A stretch of 64,000 bases of DNA from Verrucomicrobia bacterium LW23 (GTDB lineage Bacteria; Verrucomicrobiota; Verrucomicrobiia; Methylacidiphilales; UBA1321), in the NCBI GenBank assembly GCA_003054695.1, contig QAZA01000016.1, forward strand, positions 62,001-126,000. The letters run 5' to 3'. A program made the position numbers and the translations under genes. The notes under the pieces are model-generated. The model saw nothing but the letters and a program-made list of their open reading frames with translations. It made no database searches and was not told where the DNA came from. The first letter of the stretch is position 1. Every line of letters starts with the position of its first letter. Positions 1 through 64,000 of the stretch are shown here, one piece after another.

Positions 1-1
1 C

Positions 2-1210
2 GGCCTGGTGCGCGTGCACCGGGGCTCCATCGGCGGCAAGCCGGCCATCAGCGGCCACTACCACGGGCAGAGCAAGGGCAACCCGCGCCACAAGCCGCAT
101 CAGGAGAGCAGCCACCACCCCCACCACAACCGGATGACGGACAAGATCCTCAACCCCGGGCTGATCGGCAGCAACAGCCGCCTCAACGCGCCCGAGGAGC
201 ACTACGGCCGGGACAGGGCCAACACCCACCTCATCAAAACGGTGCAGCGCCACCTGGCCGCCGGCACGATGACGCCGGCGGAAGCCGCCAAGGTGCAGCT
301 GCCCATCCTGGGCTGGCACGAGTGGTATCAGCTGGCCACGCGCGCCTACCACCAGCTGGCGATGGAGAGCGAGCACGCCCTTGAGGGTTGGGAAGAGGCG
401 GAGCTAATGCACAGCGAATTTCGCTTGGGCCCGGGCCAGGACTGGCAGCCCATGAGCGCTCTGGACGAGATGCCGCCCAATCGGCGCGCTGCGGTAGAGG
501 CCTACATCACTCTGCCCGGCATGCACAACGTGCGCCGCAAAAGCCGGCTGGAGGTGTACCGCGAGGGCGCGCGCGACCTGGTGCGAGTGGACATGAGCGC
601 CGCCTGGCTGATCCTGGACCAGGACGCGCAGCCGTGCACGGTAACGAACCGCAGGCTCCTCGAGTACACGGAAAACAAGCGCAAATTCCATTTCATCGGC
701 CCCATCCGCACCGCCTCCGGCCAGTCGATCGACCTGCGCCGCGGCGCCACCTACCGCCTGGTCGTCAACGCCTTCTACCCCAGCAAAGCTCTGGTGGGGG
801 ATACCGACGGCCGCCTGCTGGGCGTGGTGGACGAGTGGGAGCGCAAGACGCGCATGGATCTGGACGGACTGGCCCACTCCTACGGCCGCGTGGCCGCCGC
901 CACCGGCGACGAACTGGCCGACCTGGAGCGCCGCCACTGGGACCAGGCGGACCTCAAGCGCCGGCAGGAAGAACACAACGCCCGCCTCTTTGCCGGCAAA
1001 CCCGTCACCGCCGAGGACCGCGCCCGCGAGGCCGAAAAGCGCCGCATCGCCAAAAGCGTCACCCCCTCGGAGATGATTGAAGCTCTGACGCCTGCCCCCA
1101 CCCCCGAGGAGGACGAGCCCGAGGACGACGATTTTTCCAGCCTCATCGGCGGCCCCGCACCGGCGGCCGTGGACGACGAGGACCACGCAGATTTTGACTC
1201 ACTGCTGTGA
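2..1210 (+). CDS. Mu-like transposase, C-terminal part (left-truncated by window)
   Basis: The frame is open to the left edge, so only about 400 C-terminal residues are visible. The sequence begins with a conserved transposase stretch, GNPRHKPHQESSHH followed by SNSRLNAPEEHYGRDR. In phage-type DDE transposases this is the GNPR-K-P-x-E block that carries the catalytic Glu, so the Glu in KPHQES is the likely third catalytic residue; the two Asp residues would be outside the window. After it come a Mu-transposase-type beta-barrel region (roughly residues 140-260 of the visible part) and a charged, helical, acidic tail ending DDEDHADFDSLL, where MuA carries its MuB/ClpX contact region. The next gene follows almost immediately, and the MuB-like gene lies two genes on. 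Family assignment is strong from context and moderate from sequence. Confidence 0.8.
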   Translation, partial: GLVRVHRGSIGGKPAISGHYHGQSKGNPRHKPHQESSHHPHHNRMTDKILNPGLIGSNSRLNAPEEHYGRDRANTHLIKTVQRHLAAGTMTPAEAAKVQLPILGWHEWYQLATRAYHQLAMESEHALEGWEEAELMHSEFRLGPGQDWQPMSALDEMPPNRRAAVEAYITLPGMHNVRRKSRLEVYREGARDLVRVDMSAAWLILDQDAQPCTVTNRRLLEYTENKRKFHFIGPIRTASGQSIDLRRGATYRLVVNAFYPSKALVGDTDGRLLGVVDEWERKTRMDLDGLAHSYGRVAAATGDELADLERRHWDQADLKRRQEEHNARLFAGKPVTAEDRAREAEKRRIAKSVTPSEMIEALTPAPTPEEDEPEDDDFSSLIGGPAPAAVDDEDHADFDSLL

Positions 1211-1248
1211 GTCTTAACCCACCAACCCAAACAAAACAAAAGAACGAA

Positions 1249-1635
1249 ATGCCCTCCACACTCGACCAGCTCGACGCCAGCAAGGCAGCCGTTGAACACG
1301 TCCTCAAGACGATCCGCGACAACCCCGAAATCTACTACCACCTGGGATGGGGAACCAAGTCCTTCAGCCTCCTGACAGACGCCTACGCCGCGATTCACTG
1401 CCTGGAGATTGACGCTGATAAGCGCAACGTGACGCCCGTGCACGAAATGTTTTTCCCGGACGAACACCGCATGGAGGTATTTGAGAAGGACAAACAACTA
1501 TTCGACGACTTGCGTAGCGCGATCCACGACCAGGGGCTCACGATCCAGCAGGCGATCGGGCTGGTCACGTATTTCGGCAGCAAGATCGACCGCGTGCCCG
1601 AGGACTACATCCCCACCGACGAAGAGGAGGATTGA
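1249..1635 (+). CDS. Hypothetical Mu-like early protein (128 aa)
   Basis: An acidic 128-residue protein that I do not recognise. It is predicted to be largely helical, with no membrane segment, signal peptide or cysteine motif, and ends in the acidic tail PTDEEED. The ATG at 1249 was chosen. A GTG at 1207 overlaps the stop of the transposase as GTGA and would add 14 residues, so translational coupling from the transposase is an alternative. It sits between the transposase and a DUF3846-like gene, 3 bp upstream of the latter, and is clearly part of the same early operon. Function is unknown. Confidence 0.65.
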   Translation: MPSTLDQLDASKAAVEHVLKTIRDNPEIYYHLGWGTKSFSLLTDAYAAIHCLEIDADKRNVTPVHEMFFPDEHRMEVFEKDKQLFDDLRSAIHDQGLTIQQAIGLVTYFGSKIDRVPEDYIPTDEEED

Positions 1636-1638
1636 GCC

Positions 1639-1914
1639 ATGGCCACCCTCTACAAAACAGATGGTACCGCCACGCCGGCGGTACCCGCGAATGGCAGCCA
1701 CTTCACCCTGGCCGAGATGTACAAGCTCGTGGGCTGCCACACGATCGAGCGCGTTGGCCTGTCCGCCGGCCGCGCGATGATTATCGACGAGGACGGCAAA
1801 TGGAGCGGCAAAAAGGTCAATGACAACGCTACCCGCCTCTGCCAGCTGCGCCTGATGCCCGGCGACGTCATCGTCGGCGACGCCCTGCTGGTGGAGAAAG
1901 GGGAGATGCGATAA
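1639..1914 (+). CDS. DUF3846-like small protein (91 aa)
   Basis: This 91-residue protein fits the DUF3846 pattern: a YKTDGT opening, a FTLAEMYKLVGCHTIERV block, AMIIDEDGKW, then NDNATRLC and a C-terminal PGDVIVGDALLV. DUF3846 proteins are common in phages, plasmids and other mobile elements, and their biochemical role is not established. The ATG at 1639 is preceded by GAGGAGGATTGAGCC, a good ribosome-binding site, and lies just after the upstream stop codon. It belongs to the early operon of the Mu-like element. Confidence 0.65.
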   Translation: MATLYKTDGTATPAVPANGSHFTLAEMYKLVGCHTIERVGLSAGRAMIIDEDGKWSGKKVNDNATRLCQLRLMPGDVIVGDALLVEKGEMR

Positions 1915-1919
1915 CCATC

Positions 1920-3062
1920 ATGCGAACTGCAACTACCATAGATATCGACGCCACCCCCGTCACCGTCACCACGGCGCCGGTCGGCGAGCTCGTCCCCACC
2001 GGCCCCGCGACGCCTGTGGCTGTACCAGCCGCGCCGGCCGCGCCCCAGGCCAAGGCCAAGCGCCTGGAGACTCGGAAGATGAAGATCGGCGGGGACATTG
2101 TGCGCCAGGCCACGGTGGATTTACCGCCGGAGCAGCGCGAGCAGATCCTGTGGCTCTACCACTACGCCTTTCATAAAGACATCTCACTCAAAGAGTTGTC
2201 GCTGGAGGTTGGTGCGTACGAGCAATCCGTCTGGCACAAGGTGTTCCACGGCAACTACGAGGGCAACCTGGAGAACGTCACCACGGCGATCGTCAAGTTC
2301 CGCCAGCTTTCGGCCGCGCGCAGCACCGTGCAGGCCGTGGGCTTTGTGATGACGCCGACCGCCCGCCGCGTCTTCTCCGCCTGCGACACCGCCCTGGTGA
2401 CTCAGCGCATTGTCCCCATCATCAGCGAGGGGGCCGGCCTCTCCACCACACTGGAGGAGTACGCCCGGCGCCATCGCGGCACGGCCTCCTACGTGCGCAT
2501 GGGCATGGGTGGCACGCTCTGGGAGCTGATCCAGGACCTCAACGAGATCCACGCCCTGCCCAGCTCCCCACTGGAGCGTGAGCTCCGCCGGCGCCTTGTC
2601 AAGTGCTTTAGCCCTAAAGACCTGCTCATCGTCGACGACTGCGAGAGCGGATTTTGCGCGCTGGGCACCGGCATGTCCCCCGTGCGCGCCATGGAGTTTT
2701 TGCGCAACCTGCACGAGGAGTCCGGCTGCGCCGTGATCCTCGCCGGCAGCACGCTTTTCCAAGAGCAGCTGCAGCGCGGCAAATGGGCCAAGGAGCTGCG
2801 CAAACTCCGCCGCCGCTGCCTGCCCACCGTAACCCTGCGCACGACCCGCGCCGACCTGCAGGCCATCGCCGAATCCATCGGCCTGCCCCCCATCACCGAC
2901 CAGGCCCAGCGCATCCAGGAGGATCTGACCCGCGACGGCATGGACCAGTGGGTCAACCTGCTGAGCAGCGCCAGCCGCATGGCGGCCAAGGATGGTGGCC
3001 GCGTCTCCTGGGACCACGTGACTCGCGCCTATGGGCTGTACCTCAAGCTGGGGGGCGAGTGA
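1920..3062 (+). CDS. MuB-like AAA target-capture protein with degenerate Walker A
   Basis: A 380-residue protein placed where Mu phages encode MuB, the ATP-dependent DNA-binding protein that selects targets and activates the transposase. Residues 1-55 are a Pro/Ala/Thr-rich leader. Residues about 80-135 (SLKELSLEVGAYEQSVWHKV, then GNLENV) resemble the N-terminal HTH of MuB, which contacts DNA. The AAA core follows. A Walker-B-like LLIVDDCE occurs at about 236-242 and a sensor-like VILAGSTLF at about 278. The expected P-loop is altered: residues 169-178 read SEGAGLSTTL where relatives have a G-K-T-T stretch, so the Walker A lysine is missing. ATP binding may be lost or unusual. The gene follows the DUF3846 gene by 5 bp. 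Confidence 0.75.
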   Translation: MRTATTIDIDATPVTVTTAPVGELVPTGPATPVAVPAAPAAPQAKAKRLETRKMKIGGDIVRQATVDLPPEQREQILWLYHYAFHKDISLKELSLEVGAYEQSVWHKVFHGNYEGNLENVTTAIVKFRQLSAARSTVQAVGFVMTPTARRVFSACDTALVTQRIVPIISEGAGLSTTLEEYARRHRGTASYVRMGMGGTLWELIQDLNEIHALPSSPLERELRRRLVKCFSPKDLLIVDDCESGFCALGTGMSPVRAMEFLRNLHEESGCAVILAGSTLFQEQLQRGKWAKELRKLRRRCLPTVTLRTTRADLQAIAESIGLPPITDQAQRIQEDLTRDGMDQWVNLLSSASRMAAKDGGRVSWDHVTRAYGLYLKLGGE

Positions 3063-3088
3063 GCACAACGGAAAATCTTACCCCGCAA

Positions 3089-3841
3089 ATGAACGCCCCT
3101 ATCCTCGACAAAATCAAAAAGCTGCTGCGCCTCTCCAAGTCCGACAACCCGCACGAGGCGGAGCTGGCGCTGCAAAACGCCTGGCGCATGGCTGCGCGCC
3201 ATAAGATTGACCTGGCCAAAGTCGACCTGGATGACGAGGAGTGCGAACGCATTGTGCGCGATACCGTGCCGCTGGGCATCTCCCGGTTATCGGCCGAGCG
3301 GGAGAGGGTGATGCAGATCCTTGCCTCCTTCTTTCATGTGGAGATTGTCATGGTCAAGCAGCGCAATGCCACCTCATTTCTCTCGCGCTCCACGGGCTCC
3401 ACGGGCGCCCGCTTCTCCATCGCCCTGGTTTACCTGGGCAAGCCCACCGACATTGCCCTGGCTCGCTACACGCACGACTTTCTGCTGCAGGCCTACGCGG
3501 CAGCATTCCGAGGGTTCACCTCCTCCGAGCAAAAGGCCCGCCGGAAAATGACCCCGAACAAGCGTAAGCAGTTCTGCACAGGGTTCTTTTACGGCCTGGC
3601 CAGCACCCTCAAGCGTGCGCAGGACGAGCTCGTCCTGGAAGACGCCAAGTTCGCCATCGTGCTGCGGGACGAAAAAAAGGCCCGCCAGGAGGCTCGGGAT
3701 AGGCACTACCCCGAGGCAGAGGACCGCGAGAAGCTCGATGAGGGCCGGCGCAACGATACAGCGATCAAAGCCGGCTACAAAGCCGGCCGCGAGACGAAAA
3801 TCCACCAGCCCGTCAAGGACGGCACCCTGTGCCTGGAATAA
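3089..3841 (+). CDS. DUF2786 domain protein (250 aa)
   Basis: The N-terminus, ILDKIKKLLRLSKSDNPHEA followed by an alanine-rich helix and an MAARHKIDL-type segment, is the DUF2786 signature found in many phage and plasmid proteins. The middle (about 60-160) contains SRLSAERERVMQILASFF and YTHDFLLQAYAAAFRGF; the C-terminus is highly charged. A structural or nucleic-acid role is often assumed for this family but is not proven. The ATG at 3089 gives the family-like N-terminus. A GTG at 3059 that overlaps the previous stop (GTGA) would add 10 residues. It is in the early operon of the Mu-like element. Confidence 0.75.
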   Translation: MNAPILDKIKKLLRLSKSDNPHEAELALQNAWRMAARHKIDLAKVDLDDEECERIVRDTVPLGISRLSAERERVMQILASFFHVEIVMVKQRNATSFLSRSTGSTGARFSIALVYLGKPTDIALARYTHDFLLQAYAAAFRGFTSSEQKARRKMTPNKRKQFCTGFFYGLASTLKRAQDELVLEDAKFAIVLRDEKKARQEARDRHYPEAEDREKLDEGRRNDTAIKAGYKAGRETKIHQPVKDGTLCLE

Positions 3842-3856
3842 ACCCCACCCCAAAAG

Positions 3857-4378
3857 ATGAAATTCATGAGCCAGCTCCAACCCAAAACCGCGTCCGCTAT
3901 CGTGGACGAGATCCTGAAGCTCGAATCCGACAAAGAGGACATCGAGCACCGCCTTGAGGCGCTCCGTAAGATTGCCAAGGCTGCCGGCATTGCCATGCCT
4001 GCAGATAAACGGATCGCCACCAAAAACAACGGCTGGACGGTGCTGCTGCCCTCCAGCGGCCCTGTCGGCTACCTCTCCGTGATCCAGGCCGGCGACTCCC
4101 TCGTGTCCGAGCTCCCCGAGGAGAAGCTGGCCGAGCTCAAAAAGCTCTGCGGCGATAAGTTCTCCGCCATCTTCAAGCTGGAGACCGTCGTCACCACCCA
4201 GGACAACCCCCGCGACCGCATCGAGGTGCTGTTCCCGCCCGGCCAGGCCCGCAAAATCATTGCCCTCATCACCAAAAAGGGCAACTGCAGCCTGCGCTGC
4301 TGCCACGATAAGGCAGCCGAGTACATCCCCTCGGTAGAGGAGACGACCTACACCCTCAAAACCAAAAAGGCGGCCTGA
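3857..4378 (+). CDS. Hypothetical Mu-like early protein (173 aa)
   Basis: An unrecognised 173-residue protein. Residues 10-50 form a likely coiled-coil helix (IVDEILKLESDKEDIEHRLE). A middle segment is beta-rich, and the C-terminal part contains a basic, cysteine-bearing stretch, KKGNCSLRCCHDKAAEY, that might bind metal or nucleic acid, although only three cysteines are close together. The gene lies 15 bp after the DUF2786 gene and is followed by a very small gene after 2 bp. Position suggests an early accessory function of the element. Confidence 0.6.
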   Translation: MKFMSQLQPKTASAIVDEILKLESDKEDIEHRLEALRKIAKAAGIAMPADKRIATKNNGWTVLLPSSGPVGYLSVIQAGDSLVSELPEEKLAELKKLCGDKFSAIFKLETVVTTQDNPRDRIEVLFPPGQARKIIALITKKGNCSLRCCHDKAAEYIPSVEETTYTLKTKKAA

Positions 4379-4380
4379 CC

Positions 4381-4500
4381 ATGAGCGCCCACCCCATGGA
4401 CAAGCATTACCTCAAGGAGACGGCGAAGATGATCGACCTCCTCAAGGAGTTTCTAATCAAGGGCGGCGCCGCCGAGGACTGGATGAAACACATCAAATAG
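4381..4500 (+). CDS. Small protein of 39 aa in the Mu-like early operon
   Basis: A short reading frame that encodes MSAHPMDKHYLKETAKMIDL followed by a second helix and ends MKHIK. It starts 2 bp after the previous stop and ends 9 bp before the next ATG, so it fills the only gap in a tightly packed operon. That spacing is the main support. The sequence is predicted to be helical and has no membrane segment. Function is unknown. Confidence 0.45.
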   Translation: MSAHPMDKHYLKETAKMIDLLKEFLIKGGAAEDWMKHIK

Positions 4501-4509
4501 GAACCCGCC

Positions 4510-4791
4510 ATGGGTCGCCCCATCATCAAAATCAAGGACCGCTATTTCATCTGGAGCACGATTGTCGACGCCCCGATCTCGCGCGGCATGACCCGCAAGG
4601 AGCTCGAGGTGGAGATTATGCGGACGCGCGGCGCTGAGGGCTTGAAGGAACTGCCCGCACGGCTCGCGCGTGTGGAAGCGTGCGGAACCTCCGCCCAGCA
4701 CGCCAACCTGCGCTCGCTCATCAGTCACAACCGCGCCGGCCCGGATGAATCCCACCTTTCCGCCGAGGAAATCTACCAGCGCTACCAATGA
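4510..4791 (+). CDS. Hypothetical Mu-like early protein (93 aa)
   Basis: An unrecognised 93-residue protein that opens GRPIIKIKDRYFIWSTIVDA and ends in LSAEEIYQRYQ. It has a mixed beta then helical pattern and no cysteine pair or membrane helix. Its stop codon overlaps the start of the DUF1018 gene as ATGA, indicating translational coupling. Position next to a gp16/GemA-type gene suggests an early or middle accessory role. Confidence 0.6.
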   Translation: MGRPIIKIKDRYFIWSTIVDAPISRGMTRKELEVEIMRTRGAEGLKELPARLARVEACGTSAQHANLRSLISHNRAGPDESHLSAEEIYQRYQ

Positions 4792-5504
4792 AAAGAAACC
4801 ACCGCTACCGCGTGACTCCGCGTCAGCAAAAGACGTACCGCATCCTCCTGGCCGCCGCATGCCGGGTGACCGGCTGGGATCCCGGCGACGACGAGGAGCG
4901 CCTGGCCATGCACGAGCGCGTCATCCGCCGCCGCGTGGGCACCAGCGAGATGACCAACGACGAGCTGACCCAGGTGATGGACCACCTCAAGGCCCTGGCC
5001 AGCCCCAACGACCTCAGCGCCCAGGTGGAGGACGTGCGCCACCGCGAAGATCCGCACTACGCCCGGCGCAAGCAGTGCATCCACAGCATTGAGGCCATGG
5101 CCAACGCCCTTGCCGCCATGCTCGTCAATGTCCGCGACGCCAACGCCTACATCCGCAGCATCGCCCGCGACACGCACGGCACGCGCGACTGGCGATCGCT
5201 CCCCCTGGACGCCCCCGTCCACTACGGCCGCCGCAACCGAAACGAGGCCTGGGAATGTGACCTGCAAACCCTCCGCAAAACCGTTGCAGAACGCTTGCAG
5301 GATGTCCTCAGTGCCATCAAAGGCACCGGCCGCCGTGCGCCCCGCACCGATATTGTCGAAGGGAACCCCCTGGGCCTCGTCCTCTCCCGCAACGGCCGCC
5401 CCATCAGCAATACCGAGATCATCCGCGACCAGATCATCCACCCGAAAGCCCCCGCCCCGGTCACGGCTCCTGAGGCGGTCATCCCCGTCCATGCAACGCC
5501 ATGA
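4788..5504 (+). CDS. DUF1018 / Mu gp16 (GemA-like) regulatory protein
   Basis: The first 70 residues (TPRQQKTYRILLAAACRVTG, then an acidic turn, an arginine-rich helix and MTNDELTQVMDHLKAL) fit the DUF1018 pattern of Mu gp16 and related GemA-like proteins, which in Mu-type phages act in early-to-middle control and modulate host gene expression and DNA topology. The rest of the 238 residues holds a helical region with histidines and a C-terminal half of unknown function. It overlaps both neighbours by 4 bp (ATGA), so it is translated as part of the same operon. Confidence 0.7.
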   Translation: MKRNHRYRVTPRQQKTYRILLAAACRVTGWDPGDDEERLAMHERVIRRRVGTSEMTNDELTQVMDHLKALASPNDLSAQVEDVRHREDPHYARRKQCIHSIEAMANALAAMLVNVRDANAYIRSIARDTHGTRDWRSLPLDAPVHYGRRNRNEAWECDLQTLRKTVAERLQDVLSAIKGTGRRAPRTDIVEGNPLGLVLSRNGRPISNTEIIRDQIIHPKAPAPVTAPEAVIPVHATP

Positions 5505-6475
5505 AAATCCACATCACCATCGAATGCAAAGGCCTCGCCAAGTTACTCGGAGCCCGCAGTTTGGGCCGCCTGCTGCGATCGGCGCGAAAGGTGCGGAAGG
5601 CCCGCAAGTCCCGGCTGTCCCCATCCCCGACCCCGGCCCAGGCCAGCTGGGAGAATGCTGTCCAGGTAGCATCCCACGCCGTTGAGCAGGCGGCAGAAGT
5701 GCATGCGGTTCCGGAGAAACTGGAAGAGCAGCCGCCATCTGTGGCCGTTGAGTCAGTGGCACCTGAGCCGCCTCTCCTCCGTACCCGTGCCCCTGGTGGC
5801 GCCAAGGAGATTGCCCGAGCCCTTGGCGTCAGCGTCCATTCCGTCTACGGTGCATTCGGAGGGCTCGCGCAGATCAGCGAAGCGTTGAGGCAGAAGATCC
5901 TGATTGAAGCCGCACGTATCGGCTGGAAAGGCCCTGCCCGCGCAGCCTCGGCCCCTGCCGAGCCCGAAGGGGAAGCCAAGTCAGAGGAAACGCCGCCCGA
6001 AAAGGAGGAACCCGACCCGGCCCCTCCGGTTGCTGAGGTTCCTGTCCCACCTGCGAGCGAAGACCTTGCCCATGTCGAACGCGGCGGCATGGCAAACCCC
6101 CGCCAGGCCGTGGCTGCTGCAGCGGAGCGCCGCGGCCTCACCAGCTCGTTCAAACAACCCTTTAAGCTGGCAATGGCCACCCCACGCCCAAGGCCACGCT
6201 CGTCCTGGGGCCGGGAAAGCGGCCCGCTTTCCCCGGACTTGCCAGCCTCAGCCAACCCCCGCCCCACCCAGCAGGATCTGGTCAACTACATCTCTGGCGC
6301 TGGCGGCCCCTGCGTCGAAAAATCAATCGTCGCCGACTTCGAGGCCTACGCCGAGGAGCTCGGCCAGCCCAGGGAGGCCGTCGCCGGCCGCGTACGGAAC
6401 ATCCTCGCCGGCGGCAATGGTTTATTTGAGCGCGACACCTCCCACCCAGGCGCCTGGCGCCTCCGCACCCGATGA
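5501..6475 (+). CDS. Phage protein with an internal LacI-type HTH (324 aa)
   Basis: Residues 1-45 are very basic. Residues 100-143 (AKEIARALGVSVHSVYGAF, then QISEALRQKILIEAARIGW) match the LacI-family HTH plus hinge pattern, where the family has xxIAxxxGVSxxTVSRxLN and ISxxTRxxVxxAAxxLGY. There is no sugar-binding domain. A Pro/Glu-rich linker (about 145-200) follows, and residues 258-324 form a small alpha/beta region ending in a likely winged-helix wing (GLFERDTSHPGAWRL). A sequence-specific DNA-binding role, perhaps as regulator or end-binding factor of the element, is inferred. It overlaps both neighbouring genes by 4 bp. Confidence 0.55.
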   Translation: MKIHITIECKGLAKLLGARSLGRLLRSARKVRKARKSRLSPSPTPAQASWENAVQVASHAVEQAAEVHAVPEKLEEQPPSVAVESVAPEPPLLRTRAPGGAKEIARALGVSVHSVYGAFGGLAQISEALRQKILIEAARIGWKGPARAASAPAEPEGEAKSEETPPEKEEPDPAPPVAEVPVPPASEDLAHVERGGMANPRQAVAAAAERRGLTSSFKQPFKLAMATPRPRPRSSWGRESGPLSPDLPASANPRPTQQDLVNYISGAGGPCVEKSIVADFEAYAEELGQPREAVAGRVRNILAGGNGLFERDTSHPGAWRLRTR

Positions 6476-6825
6476 AGAACCGCAAAGAGACCCACGCCGG
6501 TCAGCTCTACTTTGCCTTCGCCCCCCCTATCGCCATCTCCCACGGTGACGGCAGCTTCACCCTGAAGCCCGGCAAGCCCACCTACGAGGTAAATCCCCTC
6601 CAGGCCGCCAGAATGCTTGGCGTCAGCCGCGAAACCTTCTACGTTTACGTCGCCGCCGGTCTCCTGGAGCGCGTCCGATACCCCTCCATGCGCCGCATCC
6701 TCATTGACGCCGCCGAAGTCTCCGCCCTGGCCGACAAGATGCGCGACTCGGAGTTCTGGACCCCCGCCCGCATCCTCGCCGTCCGCCAGGCCAAGGCCGC
6801 CCGCGAGCGCAAAACCACCGCTTGA
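6472..6825 (+). CDS. Excisionase/MerR-type HTH protein (117 aa)
   Basis: Residues about 38-85 (EVNPLQAARMLGVSRETFYV, then AAGLLERVRYPSMRRILID) fit the helix-turn-helix of excisionase-like HTH_17 and MerR-type proteins: an AAxxLGVSxxTxYxxxxxGxL core followed by a basic wing. It is the last gene of the Mu-like element and overlaps the previous gene by 4 bp. The putative right-end repeats begin about 12 bp after its stop. A role in recognising element DNA or controlling expression is inferred from domain and position. Confidence 0.6.
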   Translation: MKNRKETHAGQLYFAFAPPIAISHGDGSFTLKPGKPTYEVNPLQAARMLGVSRETFYVYVAAGLLERVRYPSMRRILIDAAEVSALADKMRDSEFWTPARILAVRQAKAARERKTTA

Positions 6826-6835
6826 AACGCCCATG

Positions 6836-7000
6836 CAAATTTCCGGGATGCATTACAAACTCCCCCTCCAGGCCCCAATCCGTCCGGGATGCTCGCCCGC
6901 CGGCATCCCCGCCCAAGCCCGCCGTAACCCCTTGATTTCCGGGCTCTTCCGGCCTGTTCCGCTCTCTTCCGGGATGTCCGGGTTGCTCTGACGAGGTTCA
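6836..7000. repeat. TTCCGG(GATG) repeat cluster, candidate right end of the Mu-like element
   Basis: Copies are visible at 6840-6850 (TTTCCGGGATG), 6883-6892 (TCCGGGATGC), 6936-6943 (TTTCCGGG), 6947-6952 (TTCCGG), 6957-6961 (TTCCG), 6967-6976 (TTCCGGGATG) and 6977-6982 (TCCGGG). They point the same way and crowd towards the chromosomal side. Mu-family ends hold several direct or inverted transposase sites in the last 100-150 bp. The sequence ACGAGGTTCA ending at 7000 could be the exact terminus. Confidence 0.5.
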
Positions 7001-7170
7001 CAAGGATTGCATCCAAGCAATCGCAACGTCACGGCCCGGAGACCTGGGTTATACAACTTCTTCGAGGTTGACTGATCGCAATGTATACACCGGTACTTGA
7101 ACCGCTCTTAAAGTCTCAGCGCCATGCATCTTACTGCATGGACGTTACGCAAACGCTATGCTCTTTTTGA

Positions 7171-10383
<3,213 letters not shown>

Positions 10384-10447
10384 GGCAGCGCGGCGAGGGG
10401 CGGCATCCTGTATCAGAAATAAACATCATAAGGTTCAATCTGTTCTG

Positions 10448-10552
10448 CCCCTTTGTGTCTTCGTGTCTTTGTGGTTTAAAATCCCCCCTTCTCATCTACG
10501 TAAATGGGAACAGGGGATTGTTTAACCACAAAGGCACGAAGGCACAAAGGGG
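10448..10552. repeat. Long inverted repeat, CCCCTTTGTGTCTTCG family
   Basis: The left arm CCCCTTTGTGTCTTCGTGTC extends to TTTGTGGTTTAAA, and the right arm reads TTTAACCACAAAGGCACGAA to CACAAAGGGG. The arms are nearly perfect complements of about 33 bases around a short loop. It lies 65 bp after the lacZ-type stop codon, directly before a second palindrome. Such palindromic units are typical dispersed repeats of PVC and related genomes and could stop transcription in both directions. Confidence 0.8.
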
Positions 10553-10579
10553 CGGAGGGGAAGCTAAAGTAGCGTATTA

Positions 10580-10738
10580 ACCAATTCGCACAGCTATTGG
10601 CCTTTTGGCAGCGCCGCTTTTGGGATGCAGGCAAGGCGGGCTTGAGGGAGTGCATTTGAAAAATGCATGACCGAAAGACCAACGCAGCATGCGCCCAAAA
10701 GCGGCCCGCCAAAAGGCCAAGTAACTGTGCTAATTGGT
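10580..10738. repeat. Palindromic MITE-like element with ACCAATT ends
   Basis: The ends ACCAATTCGCACAGCTATTG and the complement of CAAGTAACTGTGCTAATTGGT are imperfect terminal inverted repeats of about 45 bp that continue through GGCCTTTTGGC and CGCTTTTGGG. The 159-bp unit carries no gene. Similar bases (AACTAATTCGCAGCTGGCGG, then ACTTTTGGCA) occur upstream of the Amt gene at 19649-19680, which may be a decayed half copy. Confidence 0.7.
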
Positions 10739-10838
10739 CTTACTGACTCGGGATATAGAGCGGCTTCAATACGGGTGTAGACAGCGTCCCGTAACCGCTC
10801 TCGTTGGAGTGTTGTAGGGTACTTCTCACGTCAGCCGC
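10739..10838. other. Short spacer with a GAGCGG...CCGCTC hairpin
   Basis: Between the palindromic element and the amine oxidase stop codon. AGAGCGG at about 10757 and CCGCTCT at about 10795 can pair, with CGGG/CCCG inside. There is no T-run, so a terminator role is uncertain. Confidence 0.3.
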
Positions 10839-12371
10839 TCAGGAGGCGATCTTCTTCTCGGCCTGGCCGGCGGCGGCGCAGATGCGTTTGGCTACCGCAG
10901 CGCCGCTTTCCAGGGCGCCTTCCATATAGCCGGGGAAGGCGTAGCTGACGTGCTCGCCGGCAAACTGGAGGCGGCCGGTGCCTTGCTCCAGGGCGTTGCC
11001 GACGCGGGTGATCTGGCCGGGCGCGGCAAAGCAGTAGCCGCCGCGGGTGTGGGGATCGGCCGGCCAGGCCATGTAGCGGGCGTGCGTCCAGTTGGAAGTA
11101 AAGCCGGGGTAGGCGCGTTCGATTTCCGCCTGGAGAAAGGCGTCGCGCGAGGCCGCGGGCTTGCGAAGGCTGGCCAGGGCGGCGCCGGCGCTGCAAAAGC
11201 CGACCATGCACGCGGGGCCGTTGCCGACGGGCTGGTTGTCGGTGCCTTCCCACGTCATGCTGACAGGTCCGTTGCTCATGCTGTCGGCCGCCAGGCCCTG
11301 CTTCTTCCAAAAGCGGCTGCGCACGGCGCTGAGGTATTTGAGGCTGATGCCCATCTGCAGCGCGCGCACGCGGGAGGGGAGGCCGGGGCGAAAATGCATG
11401 CGGCTCCACAACGTGGGCGGGATGGTAAGTACCGCAAAATCAGCCTCATACACAAGGGCGCCCGCCGTTTTAATGCGGATGAGCCCGGCCGCGTCGTCCG
11501 TCTCCACATGGGTAACGCAGGTGCCCAGGTGGATGCGCTGGCGCCCTACGGCGGCGGCCAGGCGTGTGGCCAGCTGGTCGTTGCCGCCCCGGCAGCGGTG
11601 GGTTTCGGAGTCCGTCCAGTAGCGCTCCACGCCGCCGCCGCGCACCTGGGCCAGCATGCCCAGGTAGCTCATGCGGCTGAGTTTGACACCGTTGTCGGCT
11701 ACCAGATTGGTCTCCAGCACACCGCGGGTATGGCTGTCCAGGCCCAGGGAGTGGAGCCAGTCGCCCATGTTGCGGCGGTCCAGCGCGGCGGCATTGGGCG
11801 TCAGCCACGGGGCGCGGATGTTGACGGTGCGGGCGTCGGCATTGAGCTTGCTGAAGCAGTGCTGCATGGCCTCCCACAACCGCGTTTCCTCGGCGGAGCC
11901 CAGTCGTTTGCCGTCGATCACAATGGGCGCGTCGGCGTCCGGGTCCTCCGTCATCGGCAGCATGCTCAGGCCAAAGCGGCGGGCGTAGGCCCACCAGGCC
12001 ACGTGGTTAATGCCGATAAGCTCCGCGCCGCCCTCCACAACGCGGCCGGGGATAAAGTTGCGGAGGCTGAGCACCCGCCCGCCCACGCGATCGCGGGCCT
12101 CCAACACGGTAACGTCGAAGCCGGCGTGCTGCAGTTCGTACGCCGCGGTTAGTCCGGAGAAGCCGGCGCCGATGATCACAACGCGTCCCTTTGCCCGCCG
12201 GCTGGCGGGCCGGGCCGCCGCGGGGGTCGATTCGCTCAGCAGCACCGCCCCCGCCGCCGCAGCCAGCCTGGCCAGAAAGGCGCGCCGCGAGATGCCGGAG
12301 CGCGGGACGTCCGCCGGGGGGAGTTCGACACCCTGACGCTGGGCAAGCTTGCGGTAGAGAGCGCTGAGCAT
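10839..12371 (-). CDS. Tat-exported FAD-dependent amine oxidase
   Basis: A 510-residue flavoprotein of the monoamine oxidase/tryptophan 2-monooxygenase type. Near the N-terminus SRRAFLARLAAAAGAVLL is a twin-arginine signal (SRRxFL plus hydrophobic stretch), so the folded enzyme is probably exported to the periplasm. The FAD Rossmann motif VVIIGAGFSGLTAAYEL with LEARDRVGGR follows. The C-terminal FAD segment reads LQFAGEHVSYAFPGYMEGAL, typical of flavin amine oxidases. The amine substrate is not predictable. The ATG at 12371 was chosen because it places the Tat signal at the N-terminus; the frame stays open to 12575 only because it runs into a palindromic repeat. Its immediate neighbours give no pathway clue. 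Confidence 0.85.
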   Translation of the reverse strand: MLSALYRKLAQRQGVELPPADVPRSGISRRAFLARLAAAAGAVLLSESTPAAARPASRRAKGRVVIIGAGFSGLTAAYELQHAGFDVTVLEARDRVGGRVLSLRNFIPGRVVEGGAELIGINHVAWWAYARRFGLSMLPMTEDPDADAPIVIDGKRLGSAEETRLWEAMQHCFSKLNADARTVNIRAPWLTPNAAALDRRNMGDWLHSLGLDSHTRGVLETNLVADNGVKLSRMSYLGMLAQVRGGGVERYWTDSETHRCRGGNDQLATRLAAAVGRQRIHLGTCVTHVETDDAAGLIRIKTAGALVYEADFAVLTIPPTLWSRMHFRPGLPSRVRALQMGISLKYLSAVRSRFWKKQGLAADSMSNGPVSMTWEGTDNQPVGNGPACMVGFCSAGAALASLRKPAASRDAFLQAEIERAYPGFTSNWTHARYMAWPADPHTRGGYCFAAPGQITRVGNALEQGTGRLQFAGEHVSYAFPGYMEGALESGAAVAKRICAAAGQAEKKIAS

Positions 12372-12471
12372 ATGGGCGCACGTTAGCGAGGTTGCGCGCG
12401 GGGTAAAATCCAAAACGCGCCGCCCGCGCCGTTTTTTTCTTTGCCAAGGTGCCTGGCACCGCCCGATCCAA

Positions 12472-12615
12472 CTAGTGCATCGGCAATGATCTATTTTAGG
12501 ATTAAGGCGGTTCAAGAAGAGATGTTCGCAAGGCTCTGACAACCTCGAAGAGGTTATCGGAAATTCCCCGTCCATGCACGTCTGATCCTAAAATAGATCT
12601 TTTCCGATGCACTAG
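12472..12615. repeat. MITE-like element with CTAGTGCATCGG termini (full copy)
   Basis: Both ends read CTAGTGCATCGG inwards, followed by A(A/T)GATCTATTTTAGGAT, giving terminal inverted repeats of about 31 bp with few mismatches. The interior holds AACCTCGAAGAGGTT at 12541-12555. A half copy of the same left end lies at 48836-48875. No coding capacity. Confidence 0.8.
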
Positions 12616-12617
12616 AC

Positions 12618-12769
12618 GCTGTCGACATTCGAATTATTCCCTTCTCAGTCTTGGCGATCTTTCCGTCCTTGGCGTTAAAAATCCCCTCGCGATACAATCC
12701 AACAGATTTTAAACGCCAAGGACGGAAAGATCGCCAACGGGAACCGCAGACCGCCGAAATGTCGACAGC
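12618..12769. repeat. Palindromic element with GCTGTCGACATT termini, copy 1
   Basis: The outer ends GCTGTCGACATT (12618-12629) and AATGTCGACAGC (12758-12769) are perfect inverted repeats. Inner arms CTTGGCGATCTTTCCGTCCT plus TGGCG and their complement CGCCAAGGACGGAAAGATCG form a second stem. The same outer ends and inner arm sequence recur at 36986-37234. It starts 2 bp after the previous element. Confidence 0.85.
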
Positions 12770-12839
12770 CCCCCTTCGCGTAACATAATCAGATTCTTTC
12801 CGGAGTCGTAGGGGAACGGATTATCTCTCGCGAAGGGGG
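12770..12839. repeat. Short palindrome, CCCCCTTCGCG arms
   Basis: CCCCCTTCGCG (12770-12780) and CGCGAAGGGGG (12829-12839) are perfect 11-bp inverted repeats around a 48-bp loop. It directly abuts the GCTGTCGACATT element, so three palindromes are joined end to end in this spacer. The remaining bases to 12893 show nothing else. Confidence 0.6.
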
Positions 12840-12893
12840 ACAAAGCCGCTAAGGGCAGAGGCTATGGAAATCTCTGCGCGATAGACTTTTGCA

Positions 12894-14777
12894 TTATGCT
12901 GTCGCCGTGGCCACCGCCACCGGCGGCGCGTTTTCGCTCTCCAGGATGGCTTCGGTGCGCTCGCTCTCAAACTGGCGGGTGTAGAGGGCGTGATAGTGGC
13001 TGCGCGCGGCCATCAGCTCGGCATGGGTGCCGCTCTCCAGAATGCGCCCTTTTTCGATGACCAGGATGCGGTCCGCGCGGCGGATGGTGGAGAGGCGGTG
13101 CGCGATGACGAAGCTGATGCGGCCGCGGAAGATGGCCTGCAGGCCGCGCTGGATAAGCTGCTCCGTCTCCGTATCGATGGACGACGTCGCCTCGTCCATG
13201 ATAAAGATGCGCGGGTTGGCCAGCAGCGCGCGGGCAAAGGAGACGAGCTGCTTTTGCCCGGTGGAGAGCGCGTTGCCGCCTTCGCCCACTTCCGTCTCGT
13301 AGCCGTGCTCCAGCGCGCGGATGAATTCATCCGCGTTGACGCTGCGCGCGGCCGCCTCAATCTCCTCGTCGGTCGCGTCCAGCCGGCCATAGCGTATGTT
13401 ATCCCGTATCGTTCCGCTAAACAGGTGCGGCCCCTGAAGCACAATGCCCAGGTTGGACTGGTACCACAGCAACCCGCGCTCGCGTAAGTCCCTGCCGTTT
13501 ACGAGGATGCGTCCGGCCGTGGGCTCATAAAAGCGGGCCGCCAGGTTAACGATGGTGCTTTTGCCGCCGCCGCTGGCGCCGACGAGCGCGATTGTCTGGC
13601 CGGCTTGTACATGCAGGTTAAAGTCGCGCAGTACCGGCTTGTCCGCTGTATACGCAAAGTCCACGTGCTCAAAGGTTAAGCTCTGGATGTCAGGCTCATG
13701 CCCGTCCGGCGCCAGTTCGGGCGATGGGGCCGCGGTGTACGCCGCCAGCCGCTCGCGCACGTCGTCGCTGTCGCAGATGCCCGGCTGCGTGGCCAGCAGG
13801 CTCAGCACCCGCTCGCCCGCCGCCTGCGCGCCCTGCATCTGGATGAGCGTCTGCGCCATCTGATGCACGGGGTGGAAAAACTGGCCCGCGTAGAAGATGA
13901 ACGCCACGAGGGTGCCCAGCGTCAGCGTTTGCGCAAGCACGCTGCCGCCGCCGTACCACAGTGCCAGGCCGGCCGCCACGCTGCCCAGCGTCAGCACAAG
14001 GGGGATGTACACGGCGCTTTGCATTGCGTTAAGTAGCGATACATCATACATTTGCGATGACAGGCGTTGAAACTCGCGCAGGTTTGCCTCCTCGCGCACC
14101 AGCGATTTAGTGGTGCGCAGGCCCTGCAGAGCCTCGGCAAAGCTGGCGGTAATCATCGAGTTAAACCGCCGCGTCTCGCGCGAGGAAACGAGGAGCTTGC
14201 GCTGGAAGATCAGGCTGATCCAGATGAGCGCCGGCACGACGGAGAGCACCAGCAGGCCCAGCGTGGGGTGCAACACCACCAGCACAATCGCGATGGTCGA
14301 GACCAGGCACGAGGACCAGATCAGATCGAGCGAGCCCCACGCGATAATGCGGCCGAGCTTGTCGCAGTCGGAGGTGAGCCGCGAGATGAGCCAGCCGGTG
14401 GGCCGGTGGTCAAAGTAGGCAAACTCCAGCTCCTGAATGCGCCGGAAGCACTCCTCGCGGATGTCGTGGCTCATGTTGTGCGAGAGGGTGCCCGCCGCGT
14501 TGATGAAGATCCAGACGCTGAGCGAAAAGGTCGTGATCATCGCAAAGTACGCGCCCGCGATGAGCCGGAAATCAGTATTCTTGCCGGTCGCCACCACCTC
14601 GTCCATCGCCCACCGCGTCAGCAACGCAAAGGAGGCATCGCAAAACGCGATAACCACGGCCGCGACAGCCAGCGTGATAAGATGGCGCCGGTAGGGCAGC
14701 GCGTGGCGGAACACGCGCGTCCAGAGGCTGAAATCCAGCTTGTCGCTTACCGCGTCGACCTGGGATGTATCGTGCAT
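12894..14777 (-). CDS. ABC exporter half, MdlB-like (canonical ATPase site subunit)
   Basis: A 627-residue half-transporter: an N-terminal type I exporter membrane domain with six predicted helices (about 25-330) and a C-terminal ATPase. Walker A is GASGGGKST (about 400), the Q-loop LGIVLQ, the signature is LSTGQ rather than LSGGQ, Walker B is IFIMDEATSSID with the catalytic Glu present, and the switch His is in IAHRLST. A deviant signature together with an intact Walker B is what MdlB-type partners of heterodimeric exporters show. It lies 54 bp downstream of its partner gene and is probably cotranscribed. The substrate (drug, lipid or peptide) is unknown. Confidence 0.85.
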   Translation of the reverse strand: MHDTSQVDAVSDKLDFSLWTRVFRHALPYRRHLITLAVAAVVIAFCDASFALLTRWAMDEVVATGKNTDFRLIAGAYFAMITTFSLSVWIFINAAGTLSHNMSHDIREECFRRIQELEFAYFDHRPTGWLISRLTSDCDKLGRIIAWGSLDLIWSSCLVSTIAIVLVVLHPTLGLLVLSVVPALIWISLIFQRKLLVSSRETRRFNSMITASFAEALQGLRTTKSLVREEANLREFQRLSSQMYDVSLLNAMQSAVYIPLVLTLGSVAAGLALWYGGGSVLAQTLTLGTLVAFIFYAGQFFHPVHQMAQTLIQMQGAQAAGERVLSLLATQPGICDSDDVRERLAAYTAAPSPELAPDGHEPDIQSLTFEHVDFAYTADKPVLRDFNLHVQAGQTIALVGASGGGKSTIVNLAARFYEPTAGRILVNGRDLRERGLLWYQSNLGIVLQGPHLFSGTIRDNIRYGRLDATDEEIEAAARSVNADEFIRALEHGYETEVGEGGNALSTGQKQLVSFARALLANPRIFIMDEATSSIDTETEQLIQRGLQAIFRGRISFVIAHRLSTIRRADRILVIEKGRILESGTHAELMAARSHYHALYTRQFESERTEAILESENAPPVAVATATA

Positions 14778-14831
14778 AAGAGTGTGAAGAAGAAAGGTTT
14801 TCGGATATCGGGACAGCTCTCCAACGCAGCT

Positions 14832-16784
14832 TCAGCGGCCCACCTCCAGGCATTCCATCGGTGCCGTTGCCTGCGCGCCTGCCTGCGCACCATCGCCCGC
14901 ATCTCCAGCCGCGCCCTCTTCCCGCTCCACCGCGTTCTGGATCTCCCACAGCCGCCGGTACAGCCCTTCCGCCGCAAGCAGCTCGGCGTGGGTGCCTTCC
15001 TGGATGATGCGGCCGTGTTCGAGCACGATCACGCGATCTGCGTGGGCCAGGGTGGAGAGGCGGTGCGCGATGACGAGGGTGGTGCGGCGACCATGGCGGC
15101 TGCGCAGGGCGCGCAGGATGTTGCCCTCCGTCTCCGCGTCCACGGCGCTCATCGCGTCGTCCAGCAGAAGCACGGGGGTGTCGCGCAGCAGTGCTCTCGC
15201 CAGGGCCACGCGTTGCCGCTGGCCGCCGGAGAGCGTGACGCCGCGCTCCCCCACGGGGGTGGCGTAGCTGGCGGGGAAGCCGCTTATTGTCTCGTGGATG
15301 TCCGCCGCGCGCGCGGCCTCCTGGATGGCCGCCTCCGCAACGGAGGCGCCATGGCCCAGGCTGATGTTCTCGGCAATGGTTTTGGAGTACAGAAACGGCT
15401 CCTGCATCACCACGGAGAACTGCGCGCGCACCCACTGGCGGTCCAGCGTGTTCAGCTCGCGGCCGTCCAGGCGGATGGAGCCGCCGGTGTAGTCGTACAG
15501 CCGCACCAGCAGGTGCATAATGGTGCTTTTACCCGCGCCCGAGGGGCCGAGGATGGCCAGCGTTTGCCCGGGCTGCACGCTAAAGCTGATGCCGTTGAGC
15601 GCGGCGTGCTCCGCGGCGGGGTTGTGCGCAAAGGCCAGGTCGCGCACCTCAATAGCGCCCCGAAAATCGGGCAGCGTGTTGCCTTCCGCCGTGGGCTTGG
15701 GCGCGCTCTCGCGCGGCTCGGACAGGATCTCGCCCATGCGCACCAGGGCAACCGAGCATTTGCCCAGCTCCGTCAGCGTGCGCCCCATCTGCCGCACGGG
15801 CCACAGCACCATGTTGAGGAAGATAAGGAACGTGAAGAGCATGCCGGTTGTCAGCGTGCCCTCCGCGATGAACCAGACGCCCGCAAACAGCACCAGGCCG
15901 TTCTGCAGCAGCGAGACAAAGTCGGACACAGACCAGTACCACGCCATCAGGCGAAGCAGGCGGATGCTGCGGTCGCGATACAGCTTGTTGGGGCCCGCAA
16001 ACTTCTCCATCTCATAGTTTTGGCGCGAGAAGGCGCGCACGACGCGCAGGCCGGTCAGGTTCTCCTGCACCAGGCGGGTAACCTGGCCCTCGGCCTTGTC
16101 GACTTCGAGGAACAGATCGCGCACCCAGGCAAAGTAAAAGGTGCCGAAGAGCATCAGCGGCACAATCAGCACCAGGGAGATGCCGGTCATGCGCACGTCC
16201 AGCAGCAGCATCACGGGCAGGGCCGTCAGCAGCAGCAGCGTGGCGTTGCTAATCTCGACGACCTGCGTGGAGATGGCGGTGCGCAGCGTTTCGACGTCCG
16301 ACGTGCAGCGCTGGATCAGGTCGCCCGTCTCGGCCTTGTCGTGAAAGCGCGCGGGCAGGCGCTGCAGGTGATCGTACAGCAAGTCCTTGATGCGCAACGC
16401 GATGCCGTCCGACGCCAGCGCGGCGTACCGGCCCTTGAGGTACGAGAACACGCCCGCAATCATCGTCAGCGCCACGCACACCACCGGCGGCCACCACAGG
16501 TTGGCGCGAATGTAGTCGACGCCGCCCAGCCACGCGATTACGTAGCCCGCCAGTGAATCCGCCGCAGGCGCCTTGCCGGCCAGCACCGAGTCAATTACCG
16601 CGCCGACAATCAGCGGCCCGATGTAAGTGACTGCGGTGGAGACCAGTAGCGCGGCAATGGAAACCGCGTAAAGCCCGCGATAGCCTTGTGTCAGCTGCCA
16701 CAGCAAGGCAAACGGCGTCGGCTTGGCCGCCTCGGCTTTGGACTCCGGCAACGCCGACGGTGAGGGGGATGTGGTTGAGCCCAT
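14832..16784 (-). CDS. ABC exporter half, MdlA-like (degenerate ATPase site subunit)
   Basis: A 650-residue half-transporter with six predicted membrane helices (about 35-340) and an ATPase domain. Walker A is GPSGAGKST (about 420) and the signature is a canonical LSGGQRQR. Walker B reads LLLDDAMSAVD, so the catalytic Glu is Asp, and the switch His is in IAHRLST. This is the MdlA/TM287-type degenerate half that pairs with a canonical half, matching the downstream gene, which has LSTGQ and an intact Glu. Together they would form a heterodimeric inner-membrane exporter with one active and one degenerate ATP site. First gene of the two-gene unit. Confidence 0.85.
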   Translation of the reverse strand: MGSTTSPSPSALPESKAEAAKPTPFALLWQLTQGYRGLYAVSIAALLVSTAVTYIGPLIVGAVIDSVLAGKAPAADSLAGYVIAWLGGVDYIRANLWWPPVVCVALTMIAGVFSYLKGRYAALASDGIALRIKDLLYDHLQRLPARFHDKAETGDLIQRCTSDVETLRTAISTQVVEISNATLLLLTALPVMLLLDVRMTGISLVLIVPLMLFGTFYFAWVRDLFLEVDKAEGQVTRLVQENLTGLRVVRAFSRQNYEMEKFAGPNKLYRDRSIRLLRLMAWYWSVSDFVSLLQNGLVLFAGVWFIAEGTLTTGMLFTFLIFLNMVLWPVRQMGRTLTELGKCSVALVRMGEILSEPRESAPKPTAEGNTLPDFRGAIEVRDLAFAHNPAAEHAALNGISFSVQPGQTLAILGPSGAGKSTIMHLLVRLYDYTGGSIRLDGRELNTLDRQWVRAQFSVVMQEPFLYSKTIAENISLGHGASVAEAAIQEAARAADIHETISGFPASYATPVGERGVTLSGGQRQRVALARALLRDTPVLLLDDAMSAVDAETEGNILRALRSRHGRRTTLVIAHRLSTLAHADRVIVLEHGRIIQEGTHAELLAAEGLYRRLWEIQNAVEREEGAAGDAGDGAQAGAQATAPMECLEVGR

Positions 16785-17306
16785 AAATGGACGTGGAAGT
16801 TAGGAGATGGCCGGTTTGGCGTCGGACACATGGATGTCGAACAACGCGGCGGACTGAAAGATGACGGTTGGCGGACGTGCCCGCGGACAACAAAGCGCGC
16901 GAGCGGAGCAGAGCTGTTGCGCTGACTTTTGCGGGTCGCGGCTTCTTTCGGACGGACAACGTGTCCTGCTTGTGAAGCTCAGCCCGCGGCGTTCAGGGAC
17001 CGGGGCCGGCTGGAGACGCTCGACTAAGGTCGAAGATCAGCGGCGACGCCCAGTCCCATTCCGGAAACACCGGGAACACTCAGGAAGCGATTGGCGGCGA
17101 TGATCATCATGAAGGTAACCTTTTCAATTACGGTCAAAACCCGACCGTGCGAAACCATTACCACGCTGCGCCAGCCCGCCACAAGAAAAAAATGCGGCGA
17201 GCGCACGAAACATGCGGACGGAGAGAGGGAGGCGGAGGAAGGAAACTCCAGGACTGCATACGTCGTGGAGGTTCCAGGGGCTGACTGCATGCGTACTTAA
17301 GCCGCA
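16785..17306. other. 522-bp spacer without recognised genes
   Basis: Between the start of the ABC exporter operon and the end of the LysR gene. No reading frame here looks real and no clear long palindrome, tRNA or riboswitch is visible. It should hold the promoter of the ABC operon (minus strand) and the end of the lysR-type transcript, but I cannot point to either. Confidence 0.4.
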
Positions 17307-18269
17307 TTACCCCAACGCCAGGCCGTCGCACGGCGCCCGGCGTTGCACTCGCGCGGTGCGCCCTTGTTCGCGCTTCTCCAGTACCTTGACAAGGCTTGCC
17401 AGCAAGGGCGACTTATTGCCGCAGTGAAAGAGAAAGCGGCGCTCCAGCACGGCGTCCGCCTGGGCCAGCGGTTTAAAGAGCACGCTGCCATCGCCCTCCG
17501 GGTCGAGCTTCGTGGCGCTTTCCGGGATGAGGCACACGCCCTCCCCCAGGGCCACCATCGCAATGATCGCCGTCCAGCGGTCGGACTCCTCCAGCACTGT
17601 GGGGCGAAAGCCCGCGTCCTCGCACAGTTGCAGCATGCGCTGGTACAGGGCCGGGGAGGCTTTCTCCTGGAGGGTAATCCACTTTTCGTCAGCAAAGTCG
17701 CGCAAATCCACCTCGCCGGCGGCGGCAAGGCGGTGCCCCAGCGGCAAAGCGACCTTGAAGGCCTCCCGGCGCCAGAAGATGGTGCGCAGCTCGTCGTTCA
17801 TCCTATGCGGGGTGGCGCCGATAAACGCGCCGTCTATCTGCCTCTGCTGCACCGCGTTAATCAGATCCGGCGAAAGCATGTCGTGCAGGCGGATCTGGCA
17901 GCTGTGCACGTGGGTGCGAAAGTGGCGCAGCGTCTCAATCATCTCCCCCTCCAGCAGCGCGCCCACAAAGCCTATGCTCATCCGCGTGGCCTGCCCCTGC
18001 CGGGCGCGGCGCACCGTCTCCACGGCGCGATCGAGCAGACGCAGCACCTCCCGCGTGTCCTCCAGAAACAGCGCGCCGGCCGGCGTCAGCTCCACCACCC
18101 GCGTATTGCGGATAAGCAAGGGCGTGCCGAGGCGATCCTCCAGCTGCTGGATGTGCCGCGTCAGCGGGGGCTGGGAGAGGTTAATGCGCTGGGCCGCTTT
18201 CGCAAAGTTCAGCTCTTCCGCCACGGCCACAAAGCATTCCAGCTCGCGTATGGTAGCCCGGTCGTTCAT
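17307..18269 (-). CDS. LysR-family transcriptional regulator
   Basis: A 320-residue protein of normal LysR length. The N-terminal winged HTH (RELECFVAVAEELNFAKAAQ, then INLSQPPLTRHIQQLE and GTPLLIRN) is typical of the family. The effector domain has SIGFVGALLEGEM at its start and FADEKWITL in the middle; this resembles the subgroup of BenM/CatM/CbnR-like regulators of aromatic or related metabolism, but the ligand cannot be predicted. The ATG at 18269 was chosen because it gives the standard HTH position; the frame extends 30 codons further upstream without family resemblance. The gene is divergent from the Roadblock gene. The adjacent target is not obvious. Confidence 0.85.
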   Translation of the reverse strand: MNDRATIRELECFVAVAEELNFAKAAQRINLSQPPLTRHIQQLEDRLGTPLLIRNTRVVELTPAGALFLEDTREVLRLLDRAVETVRRARQGQATRMSIGFVGALLEGEMIETLRHFRTHVHSCQIRLHDMLSPDLINAVQQRQIDGAFIGATPHRMNDELRTIFWRREAFKVALPLGHRLAAAGEVDLRDFADEKWITLQEKASPALYQRMLQLCEDAGFRPTVLEESDRWTAIIAMVALGEGVCLIPESATKLDPEGDGSVLFKPLAQADAVLERRFLFHCGNKSPLLASLVKVLEKREQGRTARVQRRAPCDGLALG

Positions 18270-18482
18270 TCGCGGGTACGACTTTAATGCTATTTTGAGA
18301 ATTCTACAATTCAGTATTAGCAATTCCGCAATCCAGCTACGCAGGGCATGATAGTTCATAGTAGTACGGTATCAACAACTCTATTACCGCCAGTGTGATA
18401 CAGCTTACGAAAGGGCCCTTTGCCCCTGTGATGTTTCGTCGCTTGCCCGTTTGTATCAACTGGTCCCCTGCCCTCGCCTCCC

Positions 18483-18848
18483 ATGACAACCAATCAACAG
18501 CTTCAGACTATTCTCGATAAACTGCGCGTCGACGTCCCCGATCTCCGAGGGGTGCTTGTGGCGACATCCGACGGCCTGGCCGTGGCTCACTCCATCTCGT
18601 CTGGCGACTCCAACCGCATCGCGGCGATGGTGGCCACCGCCCTGGGCCTGGGCAAACGCATCTGCGAAACCATCGGCGGCGGCGCGCTCAGCGAGACATC
18701 GTTCTCCGGCGCCACCGGCCAGGTGTATGTGTACAGCGCCGGCACCAAGGGCGTGCTGGGCGTTCTCTCCGCGCCCGGCGCCAACATTGGCCTGATTCAC
18801 CTGGAGGCCCGCGAGGCCGCAACGAAGATTCAGCAGGTGCTGGGCTAA
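18483..18848 (+). CDS. Roadblock/LC7 domain protein
   Basis: A 121-residue single-domain protein. DLRGVLVATSDGLAVAHSIS followed by NRIAAMVATALGLGKRIC, a beta-strand GGALSETSF and VYVYSAGTKGVLGVLSAP is the Roadblock/LC7 (MglB-like) fold. Bacterial members regulate small GTPases or act as dimeric scaffolds. No GTPase gene of the MglA type is seen in the window. It is followed 58 bp later by a small protein likely to act with it. Confidence 0.8.
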   Translation: MTTNQQLQTILDKLRVDVPDLRGVLVATSDGLAVAHSISSGDSNRIAAMVATALGLGKRICETIGGGALSETSFSGATGQVYVYSAGTKGVLGVLSAPGANIGLIHLEAREAATKIQQVLG

Positions 18849-18906
18849 CCGTCGCCGCGCTTACCATCCCCTTTTTTCGCAACGCTCCACTTTTAACAGC
18901 TCTATT

Positions 18907-19365
18907 ATGGCCGATACACGTTCCAGTCTGGGAGATTACAGCAGCATCGTCTGCTTTAAAGCCGTCATTACCGGTGTGGAAGACACGCTGGGCACCGACG
19001 GCGCCGCCGTCGTCTTTACGCGCGCGGGCCGCGTACGCGGGCAAAACCTGGCGCAAAAGCTGGGCAAAACCAACGTGCCGATCGCCGATCTGGCCCCGAT
19101 GCTCAACGCCGCCCTGGGCAAGGACGGCACGCGCCTGTGCATTGTTACCGACGCGCGCGCCACCCCCGCCGGCCTGGAGATCGACACCCAGGAGACCGTC
19201 TGCTCCGCCGGCGAGCCCGCGGGATCGGACCGCACCTGCACCTTCACGCTCGGCGCCATTTGGGGCGCGGTAGAGACGCTGACCGGCCAGAGCTACCAGG
19301 CCACCCACACCGATTGCGTGCTGCGCGGGGGCTCCTGCGACCGGTTTGTGTTGGTAAAGCAGTAA
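18907..19365 (+). CDS. Small V4R-like or unknown protein next to Roadblock
   Basis: A 152-residue soluble protein. It opens with a conserved helix-strand region (SSIVCFKAVITGVEDTLGTD, then GAAVVFTRAGRVRGQNLAQK). It ends ETLTGQSYQATHTDCVLRGG followed by SCDRFVL, a pattern reminiscent of the C-terminus of V4R (4-vinyl reductase) domains, which bind small hydrophobic ligands or metal through clustered Cys/His. The resemblance is by eye only. It likely forms an operon with the Roadblock gene. The stop codon lies in a 7-bp tandem repeat. Confidence 0.6.
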   Translation: MADTRSSLGDYSSIVCFKAVITGVEDTLGTDGAAVVFTRAGRVRGQNLAQKLGKTNVPIADLAPMLNAALGKDGTRLCIVTDARATPAGLEIDTQETVCSAGEPAGSDRTCTFTLGAIWGAVETLTGQSYQATHTDCVLRGGSCDRFVLVKQ

Positions 19366-19387
19366 GCAGTAAGCAGTAAGCAGTGAG
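19357..19387. repeat. 7-bp tandem repeat GCAGTAA
   Basis: About four head-to-tail units of GCAGTAA (the last one diverged to GCAGTGA) overlap the stop codon of the preceding gene, which uses the TAA of the first unit. Because the unit is 7 bp, gain or loss of copies would not move this first stop codon. Such heptanucleotide repeats are usually selfish or slippage-generated. Confidence 0.75.
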
Positions 19388-19673
19388 GAAAGCGCGGGCG
19401 GCGGCAACCGCCACGATTGCTGCCGCAAAACATCCAGCCCGCAGTGCGGGTTGCACCAGGTTGCACATCCTGTCTCGACAGGATCATGCTTACCAAAGGC
19501 AACCTGTTTCTGCGGGTTTAATGTTTGCGGAGATCATACACAGAGCAACCGCCCGCTCTGGAAGCACGGAATGCGTTCATGAGGCGAATTCATACATTTA
19601 TACACCATATCGGCATAAATATCGAAGGTGCTTTAAATTAAGAATTTTAACTAATTCGCAGCTGGCGGACTTT
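19388..19673. other. AT-rich leader region upstream of amt
   Basis: No gene is supported. The stretch becomes AT-rich from about 19560. Bases 19649-19680 resemble one end of the palindromic element at 10580-10738. The reading frame of the Amt gene is open through here, but the residues look unlike any Amt N-terminus. Confidence 0.4.
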
Positions 19674-19688
19674 TGGCACATCGGGTGC
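19674..19688 (+). promoter_or_regulatory. Sigma-54-like promoter match upstream of amt
   Basis: TGGCAC, 5 bases, then GTGC gives the GG-N10-GC spacing of sigma-54 promoters with a perfect -24 half and one mismatch in TTGC. Nitrogen-controlled amt genes are classic sigma-54 targets. Transcription would start about at 19699, leaving almost no leader before the ATG at 19701. The overlap with repeat-like sequence also allows a chance match. Confidence 0.35.
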
Positions 19689-19700
19689 TCGCGCAGTTGT

Positions 19701-21227
19701 ATGCGCTTGATTCTTCTTGCCTGTCTACTATCAATCCTGCTCCTTGTAGATCCACAAATAGCTGCAGCTCAAACACCTGCAGCTACGCCCGCCGCCGCCG
19801 AACCCGCTCCCGATCCGTTCGCGATGAAGAAGCTGCTCGAACAAACCGGGTTCAGCCTTAACCTCGTCTGGGTGCTGCTGACGGGCTACATGATCATGTT
19901 TATGCAGGCTGGCTTCGCCATGGTCGAAACCGGCTTTACCCGCGCGAAAAACTGCGGCCACACCATGGCGATGAACTTCATGGTGTATACCATCGCCATG
20001 ACAGGTTACTGGATATGCGGCTTTGCCATACAGTGGGGAGGCACGGCGGATCCCGTGGTGACAGCCACCATGCCAAGCGCCGCGGCCTTTGCCCTGGGGC
20101 CGGATATTAACGCGCTCAATAAGATGATCGGCATTACGATCGGCGATAAATTCTACGGCCTCTTCGGGGCCAAGGGCTTCTTCCTTTTAGGCGACGACCT
20201 GTACAAAGGCCCGATCCTTGCGCTGTTCATGTTCCAGATGCTCTTTATGGATACGACGGCCACCATCCCGACCGGCACCCTTGCCGAGCGCTGGAAGTTT
20301 ACCGCATTCATCGCCGTCAGCTTCGTTATCGGCGCCTTCATCTACCCCATGTTTGGCTGCTGGGTGTGGGGCGGCGGCTGGCTCTCCGCACTGGGCAAAA
20401 ACCTGGGCCTGGGCCATGGCATGGTGGATTTCGCGGGCTCATCCGTCGTGCACTTGTGCGGCGGCACCCTGGCGTTGGTGGGCGCCAAGATCGTCGGTGC
20501 GCGCATCGGCAAGTTTAACAAAGACGGCAGCGCTAACCCGATTCCCGGCCACAACATCCCGATGGCCGTGGTCGGCACGTTCATCCTGGCCTTCGGGTGG
20601 TTCGGCTTCAATCCTGGGTCCTCGCTTAGTGGTATGGATACGCACATCGGCGTCATTGCGGTCAATACCATGCTGGCCTCCGCGTCGGGCGCTATCACCG
20701 GCATGACGGTAACGTGGCTGCGCTTTGGCAAGCCCGACCCGAGCTTTATGTGTAACGGCATGCTGGCCGGCCTCGTGGCCATTACCGGCCCCTGCGCCTT
20801 TGTCGATCCCTGGGCGGCCTACCTCATCGGCGCCATCGCCGGCGTGCTGGTCATCTACGCGGTGGAGGTGGTCGACGCCTGCCGCCTGGACGATCCGGTC
20901 GGCGCCATCTCGGTGCACGGCGTCAACGGCGCGTGGGGCATCATCGCCCTGGGCATCTTTGCCAACGGCAAATACGGTGGCGGATGGAACGGCGTGGATG
21001 GCAACGTCCGCGGCCTGATCAGCGGCGACGTGCCCCAGCTGGTTGCCCAGCTCATCGGCATCGTCACCTGCATCGTGTTCGTCGGCACCTGCGCCTGGAT
21101 CACCTTCACGGTGGTCGAAGCCCTCATCGGCAACCGAGTCTCCGCCGAGGATGAGATGGAGGGCCTCGACATCCCCGAACTGGGTATCCTGGGCTACCAG
21201 GCCGACTTGAATCCCGAGGAGAAATAA
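19701..21227 (+). CDS. amt: Ammonium transporter, Amt family
   Basis: A 508-residue inner-membrane ammonium channel. Residues 1-24 (MRLILLACLLSILLLVDPQI) form a signal peptide, as in many Amt proteins, followed by an Ala/Pro linker and eleven membrane segments. Signatures include FMQAGFAMVETGFTRAKN in the first helices, the pore twin histidines in FAGSSVVHLCGG (His 168-type) and ISVHGVNGAWG (His 318-type), and FGWFGFNPGSSLSG. The C-terminal tail that normally contacts PII is present (RVSAEDEMEGLDIPELG). No glnB/glnK gene is adjacent. The ATG at 19701 was chosen because it gives the signal peptide; no ribosome-binding site is seen before it. A terminator follows the gene. Confidence 0.93.
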   Translation: MRLILLACLLSILLLVDPQIAAAQTPAATPAAAEPAPDPFAMKKLLEQTGFSLNLVWVLLTGYMIMFMQAGFAMVETGFTRAKNCGHTMAMNFMVYTIAMTGYWICGFAIQWGGTADPVVTATMPSAAAFALGPDINALNKMIGITIGDKFYGLFGAKGFFLLGDDLYKGPILALFMFQMLFMDTTATIPTGTLAERWKFTAFIAVSFVIGAFIYPMFGCWVWGGGWLSALGKNLGLGHGMVDFAGSSVVHLCGGTLALVGAKIVGARIGKFNKDGSANPIPGHNIPMAVVGTFILAFGWFGFNPGSSLSGMDTHIGVIAVNTMLASASGAITGMTVTWLRFGKPDPSFMCNGMLAGLVAITGPCAFVDPWAAYLIGAIAGVLVIYAVEVVDACRLDDPVGAISVHGVNGAWGIIALGIFANGKYGGGWNGVDGNVRGLISGDVPQLVAQLIGIVTCIVFVGTCAWITFTVVEALIGNRVSAEDEMEGLDIPELGILGYQADLNPEEK

Positions 21228-21293
21228 GGCCGCTCGCTGGGGGCGGCCCCCCTTCAAGGAAGCCACGCGCATAGGCTTGCCGCAGCTCCCCTG

Positions 21294-21326
21294 CCCCGCC
21301 TTCGCTACCGGAGAGCGGGGCTTTTT
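21294..21326 (+). terminator. Intrinsic terminator after amt
   Basis: CCCCGC (21294-21299) pairs with GCGGGG (21315-21320), followed directly by CTTTTT. It lies 67 bp after the amt stop codon and before the convergent gene. Confidence 0.75.
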
Positions 21327-21362
21327 CCGGGGATGAGGATGGAGGAGGAAGCGACCCCGCGC

Positions 21363-21845
21363 CTACGTGTGCACCGGCGAGGTCTTCTCGGCGCACTCCC
21401 GCGTAATGTAGTCCATAAGCTCTGCGGTCGGCACGCGCACCAGATCGCGCTTGATGTTGCAGACGAGGTTGTTCCTGTGGGACTTGTCGAGGTCCCCAAG
21501 CATCTCCGCCTGAAGGTCCGACGCCGCCGCCAGGCCCCACGTCCGGGGCGTGTATTTATTTAGCCACCCATGAAGCAATTCGATCAGCTTACGGCTGATG
21601 CGCGCCCGCTTCTCCGTCTCCAGCGACGTCCGCTCCGCGATGGAATTCGCCACGCCCGGCGCGGAGTACGAGGGGAAAGCCCCTGCCTGATCCGTATACT
21701 GCTCGTCGTACTTGAGGAACGCCTCGCGGATGTCCGCCTGCTCCAGTAACGCCATCCCGTGATGTCGCCCGTCGGCACCGTTTTTAAATTCAAAAGCTTT
21801 GATATGGCCGCGATCGACAACAACGAAAAAGGCAGGAGGTTTCAT
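21363..21845 (-). CDS. Host-attachment-family protein
   Basis: A 160-residue protein opening AFFVVVDRGHIKAFEF with a central ANSIAERTSLETEKRARISR and a C-terminal LGDLDKSHRNNLVCNIKRDL. This is the pattern of the family named protein required for attachment to host cells (PF10116-type), which includes a short helical domain with conserved Arg/Lys and the LDKxHRN-VxxxxxKDL motif. The molecular role is poorly known; the name comes from Agrobacterium attachment mutants. The ATG at 21845 gives the family N-terminus; the frame upstream is not conserved. It is convergent with amt. Confidence 0.75.
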   Translation of the reverse strand: MKPPAFFVVVDRGHIKAFEFKNGADGRHHGMALLEQADIREAFLKYDEQYTDQAGAFPSYSAPGVANSIAERTSLETEKRARISRKLIELLHGWLNKYTPRTWGLAAASDLQAEMLGDLDKSHRNNLVCNIKRDLVRVPTAELMDYITRECAEKTSPVHT

Positions 21846-22153
21846 GGGTATTTGAATCTTGAAGTATGGAGAAGCGCGATAAACAAGAATTACCATTATC
21901 GCATACATTACACCACTGGCGCCATTACATCACGATAACGTCCCAGCAGTCGCCCCGCGTCCAACCACCCGCAACGAAGCCGACGCGCGGGGGACAAGCC
22001 AGGGCAGTTTCTCCCGGGGACTCACACCCCGGTCTAAAACAATAAGATACGCCCTGCCCGAGGAATAGCAAACGGCAGCGCCAATCATTAACCCAACCAA
22101 CTCAATACATGTCTTGAGAAACTCTGTGACACAGCATAATAGGAACTATATCT
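21846..22153. other. Spacer without recognised features
   Basis: Between two divergent genes. AT content is raised around 21870-21900 and 22090-22153, as expected for promoters, but no convincing -35/-10 pair can be named. No palindrome or RNA gene is visible. Confidence 0.35.
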
Positions 22154-22709
22154 ATGTTAACTCTTACTCTCTACGTAATGCTTTCTCACTGCTTCTTCAG
22201 TAACGGGTCGTCTGGGTGAGACTCCAGACCAATGCGCAGCTCGCTATGGGACCGCACTGCCCCCTAAGACAAATGGGGGATCAAAGCCTCCCCACATCGC
22301 AACCGAAACAGAAACGAATTCGTACGAAAAGAATGGAGTTCGGATAGAAGCAGCATTTTACGAAGGAAAGTGCGTCAGAACCACCTACACCAAACTGACG
22401 GACAAGTTTAGCGATGGAGAAAGAGAATTTCTCCTGAATGCCAACAAGGGTGACTCGGACTGGAAAGATGAGCGCGGAGATTACCTGCAAAGCGAAGAGA
22501 ATATTGCCGGAAGGCGCCCGAGGCTGTTGCAACCAGGCAATCTCGTTCCATTCCTCCGGAAAGATAAGCTCGCAAGCGGCATCTACCACCCAGCATCGGG
22601 TAGCCTGGTCCTGACCGACGTAACGTGGATGAAGGAGAGTCAACAAAGAGCCGAAAAGGCAAAGGAATACCGGGAGAAGAAGGAAATCGAAAAGCTTAAG
22701 GACTTTTAG
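22154..22709 (+). pseudogene. Frameshifted secreted protein of the ETPxQCxxRYG type
   Basis: The main reading frame, open from 22179 to the TAG at 22707-22709, encodes about 175 residues but has no usable start codon. It contains GRLGETPDQCAARYG, then NGVRIEAAFYEGKC, DKFSDGEREFLLNANKG, and LTDVTWMK near the lysine-rich end. An ATG at 22154, preceded by AGGA, encodes MLTLTLYV in another frame; shifting one base near 22178 joins it to CFLTASSV and gives a plausible signal peptide. Similar secreted small proteins are frequent in Verrucomicrobiota. The gene is either a recent frameshift pseudogene, or the assembly has a one-base error here. Function is unknown. Confidence 0.6.
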
Positions 22710-22758
22710 CCCCCTTTATCAACTTCTCAAGGCGGCCGCCCCAGTCACAGGCGAACAC

Positions 22759-22800
22759 AAAAAAGCCGCCAACCCCTCCCCTTCGGGAAGTGCTGACGGC
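22759..22800 (-). terminator. Intrinsic terminator after rpoC
   Basis: Read on the minus strand, GCCGTCAGCACTTCCCGAAG GGGAGGGGTTGGCGGC forms a long stem and is followed by TTTTTTGTG. It lies 50 bp beyond the rpoC stop codon and ends the ribosomal protein-RNA polymerase transcript. A second hairpin, GGAGCCAG/CTGGCTCC, lies at 22821-22842. Confidence 0.8.
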
Positions 22801-22850
22801 TTCTCTGGCGATTTCGCAAGGAGCCAGTATATCCTGGCTCCGCGAGGCAA

Positions 22851-27032
<4,182 letters not shown>

Positions 27033-27273
27033 GTATAAAACCTTAAGGGACAGGGAATTGGGAAAACTGCGGGGCGCGGCTGCAAAGCAACGGGGCCGGT
27101 CGACTCACTGCCCGTTACGGGGAGAACGGCAGGGAATCAGGCGACGTAGCAATAACTATACCGCGTGTGTCAAGATCGTGCAATAAAATGACGACGCAAA
27201 GTTCCCCGGCCTGGATCCTAGCGGTCCAGGTCGGGAAACCTCGCGCCACGTGGCGGGGGATGTAGCGCCGGGA
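27033..27273 (-). promoter_or_regulatory. Long rpoB-rpoC spacer with hairpin and a TTGACA box
   Basis: On the minus strand the hairpin CCCGACCTGG...CCAGGCCGGG (27205-27235) follows rpoB. It is followed by TTGACA (27168-27173), a perfect -35 hexamer. The matching -10 position, 17 bases on, is GCTACG, which is poor. The spacer could hold an attenuator or processing hairpin and a weak internal rpoC promoter. Confidence 0.3.
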
Positions 27274-31191
<3,918 letters not shown>

Positions 31192-31318
31192 AGTTTCTGA
31201 GGTGGGTGTGTCGGGAGGAGGAGATCCGTGCGGGTGTCGTCACGACGAAAGGACCCCCCGCCCGAACACGGGAGATCCCTTCGTGAATGATATTTGCGCT
31301 GAAAGTAAGTGTTGAAAC

Positions 31319-31708
31319 TTACTTGATATCCACTTTACCGCCAGCCGCTTCAATCTTTTTCTTGATTTCTTCGGCTTCTTCCTTGGTAACGCCTTCCTTG
31401 ATGGGCTTGGGCGCACCTTCAACCAGAGCCTTGGCTTCAGCCAGGCCCAGGCCGGAGACGGCGGCGCGGACTTCCTTAATGATGTTGATCTTCTTCGTCG
31501 CGTCGATCGAGGAAAGGATCACGTCGAAGGAGGTCTTCTCCTCAACAGGGGCGGCGGCGGCAGCGGCGGGAGCGGCGCCGGCAGCGGCGACGGCCACGGG
31601 AGCGGCGGCGGAGACGCCCCACTTCTCTTCGAGAGCCTTGACCAGAGCGGTCGACTCGAGGAGGGTGAGGGAAGAGAGGGACTCAACGAGAGCGTTGATA
31701 TCGGCCAT
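31319..31708 (-). CDS. rplL: Ribosomal protein bL12 (L7/L12)
   Basis: A 129-residue stalk protein. The N-terminal dimerisation helices ([20 protein letters not shown]) are joined by an Ala-rich hinge to the C-terminal factor-binding domain ([20 protein letters not shown], then [20 protein letters not shown]). It recruits translation GTPases as multiple copies bound to L10. Located between rplJ and rpoB, the standard order. The spacer to rplJ is 192 bp. Confidence 0.97.
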
Positions 31709-31833
31709 TGTAGTAGTGTGTTGGATGTAAGGTTACCTTCCCCTAGTGCACGACACCCGTCATGCAATTAACCTCGAAGGGCTTCAAGGCTAGATGGAAA
31801 GTGGGATTGCCCTTGATTTTGCCGCCGGGTTCC

Positions 31834-31861
31834 GCCGGCCTTCCCGAGGGAGAAGCCGGCT
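31834..31861 (-). promoter_or_regulatory. Hairpin in the rplJ-rplL spacer
   Basis: GCCGGCTTCTCCCTCGGGAA followed by GGCCGGC on the minus strand makes a GC-rich stem without a T-run. It lies between rplJ and rplL and could moderate read-through or act as an RNA processing site. Low confidence in function. Confidence 0.3.
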
Positions 31862-31900
31862 TCCGCCAGCGACGAAAGTATGGTGTTGCGCGGGAAGTGC

Positions 31901-32446
31901 TTAGGCCGCAGCCGGGGCTTCTTCCGCAGCAGGCGCGCCTTCCGCGTCGGCCTTGGCCTGGATAACACGGGCCAGCTGAGAAGCGGGCGTGTTGAGCAGG
32001 CGGACCAGCTGGCTGGCGGGCGTGTTGATGAGGCCCAGGAGCTTGCCGCGAACGACCTCGATGGAGGGCAGTTCGGCGATCTCCAGGATGGAGTCGGCAG
32101 GCAGGAGGTCCTTGCCCACGACGCCGCCCTTGATGACCGGCTTCTGGAATTCCTTGGCGAAAGTCTTGAGAACCTTGGCGGCGGCGGCGACGTCCTTGTC
32201 GCCAATGACGACGGCCGTCTGGCCCTTCAGGTACTCCTCGGCATCCGGCAGGCCGCTGGCGATAATGGCGCGGCGAAGAAGCGTGTTCTTGACGACGCGG
32301 TACTCGGCCTTCACTTCGGAAAGGCGATCGCGCAGCGTGTTGAAGCCGGGGACGCGCAGGCCGGTGTAGTCGGTGATCAGCACAAAGGGGCTGTTCGTGA
32401 CCTTAACCTTCAGCTCGTCAACGATAGTGTTTTTCTCTGGACGCAT
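31901..32446 (-). CDS. rplJ: Ribosomal protein uL10
   Basis: A 181-residue protein. RPEKNTIVDELKVKVTNSPF and the following LITDYTGLRVPGFNTLRDRL form the rRNA-binding domain, with AEYRVVKNTLLRRA the conserved core. The C-terminal helix that carries L12 dimers contains two near-identical segments (LINTPASQLVRLLNTPASQL), an internal repeat of the NTPASQL motif that may reflect two L12 contact sites. The gene starts 31 bp after rplA. Confidence 0.96.
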   Translation of the reverse strand: MRPEKNTIVDELKVKVTNSPFVLITDYTGLRVPGFNTLRDRLSEVKAEYRVVKNTLLRRAIIASGLPDAEEYLKGQTAVVIGDKDVAAAAKVLKTFAKEFQKPVIKGGVVGKDLLPADSILEIAELPSIEVVRGKLLGLINTPASQLVRLLNTPASQLARVIQAKADAEGAPAAEEAPAAA

Positions 32447-32477
32447 GTTGTCTCCTTAAATGGTTCAGTTAGTGGGG

Positions 32478-33179
32478 TCAGGCCGACAGGAACGAGGAGA
32501 CGTCCAGCTTCAGGCCGGGCGAGAACGTCGAGGCCAGGGTGGCCGAGTGAATGTACTTGCCGCGAGCGGTGGAAGGCTTGCTGCGAAGCACGGCGTCGAT
32601 GACGGCCTTGGTGTTGTCCGCAATCGCCTCGGGGGCAAAGGAGAGCTTGCCGCACACCACGTGCAGGTTCGCGCCCTTGTCCACCTTAAACTCCACGCGA
32701 CCGGCTTTGCACTCCTTGACAGCCTTGCCGGTGTCTTCGGTTACGGTGCCGATCTTGGGGTTGGGCATCAGGCCGCGCGGTCCGAGGATCTTACCGAGCT
32801 TACGCACTTCCTGCATCGCACCGGGGGTCGCGATGACGACGTCGAACGCCTGGAAACCCTCCTGCACCTGCTTGATGAGGTCCTCAAAACCGACGTACTC
32901 GGCGCCCGCGCTCTTGGCGGCCTCAGCCGCGGCGCCCTGGGCAAATACGAGAACGCGGACCGCCTTGCCGGAACCGTGCGGGAGAGCCACGGTGCCGCGG
33001 ACCATCTGATCGCTCTGACGGGGATCCACGCCGAGGTGGAACGCGATGTCGAGAGTCTGATCGGACTTGGTGGGGGGGATCTGCTTCAGGAGCGCGATGG
33101 CGTCCTGGAGGCTGTACTGACGCTTTTTGTCGACGAGCTTTTCGGCGGCGACGTAGCGTTTGCTGCGTTTGGCTGGCAT
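32478..33179 (-). CDS. rplA: Ribosomal protein uL1
   Basis: A 233-residue protein of normal length. It has the family core GSGKAVRVLVFAQG, GRILGPRGLMPNPK-like sequence here as LGKILGPRGLMPNPKIGTV, and the C-terminal STARGKYIHSATLASTFSPG region. It forms the L1 stalk at the ribosomal E site and in many bacteria represses the rplKA transcript. The gap to rplK is 152 bp. Confidence 0.97.
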   Translation of the reverse strand: MPAKRSKRYVAAEKLVDKKRQYSLQDAIALLKQIPPTKSDQTLDIAFHLGVDPRQSDQMVRGTVALPHGSGKAVRVLVFAQGAAAEAAKSAGAEYVGFEDLIKQVQEGFQAFDVVIATPGAMQEVRKLGKILGPRGLMPNPKIGTVTEDTGKAVKECKAGRVEFKVDKGANLHVVCGKLSFAPEAIADNTKAVIDAVLRSKPSTARGKYIHSATLASTFSPGLKLDVSSFLSA

Positions 33180-33331
33180 GGGATGAATCCTTGGGTGGTG
33201 CGAGCGAGTCCTGCGGGTGGTTGGATGTGGTTTCTATCAAACCCTGCCCCGGCCTCTCCCACGGTTAAGCTGCGGTTAACTGATGCTGGCGAATGTGCGG
33301 AAAGCGCTGAGGATGTGGACGTTGCGTGAGC

Positions 33332-33757
33332 TTAGTCCACAATCTCAATACCGGCCTGGCGGGCGGTGCCTGCAATCACGCGGAAAGCGGCTTCGTCCGA
33401 CTTGGCGTTGAGATCCTTGCGCTTGAGCTTGACGATCTCCATGACCTGCTTCTTGGTCACCTTGCCCACCTTGCTGCGGTTAGGCTCTTTGGAGCCGCTC
33501 GCAATGCCGGCGGCCTTCTTGAGAAGGATGGCGGCGGGGGGGGACTTGGTGATGAAGGTGAAGGTCTTGTCTTTGTAGACCGTGATGACGACAGGCAGGA
33601 TGTTGCCCGCGTCCTTCTGCGTGGCCGCGTTGAACTCTTTGCAGAATGCCATGATGTTGACACCCTGCTGACCGAGCGCAGGACCCACGGGGGGAGCAGG
33701 ATTGGCCTGTCCCGCGGGGATCTGCAAGCGGACTATACCGACGACTTCTTTTGCCAT
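33332..33757 (-). CDS. rplK: Ribosomal protein uL11
   Basis: A 141-residue protein. [20 protein letters not shown] followed by [16 protein letters not shown] is the conserved N-terminal domain that binds the GTPase centre; the C-terminal rRNA-binding domain contains [20 protein letters not shown]. It is needed for the stringent response and factor binding. It follows nusG by 159 bp. Confidence 0.97.
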
Positions 33758-33916
33758 TGTTGTGGAAAAGGTGAATGTTACTGGGTTGCTCTGACTTTAC
33801 GTATTTCGCACAGCCGGGGACGGTACCTGGCGGCGAAAAAGTGTTGGATTATAAGGGGCGGCCCGCTGCCGTAACGGCGTGAGGCTTGCTAGTGCATGTA
33901 ATGTGTGGCGAGAAGT

Positions 33917-34516
33917 TTACGTCTTTTCCACCTGCCAGAATTCGAGTTCGACAGGCATCGCGCGGCCGAACATCGAAACGGAAACCTTGAGTTTGCCACG
34001 CTCGGCGTCGATCTCGTCCACGACACCTTCCTGGCCCTGGAACGGGCCGTCGCCGACTTTGACCTTGTCGCCCAGCGCAAATTCGATCTTGGGGCTGACT
34101 TTTTCTTCGCGTTCGCGCGCCTGGCCCAGCATCGCTTCCACTTCGGCATCGCGCATCGGGATGGGATTTTCCCCGTCGGCAAAGCCGATGACGCCGTTGG
34201 TTTCGCGGACGAAATACCAGGTGCGGTTCACGATCTTCTTGTCGAGATCATGCAAAATCATGTGAGCGAAGACGTAGCCCGGAAACAGTTTGCGCTCGGA
34301 CTCAATCTTTTTACCGCGCTTCACTTCGGAGACGCGCTCGACGGGAATGACGACATCTTTAATGAGGTCGCCCATTTCCTCCGCCTTGATGCGGCGCTCA
34401 ATGTTGTCCTTCACCTTCTTTTCCTGGCCGGAAAGCACATGAAGGGCATACCAGCGCGCGGGCGGCGGCTCCATGCCGACGGTTTCGCTGTTGCCAAAAG
34501 GTGAGGAATCTACCAT
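33917..34516 (-). CDS. nusG: Transcription antitermination/elongation factor NusG
   Basis: About 199 residues. The NGN domain (ARWYALHVLSGQEKKVKDNI, then LFPGYVFAHM and TWYFVRETNGVIGF) binds RNA polymerase, and the C-terminal KOW domain (LGDKVKVGDGPFQGQEGVVD) binds NusE or Rho. The ATG at 34516 is chosen; an ATG at 34474 would remove 14 residues and still leave the full NGN domain. It lies between secE and rplK as usual. Confidence 0.95.
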   Translation of the reverse strand: MVDSSPFGNSETVGMEPPPARWYALHVLSGQEKKVKDNIERRIKAEEMGDLIKDVVIPVERVSEVKRGKKIESERKLFPGYVFAHMILHDLDKKIVNRTWYFVRETNGVIGFADGENPIPMRDAEVEAMLGQAREREEKVSPKIEFALGDKVKVGDGPFQGQEGVVDEIDAERGKLKVSVSMFGRAMPVELEFWQVEKT

Positions 34517-34670
34517 ATCAGTGAAGGAGTTTTCGGCCGAAAAAGTGAGAGGAATAAGCGATGCGGTGCGAGTGATGTCGCCCGCGGCGAATGCGGCGGC
34601 GGCCGGGCCCTGACGCGGTATCAACGCGCCTGGGGCCGGGCCGCCAGCGGGAAAGGGATAAGCTGTAAGC

Positions 34671-34970
34671 TTAGTGATAGCGCGTGAGCAGGCCGACGAT
34701 CGTCATGAGCACAAGGTCCATGCCCGTAACGTACGCGGCCAGCAGGAGCGTGGAGACAACCACCATGACGGTTGAGTCGCGCAGCTCCTTATATTTTTTC
34801 ATCCCCTTTTGGGTGGGGTCCCACGGCCAGTTGCACTTGTTCAGCTCTTCCCACACCTCTTTGTTGAACTTGCGCAGCTGGGTGCCGTAGCGCAGCCACA
34901 CAAAGGCGCAGACCACAATGGAGGTGACCAGGAAGATGAAAGTTCCGAAGTTTGCGTTGATCCAGGCCAT
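34671..34970 (-). CDS. secE: Preprotein translocase subunit SecE
   Basis: A 99-residue membrane protein. The conserved core ELNKCNWPWDPTQKGMKKYK is a divergent form of the E-L-x-K-V-x-W-P motif, followed by the final membrane helix VMVVVSTLLLAAYVTGMDLV. An additional hydrophobic segment at residues 8-26 gives two membrane spans, unlike the one-span SecE of many bacteria. It forms the SecYEG channel. Directly downstream of tRNA-Trp, upstream of nusG. Confidence 0.88.
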   Translation of the reverse strand: MAWINANFGTFIFLVTSIVVCAFVWLRYGTQLRKFNKEVWEELNKCNWPWDPTQKGMKKYKELRDSTVMVVVSTLLLAAYVTGMDLVLMTIVGLLTRYH

Positions 34971-35050
34971 GAATTTTGAAAATGGAAAACACCCGGCTCG
35001 CCAAATGCATAATCAGCGAACTGAGCGTAGGAAGAAAGTGAAGGAGGAAG

Positions 35051-35123
<73 letters not shown>

Positions 35124-35206
35124 ATTATCCTGAATCCTGAAGTCTTCAGCAGAAAGAATCGCACGATTTTTGCAATCCTGCAACGTTCTCCGCTACTGAC
35201 TTGCAA

Positions 35207-35242
35207 GCCTGCCCCCGGGTTTTTGGACCCTGCGGGGCAGGC
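35207..35242 (-). terminator. Hairpin after tuf
   Basis: GCCTGCCCC (35207-35215) and GGGGCAGGC (35234-35242) are perfect 9-bp inverted repeats. The hairpin lies 47 bp past the tuf stop codon, upstream of tRNA-Trp. No T-run follows on the minus strand, so it could be a leaky terminator or an RNA processing site. Confidence 0.5.
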
Positions 35243-35288
35243 ATGCGCTTACTGCGTAGAGAGTATATCGCTGTTTCCAGCGAAAAAA

Positions 35289-36473
35289 TTACTCAATGAT
35301 TTCGGCCACGCGACCGGCACCAACGGTGCGGCCACCTTCGCGAATGGCGAAGCGGAGGGACTTTTCCATTGCGATCGGGGAGTGGAGTTCCACTTCGATC
35401 TCGACGTTGTCGCCAGGCATAACCATTTCGACACCTTCCTTGAGCGTAACGTTGCCCGTTACGTCGGTGGTGCGGAAGTAGAACTGCGGGCGGTAACCCT
35501 TGAAGAACGGCGTGTGACGGCCACCTTCGTCCTTGCTCAGGACGTAGACCTGGGCCTTGAACTTCTTGTGGGGCTTCACGGAGCCGGGCTTCACGATAAC
35601 CTGACCGCGCTCGAGGTCGTCCTTCTTGACGCCGCGCATCAGAACACCAACGTTGTCGCCGGCTTCCGCGAAATCGAGGAGCTTGCGGAACATTTCGATG
35701 TCCGTAACGGTCGTCTTGACGGTCGGCTTCAGGCCTACGATCTCAACTTCTTCCATCTTCTTGAGGACGCCACGTTCCACACGGCCGGTGGCGACAGTGC
35801 CGCGACCTTCAATGTTGAACACGTCTTCCACGGGCATCAGGAAGGGCTGATCCTTCGGACGATCGGGAATCGGGATGTAGCTGTCCACCGCGTCCATGAG
35901 GTTGTTGATTTCCTTCTCGTACTCGGCGTCGCCTTCCAGCGCACGGAGGGCGGAGCCCTTGACGATCGGAATCGCGTCGCCGGGGAAGTCGTAGCTGGAG
36001 AGCAGCTCACGCACTTCGAGCTCGACGAGCTCCAGGAGTTCCTTATCGTCGACCATGTCGACCTTGTTCAGGAACACCACGAGGGCGGGAACGCCAACCT
36101 GACGAGCGAGCAGGATGTGCTCACGGGTCTGAGGCATCGGGCCGTCGGCGGCGGACACAACGAGGATAGCGCCGTCCATCTGCGCCGCGCCGGTGATCAT
36201 GTTCTTCACATAGTCGGCGTGACCGGGACAGTCAACGTGGGCGTAGTGACGCTTGTCGGTCTGATACTCAACGTGGGCGGTGTTGATGGTGATGCCGCGC
36301 TCCTTTTCTTCCGGAGCAGCGTCGATCTGATCGTAGGCCTTCTTCTCTGCCAGGCCCTTCTTCGCCAGATAGGACGTGATGGCAGCGGTTAGGGTCGTCT
36401 TACCGTGGTCGACGTGACCAATGGTGCCAATGTTGACGTGCGGCTTATCTCTTTTGAATGCTTCCTTAGCCAT
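35289..36473 (-). CDS. tuf: Elongation factor Tu
   Basis: A 394-residue GTPase that delivers aminoacyl-tRNA to the ribosome. G1 is [11 protein letters not shown]3 [12 protein letters not shown], and G4 NKVDMVDD; domains 2 and 3 with [13 protein letters not shown] and a C-terminal AGRVAEIIE are intact. The ATG at 36473 is preceded by GAGGAGCATCAGG, a strong ribosome-binding site; the open frame further upstream overlaps the tRNA and is not translated. Head of the tuf-secE-nusG-rpl-rpoBC cluster. Confidence 0.98.
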
Positions 36474-36617
36474 CCTGATGCTCCTCAATATTCCGGGGGT
36501 TGCGCCGGAAGTAAATCGTAATAGGTTTAATTTCCTCCATGCATTTCGCAACAGACGCCGGACCGCGATCCGCGGCCCTTGACGGCGCTGCCACGTCGGG
36601 CTTTGTTGAAAAGAGGG

Positions 36618-36690
36618 AGCCCACAACCGGGCTTGAACCGGTGACCTCATCCTTACCAAGGATGTGCTCTACCAACTGAGCTATGTGGGC
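36618..36690 (-). tRNA. tRNA-Thr (GGT anticodon)
   Basis: A 73-nt cloverleaf on the minus strand: acceptor GCCCACA/TGTGGGC, D arm GCTCAGTTGGTAGAGC, anticodon arm CATCCTTGGTAAGGATG with GGT, T arm ACCGGTTCAAGCCCGGT, discriminator T. CCA is not encoded. It is immediately upstream of tuf. Confidence 0.95.
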
Positions 36691-36985
36691 GTTTCTCTCG
36701 TCGTCAAAACCGGGCGCAGCGGCAGGGGCGCAGCACCCAGATCCTTGAGTTTTTCGTTATCCTTTTGCACCGCAAACCCGAAAGTTTCCGATAAAAAAGG
36801 CAAAAAACCCGCGCCTGAATTTCAACCCGTTTGAAGTCACAAATTCAGGGTGGGACCTACGAAATGTTCGCCAAGAGTATCAAGATGGCTGCCAGTGTCA
36901 ATCGATTTTGCAAAGAAATTTGTGCGATTCTTTGCGAAACCCTCCCCCGCCCCTCGGGGAACGGCACTTTTTGCCTCTCTCCCTT
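36691..36985. other. Upstream region of the tRNA-Thr/tuf operon
   Basis: This stretch should hold the promoter of the long minus-strand translation/transcription operon. It is AT-richer at 36740-36860 with A- and T-tracts. I cannot name a clear -35/-10 pair. No gene is supported. Confidence 0.35.
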
Positions 36986-37234
36986 GAGGCTGTCGACATT
37001 TCCGCTGCATCCCCTTGGCGAAACTTTCCGTCCTTGGCGATACTATCTTCCTTGGAGTTACGGACCTTCAGATAACATCGCCAAGGGCGGAAAGTTTCGC
37101 CAAGGGGATGCTTCCACGATGTTCAACCTTCCTTACGTCCCCCTAGAGCGAGACATTCTCCTCCGTGCTGCAGTACGGCATATAAGCCTCTAAGCAGAGG
37201 AAAAAGGAGGAGGAGGCCAAATGTCGACAGCCTC
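36986..37234. repeat. Palindromic element with GCTGTCGACATT termini, copy 2
   Basis: GAGGCTGTCGACATTT (36986-37001) and AAATGTCGACAGCCTC (37219-37234) are perfect 16-bp terminal inverted repeats. Inside, GCATCCCCTTGGCGAAACTT and its complement flank a second stem that shares CTTTCCGTCCTTGGCG with copy 1 at 12618-12769. The right end touches the stop codon of the zinc-ribbon gene. The short frame that crosses it is not a gene. Confidence 0.85.
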
Positions 37235-37560
37235 TAGTAGATACGCCAGGCCCCGTACGAGAGCCACAGCACATAAAAAAAGATCGCAATCAGCACCACC
37301 GCCGTAATGACCCACATGGGGTGCAGCTGCTGCTTCTTCGGCACGCCGCCGTCTTTGCCATCGCCAAACTCGTTGTCCCGAAAGTCGTCGTAGTTGAAGG
37401 GTGCGTCGCCCGCTTCCGCATAGTCATCCGCCTCGTCCAGCCAGCCGGTATTTTCGTCGGAACCACAATAGGGACAAGCCTTTGCGCCGCGCGGCACGTC
37501 CTCGCCGCACTGCGGGCAATCGCCGGGCGGGCGGAAGCTGGAGCGCCGTTTTGTGCTCAT
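37234..37560 (-). CDS. Zinc-ribbon protein with C-terminal membrane anchor (108 aa)
   Basis: Residues 15-33 read [19 protein letters not shown], a two-CXXC zinc ribbon. An acidic middle (about 38-72) is followed by one membrane helix ([20 protein letters not shown]). The protein would display the ribbon in the cytoplasm from a tail anchor. Its ATG overlaps the stop of the upstream histidine kinase gene by 4 bp, indicating translational coupling and perhaps a shared function. The family is unnamed. Confidence 0.7.
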
Positions 37561-38732
37561 GGCGCGGCCTCGCTGCCCGGTGCGATGCCGGGGGTTTCAA
37601 CAGTCCCCTCCCCCGTCGCCGCCAGGGGCAGCCACAGGAGAAAGGTGGTGCCGACGCCCAACTCCGTCTCAAAGGTGATGGAGCCGCCGTGCGCCTCAAT
37701 AATGGTTTTGCAGATGGCCATGCCAAGCCCGGTGCCGGTGCGTTTGCCGTAGGTGACGAAGGGCTCGAAGAGGGTGGCGCGGATCTTCTCGGGGATGCCC
37801 GGGCCGTTGTCGCTCAGCGTTACCAGCAGCCATCCGTCGTCGCGTTTTTCGGTGCGGATCTCCACGCGCCCGGCGCGGCCGTCGAGCGCCTCCACGGCGT
37901 TGGTCATCAGGTTTTGCAGCACGCGCATCACGCGGCCGGCGTCGATGCTGACCAGGGCGTCGGCTGCCTCGATGTGCAGCTCGCAGTCGGCGCGCGCGGC
38001 GTAGTCGGCGTTGAGGCTCTCGAAGCTGGCCAGGAACTCGCTGATGTGCACGAGCTTGCAGTCCAGGCTGGAGGCGCCGCCTTTGCTGTAGTCCAGCAGC
38101 TCCTGCGCCATGGAGACCATGCGCTCGGTCTGCTGGGCGATGAGTTTGCAGTATTTGCTGGTGACGGCATCCGCGCCGTGCTTCATGCCAATCAGCTCCG
38201 CCGCCAGCTGGATGCCGGTGATCGGGTTCTTGAAGTCGTGGATGATGGTGCCGGCCATTTCTCCGACAATTTGCAGCTTCTCTTTATGCAGCACGGCTTC
38301 TATATAGCGGTCGTTGGTGCTGCGCAGGTGGCCGAGAATGCGTTTGAAGATATGCACGCACACGGTGCCGGACTCGGAGTTGAGCACCTCCATAAACGGC
38401 CCGCCGGGGATGCACAGGACGCGGGACTCGCCCGGGGAAACGGCGCCGGTGCTGCGGCCGTGGCCGTCCAGCACGCCTACCTCTCCAAAGTACTCGCCGG
38501 CCTTCATGCGCGCCAGCACCTCGGTGGGGCCGGAGTGGTCGCCGTTGGTGTCGACATCGGCTTTGATCAGCTCCACTTCGCCGTCCAGCATCAGGTAGAT
38601 GCAGTCGGCGGGGTCCCCTTCGTTAAACAGCACGGTGCCGGGGGGCAACACACGTGTGCGGGCGGCGGCAAGCAGCCGCTCTGCCGCCGAGGTCTGGATT
38701 CCGGTAAAGAAGGGGTGCGACCTGGGTTCCAT
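37557..38732 (-). CDS. Soluble histidine kinase with N-terminal cNMP-binding domain
   Basis: About 391 residues. Residues 10-140 form a Crp-type cyclic-nucleotide-binding domain ([20 protein letters not shown], then [11 protein letters not shown]); the phosphate-binding cassette [11 protein letters not shown] is unusual. The dimerisation helix contains [19 protein letters not shown] with the probable phosphoacceptor His in HDFKNP. The ATPase has N-box [18 protein letters not shown] and [17 protein letters not shown]. It is predicted to be cytoplasmic. There is no response regulator beside it; the downstream overlapping gene is a zinc-ribbon membrane protein. The ATG at 38732 gives a compact start. 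Confidence 0.85.
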
Positions 38733-38936
38733 GCAAGGTGTGGGGCCGTGGGGGCCCGGCTGGGGTGTGCGGGCAGAGTACATCACGCCACGCGCAATTG
38801 CTATGGCAATTTGCTTTTACAATCGCCGCAATTCACGCCAGACTGTTCCTTCGTCCCTCGCGCCGCGGCCTTGCTAAATCCGGGCTCGGGCGGGGCATTC
38901 TTCTCGGTTTCTTTATTCTACCAGAGTATTCTTACT

Positions 38937-39356
38937 ATGCCTAAAGCGATCATGGTGACCTCCAAGGGTACCATCAACCTCGAGCTGTTTGACAAGGACG
39001 CCCCCAACACGGTGGCGAACTTCACCGATCTGGCGAAGAAGGGCTTTTATAATGGCCTCAATTTTCATCGCGTTATCTCGGATTTCATGATCCAGGGCGG
39101 CTGCCCGCACGGCACCGGCACCGGCGGCCCGGGCTACAAAATCAAGTGTGAGATCAACAAGCAGAAGCACACTCCCGGCACCCTCTCCATGGCCCACGCC
39201 GGCCCTGACACGGGCGGCTCGCAGTTCTTCATCACGCACGTGGCCACCCCGCACCTGGACGGCATCCACACGGTCTTCGGCCGCACCGCCGACATGAACG
39301 TCGTCAACGCCATCCGCAAAGGCGACAAGATCGAATCCGTCACCATCGTCGACTAG
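38937..39356 (+). CDS. Peptidyl-prolyl isomerase, cyclophilin type
   Basis: A 139-residue single-domain cyclophilin. [20 protein letters not shown], then GDFMIQGG-like sequence here as [20 protein letters not shown] and [20 protein letters not shown] cover the active site Arg and the Gln/Phe pocket. It catalyses cis-trans proline isomerisation. No signal peptide is seen, so it is cytoplasmic. The ATG at 38937 was chosen. Divergent from the histidine kinase gene. Confidence 0.93.
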
Positions 39357-39398
39357 CCACCAGCGCGGGGCGGCAACGTGACGTTGCATCCTGTGGCT

Positions 39399-39419
39399 GA
39401 CGGCGCTTCGGGCGCCGTC
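39399..39419 (+). terminator. Hairpin with TTCG loop after the cyclophilin gene
   Basis: GACGGCGC-TTCG-GGCGCCGTC forms a stable stem with a UUCG-type loop 43 bp beyond the stop codon. No T-run follows. Probably a processing or weak termination signal. Confidence 0.45.
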
Positions 39420-39472
39420 GCCGGGGAGGGCTGATGTGGCCCTGCGCTTCGCGATTGTTCTGCTACGATTTA

Positions 39473-39537
39473 CCCCAGCCCGGGTTGCATCCCTTTGCGT
39501 TTAAAGGGAGTGCGGCACGGGCTGGGGTTTCTTTTTT
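39473..39537 (+). terminator. Long terminator-like hairpin
   Basis: CCCCAGCCCGGGTTGCATCC pairs imperfectly with GTGCGGCACGGGCTGGGG and an inner CCCTTT/AAAGGG. It is followed by TTTCTTTTTT. A good end for the cyclophilin transcript. Confidence 0.7.
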
Positions 39538-39539
39538 CT

Positions 39540-39752
39540 GAAGCGCCAAAGGCGCTGGACATCTCGTAGCCCAGGGTAAGGTCTGCCGCAGCCCTGGGTT
39601 ACCGTGCTGGTAAACAGCGTCCTGAAGGGACGCCCCATGTCTCACGATGGCGGTTGGGGCGTCCCTTCAGGACGCGTTCCTTCCCCGTCCTGACCCAGGG
39701 CTGCGGCAGACCTTACCCTGGGCTACGAGATGTTTAGCGCCGTTGGCGCTTC
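39540..39752. repeat. Long nested palindrome, GAAGCGCCA...AGCCCAGGGTAAGG family
   Basis: Outer arms run from GAAGCGCCAAAGGCGCT through CATCTCGTAGCCCAGGGTAA and GGTCTGCCGCAGCCCTGGGT to their complements ending GGCGCTTC. Inner arms GCGTCCTGAAGGGACGCCCC and GGGGCGTCCCTTCAGGACGC make a second stem. The short frames in it translate the repeat in both directions and are not genes. This GCAGCCCTGGG type of repeat is widespread in Verrucomicrobiota. It sits 22 bp from the end of the next gene. Confidence 0.85.
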
Positions 39753-39774
39753 GGATGTTGAGATGCAGTGCCAC

Positions 39775-41979
39775 TTACGCGCTGCCCACGTGCAGGATTT
39801 TGTCCAGGGCGCCGCGGACGTTGCGGAAGTCTTCTTCCAGCACGGGGATCTGTTGGGTGGCGACTTCTTCCTGGCCTTCCTCGGCCAGAGACTGAATGCG
39901 GCGGGCGGTGTCGTACATTTGCTCAGCGCCCAGGCTGAGGCAGCTGCCTTGCACGGCGGTGGCGGCTTCGGCCAGGCGCACGGGGCTGCGCTCGCGGGCG
40001 GCGGCGTGGAGGATCTCCATGCGGCGCGCCTGCTCCAGGCAAAAGAGTTCCACGACTTGCCGCACCAGGTTCACGTCCGAGCTGGCGCCGGGCTGGCGCA
40101 GGCGGGAGATGGCCTCCGGGTTGATGACGCGGCTGGCGACGGCGGGCGGGCGAATTTCGGCCTCCCAGCGGGCGGCGGCGTTGCGGGCGGGGATGCGCTC
40201 AGCGGCGCGGCGCAGCACGGAGGTGATGCGATCGATGCGGATGGGCTTGGTGATGAAGTCATCCATACCGGCCTCAAAGCAGCGCGCCTGCTCGGCGTCG
40301 GTGCTGTTGGCGGTAACGGCGATGATGTACGGGCGGGGCCACGGTGCGCGGGCGCGGATGCGGCGCGTTACTTCGTGGCCGTCGATGTCGGGCATCTGCA
40401 CGTCCATCAGAATGACGTCGTAGGCGTCCTTCTCGCTCATCGCCAGCGCGGCCTCGCCGCCGTCCGCCAGGGCGCACTCCATGCCTACCAGGCGCAGCAT
40501 GTGCAGGATAAGCTTCTGATTCACCGGATAGTCCTCCACCACAAGCACTTTCATCGGCTTGAGGGCGGGGCCTTCCTTGCCGGTCGCAACGCCGCTGCCG
40601 GCAAGGGCACCGGGGATGTCGATGGGGCTCTCGCCCGCCCAGCCGCGCGCGGGCACGGCGCTGCCGGGTTGCGGCAGCAGGTAGGGCAGCACGCAGATGA
40701 AGGTGGAGCCGCGGCCCTCGATGCTTTCGGCCCAGATGTCGCCGCCCATCAGCTGGCACAGGCGCCGGCAGATGGCCAGGCCGAGTCCGGTGCCGCCAAA
40801 GCGGCGCGTTACGGAGCTGTCCACCTGTTGAAAGGAGGTGAACAGGCGAGGCAGTTTATCCGCCGGGATGCCGATGCCCGAGTCCTCCACGGCAATCTCC
40901 ACCACGGTGCTGGCAATGCCGACCGACTGCGGGGGTGCGGGCGCCACGTCGGGGCGATTGCGGCGCAGGCGCTCCCAGTCGCCGGCACGGACGCTTACCG
41001 TGACGGCCCCTTCGCCGGTAAACTTGACGGCGTTGCTGACGAGGTTGACGACCACCTGGCGCAGGCGCGTCATATCGCCAATGACGGTGGCCGGCAGCGT
41101 CTCCTCCAGGTTGATGTTCAGCTCCAGCTTTTTCTCGGAGGCGCGGGGGCGGAGCAGCTCGCAGGCATCCTGAACGGCCTGGCCCAGCTCAAAGGGCGCG
41201 GCCTCAATCTTCATGCCGCCGGCTTCGATCTTCGAGAAGTCGAGGATGTCGTTAATGATCATCAGCAGCAGGTCCGCCGATGAATTGATCAGGCGCACGT
41301 ACTCGCTCTGATCCGTATCCAACTGCGTGCCCTGCAGCAAGTTAGCAAAGCCGACCACGCCGTTGAGCGGGGTGCGGATCTCATGGCTCATCATCGCAAA
41401 AAACTCGGACTTGGCGCGGGTGGCCTCCTCCAGCTTCTGGTTCAGGGCCAGGAGTGTGGTGTTACTGTCCTGCAACTGCCGCTGGCTTTCGCGCAGGGCG
41501 GCCATGGCCTGATCGCGCTGCAGCTGGCCCAGGTAGGCGCGGCTGTGGTAGCGCACGCGGGCCAACATTTCCAGGCGGTCAGGTAGCTTTACCAGGTAGT
41601 CGTTGGCGCCGGCGGCAAAAGCGCGGGCTTTTACCTCGGCGTCCTCCTGCACGCTCAGCACAATAATGGGGATGCCGGAAGTTACGGGATCCTGTCGGTA
41701 GGCGTGGACAAGGTCGAGACCGTCGACGGCGGGCATTACCAGATCCTGCAGGATCACCGTAGGCTTGATGCGGCGCGCCACCTGCACGGCGTTCTCGCCA
41801 TCCTGACAGTAATGGAAATTGATGTCGCCTTCGTCCTGAAAGACGCGGCGCACCAGTTCGCCCACCATCGCCTGGTCGTCCACAAGCATCACCATCATCA
41901 TTTGCCGGGCGCCGCTGTACGCGGGCGTGGCTCCGCCCCAGGCTCGGCTGTCGATGGGAGGTGGAGGCTGGTAAGACAT
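39775..41979 (-). CDS. WspR-like receiver fused to hybrid histidine kinase, degenerate HPT
   Basis: A 734-residue cytoplasmic protein. Residues 27-150 are a receiver ([17 protein letters not shown], phosphoacceptor Asp79 in VILQDLVMP, then [20 protein letters not shown] and RYHSRAYL) that strikingly resembles the receiver of the diguanylate cyclase WspR. A coiled coil follows, then a HisKA domain with His199 ([12 protein letters not shown]), an ATPase ([26 protein letters not shown]) and a second receiver (about 465-585, [13 protein letters not shown]). The last 100 residues look like an HPT domain, but the motif is AATAVQGSC with Thr674 where the phosphorylated His should be. It follows cheB by 205 bp. 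Confidence 0.88.
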
Positions 41980-42184
41980 AAGAGGAATTAAAGATGAAGG
42001 CGCGAGGTTAGGGTTAACCGTTTCTTATATATCGGGACTGGCTCCGATTTCTAGAGATATAAATGAGAAGATCAGGGTTGCCCGTCCAATCTTCATTAAA
42101 AAGTGATTCCATTCATGCAGAACTTTGAAGTAGTTATGCCTACAAGTTTAATGAATCATTTATATGGATAAAGCGCTCCTGCCT

Positions 42185-43609
42185 TTACATCCCCCTGCCG
42201 CCGGCAAGACCTGAAAATTCATGGATTCGCATGGGGATGTCGGTGAGCGGCAGCACCTCCGCCGCAGCGCCCATGTCCGCCGCAGCCTTGGGCATGCCGT
42301 ACACGGCGCTGGACGACCTGTCCTGCGCGATGGTGGGGTAGCCCAGGCCGCGCAGGCCCTTCAGCCCCACGGCGCCGTCGCGGCCCATGCCGGTGAGGAT
42401 GATGCCGAGGATCTCCCCCTTCCAGTAGCGGGCGGCGCTGTTCATAAACGCATCCACGGAGGGCCGGTAGGGGGAGGAGCGGGGCTCGGGCGTGTAGCCG
42501 AGGGTGCTGGGCGAGGTCATGACGAGGTGGTCGTCGGAGCCTGCAACCCAGACTATACCAGGTCGCATCACACTTGTCTCGCACGCAATTTTGACCTGCA
42601 TGTAACTGTAGCGCTGCAGCCAGTCCGCCAGGCCGTGGGAGAACTCCTGGCTGATGTGCTGAATCACCACCACGCAGGCCGGCAGATCCTTGGGCAGGCG
42701 CTTGAGTACCACGCTCAACGCGGCAGGCCCGCCGGCCGAGGCGCCGATGATGACAAGCCGCGATGCCATGCGATCCTTCGACGAGCCCGGCAGGGGCGGC
42801 GGGCCAAAGTAGACCTGGGGCGCCCCCCCGGCAGGCGGCGGCAGATGGACCGGCGCGGTTGGCCGTCGCAGGTTAAGGCGCAGCGAGCCCGTCTGCTTAA
42901 GCCCGGCCGGGATGACTGTGCCGCCCGCTGGCAGCGGGCGCCCCGGCGGTGCTGTAATGCCCGTGGAGGCGGGCGTAGGCGCAACGGCAGGGGTGCTGGA
43001 CACCTTGGGGGGCAGCAGAAAGGCCATCGTCTCCACCTTCATCAAAAAGGCGGCGCGCCCCGGCTCGTCGTCCATGCGCGGGGTGCGCACCACATCGAGG
43101 GCGCCGGCGTCCAGCGCCTGAAAAATCATGTCGCTGCGGCTGTCCAGCGAGCTGGTGACGATAAGGATGCTGCACGGACACGCCTGCATGATCTGCCGTG
43201 TCGCCTCCACCCCGTCCATTACGGGCATCTCCAGATCCATCAGCACCAGGTCCGGCCGGCGGGCGCTGCAGTACTCCACCGCCTGCCGGCCATCGGCGGC
43301 GGACCAGATGATCTGGAACTTTCCGGTGGGCTCCAGCACGCGGCGCAGCATCACCAGCGCCATCGACATATCGTTGACAAGCCCGACCGTAAAGCGATCG
43401 CGCCGCGCCGCCTGCATGGATTGCGTGGAGGTTTGCCCCGTGCCCACCGGCGCGGCGCCAATGCGGCCGGCGCCCTGCGCGCTTCCCTGCCCGGCTCCGG
43501 TCGCCCCCCCGCGCCCTGTGGAGGCGGCCGCGCCGAAGTTGCCGAGGGGGCCGGGCCGGCGGGGCTCCTGCGGCGGCTGCGGGGGATGGTTGGGCGGCGG
43601 CGGGCTCAT
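42185..43609 (-). CDS. cheB: Chemotaxis-type methylesterase CheB (WspF-like)
   Basis: A 474-residue protein. The first 70 residues are a Pro/Gly-rich extension. The receiver (about 74-195) has phosphoacceptor Asp125 in LVLMDLEMPVMDG, and its acidic pocket reads VGLVND, with Asn79 in place of the first Asp. A linker follows, then the esterase with the catalytic triad Ser291 (GASAGGP), His318 (VIQHIS) and Asp411 (TGMGRDGA). It removes methyl groups from receptor glutamates in response to phosphorylation by CheA. Its ATG overlaps the cheA stop by 4 bp. No cheR or receptor gene is in the window. Confidence 0.9.
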   Translation of the reverse strand: MSPPPPNHPPQPPQEPRRPGPLGNFGAAASTGRGGATGAGQGSAQGAGRIGAAPVGTGQTSTQSMQAARRDRFTVGLVNDMSMALVMLRRVLEPTGKFQIIWSAADGRQAVEYCSARRPDLVLMDLEMPVMDGVEATRQIMQACPCSILIVTSSLDSRSDMIFQALDAGALDVVRTPRMDDEPGRAAFLMKVETMAFLLPPKVSSTPAVAPTPASTGITAPPGRPLPAGGTVIPAGLKQTGSLRLNLRRPTAPVHLPPPAGGAPQVYFGPPPLPGSSKDRMASRLVIIGASAGGPAALSVVLKRLPKDLPACVVVIQHISQEFSHGLADWLQRYSYMQVKIACETSVMRPGIVWVAGSDDHLVMTSPSTLGYTPEPRSSPYRPSVDAFMNSAARYWKGEILGIILTGMGRDGAVGLKGLRGLGYPTIAQDRSSSAVYGMPKAAADMGAAAEVLPLTDIPMRIHEFSGLAGGRGM

Positions 43610-46311
43610 ACGGAGGCTCCTTCCGGCACAGCGGGGCCGATCAGGTTAAGCACAGCTTCCAGAAGCTTGGCGTCCTCAAAATGGCTTTTGGCCAGGTAGT
43701 AGTCGGCCCCGGCTTGCAGGCCGCGATTGCGATCGGCCTCGCTATCCTTGTAGGAGACAATCATGACGGGCAGCTGGCTGAGGCGGGCGTTGTTTTTGAT
43801 AAGCGTGGTAAGCTCGATTCCGTCCATACGCGGCATGTCAACGTCCGTAAGCACCATATCAAACTTCTTGTCGCGCAACAGGTTAAATCCTTCCTGACCA
43901 TCCACGGCGGTCTCCACCTCATAGCCGGCGCCGGCCAGCACCTTGCGCTCCAGCTCCCGCACCGTCAGGGAGTCATCAACGACGAGGAGGCGGCGGCGGC
44001 GAGGGCCGGCGGGTTGCTGCAGCTGCTGCTGAGCCTGCAGCGCGGGCGTGTGCGGCAGGGCGGGGCGCGCCTTCCCGTGCTCGCCCGGGCGCACCGGCGT
44101 GGCGGCGGCGCTGTGTTGCTGAAGCCGGCTCCAGCGGCCGCTGTCCAGCATCCGCGCCACGGAGCGCGCCATGTCCTCCACGTCGAGGATGAGGACAGGA
44201 TTGCCGTCGTCAAGCACGGCGGCGGACTGGATATGGGGGATCTTGCCCAATTGCCGGTGCAGCGGCTGCACCACAAGCTCGCGATCCCCCACAAACTTGT
44301 CCACCGCAATGGCATACGTCGCGTCATCGTACTCAAAGATGACGACTTGCAGGGTGCCTACATCCTTCAGGTATGCAGGCCGATCCTTGCCGAGCAGCTC
44401 CCACGACCCCAGGATGGCGACCGAGCGCTTTTCCCACGTGAAGCAGGGGCGCCCCTCGACAAACATTACGTGGTCGGGCTCCAGCCGGTAGGTGTGGCGG
44501 ATGCGGCTGAGCGGCAACGCGTAAGGTTCCTCGGCAATCTCCACCACCAGCGAGCGCACGACGCTGAGCGCCAGCGGCAGCTTCAGGTCGAACCGGGCGC
44601 CCTGGCCGGGCTCGCTGGTAACGCGCACCTCGCCGCGCAATTGCCGCAGCATGTGCTGGACGACGTCGAGGCCAACGCCGCGGCCGCTGAACTCGCTGAC
44701 GTGATCGCGCAGGGTAAAGCCGGGCAGAAAGAGAAAGTGCAGAAGCTCCTGCGACGTAAGCCTTTCCGCCGTAGCAGCATTGGCCAGGCCGCGCTGCAGC
44801 ACCACGGCGCGGATGTGCTCGGTATCGATGCCCTTGCCGTCGTCGGTAAAGGATACGATGAGCTTGCCGGCGGCGTGCCGGGCCTCCAGCCGCAGCAGCC
44901 CCACGGCCGGCTTGCCGGAGCGGGCGCGCTCGCTGGGGAACTCGATGCCGTGATCGAGCGAGTTGCGGATCATGTGCGTAAGCGGCGCCTCCAGTTGGTC
45001 CAGAATATCGCGGTCCACCTCCGTTGCCTTGCCGGAGATTTCCAGTCGCGCCTCCTTGCCCAGCGTGGCGGCCAGATCGCGCACCATGCGGGGAAAATGC
45101 TGCACGCCATCCACAAACGGCCGCATGCGGCACGCCTGCGCGCGGCGATAGAGCCGGTGCGAGAGATCGACGGCTTCGCGATCGTAGCGGTCGAGATCGC
45201 CCAGCCGGCCGACCAGGAACTCCTGGCTCTCCTCGGCCTTCATGCGCGCCTCGTGCAGATAGTGCTGCGTGCGTTCGTCCAGCGCCTCGCCGCGGGCGCG
45301 ATCGAGCAGCTGAATGACCTGGCGCTGCATGCGCTTGAGGCGCCGCATATCGTCCGCCAGCGAGTGCAGGCGCCGCGCGTTGACCAGCGACTGGCCGCTG
45401 AGCCCCAGCAGGCGGTCCAGATGCTCCGCCGTAACGCGCAGCATGCGGCCGGCTTCCTCGCCAGTGGCCGGCTTTGCGGCGGCGTCGCCCGGCACGGCGT
45501 TGATGTGCGTGGCGGGCCGCGCCCGGCCGGCGGAGCCCTGCGGGGCGCGCTGCGGCGCAGGGGCGGGCGCATGCGCGGGGTCGACCGGTGCGGCCTCGGC
45601 GGAAATCGGCTCGGCGGGCACGGGCTCGGCGTCGCAACCGGCGCTAACCTCGGCCTCCGGCGCAGGAACTGGCTCGGGCTTGGGCTCGGCGGCGGCTGCG
45701 GGGGCGGCGGAAGCCGGGGTCTCTACGGGCGGCGGCGTGGCCTCGCGCGGGGCGGGATTGGCCAGAAATGCTTCGCACTCCGCCACATAGGCGCTCACGA
45801 TTTGCGCGCGCTCCGTGCCGGCGGCTGCCCACTGCGTCACGTCGGCCTCGGGCGTGCGGGCGATGGCGACGAGGATATCCTTGCCGCGCAGCATCAGATC
45901 AATAAACGCGCGCGAGGCAAAAACGCGGCCATCCTGCCCGGCCACAAAGCAATTTTCCATGGCGTGCGCCACCTGCACGGCGGCGCCGATGTTGACCATG
46001 CGGGCGGCGCCTTTCACGGAGTGCGCGGCGCGCATCAGCGAGCGCCACTCCTGGGCCAGCACCTGGGCGGCGGCCTCCCCGGCCTCGTCGGCCTCGGCGT
46101 GTGCGGCGCGCAGCGCGTCATCGGGCCTCTCCCCTGCGGCGGCCAGGGCATCGGCGGCGGCGGCCACGCGTTCCTCCACGGCGGCAAGCTCCGCCTCGCG
46201 GCGCTCCACCTCCACAAGGCCGTTCTCCATACGCGTTGCATTGTCCTCCACTTCGGTCTTGAAAAGATCGAACATGGAGAAGTCCTGCAGTTGCTCGTAG
46301 TGGAGGCTCAC
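43606..46311 (-). CDS. CheA-receiver hybrid kinase (WspE-like)
   Basis: A 901-residue CheA-type kinase. HPT domain with His97 in RAAHSVKGAARM; an Ala/Pro-rich linker (about 185-290); a dimerisation region; an ATPase with HMIRNSLDHGIE, DDGKGID and SGRGVGLDVV; a CheW-like domain (about 600-740); and a C-terminal receiver (about 775-895, phosphoacceptor Asp823 in MVLTDVDMPRMDG). This order matches WspE and FrzE-type proteins. The start is GTG 46311, which fits the family N-terminus; ATG 46275 is an alternative. It is the first gene of the cheA-cheB pair and shares the cluster with a CheW gene. Confidence 0.9.
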   Translation of the reverse strand: MSLHYEQLQDFSMFDLFKTEVEDNATRMENGLVEVERREAELAAVEERVAAAADALAAAGERPDDALRAAHAEADEAGEAAAQVLAQEWRSLMRAAHSVKGAARMVNIGAAVQVAHAMENCFVAGQDGRVFASRAFIDLMLRGKDILVAIARTPEADVTQWAAAGTERAQIVSAYVAECEAFLANPAPREATPPPVETPASAAPAAAAEPKPEPVPAPEAEVSAGCDAEPVPAEPISAEAAPVDPAHAPAPAPQRAPQGSAGRARPATHINAVPGDAAAKPATGEEAGRMLRVTAEHLDRLLGLSGQSLVNARRLHSLADDMRRLKRMQRQVIQLLDRARGEALDERTQHYLHEARMKAEESQEFLVGRLGDLDRYDREAVDLSHRLYRRAQACRMRPFVDGVQHFPRMVRDLAATLGKEARLEISGKATEVDRDILDQLEAPLTHMIRNSLDHGIEFPSERARSGKPAVGLLRLEARHAAGKLIVSFTDDGKGIDTEHIRAVVLQRGLANAATAERLTSQELLHFLFLPGFTLRDHVSEFSGRGVGLDVVQHMLRQLRGEVRVTSEPGQGARFDLKLPLALSVVRSLVVEIAEEPYALPLSRIRHTYRLEPDHVMFVEGRPCFTWEKRSVAILGSWELLGKDRPAYLKDVGTLQVVIFEYDDATYAIAVDKFVGDRELVVQPLHRQLGKIPHIQSAAVLDDGNPVLILDVEDMARSVARMLDSGRWSRLQQHSAAATPVRPGEHGKARPALPHTPALQAQQQLQQPAGPRRRRLLVVDDSLTVRELERKVLAGAGYEVETAVDGQEGFNLLRDKKFDMVLTDVDMPRMDGIELTTLIKNNARLSQLPVMIVSYKDSEADRNRGLQAGADYYLAKSHFEDAKLLEAVLNLIGPAVPEGASV

Positions 46312-46693
46312 GGCGTCTCAGGGCGCCGCCGTCTGAGGCAGGCGGCGGTCGGGTGGGGCTGGTTTCAATAAAGTGTGGTCCACGTCCGTAGCGACGCTTC
46401 CCTTGTTTCAGCAACCTACTGTCTGGCGGGGCATTAAGGAATCATAAAAAGCGCAATCCCTTCTACACACACGTGTGCACCGAGTTTTACTTATAAAAAC
46501 ACCGGCACGATACATCATTCAATACCGTTCAGTAAAATGTTTTGTTTAAAACGCTATCATTTTCCCTCTGGCGTTCATCTCCTGCGCAGCTTGGATGCAG
46601 AGATTACACATACCTTTACCCTATTGACAGCTCCAAATTGCTCGAATTCGTAAGGAACGGCGCCTCCCGGCTCTTCCGGCGCCGCTGCGCGGC
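46312..46693. other. 382-bp spacer between cheW and cheA
   Basis: AT-rich from 46435 to 46620, so likely to contain a promoter for cheA-cheB. A perfect palindrome CACACGTGTG lies at 46468-46477 and could be an operator. GGCGCC repeats at about 46659-46683 can form a hairpin at the end of the cheW gene. No coding region is supported. Confidence 0.4.
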
Positions 46694-47377
46694 TCACGTC
46701 ACGGCCACCGCGTGCATCAGCGCTTTATACAGCGTATCGCGCTCCAGCACGCGCACGACGGTCCGGCGCCAGGTCCACAGCCCCTCCACCAGCGATTCCC
46801 CGCCGGCGGCGGGGGGCGGGGACTGGACGGCATCCTCCTCGCAGGGATGCACGCCGCCCACTTCGTCGACGGGAAACGCGACGCGCATTTCTCCCGGATC
46901 GATAACCAGCAGGCGGTGGATGTGCCCGGGCTGCAAGGGGTGCGACGCCGGCCCTGCGCCGCCCGGGTAGAGCAACGGCTGCAGGGTTACGCATATCTCC
47001 ACGGTGCCACGGATGTTGACCACGCCAATGACGACCGAGCCCGGCCTGCCGCTGGGGAGCGAGTGCACGCGGGCGCCGTCGACGGCCTCCACAAAGCACT
47101 CGCCCGCAAGCGCAAACCATTCCGGCCCAAGTCGAAACACCAGCAGCTTGCGCAGGCCGGCGCCCCGCTCCGCGGGCGGGGCGGCCAGGCGCTGGGTCAT
47201 GGCGTCCAGGTACTCGTCGTCAATCGGCTGCGCCAGCAGCTCGTTGACGGCCGGCCTGCGCGGGGCCGGAGGCGCGAGCGCCGTCACGGCAATATCGGCC
47301 CCGCCCGGCACAGCCGAGCGCGGCGAAGGTAGTGATCCGTCGGTGCTGTCAGTATGCATAGACAAGAAGTTCCCCAT
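46694..47377 (-). CDS. CheW-like coupling protein
   Basis: A 227-residue protein. Residues 1-75 are variable. The CheW domain spans about 76-225: LRKLLVFRLGPEWFALAGEC, then VIGVVNIRGTVEICVTLQPL and RLLVIDPGEMRVAFPVDEVG. CheW domains link chemoreceptors to CheA. The longer N-terminal extension differs from minimal CheW. An alternative start is the ATG seven codons further in. It lies 382 bp upstream of cheA on the same strand and belongs to the same chemosensory cluster. Confidence 0.85.
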   Translation of the reverse strand: MGNFLSMHTDSTDGSLPSPRSAVPGGADIAVTALAPPAPRRPAVNELLAQPIDDEYLDAMTQRLAAPPAERGAGLRKLLVFRLGPEWFALAGECFVEAVDGARVHSLPSGRPGSVVIGVVNIRGTVEICVTLQPLLYPGGAGPASHPLQPGHIHRLLVIDPGEMRVAFPVDEVGGVHPCEEDAVQSPPPAAGGESLVEGLWTWRRTVVRVLERDTLYKALMHAVAVT

Positions 47378-47549
47378 CAGGTTACGCGTGAAACCTACAC
47401 CAACCCATCACGTTGTCGGCAACTATTTCGGGCGGTTTAGGGCAAAATCGCAAAAATGTGAATCACAATATTGAACCCATGCGAGACTCTTGCCTCCCTC
47501 ATGCTTATTCGCCTTGCCAGCGTTGCCTGAGTGTTCGATCCTGTCTACC

Positions 47550-48770
47550 ATGCTCACCACTGCGCTTTCGGAGGCAGCCGACCTCTGCACCGCCTCTCCC
47601 AACGCCTCCCTGCCGGACGACGTGATCGCCGCCGTGGCCAAAGAACTCCTGGACCCGGCTATACAGGATGAAGAAAAGGCCCGCTTTTTGCGCGCCCACA
47701 CTGCCAGGGGCGAGACGGCCGCCGAGCTGCGCCTCTTTTCCGCCGCCTTTCTGCCGCATGCCGTGGATCCCGGCTTTTGCAGCAGCGTGGGCGGGCGCGA
47801 GCTGCTGGACTGTTGCGGCACCGGCGGCAGCGGGCTCGACATCCTCAATATATCCACCGGCATGATGTTTGTGCTGGCGGCGTGCGGCGTGCCGGTGGCC
47901 AAGCATGGCAACGTGGGGGTTACCAAAAAAAGCGGCAGCGCCGACGTGCTGCGCGCCCTGGGCATTCGCATCGACCTGCCGCCCGAGCTGCAGCGCGCGT
48001 GCCTGGAGGAGGTGGGTGCCACGTTCCTTTTTGCGCGGCAGTTCCACCCCGCGTTTAAGGCGGTGGCGCCCGTGCGTCAAAAGCTGGCGATGGAGGGCCG
48101 GCGCACCATGTTTAATCTGCTGGGGCCGCTGCTTAACCCGGCCCGGCCGGCCGTGCAGCTGACGGGCGTGATCCGACATGAGCACCTGCCGCTCTTCTCC
48201 GAAGCGCTGGGCGCCACCTGCACGCGGCGGCTGGCGCTGTACGGCGAGAACTCCGTAGGCGTACCTTTTGGTGAAGTAAGTATAACGGGCGAAACACGTT
48301 ACGCGGGCGACGTGCCCGAGGGAATCGCCGACTGGGTGGAGGATCAGCAGGAGGCCCCGCACGCCCCCTCCCCCCTGGCCGCCATTACCGCGGCCGAGGC
48401 GGTCGCAAGCTCGCTGCATCCCGACGCCGCCACGCCCGCCGAGCAACCGCACGCACTCTCCCCGGAAGCCGCCGCGCGCTACGCGGAGCTGGCCGCGCTG
48501 CACGTCTCCGGCCCGGAGGCCAGCGCGCAAATGCTGACGGACCTCTTCGCCTCCTGCGCCCCCGGCTCCCATACCCCAGGCGCGGCCGCCGAGGTGCCGC
48601 CGCTGGCGCGCAAGTTGTTGCTGGTCAACGCCAGCGTAGCGCTTGTGCTGCACCAAACAGCCCCCACGCTGGAGGCCGCCCTCGCCCTCGCCACCGAGGC
48701 TCTCGACTCTGGCCGCGCGCTGGACAAGCTGCAGCGGATGCAGGCTTTCTCGGAGAAACACGCGGCGTAA
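47550..48770 (+). CDS. trpD: Anthranilate phosphoribosyltransferase (TrpD) or close relative
   Basis: About 406 residues. It has the nucleoside phosphorylase-type fold of TrpD: an N-terminal helical domain, then CCGTGGSGLDILNISTG (PRPP-binding GTGG loop), VAKHGNVGVTKKSGSADVLR, a central FHPAFKAVAPVRQKL and NLLGPLLNPARPAVQLTGV. It adds phosphoribose to anthranilate in tryptophan synthesis. Two differences from the usual motifs are seen: GTGGS where GTGGD is typical, and HGNVGVTKK where HGNRAxSSK is typical. The C-terminal part carries a long insertion. No other trp gene is nearby. The ATG at 47550 was chosen. Confidence 0.8.
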   Translation: MLTTALSEAADLCTASPNASLPDDVIAAVAKELLDPAIQDEEKARFLRAHTARGETAAELRLFSAAFLPHAVDPGFCSSVGGRELLDCCGTGGSGLDILNISTGMMFVLAACGVPVAKHGNVGVTKKSGSADVLRALGIRIDLPPELQRACLEEVGATFLFARQFHPAFKAVAPVRQKLAMEGRRTMFNLLGPLLNPARPAVQLTGVIRHEHLPLFSEALGATCTRRLALYGENSVGVPFGEVSITGETRYAGDVPEGIADWVEDQQEAPHAPSPLAAITAAEAVASSLHPDAATPAEQPHALSPEAAARYAELAALHVSGPEASAQMLTDLFASCAPGSHTPGAAAEVPPLARKLLLVNASVALVLHQTAPTLEAALALATEALDSGRALDKLQRMQAFSEKHAA

Positions 48771-48810
48771 GGATGCATTCTCAAGTCGAGTGCAGGCACA
48801 CGCAAGCCTC

Positions 48811-48957
48811 AGGAGCGCCACAGGCGCGAAAGCCTCTAGTGCATCGGCAAGGATCTATTTTAGGATTAGACGTGCGTGGACCGGGAACGTCCGAGAACCT
48901 CGAGGAGGTTCTATAACCTAGCCCAGGGCTATAGGCTTTCGCGCCTGTGGCGCTTCT
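48811..48957. repeat. Nested repeats: GGCGCC-rich palindrome containing half a MITE
   Basis: AGGAGCGCCACAGGCGCGAA (48811 on) and its complement ending GCGCCTGTGGCGCTTCT (48957) are perfect 25-bp arms. Between them lies the left half (48836-48875, CTAGTGCATCGGCAAGGATC onwards) of the element found whole at 12472-12615, and the palindrome AGAACCTCGAGGAGGTTCT (48894-48912). The nesting shows repeat insertion into repeat. It follows trpD and may end its transcription. Confidence 0.75.
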
Positions 48958-49035
48958 GAGTAAGACCAGTTACCGGAATAAATCGCATCGGAACCGCTCG
49001 AGGCGCCAGGTGCTTCCTACACTGCTCTGCCCACG

Positions 49036-49656
49036 CTATGCCACTGCCGTTACCACGTCGCGCTCGGCTAGAGCGCGGAGCAGGTCGGCCTTCTTTTGCA
49101 CGGCTTCCTGCTCGCGCTGGCAGGGGACTTTGCATTCGACGGTGAGCACCAGCGCGGTGGGGGTCAGCTCGGGGCGGACGGAGCGGATGATTTGCCGGTG
49201 GGTGCGATCCAGGGCGTCGGCCACGCGCAGCAGGGCGGCCAGTTTGCTGACGATGACGCGGTGCTCCGGCGGCAGTTCAACGTAGCCGCCGTGTTGCGGG
49301 CACGGGAGCGCCTTGCGGTGATAGCGGGCCACCTGCGCCACAGCCGCAACCTCCTCCGGCGCAAGGCTTTGCCAGGGGAACTCGCGGATGATGCGGGCGG
49401 ACCATTTATGGTGGCCGGAGCCGTCGGCTGTCTGCGACCACCCGGTATCGTGCAGCAGGGAGGCCACGTGCAGCCACGTGCGCTCGCGGTTGCCCAGGCC
49501 GTGCCAGGCGGTCAGGCCGTCGTAGAGCATGAGAGCGAGCAGAGCCACGTGGCGGGTATGCTCGGGCTCGTGCTCGTACCTGGCCAGGATCGCCTCGGTA
49601 TCGCGAAGCAGGGCGGGTGGCAACTCCCGCGGCATGGCGGTGGTGGCGTGACTCAC
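49036..49656 (-). CDS. HD-domain protein like the Ppx/GppA C-terminus
   Basis: A 206-residue protein of HD-phosphohydrolase type. HTRHVALLALMLYDGL, then LHVASLLHDTGW with the HD pair, HHKWSARIIREF and ARYHRKALP with VSKLAALLRVADALDRTH match the C-terminal helical domain of exopolyphosphatase/GppA proteins, but the N-terminal actin-like phosphatase domain is absent. It may bind or hydrolyse a phosphorylated nucleotide. The frame begins with GTG 49656; the ATG at 49635 is an equally possible start. It is convergent with trpD across the repeat array. Confidence 0.75.
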   Translation of the reverse strand: MSHATTAMPRELPPALLRDTEAILARYEHEPEHTRHVALLALMLYDGLTAWHGLGNRERTWLHVASLLHDTGWSQTADGSGHHKWSARIIREFPWQSLAPEEVAAVAQVARYHRKALPCPQHGGYVELPPEHRVIVSKLAALLRVADALDRTHRQIIRSVRPELTPTALVLTVECKVPCQREQEAVQKKADLLRALAERDVVTAVA

Positions 49657-49792
49657 GGTGAGGGATGGGGATGCGGCGTGTGGTGTGCCGGCGATGCGCT
49701 ACGACTTGTGAATCCATGCGTCGCCGGCGCAGCTCTCCGCTCTCGGCCGGCGATGCGGGGCCGAGAGCGGCGGGGGATGGGTGGCCGGACGC

Positions 49793-50653
49793 TTAGTCCA
49801 GGTCCATGGTGGGGCGCAGGTGCACGGGCTCCTGCTGCTTCTTCTTCTTGCCCTTGGCGATGATGTTGAGGACCTCAACAGCCACCGAGAAGGCCATGGC
49901 GAAGTAGATGTAGTTTTTGGAGATATGCGCGCCGCAGCCCTCGACAACGAGCGTAAAGCCGATGAGCATAAGGAAGGCAAGTGCCAGCATCTTGACAGTG
50001 GGGTGACGATTGACGAAATCCGAAACCCAGCCGGAGAACGCGAGCATAAAGCCCATGGAGATGACAACCGCCGCGATCATGACCGACACGTTGTTGGTCA
50101 TACCCACCGCGGTGATGACCGAGTCGATGGAGAACACAAGATCGATGACGATAATCTGCCAGACAACCGCCGAGAACGCGGCGTATACAGGGGCGGCGCC
50201 GGCGGTGTGGTCTTCGCTGTGGCCATGCTCCGTGCCTTCCAGGCTGTGGTGAATCTCCTTGGTGGCCTTGAAGAGGAGGAACAGGCCGCCCGTCAGCAGG
50301 ATGATGTCGCGCCAGCTGGGGCCCCAGTTTGTCGCGCCTGCCCATCCAAACCAGGCCTCAAAGGGCACGGTAAACGCGGGGTACTTCAGCTGCGCGATGA
50401 AGCTGGCGAAGCAGAGCAGGATGACGCGCATGACGAGCGCCAGGCCCAGGCCGAGTTGCCGCGCCTTGTCGCGCTTCTCGGGCTCCACTTTGCCGGCCAG
50501 GATGGCGATGAAGATAACGTTGTCGATGCCGAGGACGATTTCGAGAATCGTGAGGGTGATCAGGCTAATGGTCAGCGCTGTCCACGTCGAATCGTCAATC
50601 GTGACACCGGCTGCCGCGATGAGAGGGTAGAGGTCGAATAGATTCACGAGCAA
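49793..50653 (-). CDS. TerC-family membrane protein
   Basis: A 286-residue integral membrane protein. EIVLGIDNVIFIAILAGKV and the paired VIDLVFSIDSVITAVGMTNN are the TerC signature with acidic residues in two membrane helices; seven or so helices are predicted. Family members export metal ions such as manganese to protein-metallating systems, or take part in tellurite resistance; substrate here is not determined. No ATG start is available: the frame begins at TTG 50653, or GTG 50647, with a stop at 50663-50665 just upstream. The start lies in a hairpin. Confidence 0.88.
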   Translation of the reverse strand: MLVNLFDLYPLIAAAGVTIDDSTWTALTISLITLTILEIVLGIDNVIFIAILAGKVEPEKRDKARQLGLGLALVMRVILLCFASFIAQLKYPAFTVPFEAWFGWAGATNWGPSWRDIILLTGGLFLLFKATKEIHHSLEGTEHGHSEDHTAGAAPVYAAFSAVVWQIIVIDLVFSIDSVITAVGMTNNVSVMIAAVVISMGFMLAFSGWVSDFVNRHPTVKMLALAFLMLIGFTLVVEGCGAHISKNYIYFAMAFSVAVEVLNIIAKGKKKKQQEPVHLRPTMDLD

Positions 50654-50674
50654 TAGAACTAGTTAGTTGCTCGT
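50646..50674 (-). promoter_or_regulatory. Hairpin covering the terC start codon
   Basis: ACGAGCAA (50646-50653) and TTGCTCGT (50667-50674) are perfect 8-bp inverted repeats. On the RNA the downstream arm contains both possible start codons, TTG and GTG. The hairpin could therefore limit translation. No known metal riboswitch pattern was recognised upstream. Confidence 0.4.
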
Positions 50675-50838
50675 TCGACGTCAATAAAAAGGCTGAAGAA
50701 ATAGAACTTTAAATAAGTTAAGTTATGAACATGCAAAATGCATTGCGCCGATTTTCATCTTTACAAATCTCCTAACACATTCCCGAGGGCTCGCGCCCCG
50801 CGCGCCCATGCCGCCCGTCTCTGCCCCTCGCCCCTCGC

Positions 50839-51924
50839 TTATGGCGAGGGAGGCAGGTCGTCGGTAGGGAGCTTGTAGGTGATACCCAGTTTGGCGAGGG
50901 CTTCGTGCAGGCCGATATCGTCGCCCCGCGGGTCGCCGATGTAGAGGACTTTGCCTTCGGGCGTGACGAGGGCGGAGAGGGGGAAGGTGGTGGAGCCCAT
51001 CTGGTTATACAGGGCGCGGGTTTTCTCCTCCAGCAGCCAGGGGAAGGTGATTTTGTTCTCTTTGCGCGCCTCCTCGGCGGCGGCGGCGTTGCCTTCGATG
51101 TTGAGGCCGACGCTCACAACCCCTTGCGGCCCAAGCTCTTTCTCCACGTCCACCATCTCGGTAATGCCGGCCAGGCTTTCGGGCGTAAAGCCGGTCCAGA
51201 AGTTGAGAAGGAGAACCTTTTTGCCTTTCACCAGCTCTGCAAAGGTGGCGGTGCCGCCCTGCGAGGTGGCGAACTTCGCGTTCATCGGCACGGCAATAGA
51301 GGTCATACGCGCCTTGCGGCGGTAGCCCAGGATGAACTGCGCGTAGAAGTTGGCTTCCTCCGGGTTGAGCCATATGGCCTCCTTTATCGCCGTCTCAAAG
51401 CCCTTCATGTCGCCACCCTCGGCGGCCACCACGGCTTTGATCAGCTCGTTCATCGCCTCCGGCTGTCCGGCGGTGCGGATGTAGCCGGCTTTTTCGAGAT
51501 TCCACCTGGGCACCAGCGCGGCAAAGCGGGTGTGCACTTCCTTCAGTTTGTCCCACATTTGCGCGCGGAAGCAGTAGGTAATTTCCGCCTCCAGCAGCTC
51601 TTCCTCGCTGGCGCCCAGGGATTTGGCTTTCTCCAGCAGTTTGGCAAACTGCGGTTCGTCCTTGCTATCCTTAAGCTTCATCATCTCGTCGATGGTTTGC
51701 TCCTTGGGCTTGACGGGGGAGGTGCCGGGATCCTTGGGCAGACCCAGCGAGTGCGGGTCGCCGCCGCCGGCCGGAGCGGGCGCGGGATCCGCCGCCGGGG
51801 CGGGCATGGGGGCCTGGGCGGCGGCGGGCAGGATGGCGGCGCACAGCAGGGCGATGGCCGCGAGGGCAGACGCCATGCGGCGGTAACGGGAAGGGAGAAC
51901 GGATGCGAATATCGTGCTGTTCAT
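50839..51924 (-). CDS. Secreted thioredoxin-fold protein lacking the redox cysteines
   Basis: A 361-residue protein. Residues 1-36 hold a signal peptide (MASALAAIALLCAAILPAAA), then a Pro/Ala linker. The middle (about 85-220) is helical, with a tetratricopeptide-like region. Residues about 225-355 resemble a TlpA/AhpC-type thioredoxin fold: LLLNFWTGFTPESLAGITEM followed by GVVSVGLNIEGN, FPWLLEEKT and a cis-Pro loop STTFPLSALVTPEGKVLYIG. The usual WCxxC is FTPES, so no redox cysteine is present. The start at 51924 fits the signal peptide; a longer frame upstream is discarded. It is divergent from the SIS gene. Confidence 0.75.
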   Translation of the reverse strand: MNSTIFASVLPSRYRRMASALAAIALLCAAILPAAAQAPMPAPAADPAPAPAGGGDPHSLGLPKDPGTSPVKPKEQTIDEMMKLKDSKDEPQFAKLLEKAKSLGASEEELLEAEITYCFRAQMWDKLKEVHTRFAALVPRWNLEKAGYIRTAGQPEAMNELIKAVVAAEGGDMKGFETAIKEAIWLNPEEANFYAQFILGYRRKARMTSIAVPMNAKFATSQGGTATFAELVKGKKVLLLNFWTGFTPESLAGITEMVDVEKELGPQGVVSVGLNIEGNAAAAEEARKENKITFPWLLEEKTRALYNQMGSTTFPLSALVTPEGKVLYIGDPRGDDIGLHEALAKLGITYKLPTDDLPPSP

Positions 51925-52169
51925 TCGATTTTTAGCAAACACTAGCAGCATCCGGGCCCGTGCGCGAGTGCCTAATTTTTCGGCTTGCGGCCTGGGGCTT
52001 GCGGTTTGGGCAGACCAGGTCCAGGGCGCCGTGGTGGCGATGCCCGTGCGAATTGACATTGCGGCAGGGCGCGCCCATCATCGGCGCTTTCCCGCCAAGG
52101 GCTTCCCGGTTTTGTCCCTGGCCCCTTATTCATCCTTCCATCCCCACATCTCCCTTTATCCTCTTCCCC

Positions 52170-52766
52170 ATGAGTTTTACCGCCACATTTCTCAGCGAAG
52201 TTCAGCAGGTAACCGCGGCCCTTCCGGCCGATACGATCGAGCGCATGGTGGACGAACTTGCGGCGCTGAAGGAGCGCGGCGGGCGGCTGTTTATTCTGGG
52301 CGTGGGCGGCAGTGCGGGCAATGCGTCGCACGCGGTTAACGACTTCCGCAAGATTGTGGGGATTGAGACGTACGCGCCCACCGACAACGTCTCCGAGCTG
52401 ACGGCGCGCACCAACGACGAGGGGTGGTCCACCATCTTTGAGGCGTGGCTGAAAACCAGCCGGCTGAAGAAGGACGACGCGATCCTGGTGTTGTCCGTAG
52501 GCGGCGGCAATCTGGAGAAGAACGTAAGCCCCAACCTGGTTACCGCGCTGCAGTACGCCGCGCAGGTGGGCACCCCGGTGCTGGGCATCGTTGGCCGCGA
52601 CGGAGGGTACACCGCCAGGGTGGGCACCGCCGTGGTGGTGGTGCCGACGGTGAATCCCGAGCATGTGACGCCGCACTCCGAGGCTTTCCAGGCCGTGGTG
52701 TGGCATCTGCTGGTGTCGCACCCGCGCCTCAAGGCGTGCGCCACCAAGTGGGAGAGCACGAAGTAA
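52170..52766 (+). CDS. SIS-domain phosphoheptose isomerase (GmhA-like)
   Basis: A 198-residue protein. LFILGVGGSAGNASHAVNDF, then VLSVGGGNLEKNVSPNLVTA and VGTPVLGIVGRDGGYTARVG form a SIS sugar-isomerase fold similar to GmhA, which converts sedoheptulose 7-phosphate to D-glycero-D-manno-heptose 7-phosphate for LPS or S-layer glycans. The family active site has Ser/Thr and Glu/His residues; a His occurs in EHVTPHSEAFQ. Context supports this, since the next gene encodes a GmhB-type phosphatase. The ATG at 52170 was chosen. Confidence 0.8.
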   Translation: MSFTATFLSEVQQVTAALPADTIERMVDELAALKERGGRLFILGVGGSAGNASHAVNDFRKIVGIETYAPTDNVSELTARTNDEGWSTIFEAWLKTSRLKKDDAILVLSVGGGNLEKNVSPNLVTALQYAAQVGTPVLGIVGRDGGYTARVGTAVVVVPTVNPEHVTPHSEAFQAVVWHLLVSHPRLKACATKWESTK

Positions 52767-52807
52767 GTTCTCTCCGGTCCCCTCGCTTCTATTCCCATCT
52801 CGTCCCC

Positions 52808-52893
52808 TCCGTGTAATCCGTGAAATCCGTGGTTAATAACTCCCCCCTAAGAGAGAGGGGATGTTTAACCACGGATTTCACGGATTACACGGA
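52808..52893. repeat. Palindromic repeat, TCCGTGTAATCCGTG family
   Basis: The left arm TCCGTGTAATCCGTGAAATC plus CGTGGTTAA and the right arm TTAACCACGGATTTCACGGA plus TTACACGGA are near-perfect complements. The 86-bp unit separates the two heptose genes, although both could still share a transcript if it does not terminate. Confidence 0.8.
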
Positions 52894-52947
52894 AGGGAGA
52901 CGGAAGCGGATCATACTGAAGGGGTTATCCTGAAATTGTTACAGGCG

Positions 52948-53520
52948 ATGCACACCCACGATTCAGCAGCCGGAGCGCGCCCGCTGCGCCGCGCCGTCTT
53001 CCTCGATCGCGACGGCGTCATCAACCGCCCCGTGGTGCGCGACGGCATGCCCTTCCCACCCGCCACGCCGGAGGAGTTTGCGCTGCTGGACGGCGTGCCC
53101 GAGGCGTGCCGGATGCTGCACGCGGCCGGATACCTGCTGGTCGTCGCCACCAACCAGCCCGATGTAGGCCGCGGCACCACGCCCCTGGCCACCGTGGAGG
53201 CGATGCATCGCCGCATGTGCGAGCTTCTCCCGGAAATCGACCGCGTGGAAGCCTGCTACCACCCCGGCGGCGGCGATCCCCCCTCGCCCGACCGCAAGCC
53301 CGCCCCCGGTATGCTGCTGCGCGCCGCGAAAGAGCTGGGCATTGACCTGCCCGCCAGCTACATGGTGGGCGACCGCTGGCGCGATGTGGACTGCGGCCAC
53401 GCCGCCGGATGCCGCACGTTTTTTATCGACTACGGCTACGCCGAGAAGCTGCGGCAGCAGCCCGATTTCGTCGCGACATCTCTGTTAGACGCAGCGCAAA
53501 AAATTCTCTCGCGCACATAA
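52948..53520 (+). CDS. Heptose 1,7-bisphosphate phosphatase, HAD-IIIA (GmhB-like)
   Basis: A 190-residue HAD hydrolase. The motif I AVFLDRDGVINRP carries the catalytic Asp pair; motif II is LVVATNQPD; the zinc loop has CYHPGGGDPPSPDRKP, in which the four-cysteine/histidine pattern of GmhB is reduced; motif III/IV is MVGDRWRDVDCGHAAG. GmhB removes the 7-phosphate from heptose 1,7-bisphosphate. It follows a GmhA-like gene, so both belong to activated-heptose synthesis. The heptose kinase is not in the window. The ATG at 52948 was chosen. Confidence 0.85.
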   Translation: MHTHDSAAGARPLRRAVFLDRDGVINRPVVRDGMPFPPATPEEFALLDGVPEACRMLHAAGYLLVVATNQPDVGRGTTPLATVEAMHRRMCELLPEIDRVEACYHPGGGDPPSPDRKPAPGMLLRAAKELGIDLPASYMVGDRWRDVDCGHAAGCRTFFIDYGYAEKLRQQPDFVATSLLDAAQKILSRT

Positions 53521-53659
53521 CATCCCGTTTGCCACCGGCACAGATTTCCCCCATGCCGCAATCTCCACTTGGATTTTCGGGACAAATGAGTAAAAATGCG
53601 CGAAATGGAATTGGCGCAAGGGCCTGCCCTGAGGGGCGGTCGCTGCGCCGCACGACCTC

Positions 53660-55363
53660 ATGGACGCTTCCTCCCTACATGCCCTCCAGGCGCGATACAA
53701 GGCGCTGATTACGGCGTCGCGCGCCCTTTTCTCCGTCAGTACACTGGATGACATTGTCGAGCAGATCCTCCGTCACTCCCGCGAAATGATGGCGGCCGAG
53801 GCGTGCTCCATGTTCCTTCCGGACGAGCGCGCCAGGGAACTCATCCTCTACTCCGCCCGCGGCGCCCGGGACAGCGTGCACACGCTGCGCATTCCGTGGG
53901 ACAAAGGGATCGCCGGCACCTGCTTTCAGACAAAAGAGGCGGTGCGCATTGACGACGTGCAGAACGACCCGCGCTTTTTTCGCGGCGCGGACGTCAAGTC
54001 CGGCTTTGTAACGCGGGCCATGCTGTGCATGCCGCTTATCGACAAGAACGACTGCCTTGGCGTCATCCAGGCCATCAACCCCACGCAGGGCGCCTTTTTC
54101 AGCGATCTGGACCAGGAGATATTCGAGGGCCTCGCTTCCATCGTCACCAGCGCGCTGCTGCGGCTGGAGCGCGAGCGCAAGGCGGCCGAGGAAGCCAAGC
54201 TGGCGCGCGAGCTGCAGCTGGCGCACGAGATCCAGACATCCTTTCTGCCGCCGCGCGTGGTAACGGCGCCGCTGGCGGAGATCCGCGTGAAGTACCAGCC
54301 CGCGCGCGTTATCGGCGGCGATTTTTACTCCGCGCTCTCCATGCCGGGCAACCGCATCCTTATGGCCACGGGCGATGTCTCGGGCAAAGGCATACCGGCG
54401 GCGCTTACCACGGCACAGATTACCGGGGAGATCTCCGCCCTGGGCAGCGTGGCGCAGGCCAGCCTTAGCGAGTTTGTGCGTCTGCTGAACAAGGGGCTGT
54501 GCGGGCGGCTGGCCTACGGGCGCTTCGTCGCCACCAGTTTTTTGCTGTACGATCCCAACGCCGGTACCATGGAGGTGCTGTGCGCCGGGCAGTTCCCTCC
54601 GTGGCGATGGAAGCCCGACGAGTGGGAGATCATCAAAGTGCCGCCCAGCCTGCCGATGGGTATCTCGCCGGATTACCCCTACGAGGCGGTAACCTACCCG
54701 TGCGCGCCCGGCGAGAAATGGCTGCTCTTTAGCGACGGCATTAACGAAGGCCGCAGCCCGGTAACGGGCGACGACTACGGCTTTGACCGCCTGCGCGCCA
54801 GCCTCCCCTCGTCCGGCGCGGAGCTTATCCTCGGCGCAGCGTGGAACGCGTGGAGCGGCTACGTGGACATCAACGCGCTGCACGACGACGCCTGCATGTG
54901 CATCCTCAGCTCGCTGCCTCCCGCCGAGCTGTGCGTCAACTCCCAGCGCAGCAACAGCAAGCGCGTGCGGCAGTATGTCGAGAGCTGGACCGAAGCGGCC
55001 GGCTACAATGACAAAATGCGAGGCCAGATTGTGCTGGCCACGGACGAAGCGTTTACCAACATCCTGCGCCACACCTATCTTAATGAGGAAGGCAAGGACG
55101 TCACCGTCACCGCCCGCATTGAGGAGGACGAGTTCGTCATCCAACTGCGCGACTTCGGCCCGCAAATCGACAAGGAAAAGCTTAAAGGCCGCAGCCTGGA
55201 AGACATCAAACCCGGTGGCCTTGGCCTGCACCTGCTCAACGTCACGTTCGACACCGTGAACTTCGAAAGCGCCGAGCCCGGGACGCTGCTGAGCCTGCGC
55301 AAAAAGCTCCCCCAGCCACCCGCCGCCGGTGAGGAAACGGCCGCGCCGGCGACGACGGAGTAG
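53660..55363 (+). CDS. GAF-PP2C phosphatase-RsbW-like kinase fusion
   Basis: A 567-residue three-domain signalling protein. A GAF domain (about 10-165) with PWDKGIAGTCFQTKEAVRID and LCMPLIDKNDCLGVIQAINP is followed by a coiled coil; a SpoIIE/PP2C phosphatase (about 200-390) with RVIGGDFYSALSMPGNRILM, MATGDVSGKGIPAAL and WLLFSDGINEGRSPVTG; and a C-terminal HATPase_c (about 425-555) of the RsbW type with LATDEAFTNILRH and PGGLGLHLLN. This combines a phosphatase and an anti-sigma kinase domain of a partner-switching system in one chain. No STAS protein or sigma factor gene lies nearby. Confidence 0.88.
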   Translation: MDASSLHALQARYKALITASRALFSVSTLDDIVEQILRHSREMMAAEACSMFLPDERARELILYSARGARDSVHTLRIPWDKGIAGTCFQTKEAVRIDDVQNDPRFFRGADVKSGFVTRAMLCMPLIDKNDCLGVIQAINPTQGAFFSDLDQEIFEGLASIVTSALLRLERERKAAEEAKLARELQLAHEIQTSFLPPRVVTAPLAEIRVKYQPARVIGGDFYSALSMPGNRILMATGDVSGKGIPAALTTAQITGEISALGSVAQASLSEFVRLLNKGLCGRLAYGRFVATSFLLYDPNAGTMEVLCAGQFPPWRWKPDEWEIIKVPPSLPMGISPDYPYEAVTYPCAPGEKWLLFSDGINEGRSPVTGDDYGFDRLRASLPSSGAELILGAAWNAWSGYVDINALHDDACMCILSSLPPAELCVNSQRSNSKRVRQYVESWTEAAGYNDKMRGQIVLATDEAFTNILRHTYLNEEGKDVTVTARIEEDEFVIQLRDFGPQIDKEKLKGRSLEDIKPGGLGLHLLNVTFDTVNFESAEPGTLLSLRKKLPQPPAAGEETAAPATTE

Positions 55364-55414
55364 CTGCCCTGGCCAAAGCCCTATCGTGGAAACCGTTGAG
55401 GCATTGACGCAGCC

Positions 55415-56692
55415 ATGACCCCCACGCCGCCACCTCAGCCGCCCGCTCGTGCCGCCGCGCCACCCGCCGCTGTTGAGGACGACGGCCCCCTTGCTGTCCC
55501 GCGCGCCAGGCCCTGGTATGCGCGGTGGGATGTGTGGATGCTGGTGACGCTGGTGGGCGCGCCGGGCTCCGTGCTGGCGCTGTGGTTTGGGCTGGATGCT
55601 TACGCGCGCGCGCAGTGGAGAGCCGAGATGAAGCGCCTGGCTTCTGCCGGGCAGCCGGTGGATATCAGCACGTTTATGCGGGAGCACCCGGAGCCGCGGC
55701 CGTCGATTATCCAGAGCCAGGCGGGCGCGGTGTTTGCGGTGTTTTCGCCGCGACTGGTGGCGGCGCTGGATCAGCGCGACCTTTTTCGCGACAACCCGCG
55801 CCTGCACGTGGCGGGGCAACTTATCCAGTACCGCGGCCTCCATCGCCACACGTTTCACGAACTGTTTGGCCGCTTCCCCACGCGCGCCCTGGCGCGGGCG
55901 CTGCGCGAGGGCGCGTTTGACTCCGGCGACGCGGCGGACCCGGGCGCGGCGGCGGACGACCCCTCGTCGCCCTTTAACCTGCCGCGCCTGGCCGGCCTGC
56001 CGCTGACGTTCCACGAGCTGCGCTGGCGCGCCGTGTGGGAGACGCGCCTGCACATCTGCCGCCTGGCGGAGGCGACCGAGGAGCACCTGCGCAAGGAGTC
56101 GCAGAAGGAATACTGGGATCGCATCCGCTCGGAGGTGCCCGGCGCGCACTTCCTCATCCTGTACGGGCCGAAGGCGATGGAGTGCCTTCTCATGATCCAG
56201 CTGATCCGCGACGCGGAGCGCCGGCGCGACATGCTGCTGGCGCTGGATGAAAAGCATCCGCGCGTGCCCATCGCCAAACCCCTGCCCCGCCCCGCGCTGC
56301 GGATGGACTATGTGACGGTGCGCGGCGTATCCATGGAGGTGGATCTGGCCGCCGGGGCGATCATCACCAACATGCAGCGCGTCATCATTGCCTTTGCCCA
56401 GTACCGCGCCGCGCACGGCGCCAACCCGGCGGACATGGACGCGCTGCTCGCCTCCGCGCCGGATGCCAAAGCGCGCCTGATAGAAGTGGACGGCGCGCGC
56501 ATGGAGTACGCCCTGGACGACAAAACCGGCCGGGCCACACTCAGCTACCACCTCTCGCCGGAGCTCTTCAACATCGCCAACGCCACCGAGCAGATCCTCT
56601 CCGACAACTGGAACGAGAAAACGCCCATGGACAAGATCTCCGTCATCCTCTTCGACCCAAGGGACGCGCCGAAGCTGAAGGCGAAGGATTAG
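55415..56692 (+). CDS. Hypothetical single-span membrane protein (425 aa)
   Basis: A Pro/Ala-rich N-terminus is followed by one membrane helix (about 46-68, DVWMLVTLVGAPGSVLALWF). The remaining 350 residues would be periplasmic and helical, with a repeated IIQSQAGAVFAVF region and GAIITNMQRVIIAFAQYRAA in the C-terminal third. I see no catalytic motif. Many Verrucomicrobiota and Planctomycetota have large proteins of this architecture with no assigned function. It starts 51 bp after the phosphatase fusion gene and may be cotranscribed with it. Confidence 0.65.
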   Translation: MTPTPPPQPPARAAAPPAAVEDDGPLAVPRARPWYARWDVWMLVTLVGAPGSVLALWFGLDAYARAQWRAEMKRLASAGQPVDISTFMREHPEPRPSIIQSQAGAVFAVFSPRLVAALDQRDLFRDNPRLHVAGQLIQYRGLHRHTFHELFGRFPTRALARALREGAFDSGDAADPGAAADDPSSPFNLPRLAGLPLTFHELRWRAVWETRLHICRLAEATEEHLRKESQKEYWDRIRSEVPGAHFLILYGPKAMECLLMIQLIRDAERRRDMLLALDEKHPRVPIAKPLPRPALRMDYVTVRGVSMEVDLAAGAIITNMQRVIIAFAQYRAAHGANPADMDALLASAPDAKARLIEVDGARMEYALDDKTGRATLSYHLSPELFNIANATEQILSDNWNEKTPMDKISVILFDPRDAPKLKAKD

Positions 56693-56724
56693 TACAGGTA
56701 TATTCAGAGGTCTCTGGCTTTCGG

Positions 56725-56760
56725 AGAACCTCGAAGAGGTTCTATAACCTCGCTGAGGTT
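56725..56760. repeat. AACCTCGAAGAGGTT palindromes, probable terminator
   Basis: AGAACCTCGAAGAGGTTCT (56725-56743) is a perfect palindrome, followed by AACCTCGCTGAGGTT. The module with CTATAACCT also occurs at 48894-48919, and its core at 12541-12555. It lies between two convergent genes and may stop transcription from both. Confidence 0.6.
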
Positions 56761-56813
56761 GTCGGATTGCACACGCACTGAAGCGTTGTTGGCGCTTCTT
56801 GTCTGCAACACGC

Positions 56814-57488
56814 TTACCCCGAGCCCGACGGGGATTCCGGCAGGATGGTCGGGTCGTCCTCGGAGGTGGTGAGGTCGTTGAGTTGTTCGTAGGGCCACCA
56901 CCACCAGTTCGGGTTGGCTTCGCGCCACTTGTATTCCTGGTATTTGCGCTCGATGATCCAGACGTAGCGGCGTGTGGTGGGGTAGTCGATGCGCTCGTAA
57001 AAGGCGCGGCCGCTGGTCGGTTTGTCGGGGTCGATCCATCCCAGCACGCGCGAGCGGCCCGCGTTGTACTCGGCAAGGGCGAAGGGGACGGGGTTGTCGC
57101 GGTCCTTCCATTTCTCCAGGCCGCGTGCCAGGACGAAGGTGCCCGCTTTTATGTTGGTGAGCGGCTCGTAGAGATCCGACTCCTTAAAGTCGATATGGTT
57201 GTTTTTCTTCGCCCACTCCAGCGCAGTTTTGGGCATCAGCTGCATCAGGCCTCGCTCGCCGCTGGTGCCCTGGGCGTGGCGGGCAAAGCGGCTTTCGCGC
57301 CAGATGACGGCGCGGATGAGAAGCGGATCGACGTTGTGCTCTTTGGCGACGATTTTGATGAGATCGTCGTACATGTGTTCGCGGTCGTGGATAGCCTTGA
57401 CGCGGGCAAGCCACCACGCGGCCACAGCGCCCACCAGCAGCAGGAGCAGGACGGCAACGATCAGGAAGTTGCGGAGAAAAGTGCGCAT
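56814..57488 (-). CDS. Lytic transglycosylase, SLT family
   Basis: A 224-residue protein. Residues 6-28 form one N-terminal hydrophobic anchor or signal (IVAVLLLLLVGAVAAWWLAR). The SLT domain has the catalytic Glu in WRESRFARHAQG, then GERGLMQLMPKTALEWA and VPFALAEYNAGRSRVLG. It cleaves peptidoglycan glycan strands between MurNAc and GlcNAc without hydrolysis. The C-terminal part is aromatic and charged. It starts 49 bp downstream of the yidC stop on the same strand and is probably cotranscribed. Confidence 0.88.
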   Translation of the reverse strand: MRTFLRNFLIVAVLLLLLVGAVAAWWLARVKAIHDREHMYDDLIKIVAKEHNVDPLLIRAVIWRESRFARHAQGTSGERGLMQLMPKTALEWAKKNNHIDFKESDLYEPLTNIKAGTFVLARGLEKWKDRDNPVPFALAEYNAGRSRVLGWIDPDKPTSGRAFYERIDYPTTRRYVWIIERKYQEYKWREANPNWWWWPYEQLNDLTTSEDDPTILPESPSGSG

Positions 57489-57536
57489 CGTGGCTATCGG
57501 GTACGCGGGGAGCGCTGACGTTCCGTCCGCGCCGGG

Positions 57537-59357
57537 CTAGCGCTTGCCGCCACCGCCGCCGCCGGTTCCGGGCATGGCCGTTTTGGGCACGCGCTTGAGG
57601 ACGGGCACCGGTTTGCGCAGGTTGATGTACGTTTGCACGGCCGAGATGATGTTATTAACCGTCCAGTACAGCGCCAGGCCCGAAGCAAAATAATACATAA
57701 ATACCAGCAGCACCACCGGCATAATCTGCATCATCACGGCCTGTGCCTGGTCGCCGCTCATCGGCGTCATGCGCATCAGGACGACCTGGGTGGCGGCCAT
57801 CAGCAGCGGCAGCGGGTTCACGTCCAGGCCCATGCCCAGGAAGTGCAGGGTGTAGATGGTATCCGGCTGGGTGAGGTCCGCCGCCCAGAGGAAGGACGCG
57901 CCGCGAAGCTCCGTGGCGCCCTGCAGCATAAAGTAGAGGCCGATGAACACGGGCATCTGGATGAGCAGCGGCAGGCACCCGGCCACGGGGTTGACGCCGT
58001 AGTCGCGGTACATCTTCATCATCTCGGAGTTGAGCTTCTCCGGCTGATCCTTGTGCTTCTCCTGCAGCTCCTTAAGTTTGGGGGCCAGGGCCTGCATCTT
58101 CTTCATGGAGGTGTTGGCGGCGGTTTGCAGCGGCCAGAACACAGCTTTAACGATAAAGGTAAGCAGAATGATGGCAAGGCCCCAGTTGCCGACAAGGCTG
58201 TGGAGCTGGCGCATCAGCCACTGCAGGGGGCGCACGATGATGCCCGTCCAGCCGTACTCCATCACCAGATCCTGATGGCTGGGGAGCCGGGCCAACAGCG
58301 GCTCCTCCTTGGGGCCGCAGTACACGGTGTACTCAGCGGTTGCGCTCTCGCCCGGGGCCAGGGTGCGGGGCTGCGTCCATACTTCGGCGGAGATGCCCTT
58401 GGCGCTGGCGGTCGTCCAGCCGGGGACGCTGACGGGGTGGGTGGCGGCGCGGACAAACGGGGCGTCCTGCGGGGCCGCCACAATAATCGCGAAGAACTGG
58501 TTTTTGACCGCGGCCCACAGCACCGGTACGCCCTCGGCGGAGGGGATGGTGTCGCGCGCGGCGGAGTAGGTAAAGCCTAGGAAGCTGCCCGCCATGAAGC
58601 TGAAGACGCCGTTGTGGTGATACACCGCAGGCGGGTTAAGCCACGCGGCGCCGGTGTAGAGGTCGCCATCATGCTGATGCAGCGGGCCGGCCACGCCCAC
58701 GTTCATGCGCGCGGAGGGGAGGTTCAGCGGCTTGTCGGTGGAGTTGGTCAGCGTCTGCTTGAGGGCGATCACATAGCCGGGCAGCAGCGTGAACTCACGG
58801 GTAATCGCCAGGCCGTCGGCAGTCTTGTGGGTAAAGGTGGCGCTGGTGCCGGTATCCTTCACCAGCTCGTAGCTCACGCGCTCGTAGGGGCCGAAGTAGC
58901 CGGAGAGGTTGAGCACGGGCTCCTGGCCGTGGCGATTCATCACCACATTGGTGGTTTTCGTGTCCTTTTGCTTCAGCAACTCCACGGAGGCGATGCCGCC
59001 GCCCCAGCTGGTGATGGTGGCGCGCACTTCCTCGTTCTTCAGATCGATGCGAGCCTCCGCCGCGCTGCCCTCCGGCATGTTCATGGTGCGGCGGCCCGGG
59101 CCCGTGGCGGGGCCGATGGTGGGCGTGCCTGCCGGCACCGTGGACGGCGCGCCGGAGTAGGAGGGAACGCCGTTGGTGGCGCCGCCGCCGGTGTACCCCG
59201 GCGTGCCCGCAAACGCGTTGGTGCTGGGCGAGTTGGTGGAATATGCCGCCAGCTGACGGGCGCGCGCACCCGAGCCCCATTTCTGCTCCGAGTATTGCAC
59301 CCAAAGCACAAGGCCGATAAAGCAAATGACTAATCCGATCCAGCTGACGCGATCCAT
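57537..59357 (-). CDS. yidC: Membrane protein insertase YidC
   Basis: A 606-residue protein. One N-terminal membrane segment (IGLVICFIGLVLWVQYSEQK) is followed by a large periplasmic domain (about 60-380) and the conserved insertase domain from about 395. It contains NWGLAIILLTFIVKAVFWPL, then ANTSMKKMQALAPKLKELQE, VAGCLPLLIQMPVFIGLYFM, and the final helices LVFMYYFASGLALYWTVNNI. It inserts inner-membrane proteins with or without SecYEG. The ATG at 59357 gives the family N-terminus; further upstream codons lack resemblance. It is followed by the lytic transglycosylase gene and divergent from pnuC. Confidence 0.95.
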   Translation of the reverse strand: MDRVSWIGLVICFIGLVLWVQYSEQKWGSGARARQLAAYSTNSPSTNAFAGTPGYTGGGATNGVPSYSGAPSTVPAGTPTIGPATGPGRRTMNMPEGSAAEARIDLKNEEVRATITSWGGGIASVELLKQKDTKTTNVVMNRHGQEPVLNLSGYFGPYERVSYELVKDTGTSATFTHKTADGLAITREFTLLPGYVIALKQTLTNSTDKPLNLPSARMNVGVAGPLHQHDGDLYTGAAWLNPPAVYHHNGVFSFMAGSFLGFTYSAARDTIPSAEGVPVLWAAVKNQFFAIIVAAPQDAPFVRAATHPVSVPGWTTASAKGISAEVWTQPRTLAPGESATAEYTVYCGPKEEPLLARLPSHQDLVMEYGWTGIIVRPLQWLMRQLHSLVGNWGLAIILLTFIVKAVFWPLQTAANTSMKKMQALAPKLKELQEKHKDQPEKLNSEMMKMYRDYGVNPVAGCLPLLIQMPVFIGLYFMLQGATELRGASFLWAADLTQPDTIYTLHFLGMGLDVNPLPLLMAATQVVLMRMTPMSGDQAQAVMMQIMPVVLLVFMYYFASGLALYWTVNNIISAVQTYINLRKPVPVLKRVPKTAMPGTGGGGGGKR

Positions 59358-59633
59358 ATAGAAAAGTTTCTTTCTCAGAAAAAAGGCTTCTGCCCGCGCG
59401 ATTTCAAGGGGAAAATCCCGCCCGACAACACGACACGGCGCCACGGGCATGCAAAAGCAGAGATCGACAGGTTTAGCGCGTCCACGGCCGTATACCAGCC
59501 AAATGTGGCGGAAGATTGTGTGGGCGTGGGATAATCTGCGCTAATAGGCGGGAATAAGCGCACGTTGGCGAGAATTGCCAACGGCGCGCCTTTCCCCTTG
59601 GTGCGCAGCGGGCCGCTGTGCTAAGCAATCCCC

Positions 59634-60323
59634 GTGCTCAACACCCTGCTCTGGTACCTGGCCTGCTTTGGCGATTACATGCTGAATCTGCAAGGCGCCG
59701 AGCGGCTGGATCTGGTCGCCTCGCTCGGCACCCTGTACTGCGTGCATCTGACGGTGCGGCGCAATATCTGGTGCTGGCCCGTGGGGATGATCGCCTCCGT
59801 CTTTGCGTGGGAGCTCTTTAACACGGCCAAACTCTACGCGGACCGCGATCTGCAGGTCTACTTCATCGCCATGAGCCTGTACGGCTGGTACAACTGGCGC
59901 AACGGCGGCGCGGAGCCCGATACCCTGCCCGTTAGCCGCACGCCGGCCCGGTGGTGGCCGCTCATCATCGGCGGCGTCGCCCTCGTGACGCTGCTCATCG
60001 CCATCCCCCGCCTGCTGCACACCGATGCCCGGATCCCCATCGTCGACACCCTGCCCAACGTCCTCAGCCTCGTCGCCCAGGTGTTGCTCACCCGCAAGTA
60101 CCTGGAGGCGTGGATCTTGTGGATTATCGTCGACATCATGCTCGTCGGCGTCTACGCCAGCCAGGGCCTCTGGTACATGATGGGCACCTACACCATCCTC
60201 CTGGCCATGGCCACCCAGGGCCTGCTGGCCTGGCGCGCGGAGCTGGCGCGGCAGGAGGGGGTCGATGCCCCGACAGGCAAGGATGCGTCCCCCGTGGCAG
60301 CGGACGCGCCTGATTCCGCATGA
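59634..60323 (+). CDS. pnuC: PnuC-family nicotinamide riboside/vitamin transporter
   Basis: A 229-residue membrane protein with about seven helices. The PnuC pattern is visible: LVASLGTLYCVHLTVRRNIW followed by CWPVGMIASVFAWELF, YFIAMSLYGWYNWRNGG, and LTRKYLEAWILWIIVDIMLV. It imports nicotinamide riboside or related compounds by facilitated diffusion. The start is GTG 59634; an in-frame ATG at 59676 would trim 14 residues. No thiamine or NAD riboswitch could be recognised in the leader. No nadR-type kinase gene is adjacent in this window. Confidence 0.88.
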   Translation: MLNTLLWYLACFGDYMLNLQGAERLDLVASLGTLYCVHLTVRRNIWCWPVGMIASVFAWELFNTAKLYADRDLQVYFIAMSLYGWYNWRNGGAEPDTLPVSRTPARWWPLIIGGVALVTLLIAIPRLLHTDARIPIVDTLPNVLSLVAQVLLTRKYLEAWILWIIVDIMLVGVYASQGLWYMMGTYTILLAMATQGLLAWRAELARQEGVDAPTGKDASPVAADAPDSA

Positions 60324-60358
60324 GGCCAGGGGAAGCGGTGCAATGCGGCTGCGAGGGC

Positions 60359-60703
60359 CTACTTTTTGTCTTCCAGCCACCACACGCCGCGATTTTCCGC
60401 CGCGGGATCCGGCCACAGGCCCTTTACCTCCGGGTGCTCCTCTTCCAGTGCTTTCAGCCTGGCGGGCGTCCATGTGTAAGGCCACGCCCACTGGACGGCC
60501 GTGGATGGCGCTCGTGACGCGATTCTCAGGTACAGCTTTCCGTGCCGAATGACATAGAGCTCGCTGCTTCTCGTGTCCACAATCCATAGCACATTGCGGT
60601 CCACGCATCTGAAATCCGCGCGACCGATGTCCCAGGGAATCCCCAGCACAACGATAGCGCAAACAAACAGAAACAACAGGTGCTTTGTAATCCTTTGCTT
60701 CAT
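60359..60703 (-). CDS. Hypothetical small exported or membrane protein (114 aa)
   Basis: Residues 1-26 have a basic start and hydrophobic stretch (MKQRITKHLLFLFVCAIVVL), probably a signal or anchor. The remaining part contains many Trp residues and CVDRNVLWIVDTRSSELYVI, then a C-terminal GLWPDPAAENRGVWWLEDKK. Not recognised. It is close to the next minus-strand unknown gene, so they may form a unit. Confidence 0.6.
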   Translation of the reverse strand: MKQRITKHLLFLFVCAIVVLGIPWDIGRADFRCVDRNVLWIVDTRSSELYVIRHGKLYLRIASRAPSTAVQWAWPYTWTPARLKALEEEHPEVKGLWPDPAAENRGVWWLEDKK

Positions 60704-60776
60704 ACCTCCATCTGTATCAACGTTGCACGACGAGAAATATTACGGAGAAAGAGGGAAGCTCGGATCTCGGCAGCCT

Positions 60777-61472
60777 CTAAAACGAAAACCAGGACTTTTT
60801 GGCGGAGAGTACCTGATGCTGCGCCCGCTCGTCTGCCAGGAATTCCGAGGCCGATGCGATCGGAACTTGAGTCCTGGACGCCCAGGGACCTTTGCCAAGC
60901 TGCTCGCGATGCCAGGCCGTATAGAGGACGGCTGAGTCGCAGCCGTATGGACGTAGGAGAATTTTGAACTCGGGCGGGTATGACATCTCGGATAGTCCCT
61001 TATCCCCCTGGTTTGTGGAGATCAGCCAACGCACCTTGCTGTCAAAGGAGGGCATCAGGGTGGAACTAACGAGGATGGAATGCATTTCCTCACCATTCGC
61101 CTCCGTCAGCTCAATGCGGTCGTTAGCGGTGAGGAATATCCCGTGAGTGGAAGCCTTTGGCCACAGCCCCAGGTAAAAGGCGACGGTCACCAGGCGATCC
61201 GGCGAGACATAGACGCAGGTAAAATTGGGCCGCCCCAACGAGGCATAGTTGGCGTTATGATAATACAGCAGACGGATGTAGCCGAGCGCCTGCATCTCGG
61301 TCTCCCACTGCCGCAAGCGGTCCGGCCAGGATGGCGGGCCAACGGGGGGCTCGGCGATCTCTTCGTACCGCGCCGCGGCATATTGTGCGTTGGATGCGGC
61401 AATCTTGTTGCGCAATAGCAGCATATGCACGAGGCAGCAGCCCACTATGACCAATGGCAAATAATCCATCAT
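60777..61472 (-). CDS. Hypothetical membrane-anchored protein (231 aa)
   Basis: One N-terminal membrane helix (YLPLVIVGCCLVHMLLL) is followed by a helix and a mixed alpha/beta domain with PPSWPDRLRQWETEMQALGY and CVYVSPDRLVTVAFYLGLWP. No recognised motif. The frame starts at GTG 61484; the ATG pair at 61472/61469 is preferred. It lies 73 bp upstream of the 114-residue unknown gene on the same strand. Confidence 0.6.
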   Translation of the reverse strand: MMDYLPLVIVGCCLVHMLLLRNKIAASNAQYAAARYEEIAEPPVGPPSWPDRLRQWETEMQALGYIRLLYYHNANYASLGRPNFTCVYVSPDRLVTVAFYLGLWPKASTHGIFLTANDRIELTEANGEEMHSILVSSTLMPSFDSKVRWLISTNQGDKGLSEMSYPPEFKILLRPYGCDSAVLYTAWHREQLGKGPWASRTQVPIASASEFLADERAQHQVLSAKKSWFSF

Positions 61473-61493
61473 CGAAGTCAGCACAGGCAGATA

Positions 61494-61631
61494 CTACTCA
61501 TGACATGATGTATCGTCCATCTTATTCATTCTAGCAACGATGTCTCGGTATGAGAAACCGCGTAATCGTTCGTAATCTTGCATTTCCCACACCGCACGCT
61601 GGCGCCGCGTCATCGCGTAGCGTATAGTCAT
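61494..61631 (-). CDS. Possible 45-aa protein, low support
   Basis: MTIRYAMTRRQRAVWEMQDY followed by ERLRGFSYRDIVARM and ending DTSCHE. It resembles the length of a small basic regulator but no family is recognised. It ends 22 bp before the next gene's start on the same strand. Confidence 0.3.
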   Translation of the reverse strand: MTIRYAMTRRQRAVWEMQDYERLRGFSYRDIVARMNKMDDTSCHE

Positions 61632-61698
61632 CGCGCGCCCTTCCTCTCCCGCATTCGCTCCGGAATCCGGGCGCGCGCACGCACGCATACGCCGGCAC

Positions 61699-63831
61699 AT
61701 GATTTCCCTGGGCTATCACAATCGCATCAGCTCCACCTCCGTCTACTGGCTGGCGGCGTGCATTGCCGTTTCGACGGCCACGCATCTCTTCTACAGCGGC
61801 TCGCACTGGATGCTGCTGTTTGCCGCGGCGGTGGTGGGGTGGCGGTGCTTTGCGGAGTACCACTCCATGGCCCTGCCGCGCTGGCACTGGCTGGCCGCCA
61901 TCGCCGTGCTGATCTTCGCCATGGTTTCCCTGCAAACCAACACTGTGTGGGGGCGCGATGCGGGCACGCTGCTGATCCTGGGGCTGACGGCGCTGAAGTT
62001 TCTGGAGACGCGCACGCGCCGCGACAGCATGGTTGTCGTGCTTATCTGCTACTTTGCGTGCACCGTTGCGTTGCTTTTCTCGCAGTCCATCGCCAACTCC
62101 GCGCTGGTGCTCACCTCCATTGTGCTCGTTACCGGGTGCATTGTGCAGCTGCACCACGGTCGCGCCGGGCCCGGGCAGCTGCGCGCGGTGATTGGCCGCG
62201 GCGCTGCGCTCAGCGTCTCCGCACTGCCGCTTACCGTGGCGCTGTTCTTCTTCTTCCCCCGCATTGAGGGGCAGTTTGGCCTGGACCTGGGCATTGCCCG
62301 CACCGGCCTGCCCGACCGCGTCTCGCCCGGCAGCATCGCCAAGCTCATCCAGAGCGATGACATCGCGTTTCGCGTCGATTTTCCCGAAGGCCATCCCAGC
62401 CAGCACCAGCTCTACTGGCGCGCTCTCGCCTTCTCCTACATTAACCCGGACAGGTACGAGTGGACCGAAACGCCCTTCCTCAGCCGCATGAGCCGCCACC
62501 CCGAGGCCCACACGTGGCAGCCCCAGCCCGTGCTGCCCCTGGAGCGCCGCCAGGTGGTGCAGCAACGCGTTACCCTGTGGCCGCACAACAAAAAGTTCTA
62601 CGTCGCGCTCGATCACCCCATCGAGGACCCCGAGGAGGAGCCGCACGTGCTGGAGATGCGCGGCCACTTTGTGCTGCAACGCAAAACAGAGCTCGTCCGC
62701 AAACACCAGTATATCGTCCGCAGCGAAATCGCCCGCCCGCTGGATGCGCTTAACGCCCCCAATCGCAACAACTACCTCCTCTACCCGACGAACCTGAACA
62801 GCGAGGTGGTGCAACTGGGCCAAAGCTGGCGCAGCCAAAACGCCCTGTCCAGCTGGCTAAGCGCCGGTGCCCTGCCCGAGCACTGGCGCGAGCGGGCCGA
62901 ACAACTCGGCATCGTCCATGCCGGCCTTAACTTCTTTGCGCGCAATGGCTTTGCCTACACCACCACACCCGGCACCTACAGCCCCTCCAACCCCATTGGG
63001 GAATTCATCTTCCAGCGCCGCCGCGGCTTTTGCGAGCACTACGCCAGCGCCTACTGCCTGCTGATGCGCACCGCCGGCCTGCGCTCCCGCCTCATCGCCG
63101 GCTACTTTGGAGGCGACTACAACCAGTACGGCGACTTCTATATCGTGCGCCAGGCCAGTGCCCACGCCTGGACGGAAGTGTGGATCAACGGCTACGGCTG
63201 GATGCGCGTCGACCCCACTGTCGCCGTCTCCCCTGCCCGCCTGGACGAAGGCGTCGACCGCATTCGCCAGGACGAAGCCCAGCCCTTCAACATCTCCTTC
63301 GGCGGCGAAAACTACGCCATCTACGGCAACGAGTGGAAACCGGAATGGCTGACCGGCCTGGAGAACGAAGCCAACCTGCGCCTGCAACAACTGGAGCAAA
63401 GCTGGGACGAGTTCATCCTCTCCTACGACAGCGGCATGCAGCTGCGCCTGATGGAAGGCGTAGGCTTCTACCGCGCCGGCCCCTACCAGCTTGCCGCCCT
63501 TGCCGCGCTCATGTGCCTGATGTGCGGCGCCGCCGTGTACGTGCTGCTGCGCCGCAAACAAACCCGCCAGGATCCCGCCGCCGAAATCTACGTGAGCTTC
63601 TGCCGCCTGCTGCGCCGCCGCGGCGTGGAGCGCCTGCACTGGGAAGGCCCCCTGGACTTTGGCCGCCGCGCCGCCGCCGCCCTGCCCGCCGCCGCCGCGC
63701 CTATCCACCAGATGACGCGACGCTACGCGGAAATCCGCTTCGGCGCCGGCTCAGCGGCCGTCGCCCCGGCCGACGTGCGGGAGCTAGGCACCCTTCTTGC
63801 GCACGTGCGTAAGGCGCTGAGCTCTGGTTAA
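61699..63831 (+). CDS. DUF3488 membrane protein with periplasmic transglutaminase domain
   Basis: A 710-residue protein. Five or more membrane helices in residues 1-200 (LLFAAAVVGWRC, then IAVLIFAMVSLQTN and so on) form the DUF3488 region. A soluble domain follows, then the transglutaminase core: Cys445 in RRGFCEHYASAYCLLMR, His489 in ASAHAWTEVWING and Asp505 in GWMRVDPTVAVSP, a complete Cys-His-Asp triad. Another helix (about 600-620) and a DUF4129-like cytoplasmic tail end the protein. Such proteins cleave or cross-link peptides; the substrate is unknown. The stop overlaps the stop of the convergent gene by 3 bp. Confidence 0.88.
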   Translation: MISLGYHNRISSTSVYWLAACIAVSTATHLFYSGSHWMLLFAAAVVGWRCFAEYHSMALPRWHWLAAIAVLIFAMVSLQTNTVWGRDAGTLLILGLTALKFLETRTRRDSMVVVLICYFACTVALLFSQSIANSALVLTSIVLVTGCIVQLHHGRAGPGQLRAVIGRGAALSVSALPLTVALFFFFPRIEGQFGLDLGIARTGLPDRVSPGSIAKLIQSDDIAFRVDFPEGHPSQHQLYWRALAFSYINPDRYEWTETPFLSRMSRHPEAHTWQPQPVLPLERRQVVQQRVTLWPHNKKFYVALDHPIEDPEEEPHVLEMRGHFVLQRKTELVRKHQYIVRSEIARPLDALNAPNRNNYLLYPTNLNSEVVQLGQSWRSQNALSSWLSAGALPEHWRERAEQLGIVHAGLNFFARNGFAYTTTPGTYSPSNPIGEFIFQRRRGFCEHYASAYCLLMRTAGLRSRLIAGYFGGDYNQYGDFYIVRQASAHAWTEVWINGYGWMRVDPTVAVSPARLDEGVDRIRQDEAQPFNISFGGENYAIYGNEWKPEWLTGLENEANLRLQQLEQSWDEFILSYDSGMQLRLMEGVGFYRAGPYQLAALAALMCLMCGAAVYVLLRRKQTRQDPAAEIYVSFCRLLRRRGVERLHWEGPLDFGRRAAAALPAAAAPIHQMTRRYAEIRFGAGSAAVAPADVRELGTLLAHVRKALSSG

Positions 63832-64000
63832 GCCCGCACATACTTGCGCCGCAATACCTTAACGCCCAGCGGCGGCAGCTCCACCACGCCCGTCAGCGGG
63901 CCGGACACAGCGCCGTCCCCTTCCCCGGCCAGCACGTCCTCGTGGGGGGTTGCGCCCAGGTCAATCGATTGCGGCGAGGCAGAGAAGTTCATCGCGAAGA
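63828..64000 (-). CDS. C-terminal end of a probable GH42 beta-galactosidase (truncated by window)
   Basis: Only 56 codons are visible; the start lies to the right of the window. The C-terminus reads MNFSASPQSIDLGATPHEDV, LAGEGDGAVSG and then VVELPPLGVKVLRRKYVRA. The FxxNFSxxP-V-L, D-L-G and L-PP-GV-VL pattern is that of the small C-terminal beta domain of family 42 beta-galactosidases. Assignment by this tail only, so moderate confidence. Confidence 0.5.
   Translation of the reverse strand, partial: FAMNFSASPQSIDLGATPHEDVLAGEGDGAVSGPLTGVVELPPLGVKVLRRKYVRA

Follow-up and report, generated by a model that had tools for sequence, protein, structure and literature searches.

The window analysed here, a stretch of 64,000 nucleotides from Verrucomicrobia bacterium LW23, holds three unrelated small palindromic repeats (E1, E2 and E3) that lie end to end in a single intergenic gap, at 12472-12855. 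This gap is bordered on one side by an ABC transporter gene (minus strand, stop at 12894) and on the other side by an amine oxidase gene, also on the minus strand, both identified by Pfam matches; the amine oxidase gene probably starts near 12371, though its frame remains open into E1. By inverted-repeat search, the E1 pair (12472-12615) was found to have arms of 31 nt (94%), the E2 pair (12618-12769) ends of 12 nt (100%) together with an inner arm pair of 33 nt (97%), and the E3 pair (12770-12839) arms of 21 nt (86%). Folding as single-stranded DNA, which covered E1 and E3, gave z values of -7.0 and -4.2 respectively, and both elements beat 200 of 200 shuffles. An Rfam scan of the window returned nothing at the stack, two tRNAs being its sole matches. 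The features are collected in Table 1.

Table 1. Features of the palindrome stack and related elements in the window
Feature	Position	Strand	Basis
E1, palindromic repeat, short form, CTAG at either end	12472..12615	+	inverted repeat and genome copies
TA common to the E1 right end and the E2 left end (flush joint)	12613..12614		
E2, ends of IS5-type insertion sequence and long hairpin core, right tip CTCTA absent	12615..12769	+	
E3, incomplete copy from the CCCCTTCGCG palindrome family, with outer right arm to ~12855 and without outer left arm	12770..12855		
Second element with E2 ends, other hairpin interior	36983..37237		
E1 half copy between the arms of an E7 palindrome (arms 48808-48839 and 48929-48960)	48836..48910	-	

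The original prediction, made from the sequence of the window, had placed three palindromes end to end beside the amine oxidase gene with gaps of 0-2 bp. The stack is real, and the presumed 2-bp gap between E1 and E2 is no gap; the two elements have TA(G) in common and E2 runs from G12615, the joint being flush because E2-type elements as a rule start after TA, here the TA of the last CTAG of E1. The third element had been taken to end at 12839, and the window keeps a further outer arm to the right of it.

The strong hairpins in E1 and E3, situated between two minus-strand genes, could also point to a functional device of these genes, i.e. a terminator, attenuator or promoter instead of mobile DNA, and two promoter-like sites on the plus strand, one in E2 and one across the E2/E3 joint (shuffles: mean 0.5, sd 0.8), might be read in the same way. 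We gave these sites little weight, and they are directed away from the minus-strand genes; moreover, the only terminator-like site (12414-12430; shuffles: mean 0.6) lies outside the elements and E1 and E2 have copies at many other places, which together make a functional device highly improbable.

Compared with its own genome (G000; 6.6 Mb in 56 contigs), E2, which measures 152 bp and carries no transposase gene, has six full-length matches of at least 93%, one of them being E2 itself. The E2 end TAGAGGCTGTCGACATT, allowing up to 2 mismatches, occurs 151 times genome-wide (100 places listed), ends of insertion sequences included, and its reversed control not at all. Thirty-nine paired E2-type elements in the sequences read are between 108 and 471 bp long, alike in their ends and different in their interiors; when these interiors were sorted by motif with loose mismatches, 18 of the 39 fitted two classes, which makes the class counts unusable. 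The sequence at 36986 that had been taken for a full copy of E2 belongs to an element with the same ends around another interior, and E2 as query had no match at this place at an E-value of 0.001. Throughout the loci and the window, E2-type copies combine constant ends with differing hairpin cores, as though the cores had been swapped.

In its normal form an E2-type end reads TA-GAGGCTGTCGACATT. The TA precedes GAGG in 61 of the 78 exact ends in the sequences read, and a C or T stands before this TA in 56 of those 61, the contexts mostly being YTA(R). The terminal TA could be a target duplication, but would also suit a terminal repeat. Some copies carry the terminal dinucleotides CA and TG, which fits a terminal repeat equally well as a target duplication. 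The E2 of the window has one change in its left end (GACGCTG).

In this genome, an IS5-type insertion sequence (IS) is likewise delimited by the family end CTAGAGGCTGTCGACATT. At one locus (L093), a DDE_Tnp_1 gene (PF01609) is flanked by E2-type ends that form a perfect 19-nt inverted repeat, with CTAGAGGCTGTCGACATTC at both ends and an interior that is a run of N; this IS would be autonomous. A second transposase fragment with the same E2-type end (L088; 128 aa), on which the assignment of the E2 partner to the IS5 family rests, scores 124.2 bits with the NCBIfam IS5 model NF033580 (cut-off 110). Searching for a transposase with the same terminal repeats, as had been suggested alongside the original prediction, was thus successful for E2 and fruitless for E1. 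Because the E2 family and this IS have their end in common, E2 is, judged by sequence, best read as a MITE (non-autonomous mini-transposon) of an IS5-type element. At nine contig ends, the sequence breaks off 55-125 bases into an IS-type end (right ends of C13, C22, C23, C25, C39 and C45; left ends of C11, C15 and C18). Near-identical IS copies that collapse in assembly would produce such contig ends, hence the genome probably holds at least six copies of this IS. Three further E2 matches near contig ends (C8, C10 and the far end of C11) are of the MITE type.

Outside this genome, the E1-E2 stretch of the window had no match at an E-value of 0.001 in 39 other genomes, all of other genera, and the exact 17 bases of the E2 end are missing from 386 other genomes of the phylum. 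A search of genome contigs with the 128-aa IS fragment returned 15 loci, all in records named Caulobacterales, of which four match residues 6-128 at 41-43% identity and the rest match shorter pieces; two of these four (L159 and L160) have CTAG-ended inverted repeats. As a separate observation, other DDE_Tnp_1 loci of the present genome (L087, L091 and L092) have CTAG at the start of, or within, their inverted repeats, and a CTAG target may thus be common to several transposases.

Elements of the IS427 group are given in one published table (Table 2 of PMC3281130) as 832-865 bp long; their inverted repeats are short and their direct repeats mostly measure 2 bp. In addition, for ISPsp10, a member of this group, a TA duplication is described (PMC4133298). 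E2 resembles the MITEs derived from this group of the IS5 family in having an IS5-type transposase as its partner, which may itself belong to the group; of the IS end, E2 keeps about 15-19 bp around an unrelated long hairpin core. A further parallel is RUP of Streptococcus pneumoniae, described as small, bounded by the ends of a resident IS, having a TA target and occurring in other IS elements, with IS630-Spn1 as its proposed mover (PMC2229807). RUP and E2 both have the ends of a resident IS and, in the case of E2 probably, a TA target, whereas RUP has an IS630 partner and is inserted in transposase genes, and here the partner is IS5-type and unrelated elements lie end to end. Thirteen IS630-type (DDE_3) matches are present in the genome and none has E1 or E2 motifs in the flanks examined; E4-type ends, belonging to another palindrome family, lie near two overlapping DDE_3 loci (L080 and L085). 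We found no paper on these elements in the literature searched by title or abstract opening. The kind of mobile DNA is well documented and ordinary, and the families are new.

E1 gave 60 DNA matches in its own genome, five of which cover at least 133 bases, itself included. Many of the matches consist of two halves around an extra stretch, and in the long form of about 350 bp the palindrome E5 lies inside. The end pattern of E1, with up to 3 mismatches, was matched 43 times genome-wide compared to 0 times for the reversed control, and E1 is a multi-copy element with terminal inverted repeats. The half copy that had been predicted at 48836 was also found, inside an E7 palindrome. At 23 E1 loci (24 entries, two of which share one locus), the base preceding the end TA is C in 21 of 23 left ends and the base following it is G in 18 of 18 right ends; the target of E1 is therefore nearly always CTAG. 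Duplication of TA and duplication of CTAG are indistinguishable for E1, the mobile part of which would be about 12475-12612, between two TA dinucleotides. A shared target preference, as foreseen in the original prediction, is supported by the two families, since E1 ends in (C)TA(G), with a strict preference for CTAG, and E2 mostly in YTA(R).

Genome-wide searches with a long and a short end pattern found no partner transposase for E1. Among the places of the 43 matches, the distance between paired E1 ends never exceeds about 410 bp, leaving no room for a transposase, and the shorter pattern has 21 matches, all at E1 places already found and without a partner among them. Likewise, the E1 motif is missing from all 25 transposase loci scanned. 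The ends of a partner IS would read CTAGTGNNNCNGCAA. By its sequence features, E1 is best explained as a second MITE-like family.

REP sequences go with RAYT or IS200-type transposases, and the hairpins could have a comparable origin if they were moved by a hairpin-recognising IS200-type (Y1) transposase. The genome has five Y1_Tnp matches, and E5 and E7 palindromes bracket one of the genes. This gene (L096:1345-2050, in contig C25 around 144746-145090; over the cut-off of IS200 model NF033573) lies between nested E7/E5-type palindromes, as is seen for REP sequences and their transposase. The end motifs of E1 and E2 (up to 3 mismatches), however, are missing from all five Y1 loci (L094-L098), E2-type ends bound a DDE gene, and the ends of both elements are flanked by TA, which to our knowledge IS200/IS605 elements do not leave on both sides. 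We thus regard a REP-like origin of E1 and E2 as very unlikely.

For the third element, a plain DNA search with its 70 bp gave no other match in the own genome at an E-value of 0.001. The arm pattern CCCCTTCGCG...CGCGAAGGGG was found at 9 sites in the genome (control 0), two of which are one sequence at two places and one of which is a longer palindrome of other build. The inner arms of seven E3 copies pair best with their own partner, at 44 of 56 positions, a value that was reached by 5 of 5000 shuffles. The stretch at 12770-12839 represents the inner portion of a third family of palindromes. Further copies in the genome, by which the original prediction was to be judged, thus exist for all three elements, in the case of E3 through its arm pattern. 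An outer arm pair CCTTAGCGGCTTTGTC...GACAAAGCCGCTAAGG, or a close variant of it, is present in 5 of the 6 E3 sites read with flanks. The sixth site is that of the window, where the outer right arm is followed to ~12855, and the outer left arm is absent; at this joint E2, too, lacks its final CTCTA. This suggests that a small deletion in or beside a run of C removed the tip of E2 together with the outer left arm of E3.

Joints between elements are not restricted to the window. The end of another element adjoins 12 of the 42 distinct E1 ends that were read together with their flank (E2 in six cases, E4 in three, E5 in two, one of which (L016) rests on 11 bases, and E7 in one). The same holds for 15 of the 115 E2 ends in the sequences read, which are not a random draw from the 151 (E1 six, E4, E8 and E9 three each). 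The E8 palindromes (GACCAATTCGCA...), present in contig C45 at 128357-128520, 135373-135432, 163150-163313 and 303749-303808, are flanked by what look like 3-bp direct repeats (TAA or TTA); some IS5-type elements are known to target TNA.

To compare joints with and without an insert inside this one genome, the two flanks of each of 49 paired copies were put together and matched to the sequences read. Among the matches listed, the E4|E2 joint is uninterrupted at three loci, in C56, in C26 and in C45 at 327 kb. At 381 kb in C45, E1 lies exactly at the TA of E4|E2, and the joined flanks agree with the joint at 327 kb at 97% across 98 bases; of the TAs on either side of this E1, one reads CA. In C20, E9 lies at the TA of an E4|E2 joint, with TA on either side. 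The TA of this type of joint is therefore occupied by two different elements, E1 and E9, and E1 insertion, in the one joint of which both forms were compared, is precise at its target. This is in line with the earlier suggestion that the elements insert next to or into each other; it does not extend to the E2/E3 joint of the window, which looks like a deletion. Having uninterrupted and interrupted forms of one joint in one genome allows the insertion of E1, an element without a known transposase, to be read directly. As the order in C56 is E4-E2-E9, the reverse history, in which E2 entered an E4|E9 joint, is possible there.

Recurrent joints could also result from common descent, whole stacks having been transposed or copied as composite units, rather than from repeated insertion at a shared target. 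Some joints are indeed copied as units, because E4 and E2 repeatedly occur as a pair of constant order and orientation: the pair is continuous over 357 bases at 96% between C56 and C45 at 327 kb, where the outer flanks differ, and for C26 over a shorter run of 191 bases (91%). Moreover, C56 and C45 at 381 kb have the order E2'-E4-E2 in common, with E1 between E4 and E2 in the latter, and in C23 an E2-type element comes after E1 as in the window, in a single match of 75% over 271 of 298 bases. Spread of whole stacks would not by itself give E1 beside E2-type elements with different interiors and beside E4, E5 and E7, nor E1 and E9 each inside a joint that is uninterrupted elsewhere, and no second match spans the full E1-E2 stretch of the window. 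We therefore consider composite units a possible, though rather unlikely, explanation of the recurrent joints and favour insertion at a shared target.

This target is scarce. The window contains 19 CTAGs compared to 118 expected from dinucleotide shuffles and 49 from trinucleotides, i.e. a depletion of 6-fold and about 2.6-fold respectively, and 400 kb of contig C45 contains 108 compared to 317 expected from trinucleotides. Among the non-coding CTAGs of the window and C45 (464 kb) that are not due to E1, with coding defined by a simple longest-ORF rule, 15 of 54 lie at the ends of other element families. Another element adjoins E1 at 11 of the 23 loci, where 0.4 would be expected from random non-coding TA and 6.4 from random non-coding CTAG (binomial P 0.03), the latter expectation being uncertain, as it derives from the 15 of 54, and the count of 11 having been made after the data were seen. 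A scarce shared target explains most of the stacking, and an extra attraction of elements to joints is possible.

Taken together, we hold it to be probable that non-autonomous mobile palindromes have piled up at this locus through a target that is shared and scarce, with E2 as a MITE of an IS5-type element, E1 as a MITE-like element and E3 as a member of a third, possibly mobile palindrome family that would have lost its outer left arm in the deletion. Most likely, the stack came about because at least two of the palindromes are mini-transposons with one rare short sequence as their common landing site, and the ends of such elements supply this sequence. The IS5-type transposase of the same genome would move E2 in trans and insert it at YTAR, leaving TA on both sides, and E1 would insert with a strict preference for CTAG. 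Every insertion would remake (C)TA(G) at either end of the newcomer, and because CTAG is rare and is recreated in this way, element ends would form a large share of the available sites and the elements would settle end to end. The copies, the common ends, the IS partner of E2, the recurrent flush joints, the two forms of one joint and the depletion of CTAG were observed directly, whereas mobilisation in trans, the deletion and any order of insertion in the window are our interpretation. Such a mechanism would offer a simple rule for piled-up palindromic repeats of different families in bacterial intergenic gaps, namely that the target is shared, scarce and supplied by the elements. More speculatively, and in our opinion unlikely, joints between unrelated MITEs might act as self-renewing landing pads. 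Each insertion at the TA of a CTAG would give two new pads; a stack would lengthen from its joints and afterwards be duplicated whole, as seems to have happened to E4-E2, so that non-autonomous pieces of different transposon families would be assembled into composite mobile DNA more often than the supply of CTAG alone predicts.

Next to these families, the genome contains other large palindromes. Long palindromes of repeated short words (e.g. CACAAAGACACGAAG and CCGTGTAATCCGTG) were seen in the window at 10444-10556 and 52803-52898, and many of them in C45, 400 kb of which contain 68 inverted-repeat pairs with arms of at least 20, some overlapping. At 382086-382361 in C45, one arm of an E4 palindrome has grown to about 20 copies of an 8-base word. 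Finally, a large palindrome with 63-nt arms (94%) lies in the window at 39537-39755, with an inner hairpin at 39617-39675 and a neighbouring hairpin at 39472-39528.

Follow-up and report, generated by a model that had tools for sequence, protein, structure and literature searches.

Wsp is the textbook c-di-GMP surface-sensing system. In Pseudomonas it consists of WspA to WspF and the response regulator WspR, whose receiver is followed by a GGDEF domain, and it has been described as exclusive to the beta- and gammaproteobacteria (PMC8552884). A variant is known from Burkholderia cenocepacia (wspHRR), where the Wsp cluster encodes WspH, whose WspR-type receiver is followed by a histidine kinase instead of the GGDEF domain (PMC8552884; PMC4324302). 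Burkholderia wsp mutants were changed in biofilm with unchanged c-di-GMP, and WspH acts without altering c-di-GMP (PMC8552884). According to the same paper, no H-system has a 3' regulator, and there is one system per genome (PMC8552884). It has also been stated in print that R-type and H-type Wsp never occur in one genome. In the Che3 system of Rhodospirillum centenum (CheA3-CheS3-CheY3), a CheA-receiver hybrid controls a second histidine kinase via its N-terminal receiver: CheA3 phosphorylates this receiver in CheS3 and turns the kinase off (PMC3868531). CheR-TPR or alternative-cellular-functions clusters generally contain multi-domain regulators, in which receivers are combined with kinase, PP2C, GGDEF, or further output domains (PMC3447774); this is a broad class, whereas the Wsp subset considered here is defined by one receiver type and one stalk.

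We analyzed a stretch of 64,000 nucleotides from Verrucomicrobia bacterium LW23, referred to below as the window. Four intact ORFs, all on the minus strand, occupy positions 39775-47377, and the Pfam assignments of all four proteins exceed the curated cut-offs. The first gene (46694..47377) encodes a WspD-type CheW coupling protein with a Pfam CheW domain. It best matches (E 1e-24 to 1e-20) those CheW proteins of Wsp clusters whose genes sit between the genes for CheR and CheA, but it is without the N-terminal Cys motif (CWNRIGV..HCRNCPVY) found in other WspD proteins. After a gap of 382 bases follows the gene for a WspE-type CheA-receiver hybrid (43606..46311; Hpt-HATPase-CheW-receiver) with the Hpt residue His97, intact N and G boxes in the HATPase domain, a CheW-like domain, and Asp823 in the C-terminal receiver. 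It overlaps by 4 bases with the gene for a WspF-type CheB (42185..43609; receiver-CheB methylesterase, assigned by Pfam and NCBIfam), which starts its receiver with a WspF-like VNDM, carries Asp125 there, and keeps the catalytic residues Ser291, His318, and Asp411. The output protein, a hybrid kinase, is encoded at 39775..41979. In the 205-base gap that separates it from cheB (41980..42184), no terminator-like site was found and the promoter/terminator scan was nowhere above chance; cheB and the kinase gene may be co-transcribed despite this gap. The preliminary description of this locus had placed CheW, CheA-receiver, CheB, and a kinase with a WspR-like receiver on one strand, which the ORFs and Pfam confirm, and the receptor and CheR outside the window, which was borne out as well. 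About 1 kb downstream of the cluster, a cyclic-nucleotide-binding HisKA-HATPase kinase is encoded on the same strand (37557-38786), with a cyclophilin gene on the opposite strand in between. Further away, the protein encoded at positions 53660-55363 resembles, by eye, GAF-PP2C with an anti-sigma-type ATPase at its C-terminus and might be a partner-switching regulator.

The first receiver of the output protein (REC1) is of the WspR type. In a search against the PDB, it matched the WspR structures 3BRE and 3I5A with 194 and 186 bits (64% and 62% identity), compared to 62 bits for the best non-WspR receiver, and residues 27-173 are 64% identical to Pseudomonas aeruginosa WspR over 147 residues. 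This likeness is far above chance. The receiver tree places all 70 WspR-type receivers in one clade, apart from 38 others (support 100; branch of 3 changes per column), and the single row labeled as general within this clade is a duplicate of a receiver from contig 56 of the same genome. The receiver thus falls with WspR rather than among general receivers, as had been proposed from the letters alone, and the kinase protein contains every motif quoted in support ([29 protein letters not shown], RYHSR). Only one more WspR-type receiver is encoded in the genome, 51% identical to REC1, and neither of the two is fused to GGDEF. We found three GGDEF proteins in the genome, none with a WspR-type receiver, so that a WspR-type GGDEF protein is absent from both operon and genome, in agreement with the preliminary description. 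CheA and CheB of the window likewise group with Wsp CheA and CheB. By these receiver and CheA/CheB characters, the window cluster would belong to Wsp; a surface-sensing role is putative.

The output protein contains the WspR-type receiver (27-150; Asp79), HisKA (His199), HATPase, a second receiver (REC2; 476-591; Asp526), and an Hpt-fold domain. REC1 keeps Asp34, Asp35, Asp79, Ser109, and Lys131, and every catalytic or phosphoryl-site residue of CheA, CheB, REC1, HisKA, HATPase, and REC2 is retained. The domain chain of the preliminary description is therefore present, but its proposed relay into the HPT is not: Thr674 stands at the position of the phosphoryl-accepting His (ATAVQGS from residue 673), which is present in Pedosphaera-type relatives (AHALKS). 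The fold itself is kept (helices 633-733 in the AlphaFold model). With this substitution, the Hpt domain is degenerate and cannot accept phosphate, and the relay must exit via REC2 or from His199 directly to another protein. The output protein extends the WspR stalk (QRD.A..ALRESQ.QL..N) by ..[25 protein letters not shown]. AlphaFold places the receiver end, stalk, and HisKA in a single unbroken helix of 82 residues (135-216; monomer model, pTM 0.46, with a pLDDT of ~75-80 in the HisKA stretch).

We then compared 128 WspR-type response regulators from public genomes, from the window's order and phylum, and from plasmid and megaplasmid records, typing neighbors and outputs by profile HMMs. The 75 proteobacterial loci comprise 72 GGDEF proteins and three WspH. 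Among the ~50 loci from Verrucomicrobiota, 22 end in hybrid kinases (two of these rows, L065 and L183, represent one organism, Luteolibacter pohnpeiensis), 26 in SpoIIE/PP2C phosphatases (PF07228 was confirmed on two), four in others, and none in GGDEF. The full order of MCP, CheR, CheA-receiver, CheB, and response regulator recurs in many Verrucomicrobiota clusters across the phylum, in agreement with the expectation of a conserved gene order. The SpoIIE/PP2C output, which also occupies this slot in a second cluster of the same genome, lay beyond the view of the preliminary description. Some loci fall outside these types. An Acidobacteriota Wsp cluster (L062 5037-5879) encodes a WspR-type receiver with a short Cys-containing C-terminus (CSYCKRIR) that has no Pfam match and shares its stalk extension with the kinase form. 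At L151 (9429-11228), a WspR-type receiver is fused to parts that resemble, by eye, a PAS region and a NarX-like (HisKA_3-type) kinase, with a separate receiver protein encoded downstream; this is a further output type within the window's family. Plasmid plas1 of Burkholderia stagnalis YJ-2 carries a full R-type GGDEF cluster and an H-type WspH cluster (L211, L224), which, on one replicon, runs against the published claim that the two types never share a genome. Records of B. cenocepacia and B. multivorans have both receiver types too.

All 22 hybrid kinases, including the window protein, have a linker of 53 residues between the receiver anchor (AR.RYH) and the HisKA His. One receiver-kinase (L209) has 46 residues there and WspH has 18, and each of these three lengths equals 4 modulo 7. 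GGDEF linkers are 37 throughout (four rows missed by the pattern were read as 37 by eye), and PP2C linkers are either 37 (n = 20) or 30 (n = 6). Receiver-to-output linker lengths therefore vary by multiples of seven residues only. The same seven-residue steps, together with a register-shift mechanism, have been published for Rec-GGDEF proteins (PMC8041772). In the present set, kinase and phosphatase outputs of one receiver type follow these steps as well.

A concatenated tree of CheA, CheB, and receiver unites the PP2C clusters in one clade (support 99-100) and places the GGDEF clusters at one end, with WspH among the Burkholderiales. In this tree, the window cluster has a long branch, and the hybrid-kinase clusters are scattered; their monophyly on these proteins was rejected (p-AU 0.0004). 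For their kinase domains, by contrast, one common origin was not rejected (p-AU 0.50). This combination fits either an ancestral hybrid kinase with two later replacements or the transfer of a receiver-kinase gene from one Wsp cluster to another, in a tree whose root is insecure.

Candidate genes for the parts missing from the window cluster are present elsewhere in the genome; a search for WspA and WspC genes in flanking contigs had been suggested. Contig 50 encodes a WspA-like receptor (4HB_MCP_1, HAMP, MCPsignal) and contig 56 a wspB-wspC-like pair (~400-402 kb). The same contig holds a second Wsp core at ~449-456 kb (L047 5150-12284), consisting of a WspD-type CheW, CheA-receiver, CheB, and a WspR-type receiver-SpoIIE/PP2C protein; neither MCP nor CheR was found in this core. 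Among complete clusters that we sampled, the sensors of GGDEF and kinase systems are 4HB, TarH, CHASE3, or of no named type, and those of PP2C systems are Cache. In reciprocal BLAST, receptors from GGDEF, WspH, and hybrid-kinase clusters find their best match in the contig 50 receptor, and most full-length receptors from PP2C clusters find theirs in a Cache_3-Cache_2 receptor encoded on contig 45. Based on sensor types and best matches, we predict that the window cluster works with the contig 50 receptor and the PP2C cluster of contig 56 with the contig 45 receptor, with one wspB-wspC pair for both. Receptor and CheR functions of the window cluster are thus probably supplied from dispersed genes. 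Prepilin-like genes (N_methyl motif) adjoin both the orphan WspA-like receptor (L255 7687-8601) and the contig 56 core (L047 11787-12284), and pilus-like structures are possibly linked to surface sensing. Flagellin gave no match in the genome, and flagellar taxis is therefore unlikely. One kinase match occurs with identical scores on contigs 9 (143355-144545) and 10 (4964-6154), as would be expected if this stretch is duplicated or the two contigs overlap in the assembly.

The window cluster shares with Pseudomonas Wsp the WspR-type receiver and stalk, the WspE-type CheA-receiver, the WspF-type CheB, the WspD-type CheW, the 3' position of the response regulator gene, and the adjacency of the WspE-type and WspF-type genes. 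It differs in its phylum, in the absence of WspA, WspB, and WspC from the cluster, and in having HisKA-HATPase-receiver-(degenerate Hpt) instead of GGDEF. We consider it probable, with fair confidence, that it represents a chemosensory core of the Wsp type in which a hybrid histidine kinase serves as the terminal response regulator. In the most likely working, by analogy with R. centenum and Burkholderia, the WspA-like four-helix-bundle receptor would control the CheA-receiver via the WspD-type CheW. CheA would autophosphorylate at His97 and pass phosphate to Asp79 of the WspR-type receiver as well as to CheB for adaptation. Phosphorylated REC1 would then alter a dimeric coiled coil running unbroken from the last receiver helix into the HisKA helix, which may switch the kinase activity (His199) on or off, and the kinase phosphate would move to its own receiver (Asp526) and from there to a separate, unlinked protein. 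Beside the kinase genes, no consistently linked downstream response regulator was found.

That a kinase takes the place of WspR had been claimed for this locus before. The substitution itself stands, a hybrid kinase with no GGDEF, but it is not unique, since WspH is a precedent (PMC8552884; PMC4324302). That the window kinase is the orthologue of WspH is nevertheless hardly credible. Each protein combines a WspR-type receiver with a histidine kinase and is encoded in a Wsp cluster, but WspH is a receiver-kinase only, without stalk extension, second receiver, or Hpt, its linker is 35 residues shorter, and its gene lies 5' of wspA, whereas the window form keeps the WspR stalk and its gene lies 3' of cheB. 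The WspH kinase domain is extremely distant (branch ~10) and of another lineage, no tree joining it to the window kinase domain to the exclusion of other hybrid kinases was seen, and the WspH cluster groups with GGDEF-type Burkholderiales clusters. Anatomy, gene position, and kinase tree thus reject orthology. Nor does an ordinary alternative-cellular-functions cluster with a generic receiver-kinase regulator and no particular Wsp kinship seem at all probable. Receivers with kinase, PP2C, GGDEF, and further outputs do occur in such clusters (PMC3447774), and another chemosensory cluster with a generic receiver exists on contig 17 of this genome (L048 2569-13697: CheW, CheR-TPR, CheW, MCP, CheA-receiver, CheB, receiver-kinase-receiver). 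But the position of REC1 inside the WspR clade largely refutes this reading, and the window has a WspF-type CheB receiver and a WspD-type CheW, whereas the CheB receiver of contig 17 is canonical. With its generic output receiver and a place far outside in the tree, the complete contig 17 cluster was also rejected as a Wsp operon.

Some hybrid kinases phosphorylate their attached receivers. As the kinase is complete, it could conceivably be a sensor that phosphorylates its own first receiver while CheA feeds only CheB. We regard this reverse flow as very improbable, since an N-terminal receiver cognate to a neighboring CheA is the WspR arrangement, and since the N-terminal receiver of R. centenum CheS3, a receiver-receiver-PAS-HWE kinase, was phosphorylated by CheA3 and not by CheS3 (PMC3868531). 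Somewhat more weight, though still a low probability, is due to a decaying paralogue whose receptor, wspB, and wspC are gone and whose kinase no longer signals. Because no MCP or CheR is linked, the CheW Cys motif and the Hpt His are lost, and the branch is long, the window copy could indeed be specialized or partly decayed. However, all four reading frames are open, the catalytic and phosphoryl-site residues outside the Hpt are all kept, the 53-residue linker is retained exactly, and candidate partners are present in the genome.

A kinase for WspR (WspH) and varied outputs of CheR-TPR clusters in general (PMC3447774) were already known. As far as the literature searched shows, the occurrence of Wsp cores in Verrucomicrobiota, hybrid kinases and PP2C as 3' outputs of a WspR receiver, a register conserved across outputs, and two Wsp cores with differing outputs in one genome are new. 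The Verrucomicrobiota cores, the 3' kinase, and the two cores in one genome disagree with the published statements on the distribution of Wsp, on H-systems, and on one system per genome (PMC8552884). Tentatively, and at somewhat less than even probability, the Wsp core may be an old receiver-plus-coiled-coil socket with exchangeable outputs in a fixed helical register. The hybrid kinase would then perhaps be the older output, with GGDEF in Proteobacteria and PP2C in Verrucomicrobiota as later replacements, and the kinase and PP2C cores of this genome would share one wspB-wspC pair and be fed by two orphan receptors, one four-helix-bundle and one Cache. One sensory machine is wired to at least three outputs: GGDEF, hybrid kinase, and protein phosphatase. 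The Wsp receiver, kinase, and methylesterase occur widely among Verrucomicrobiota, where no locus of our sample ends in GGDEF, and therefore sensing is separable from output. This natural series of output swaps with a conserved helix register offers a test bed for how receivers drive different enzymes, and it reopens the origin of Wsp.
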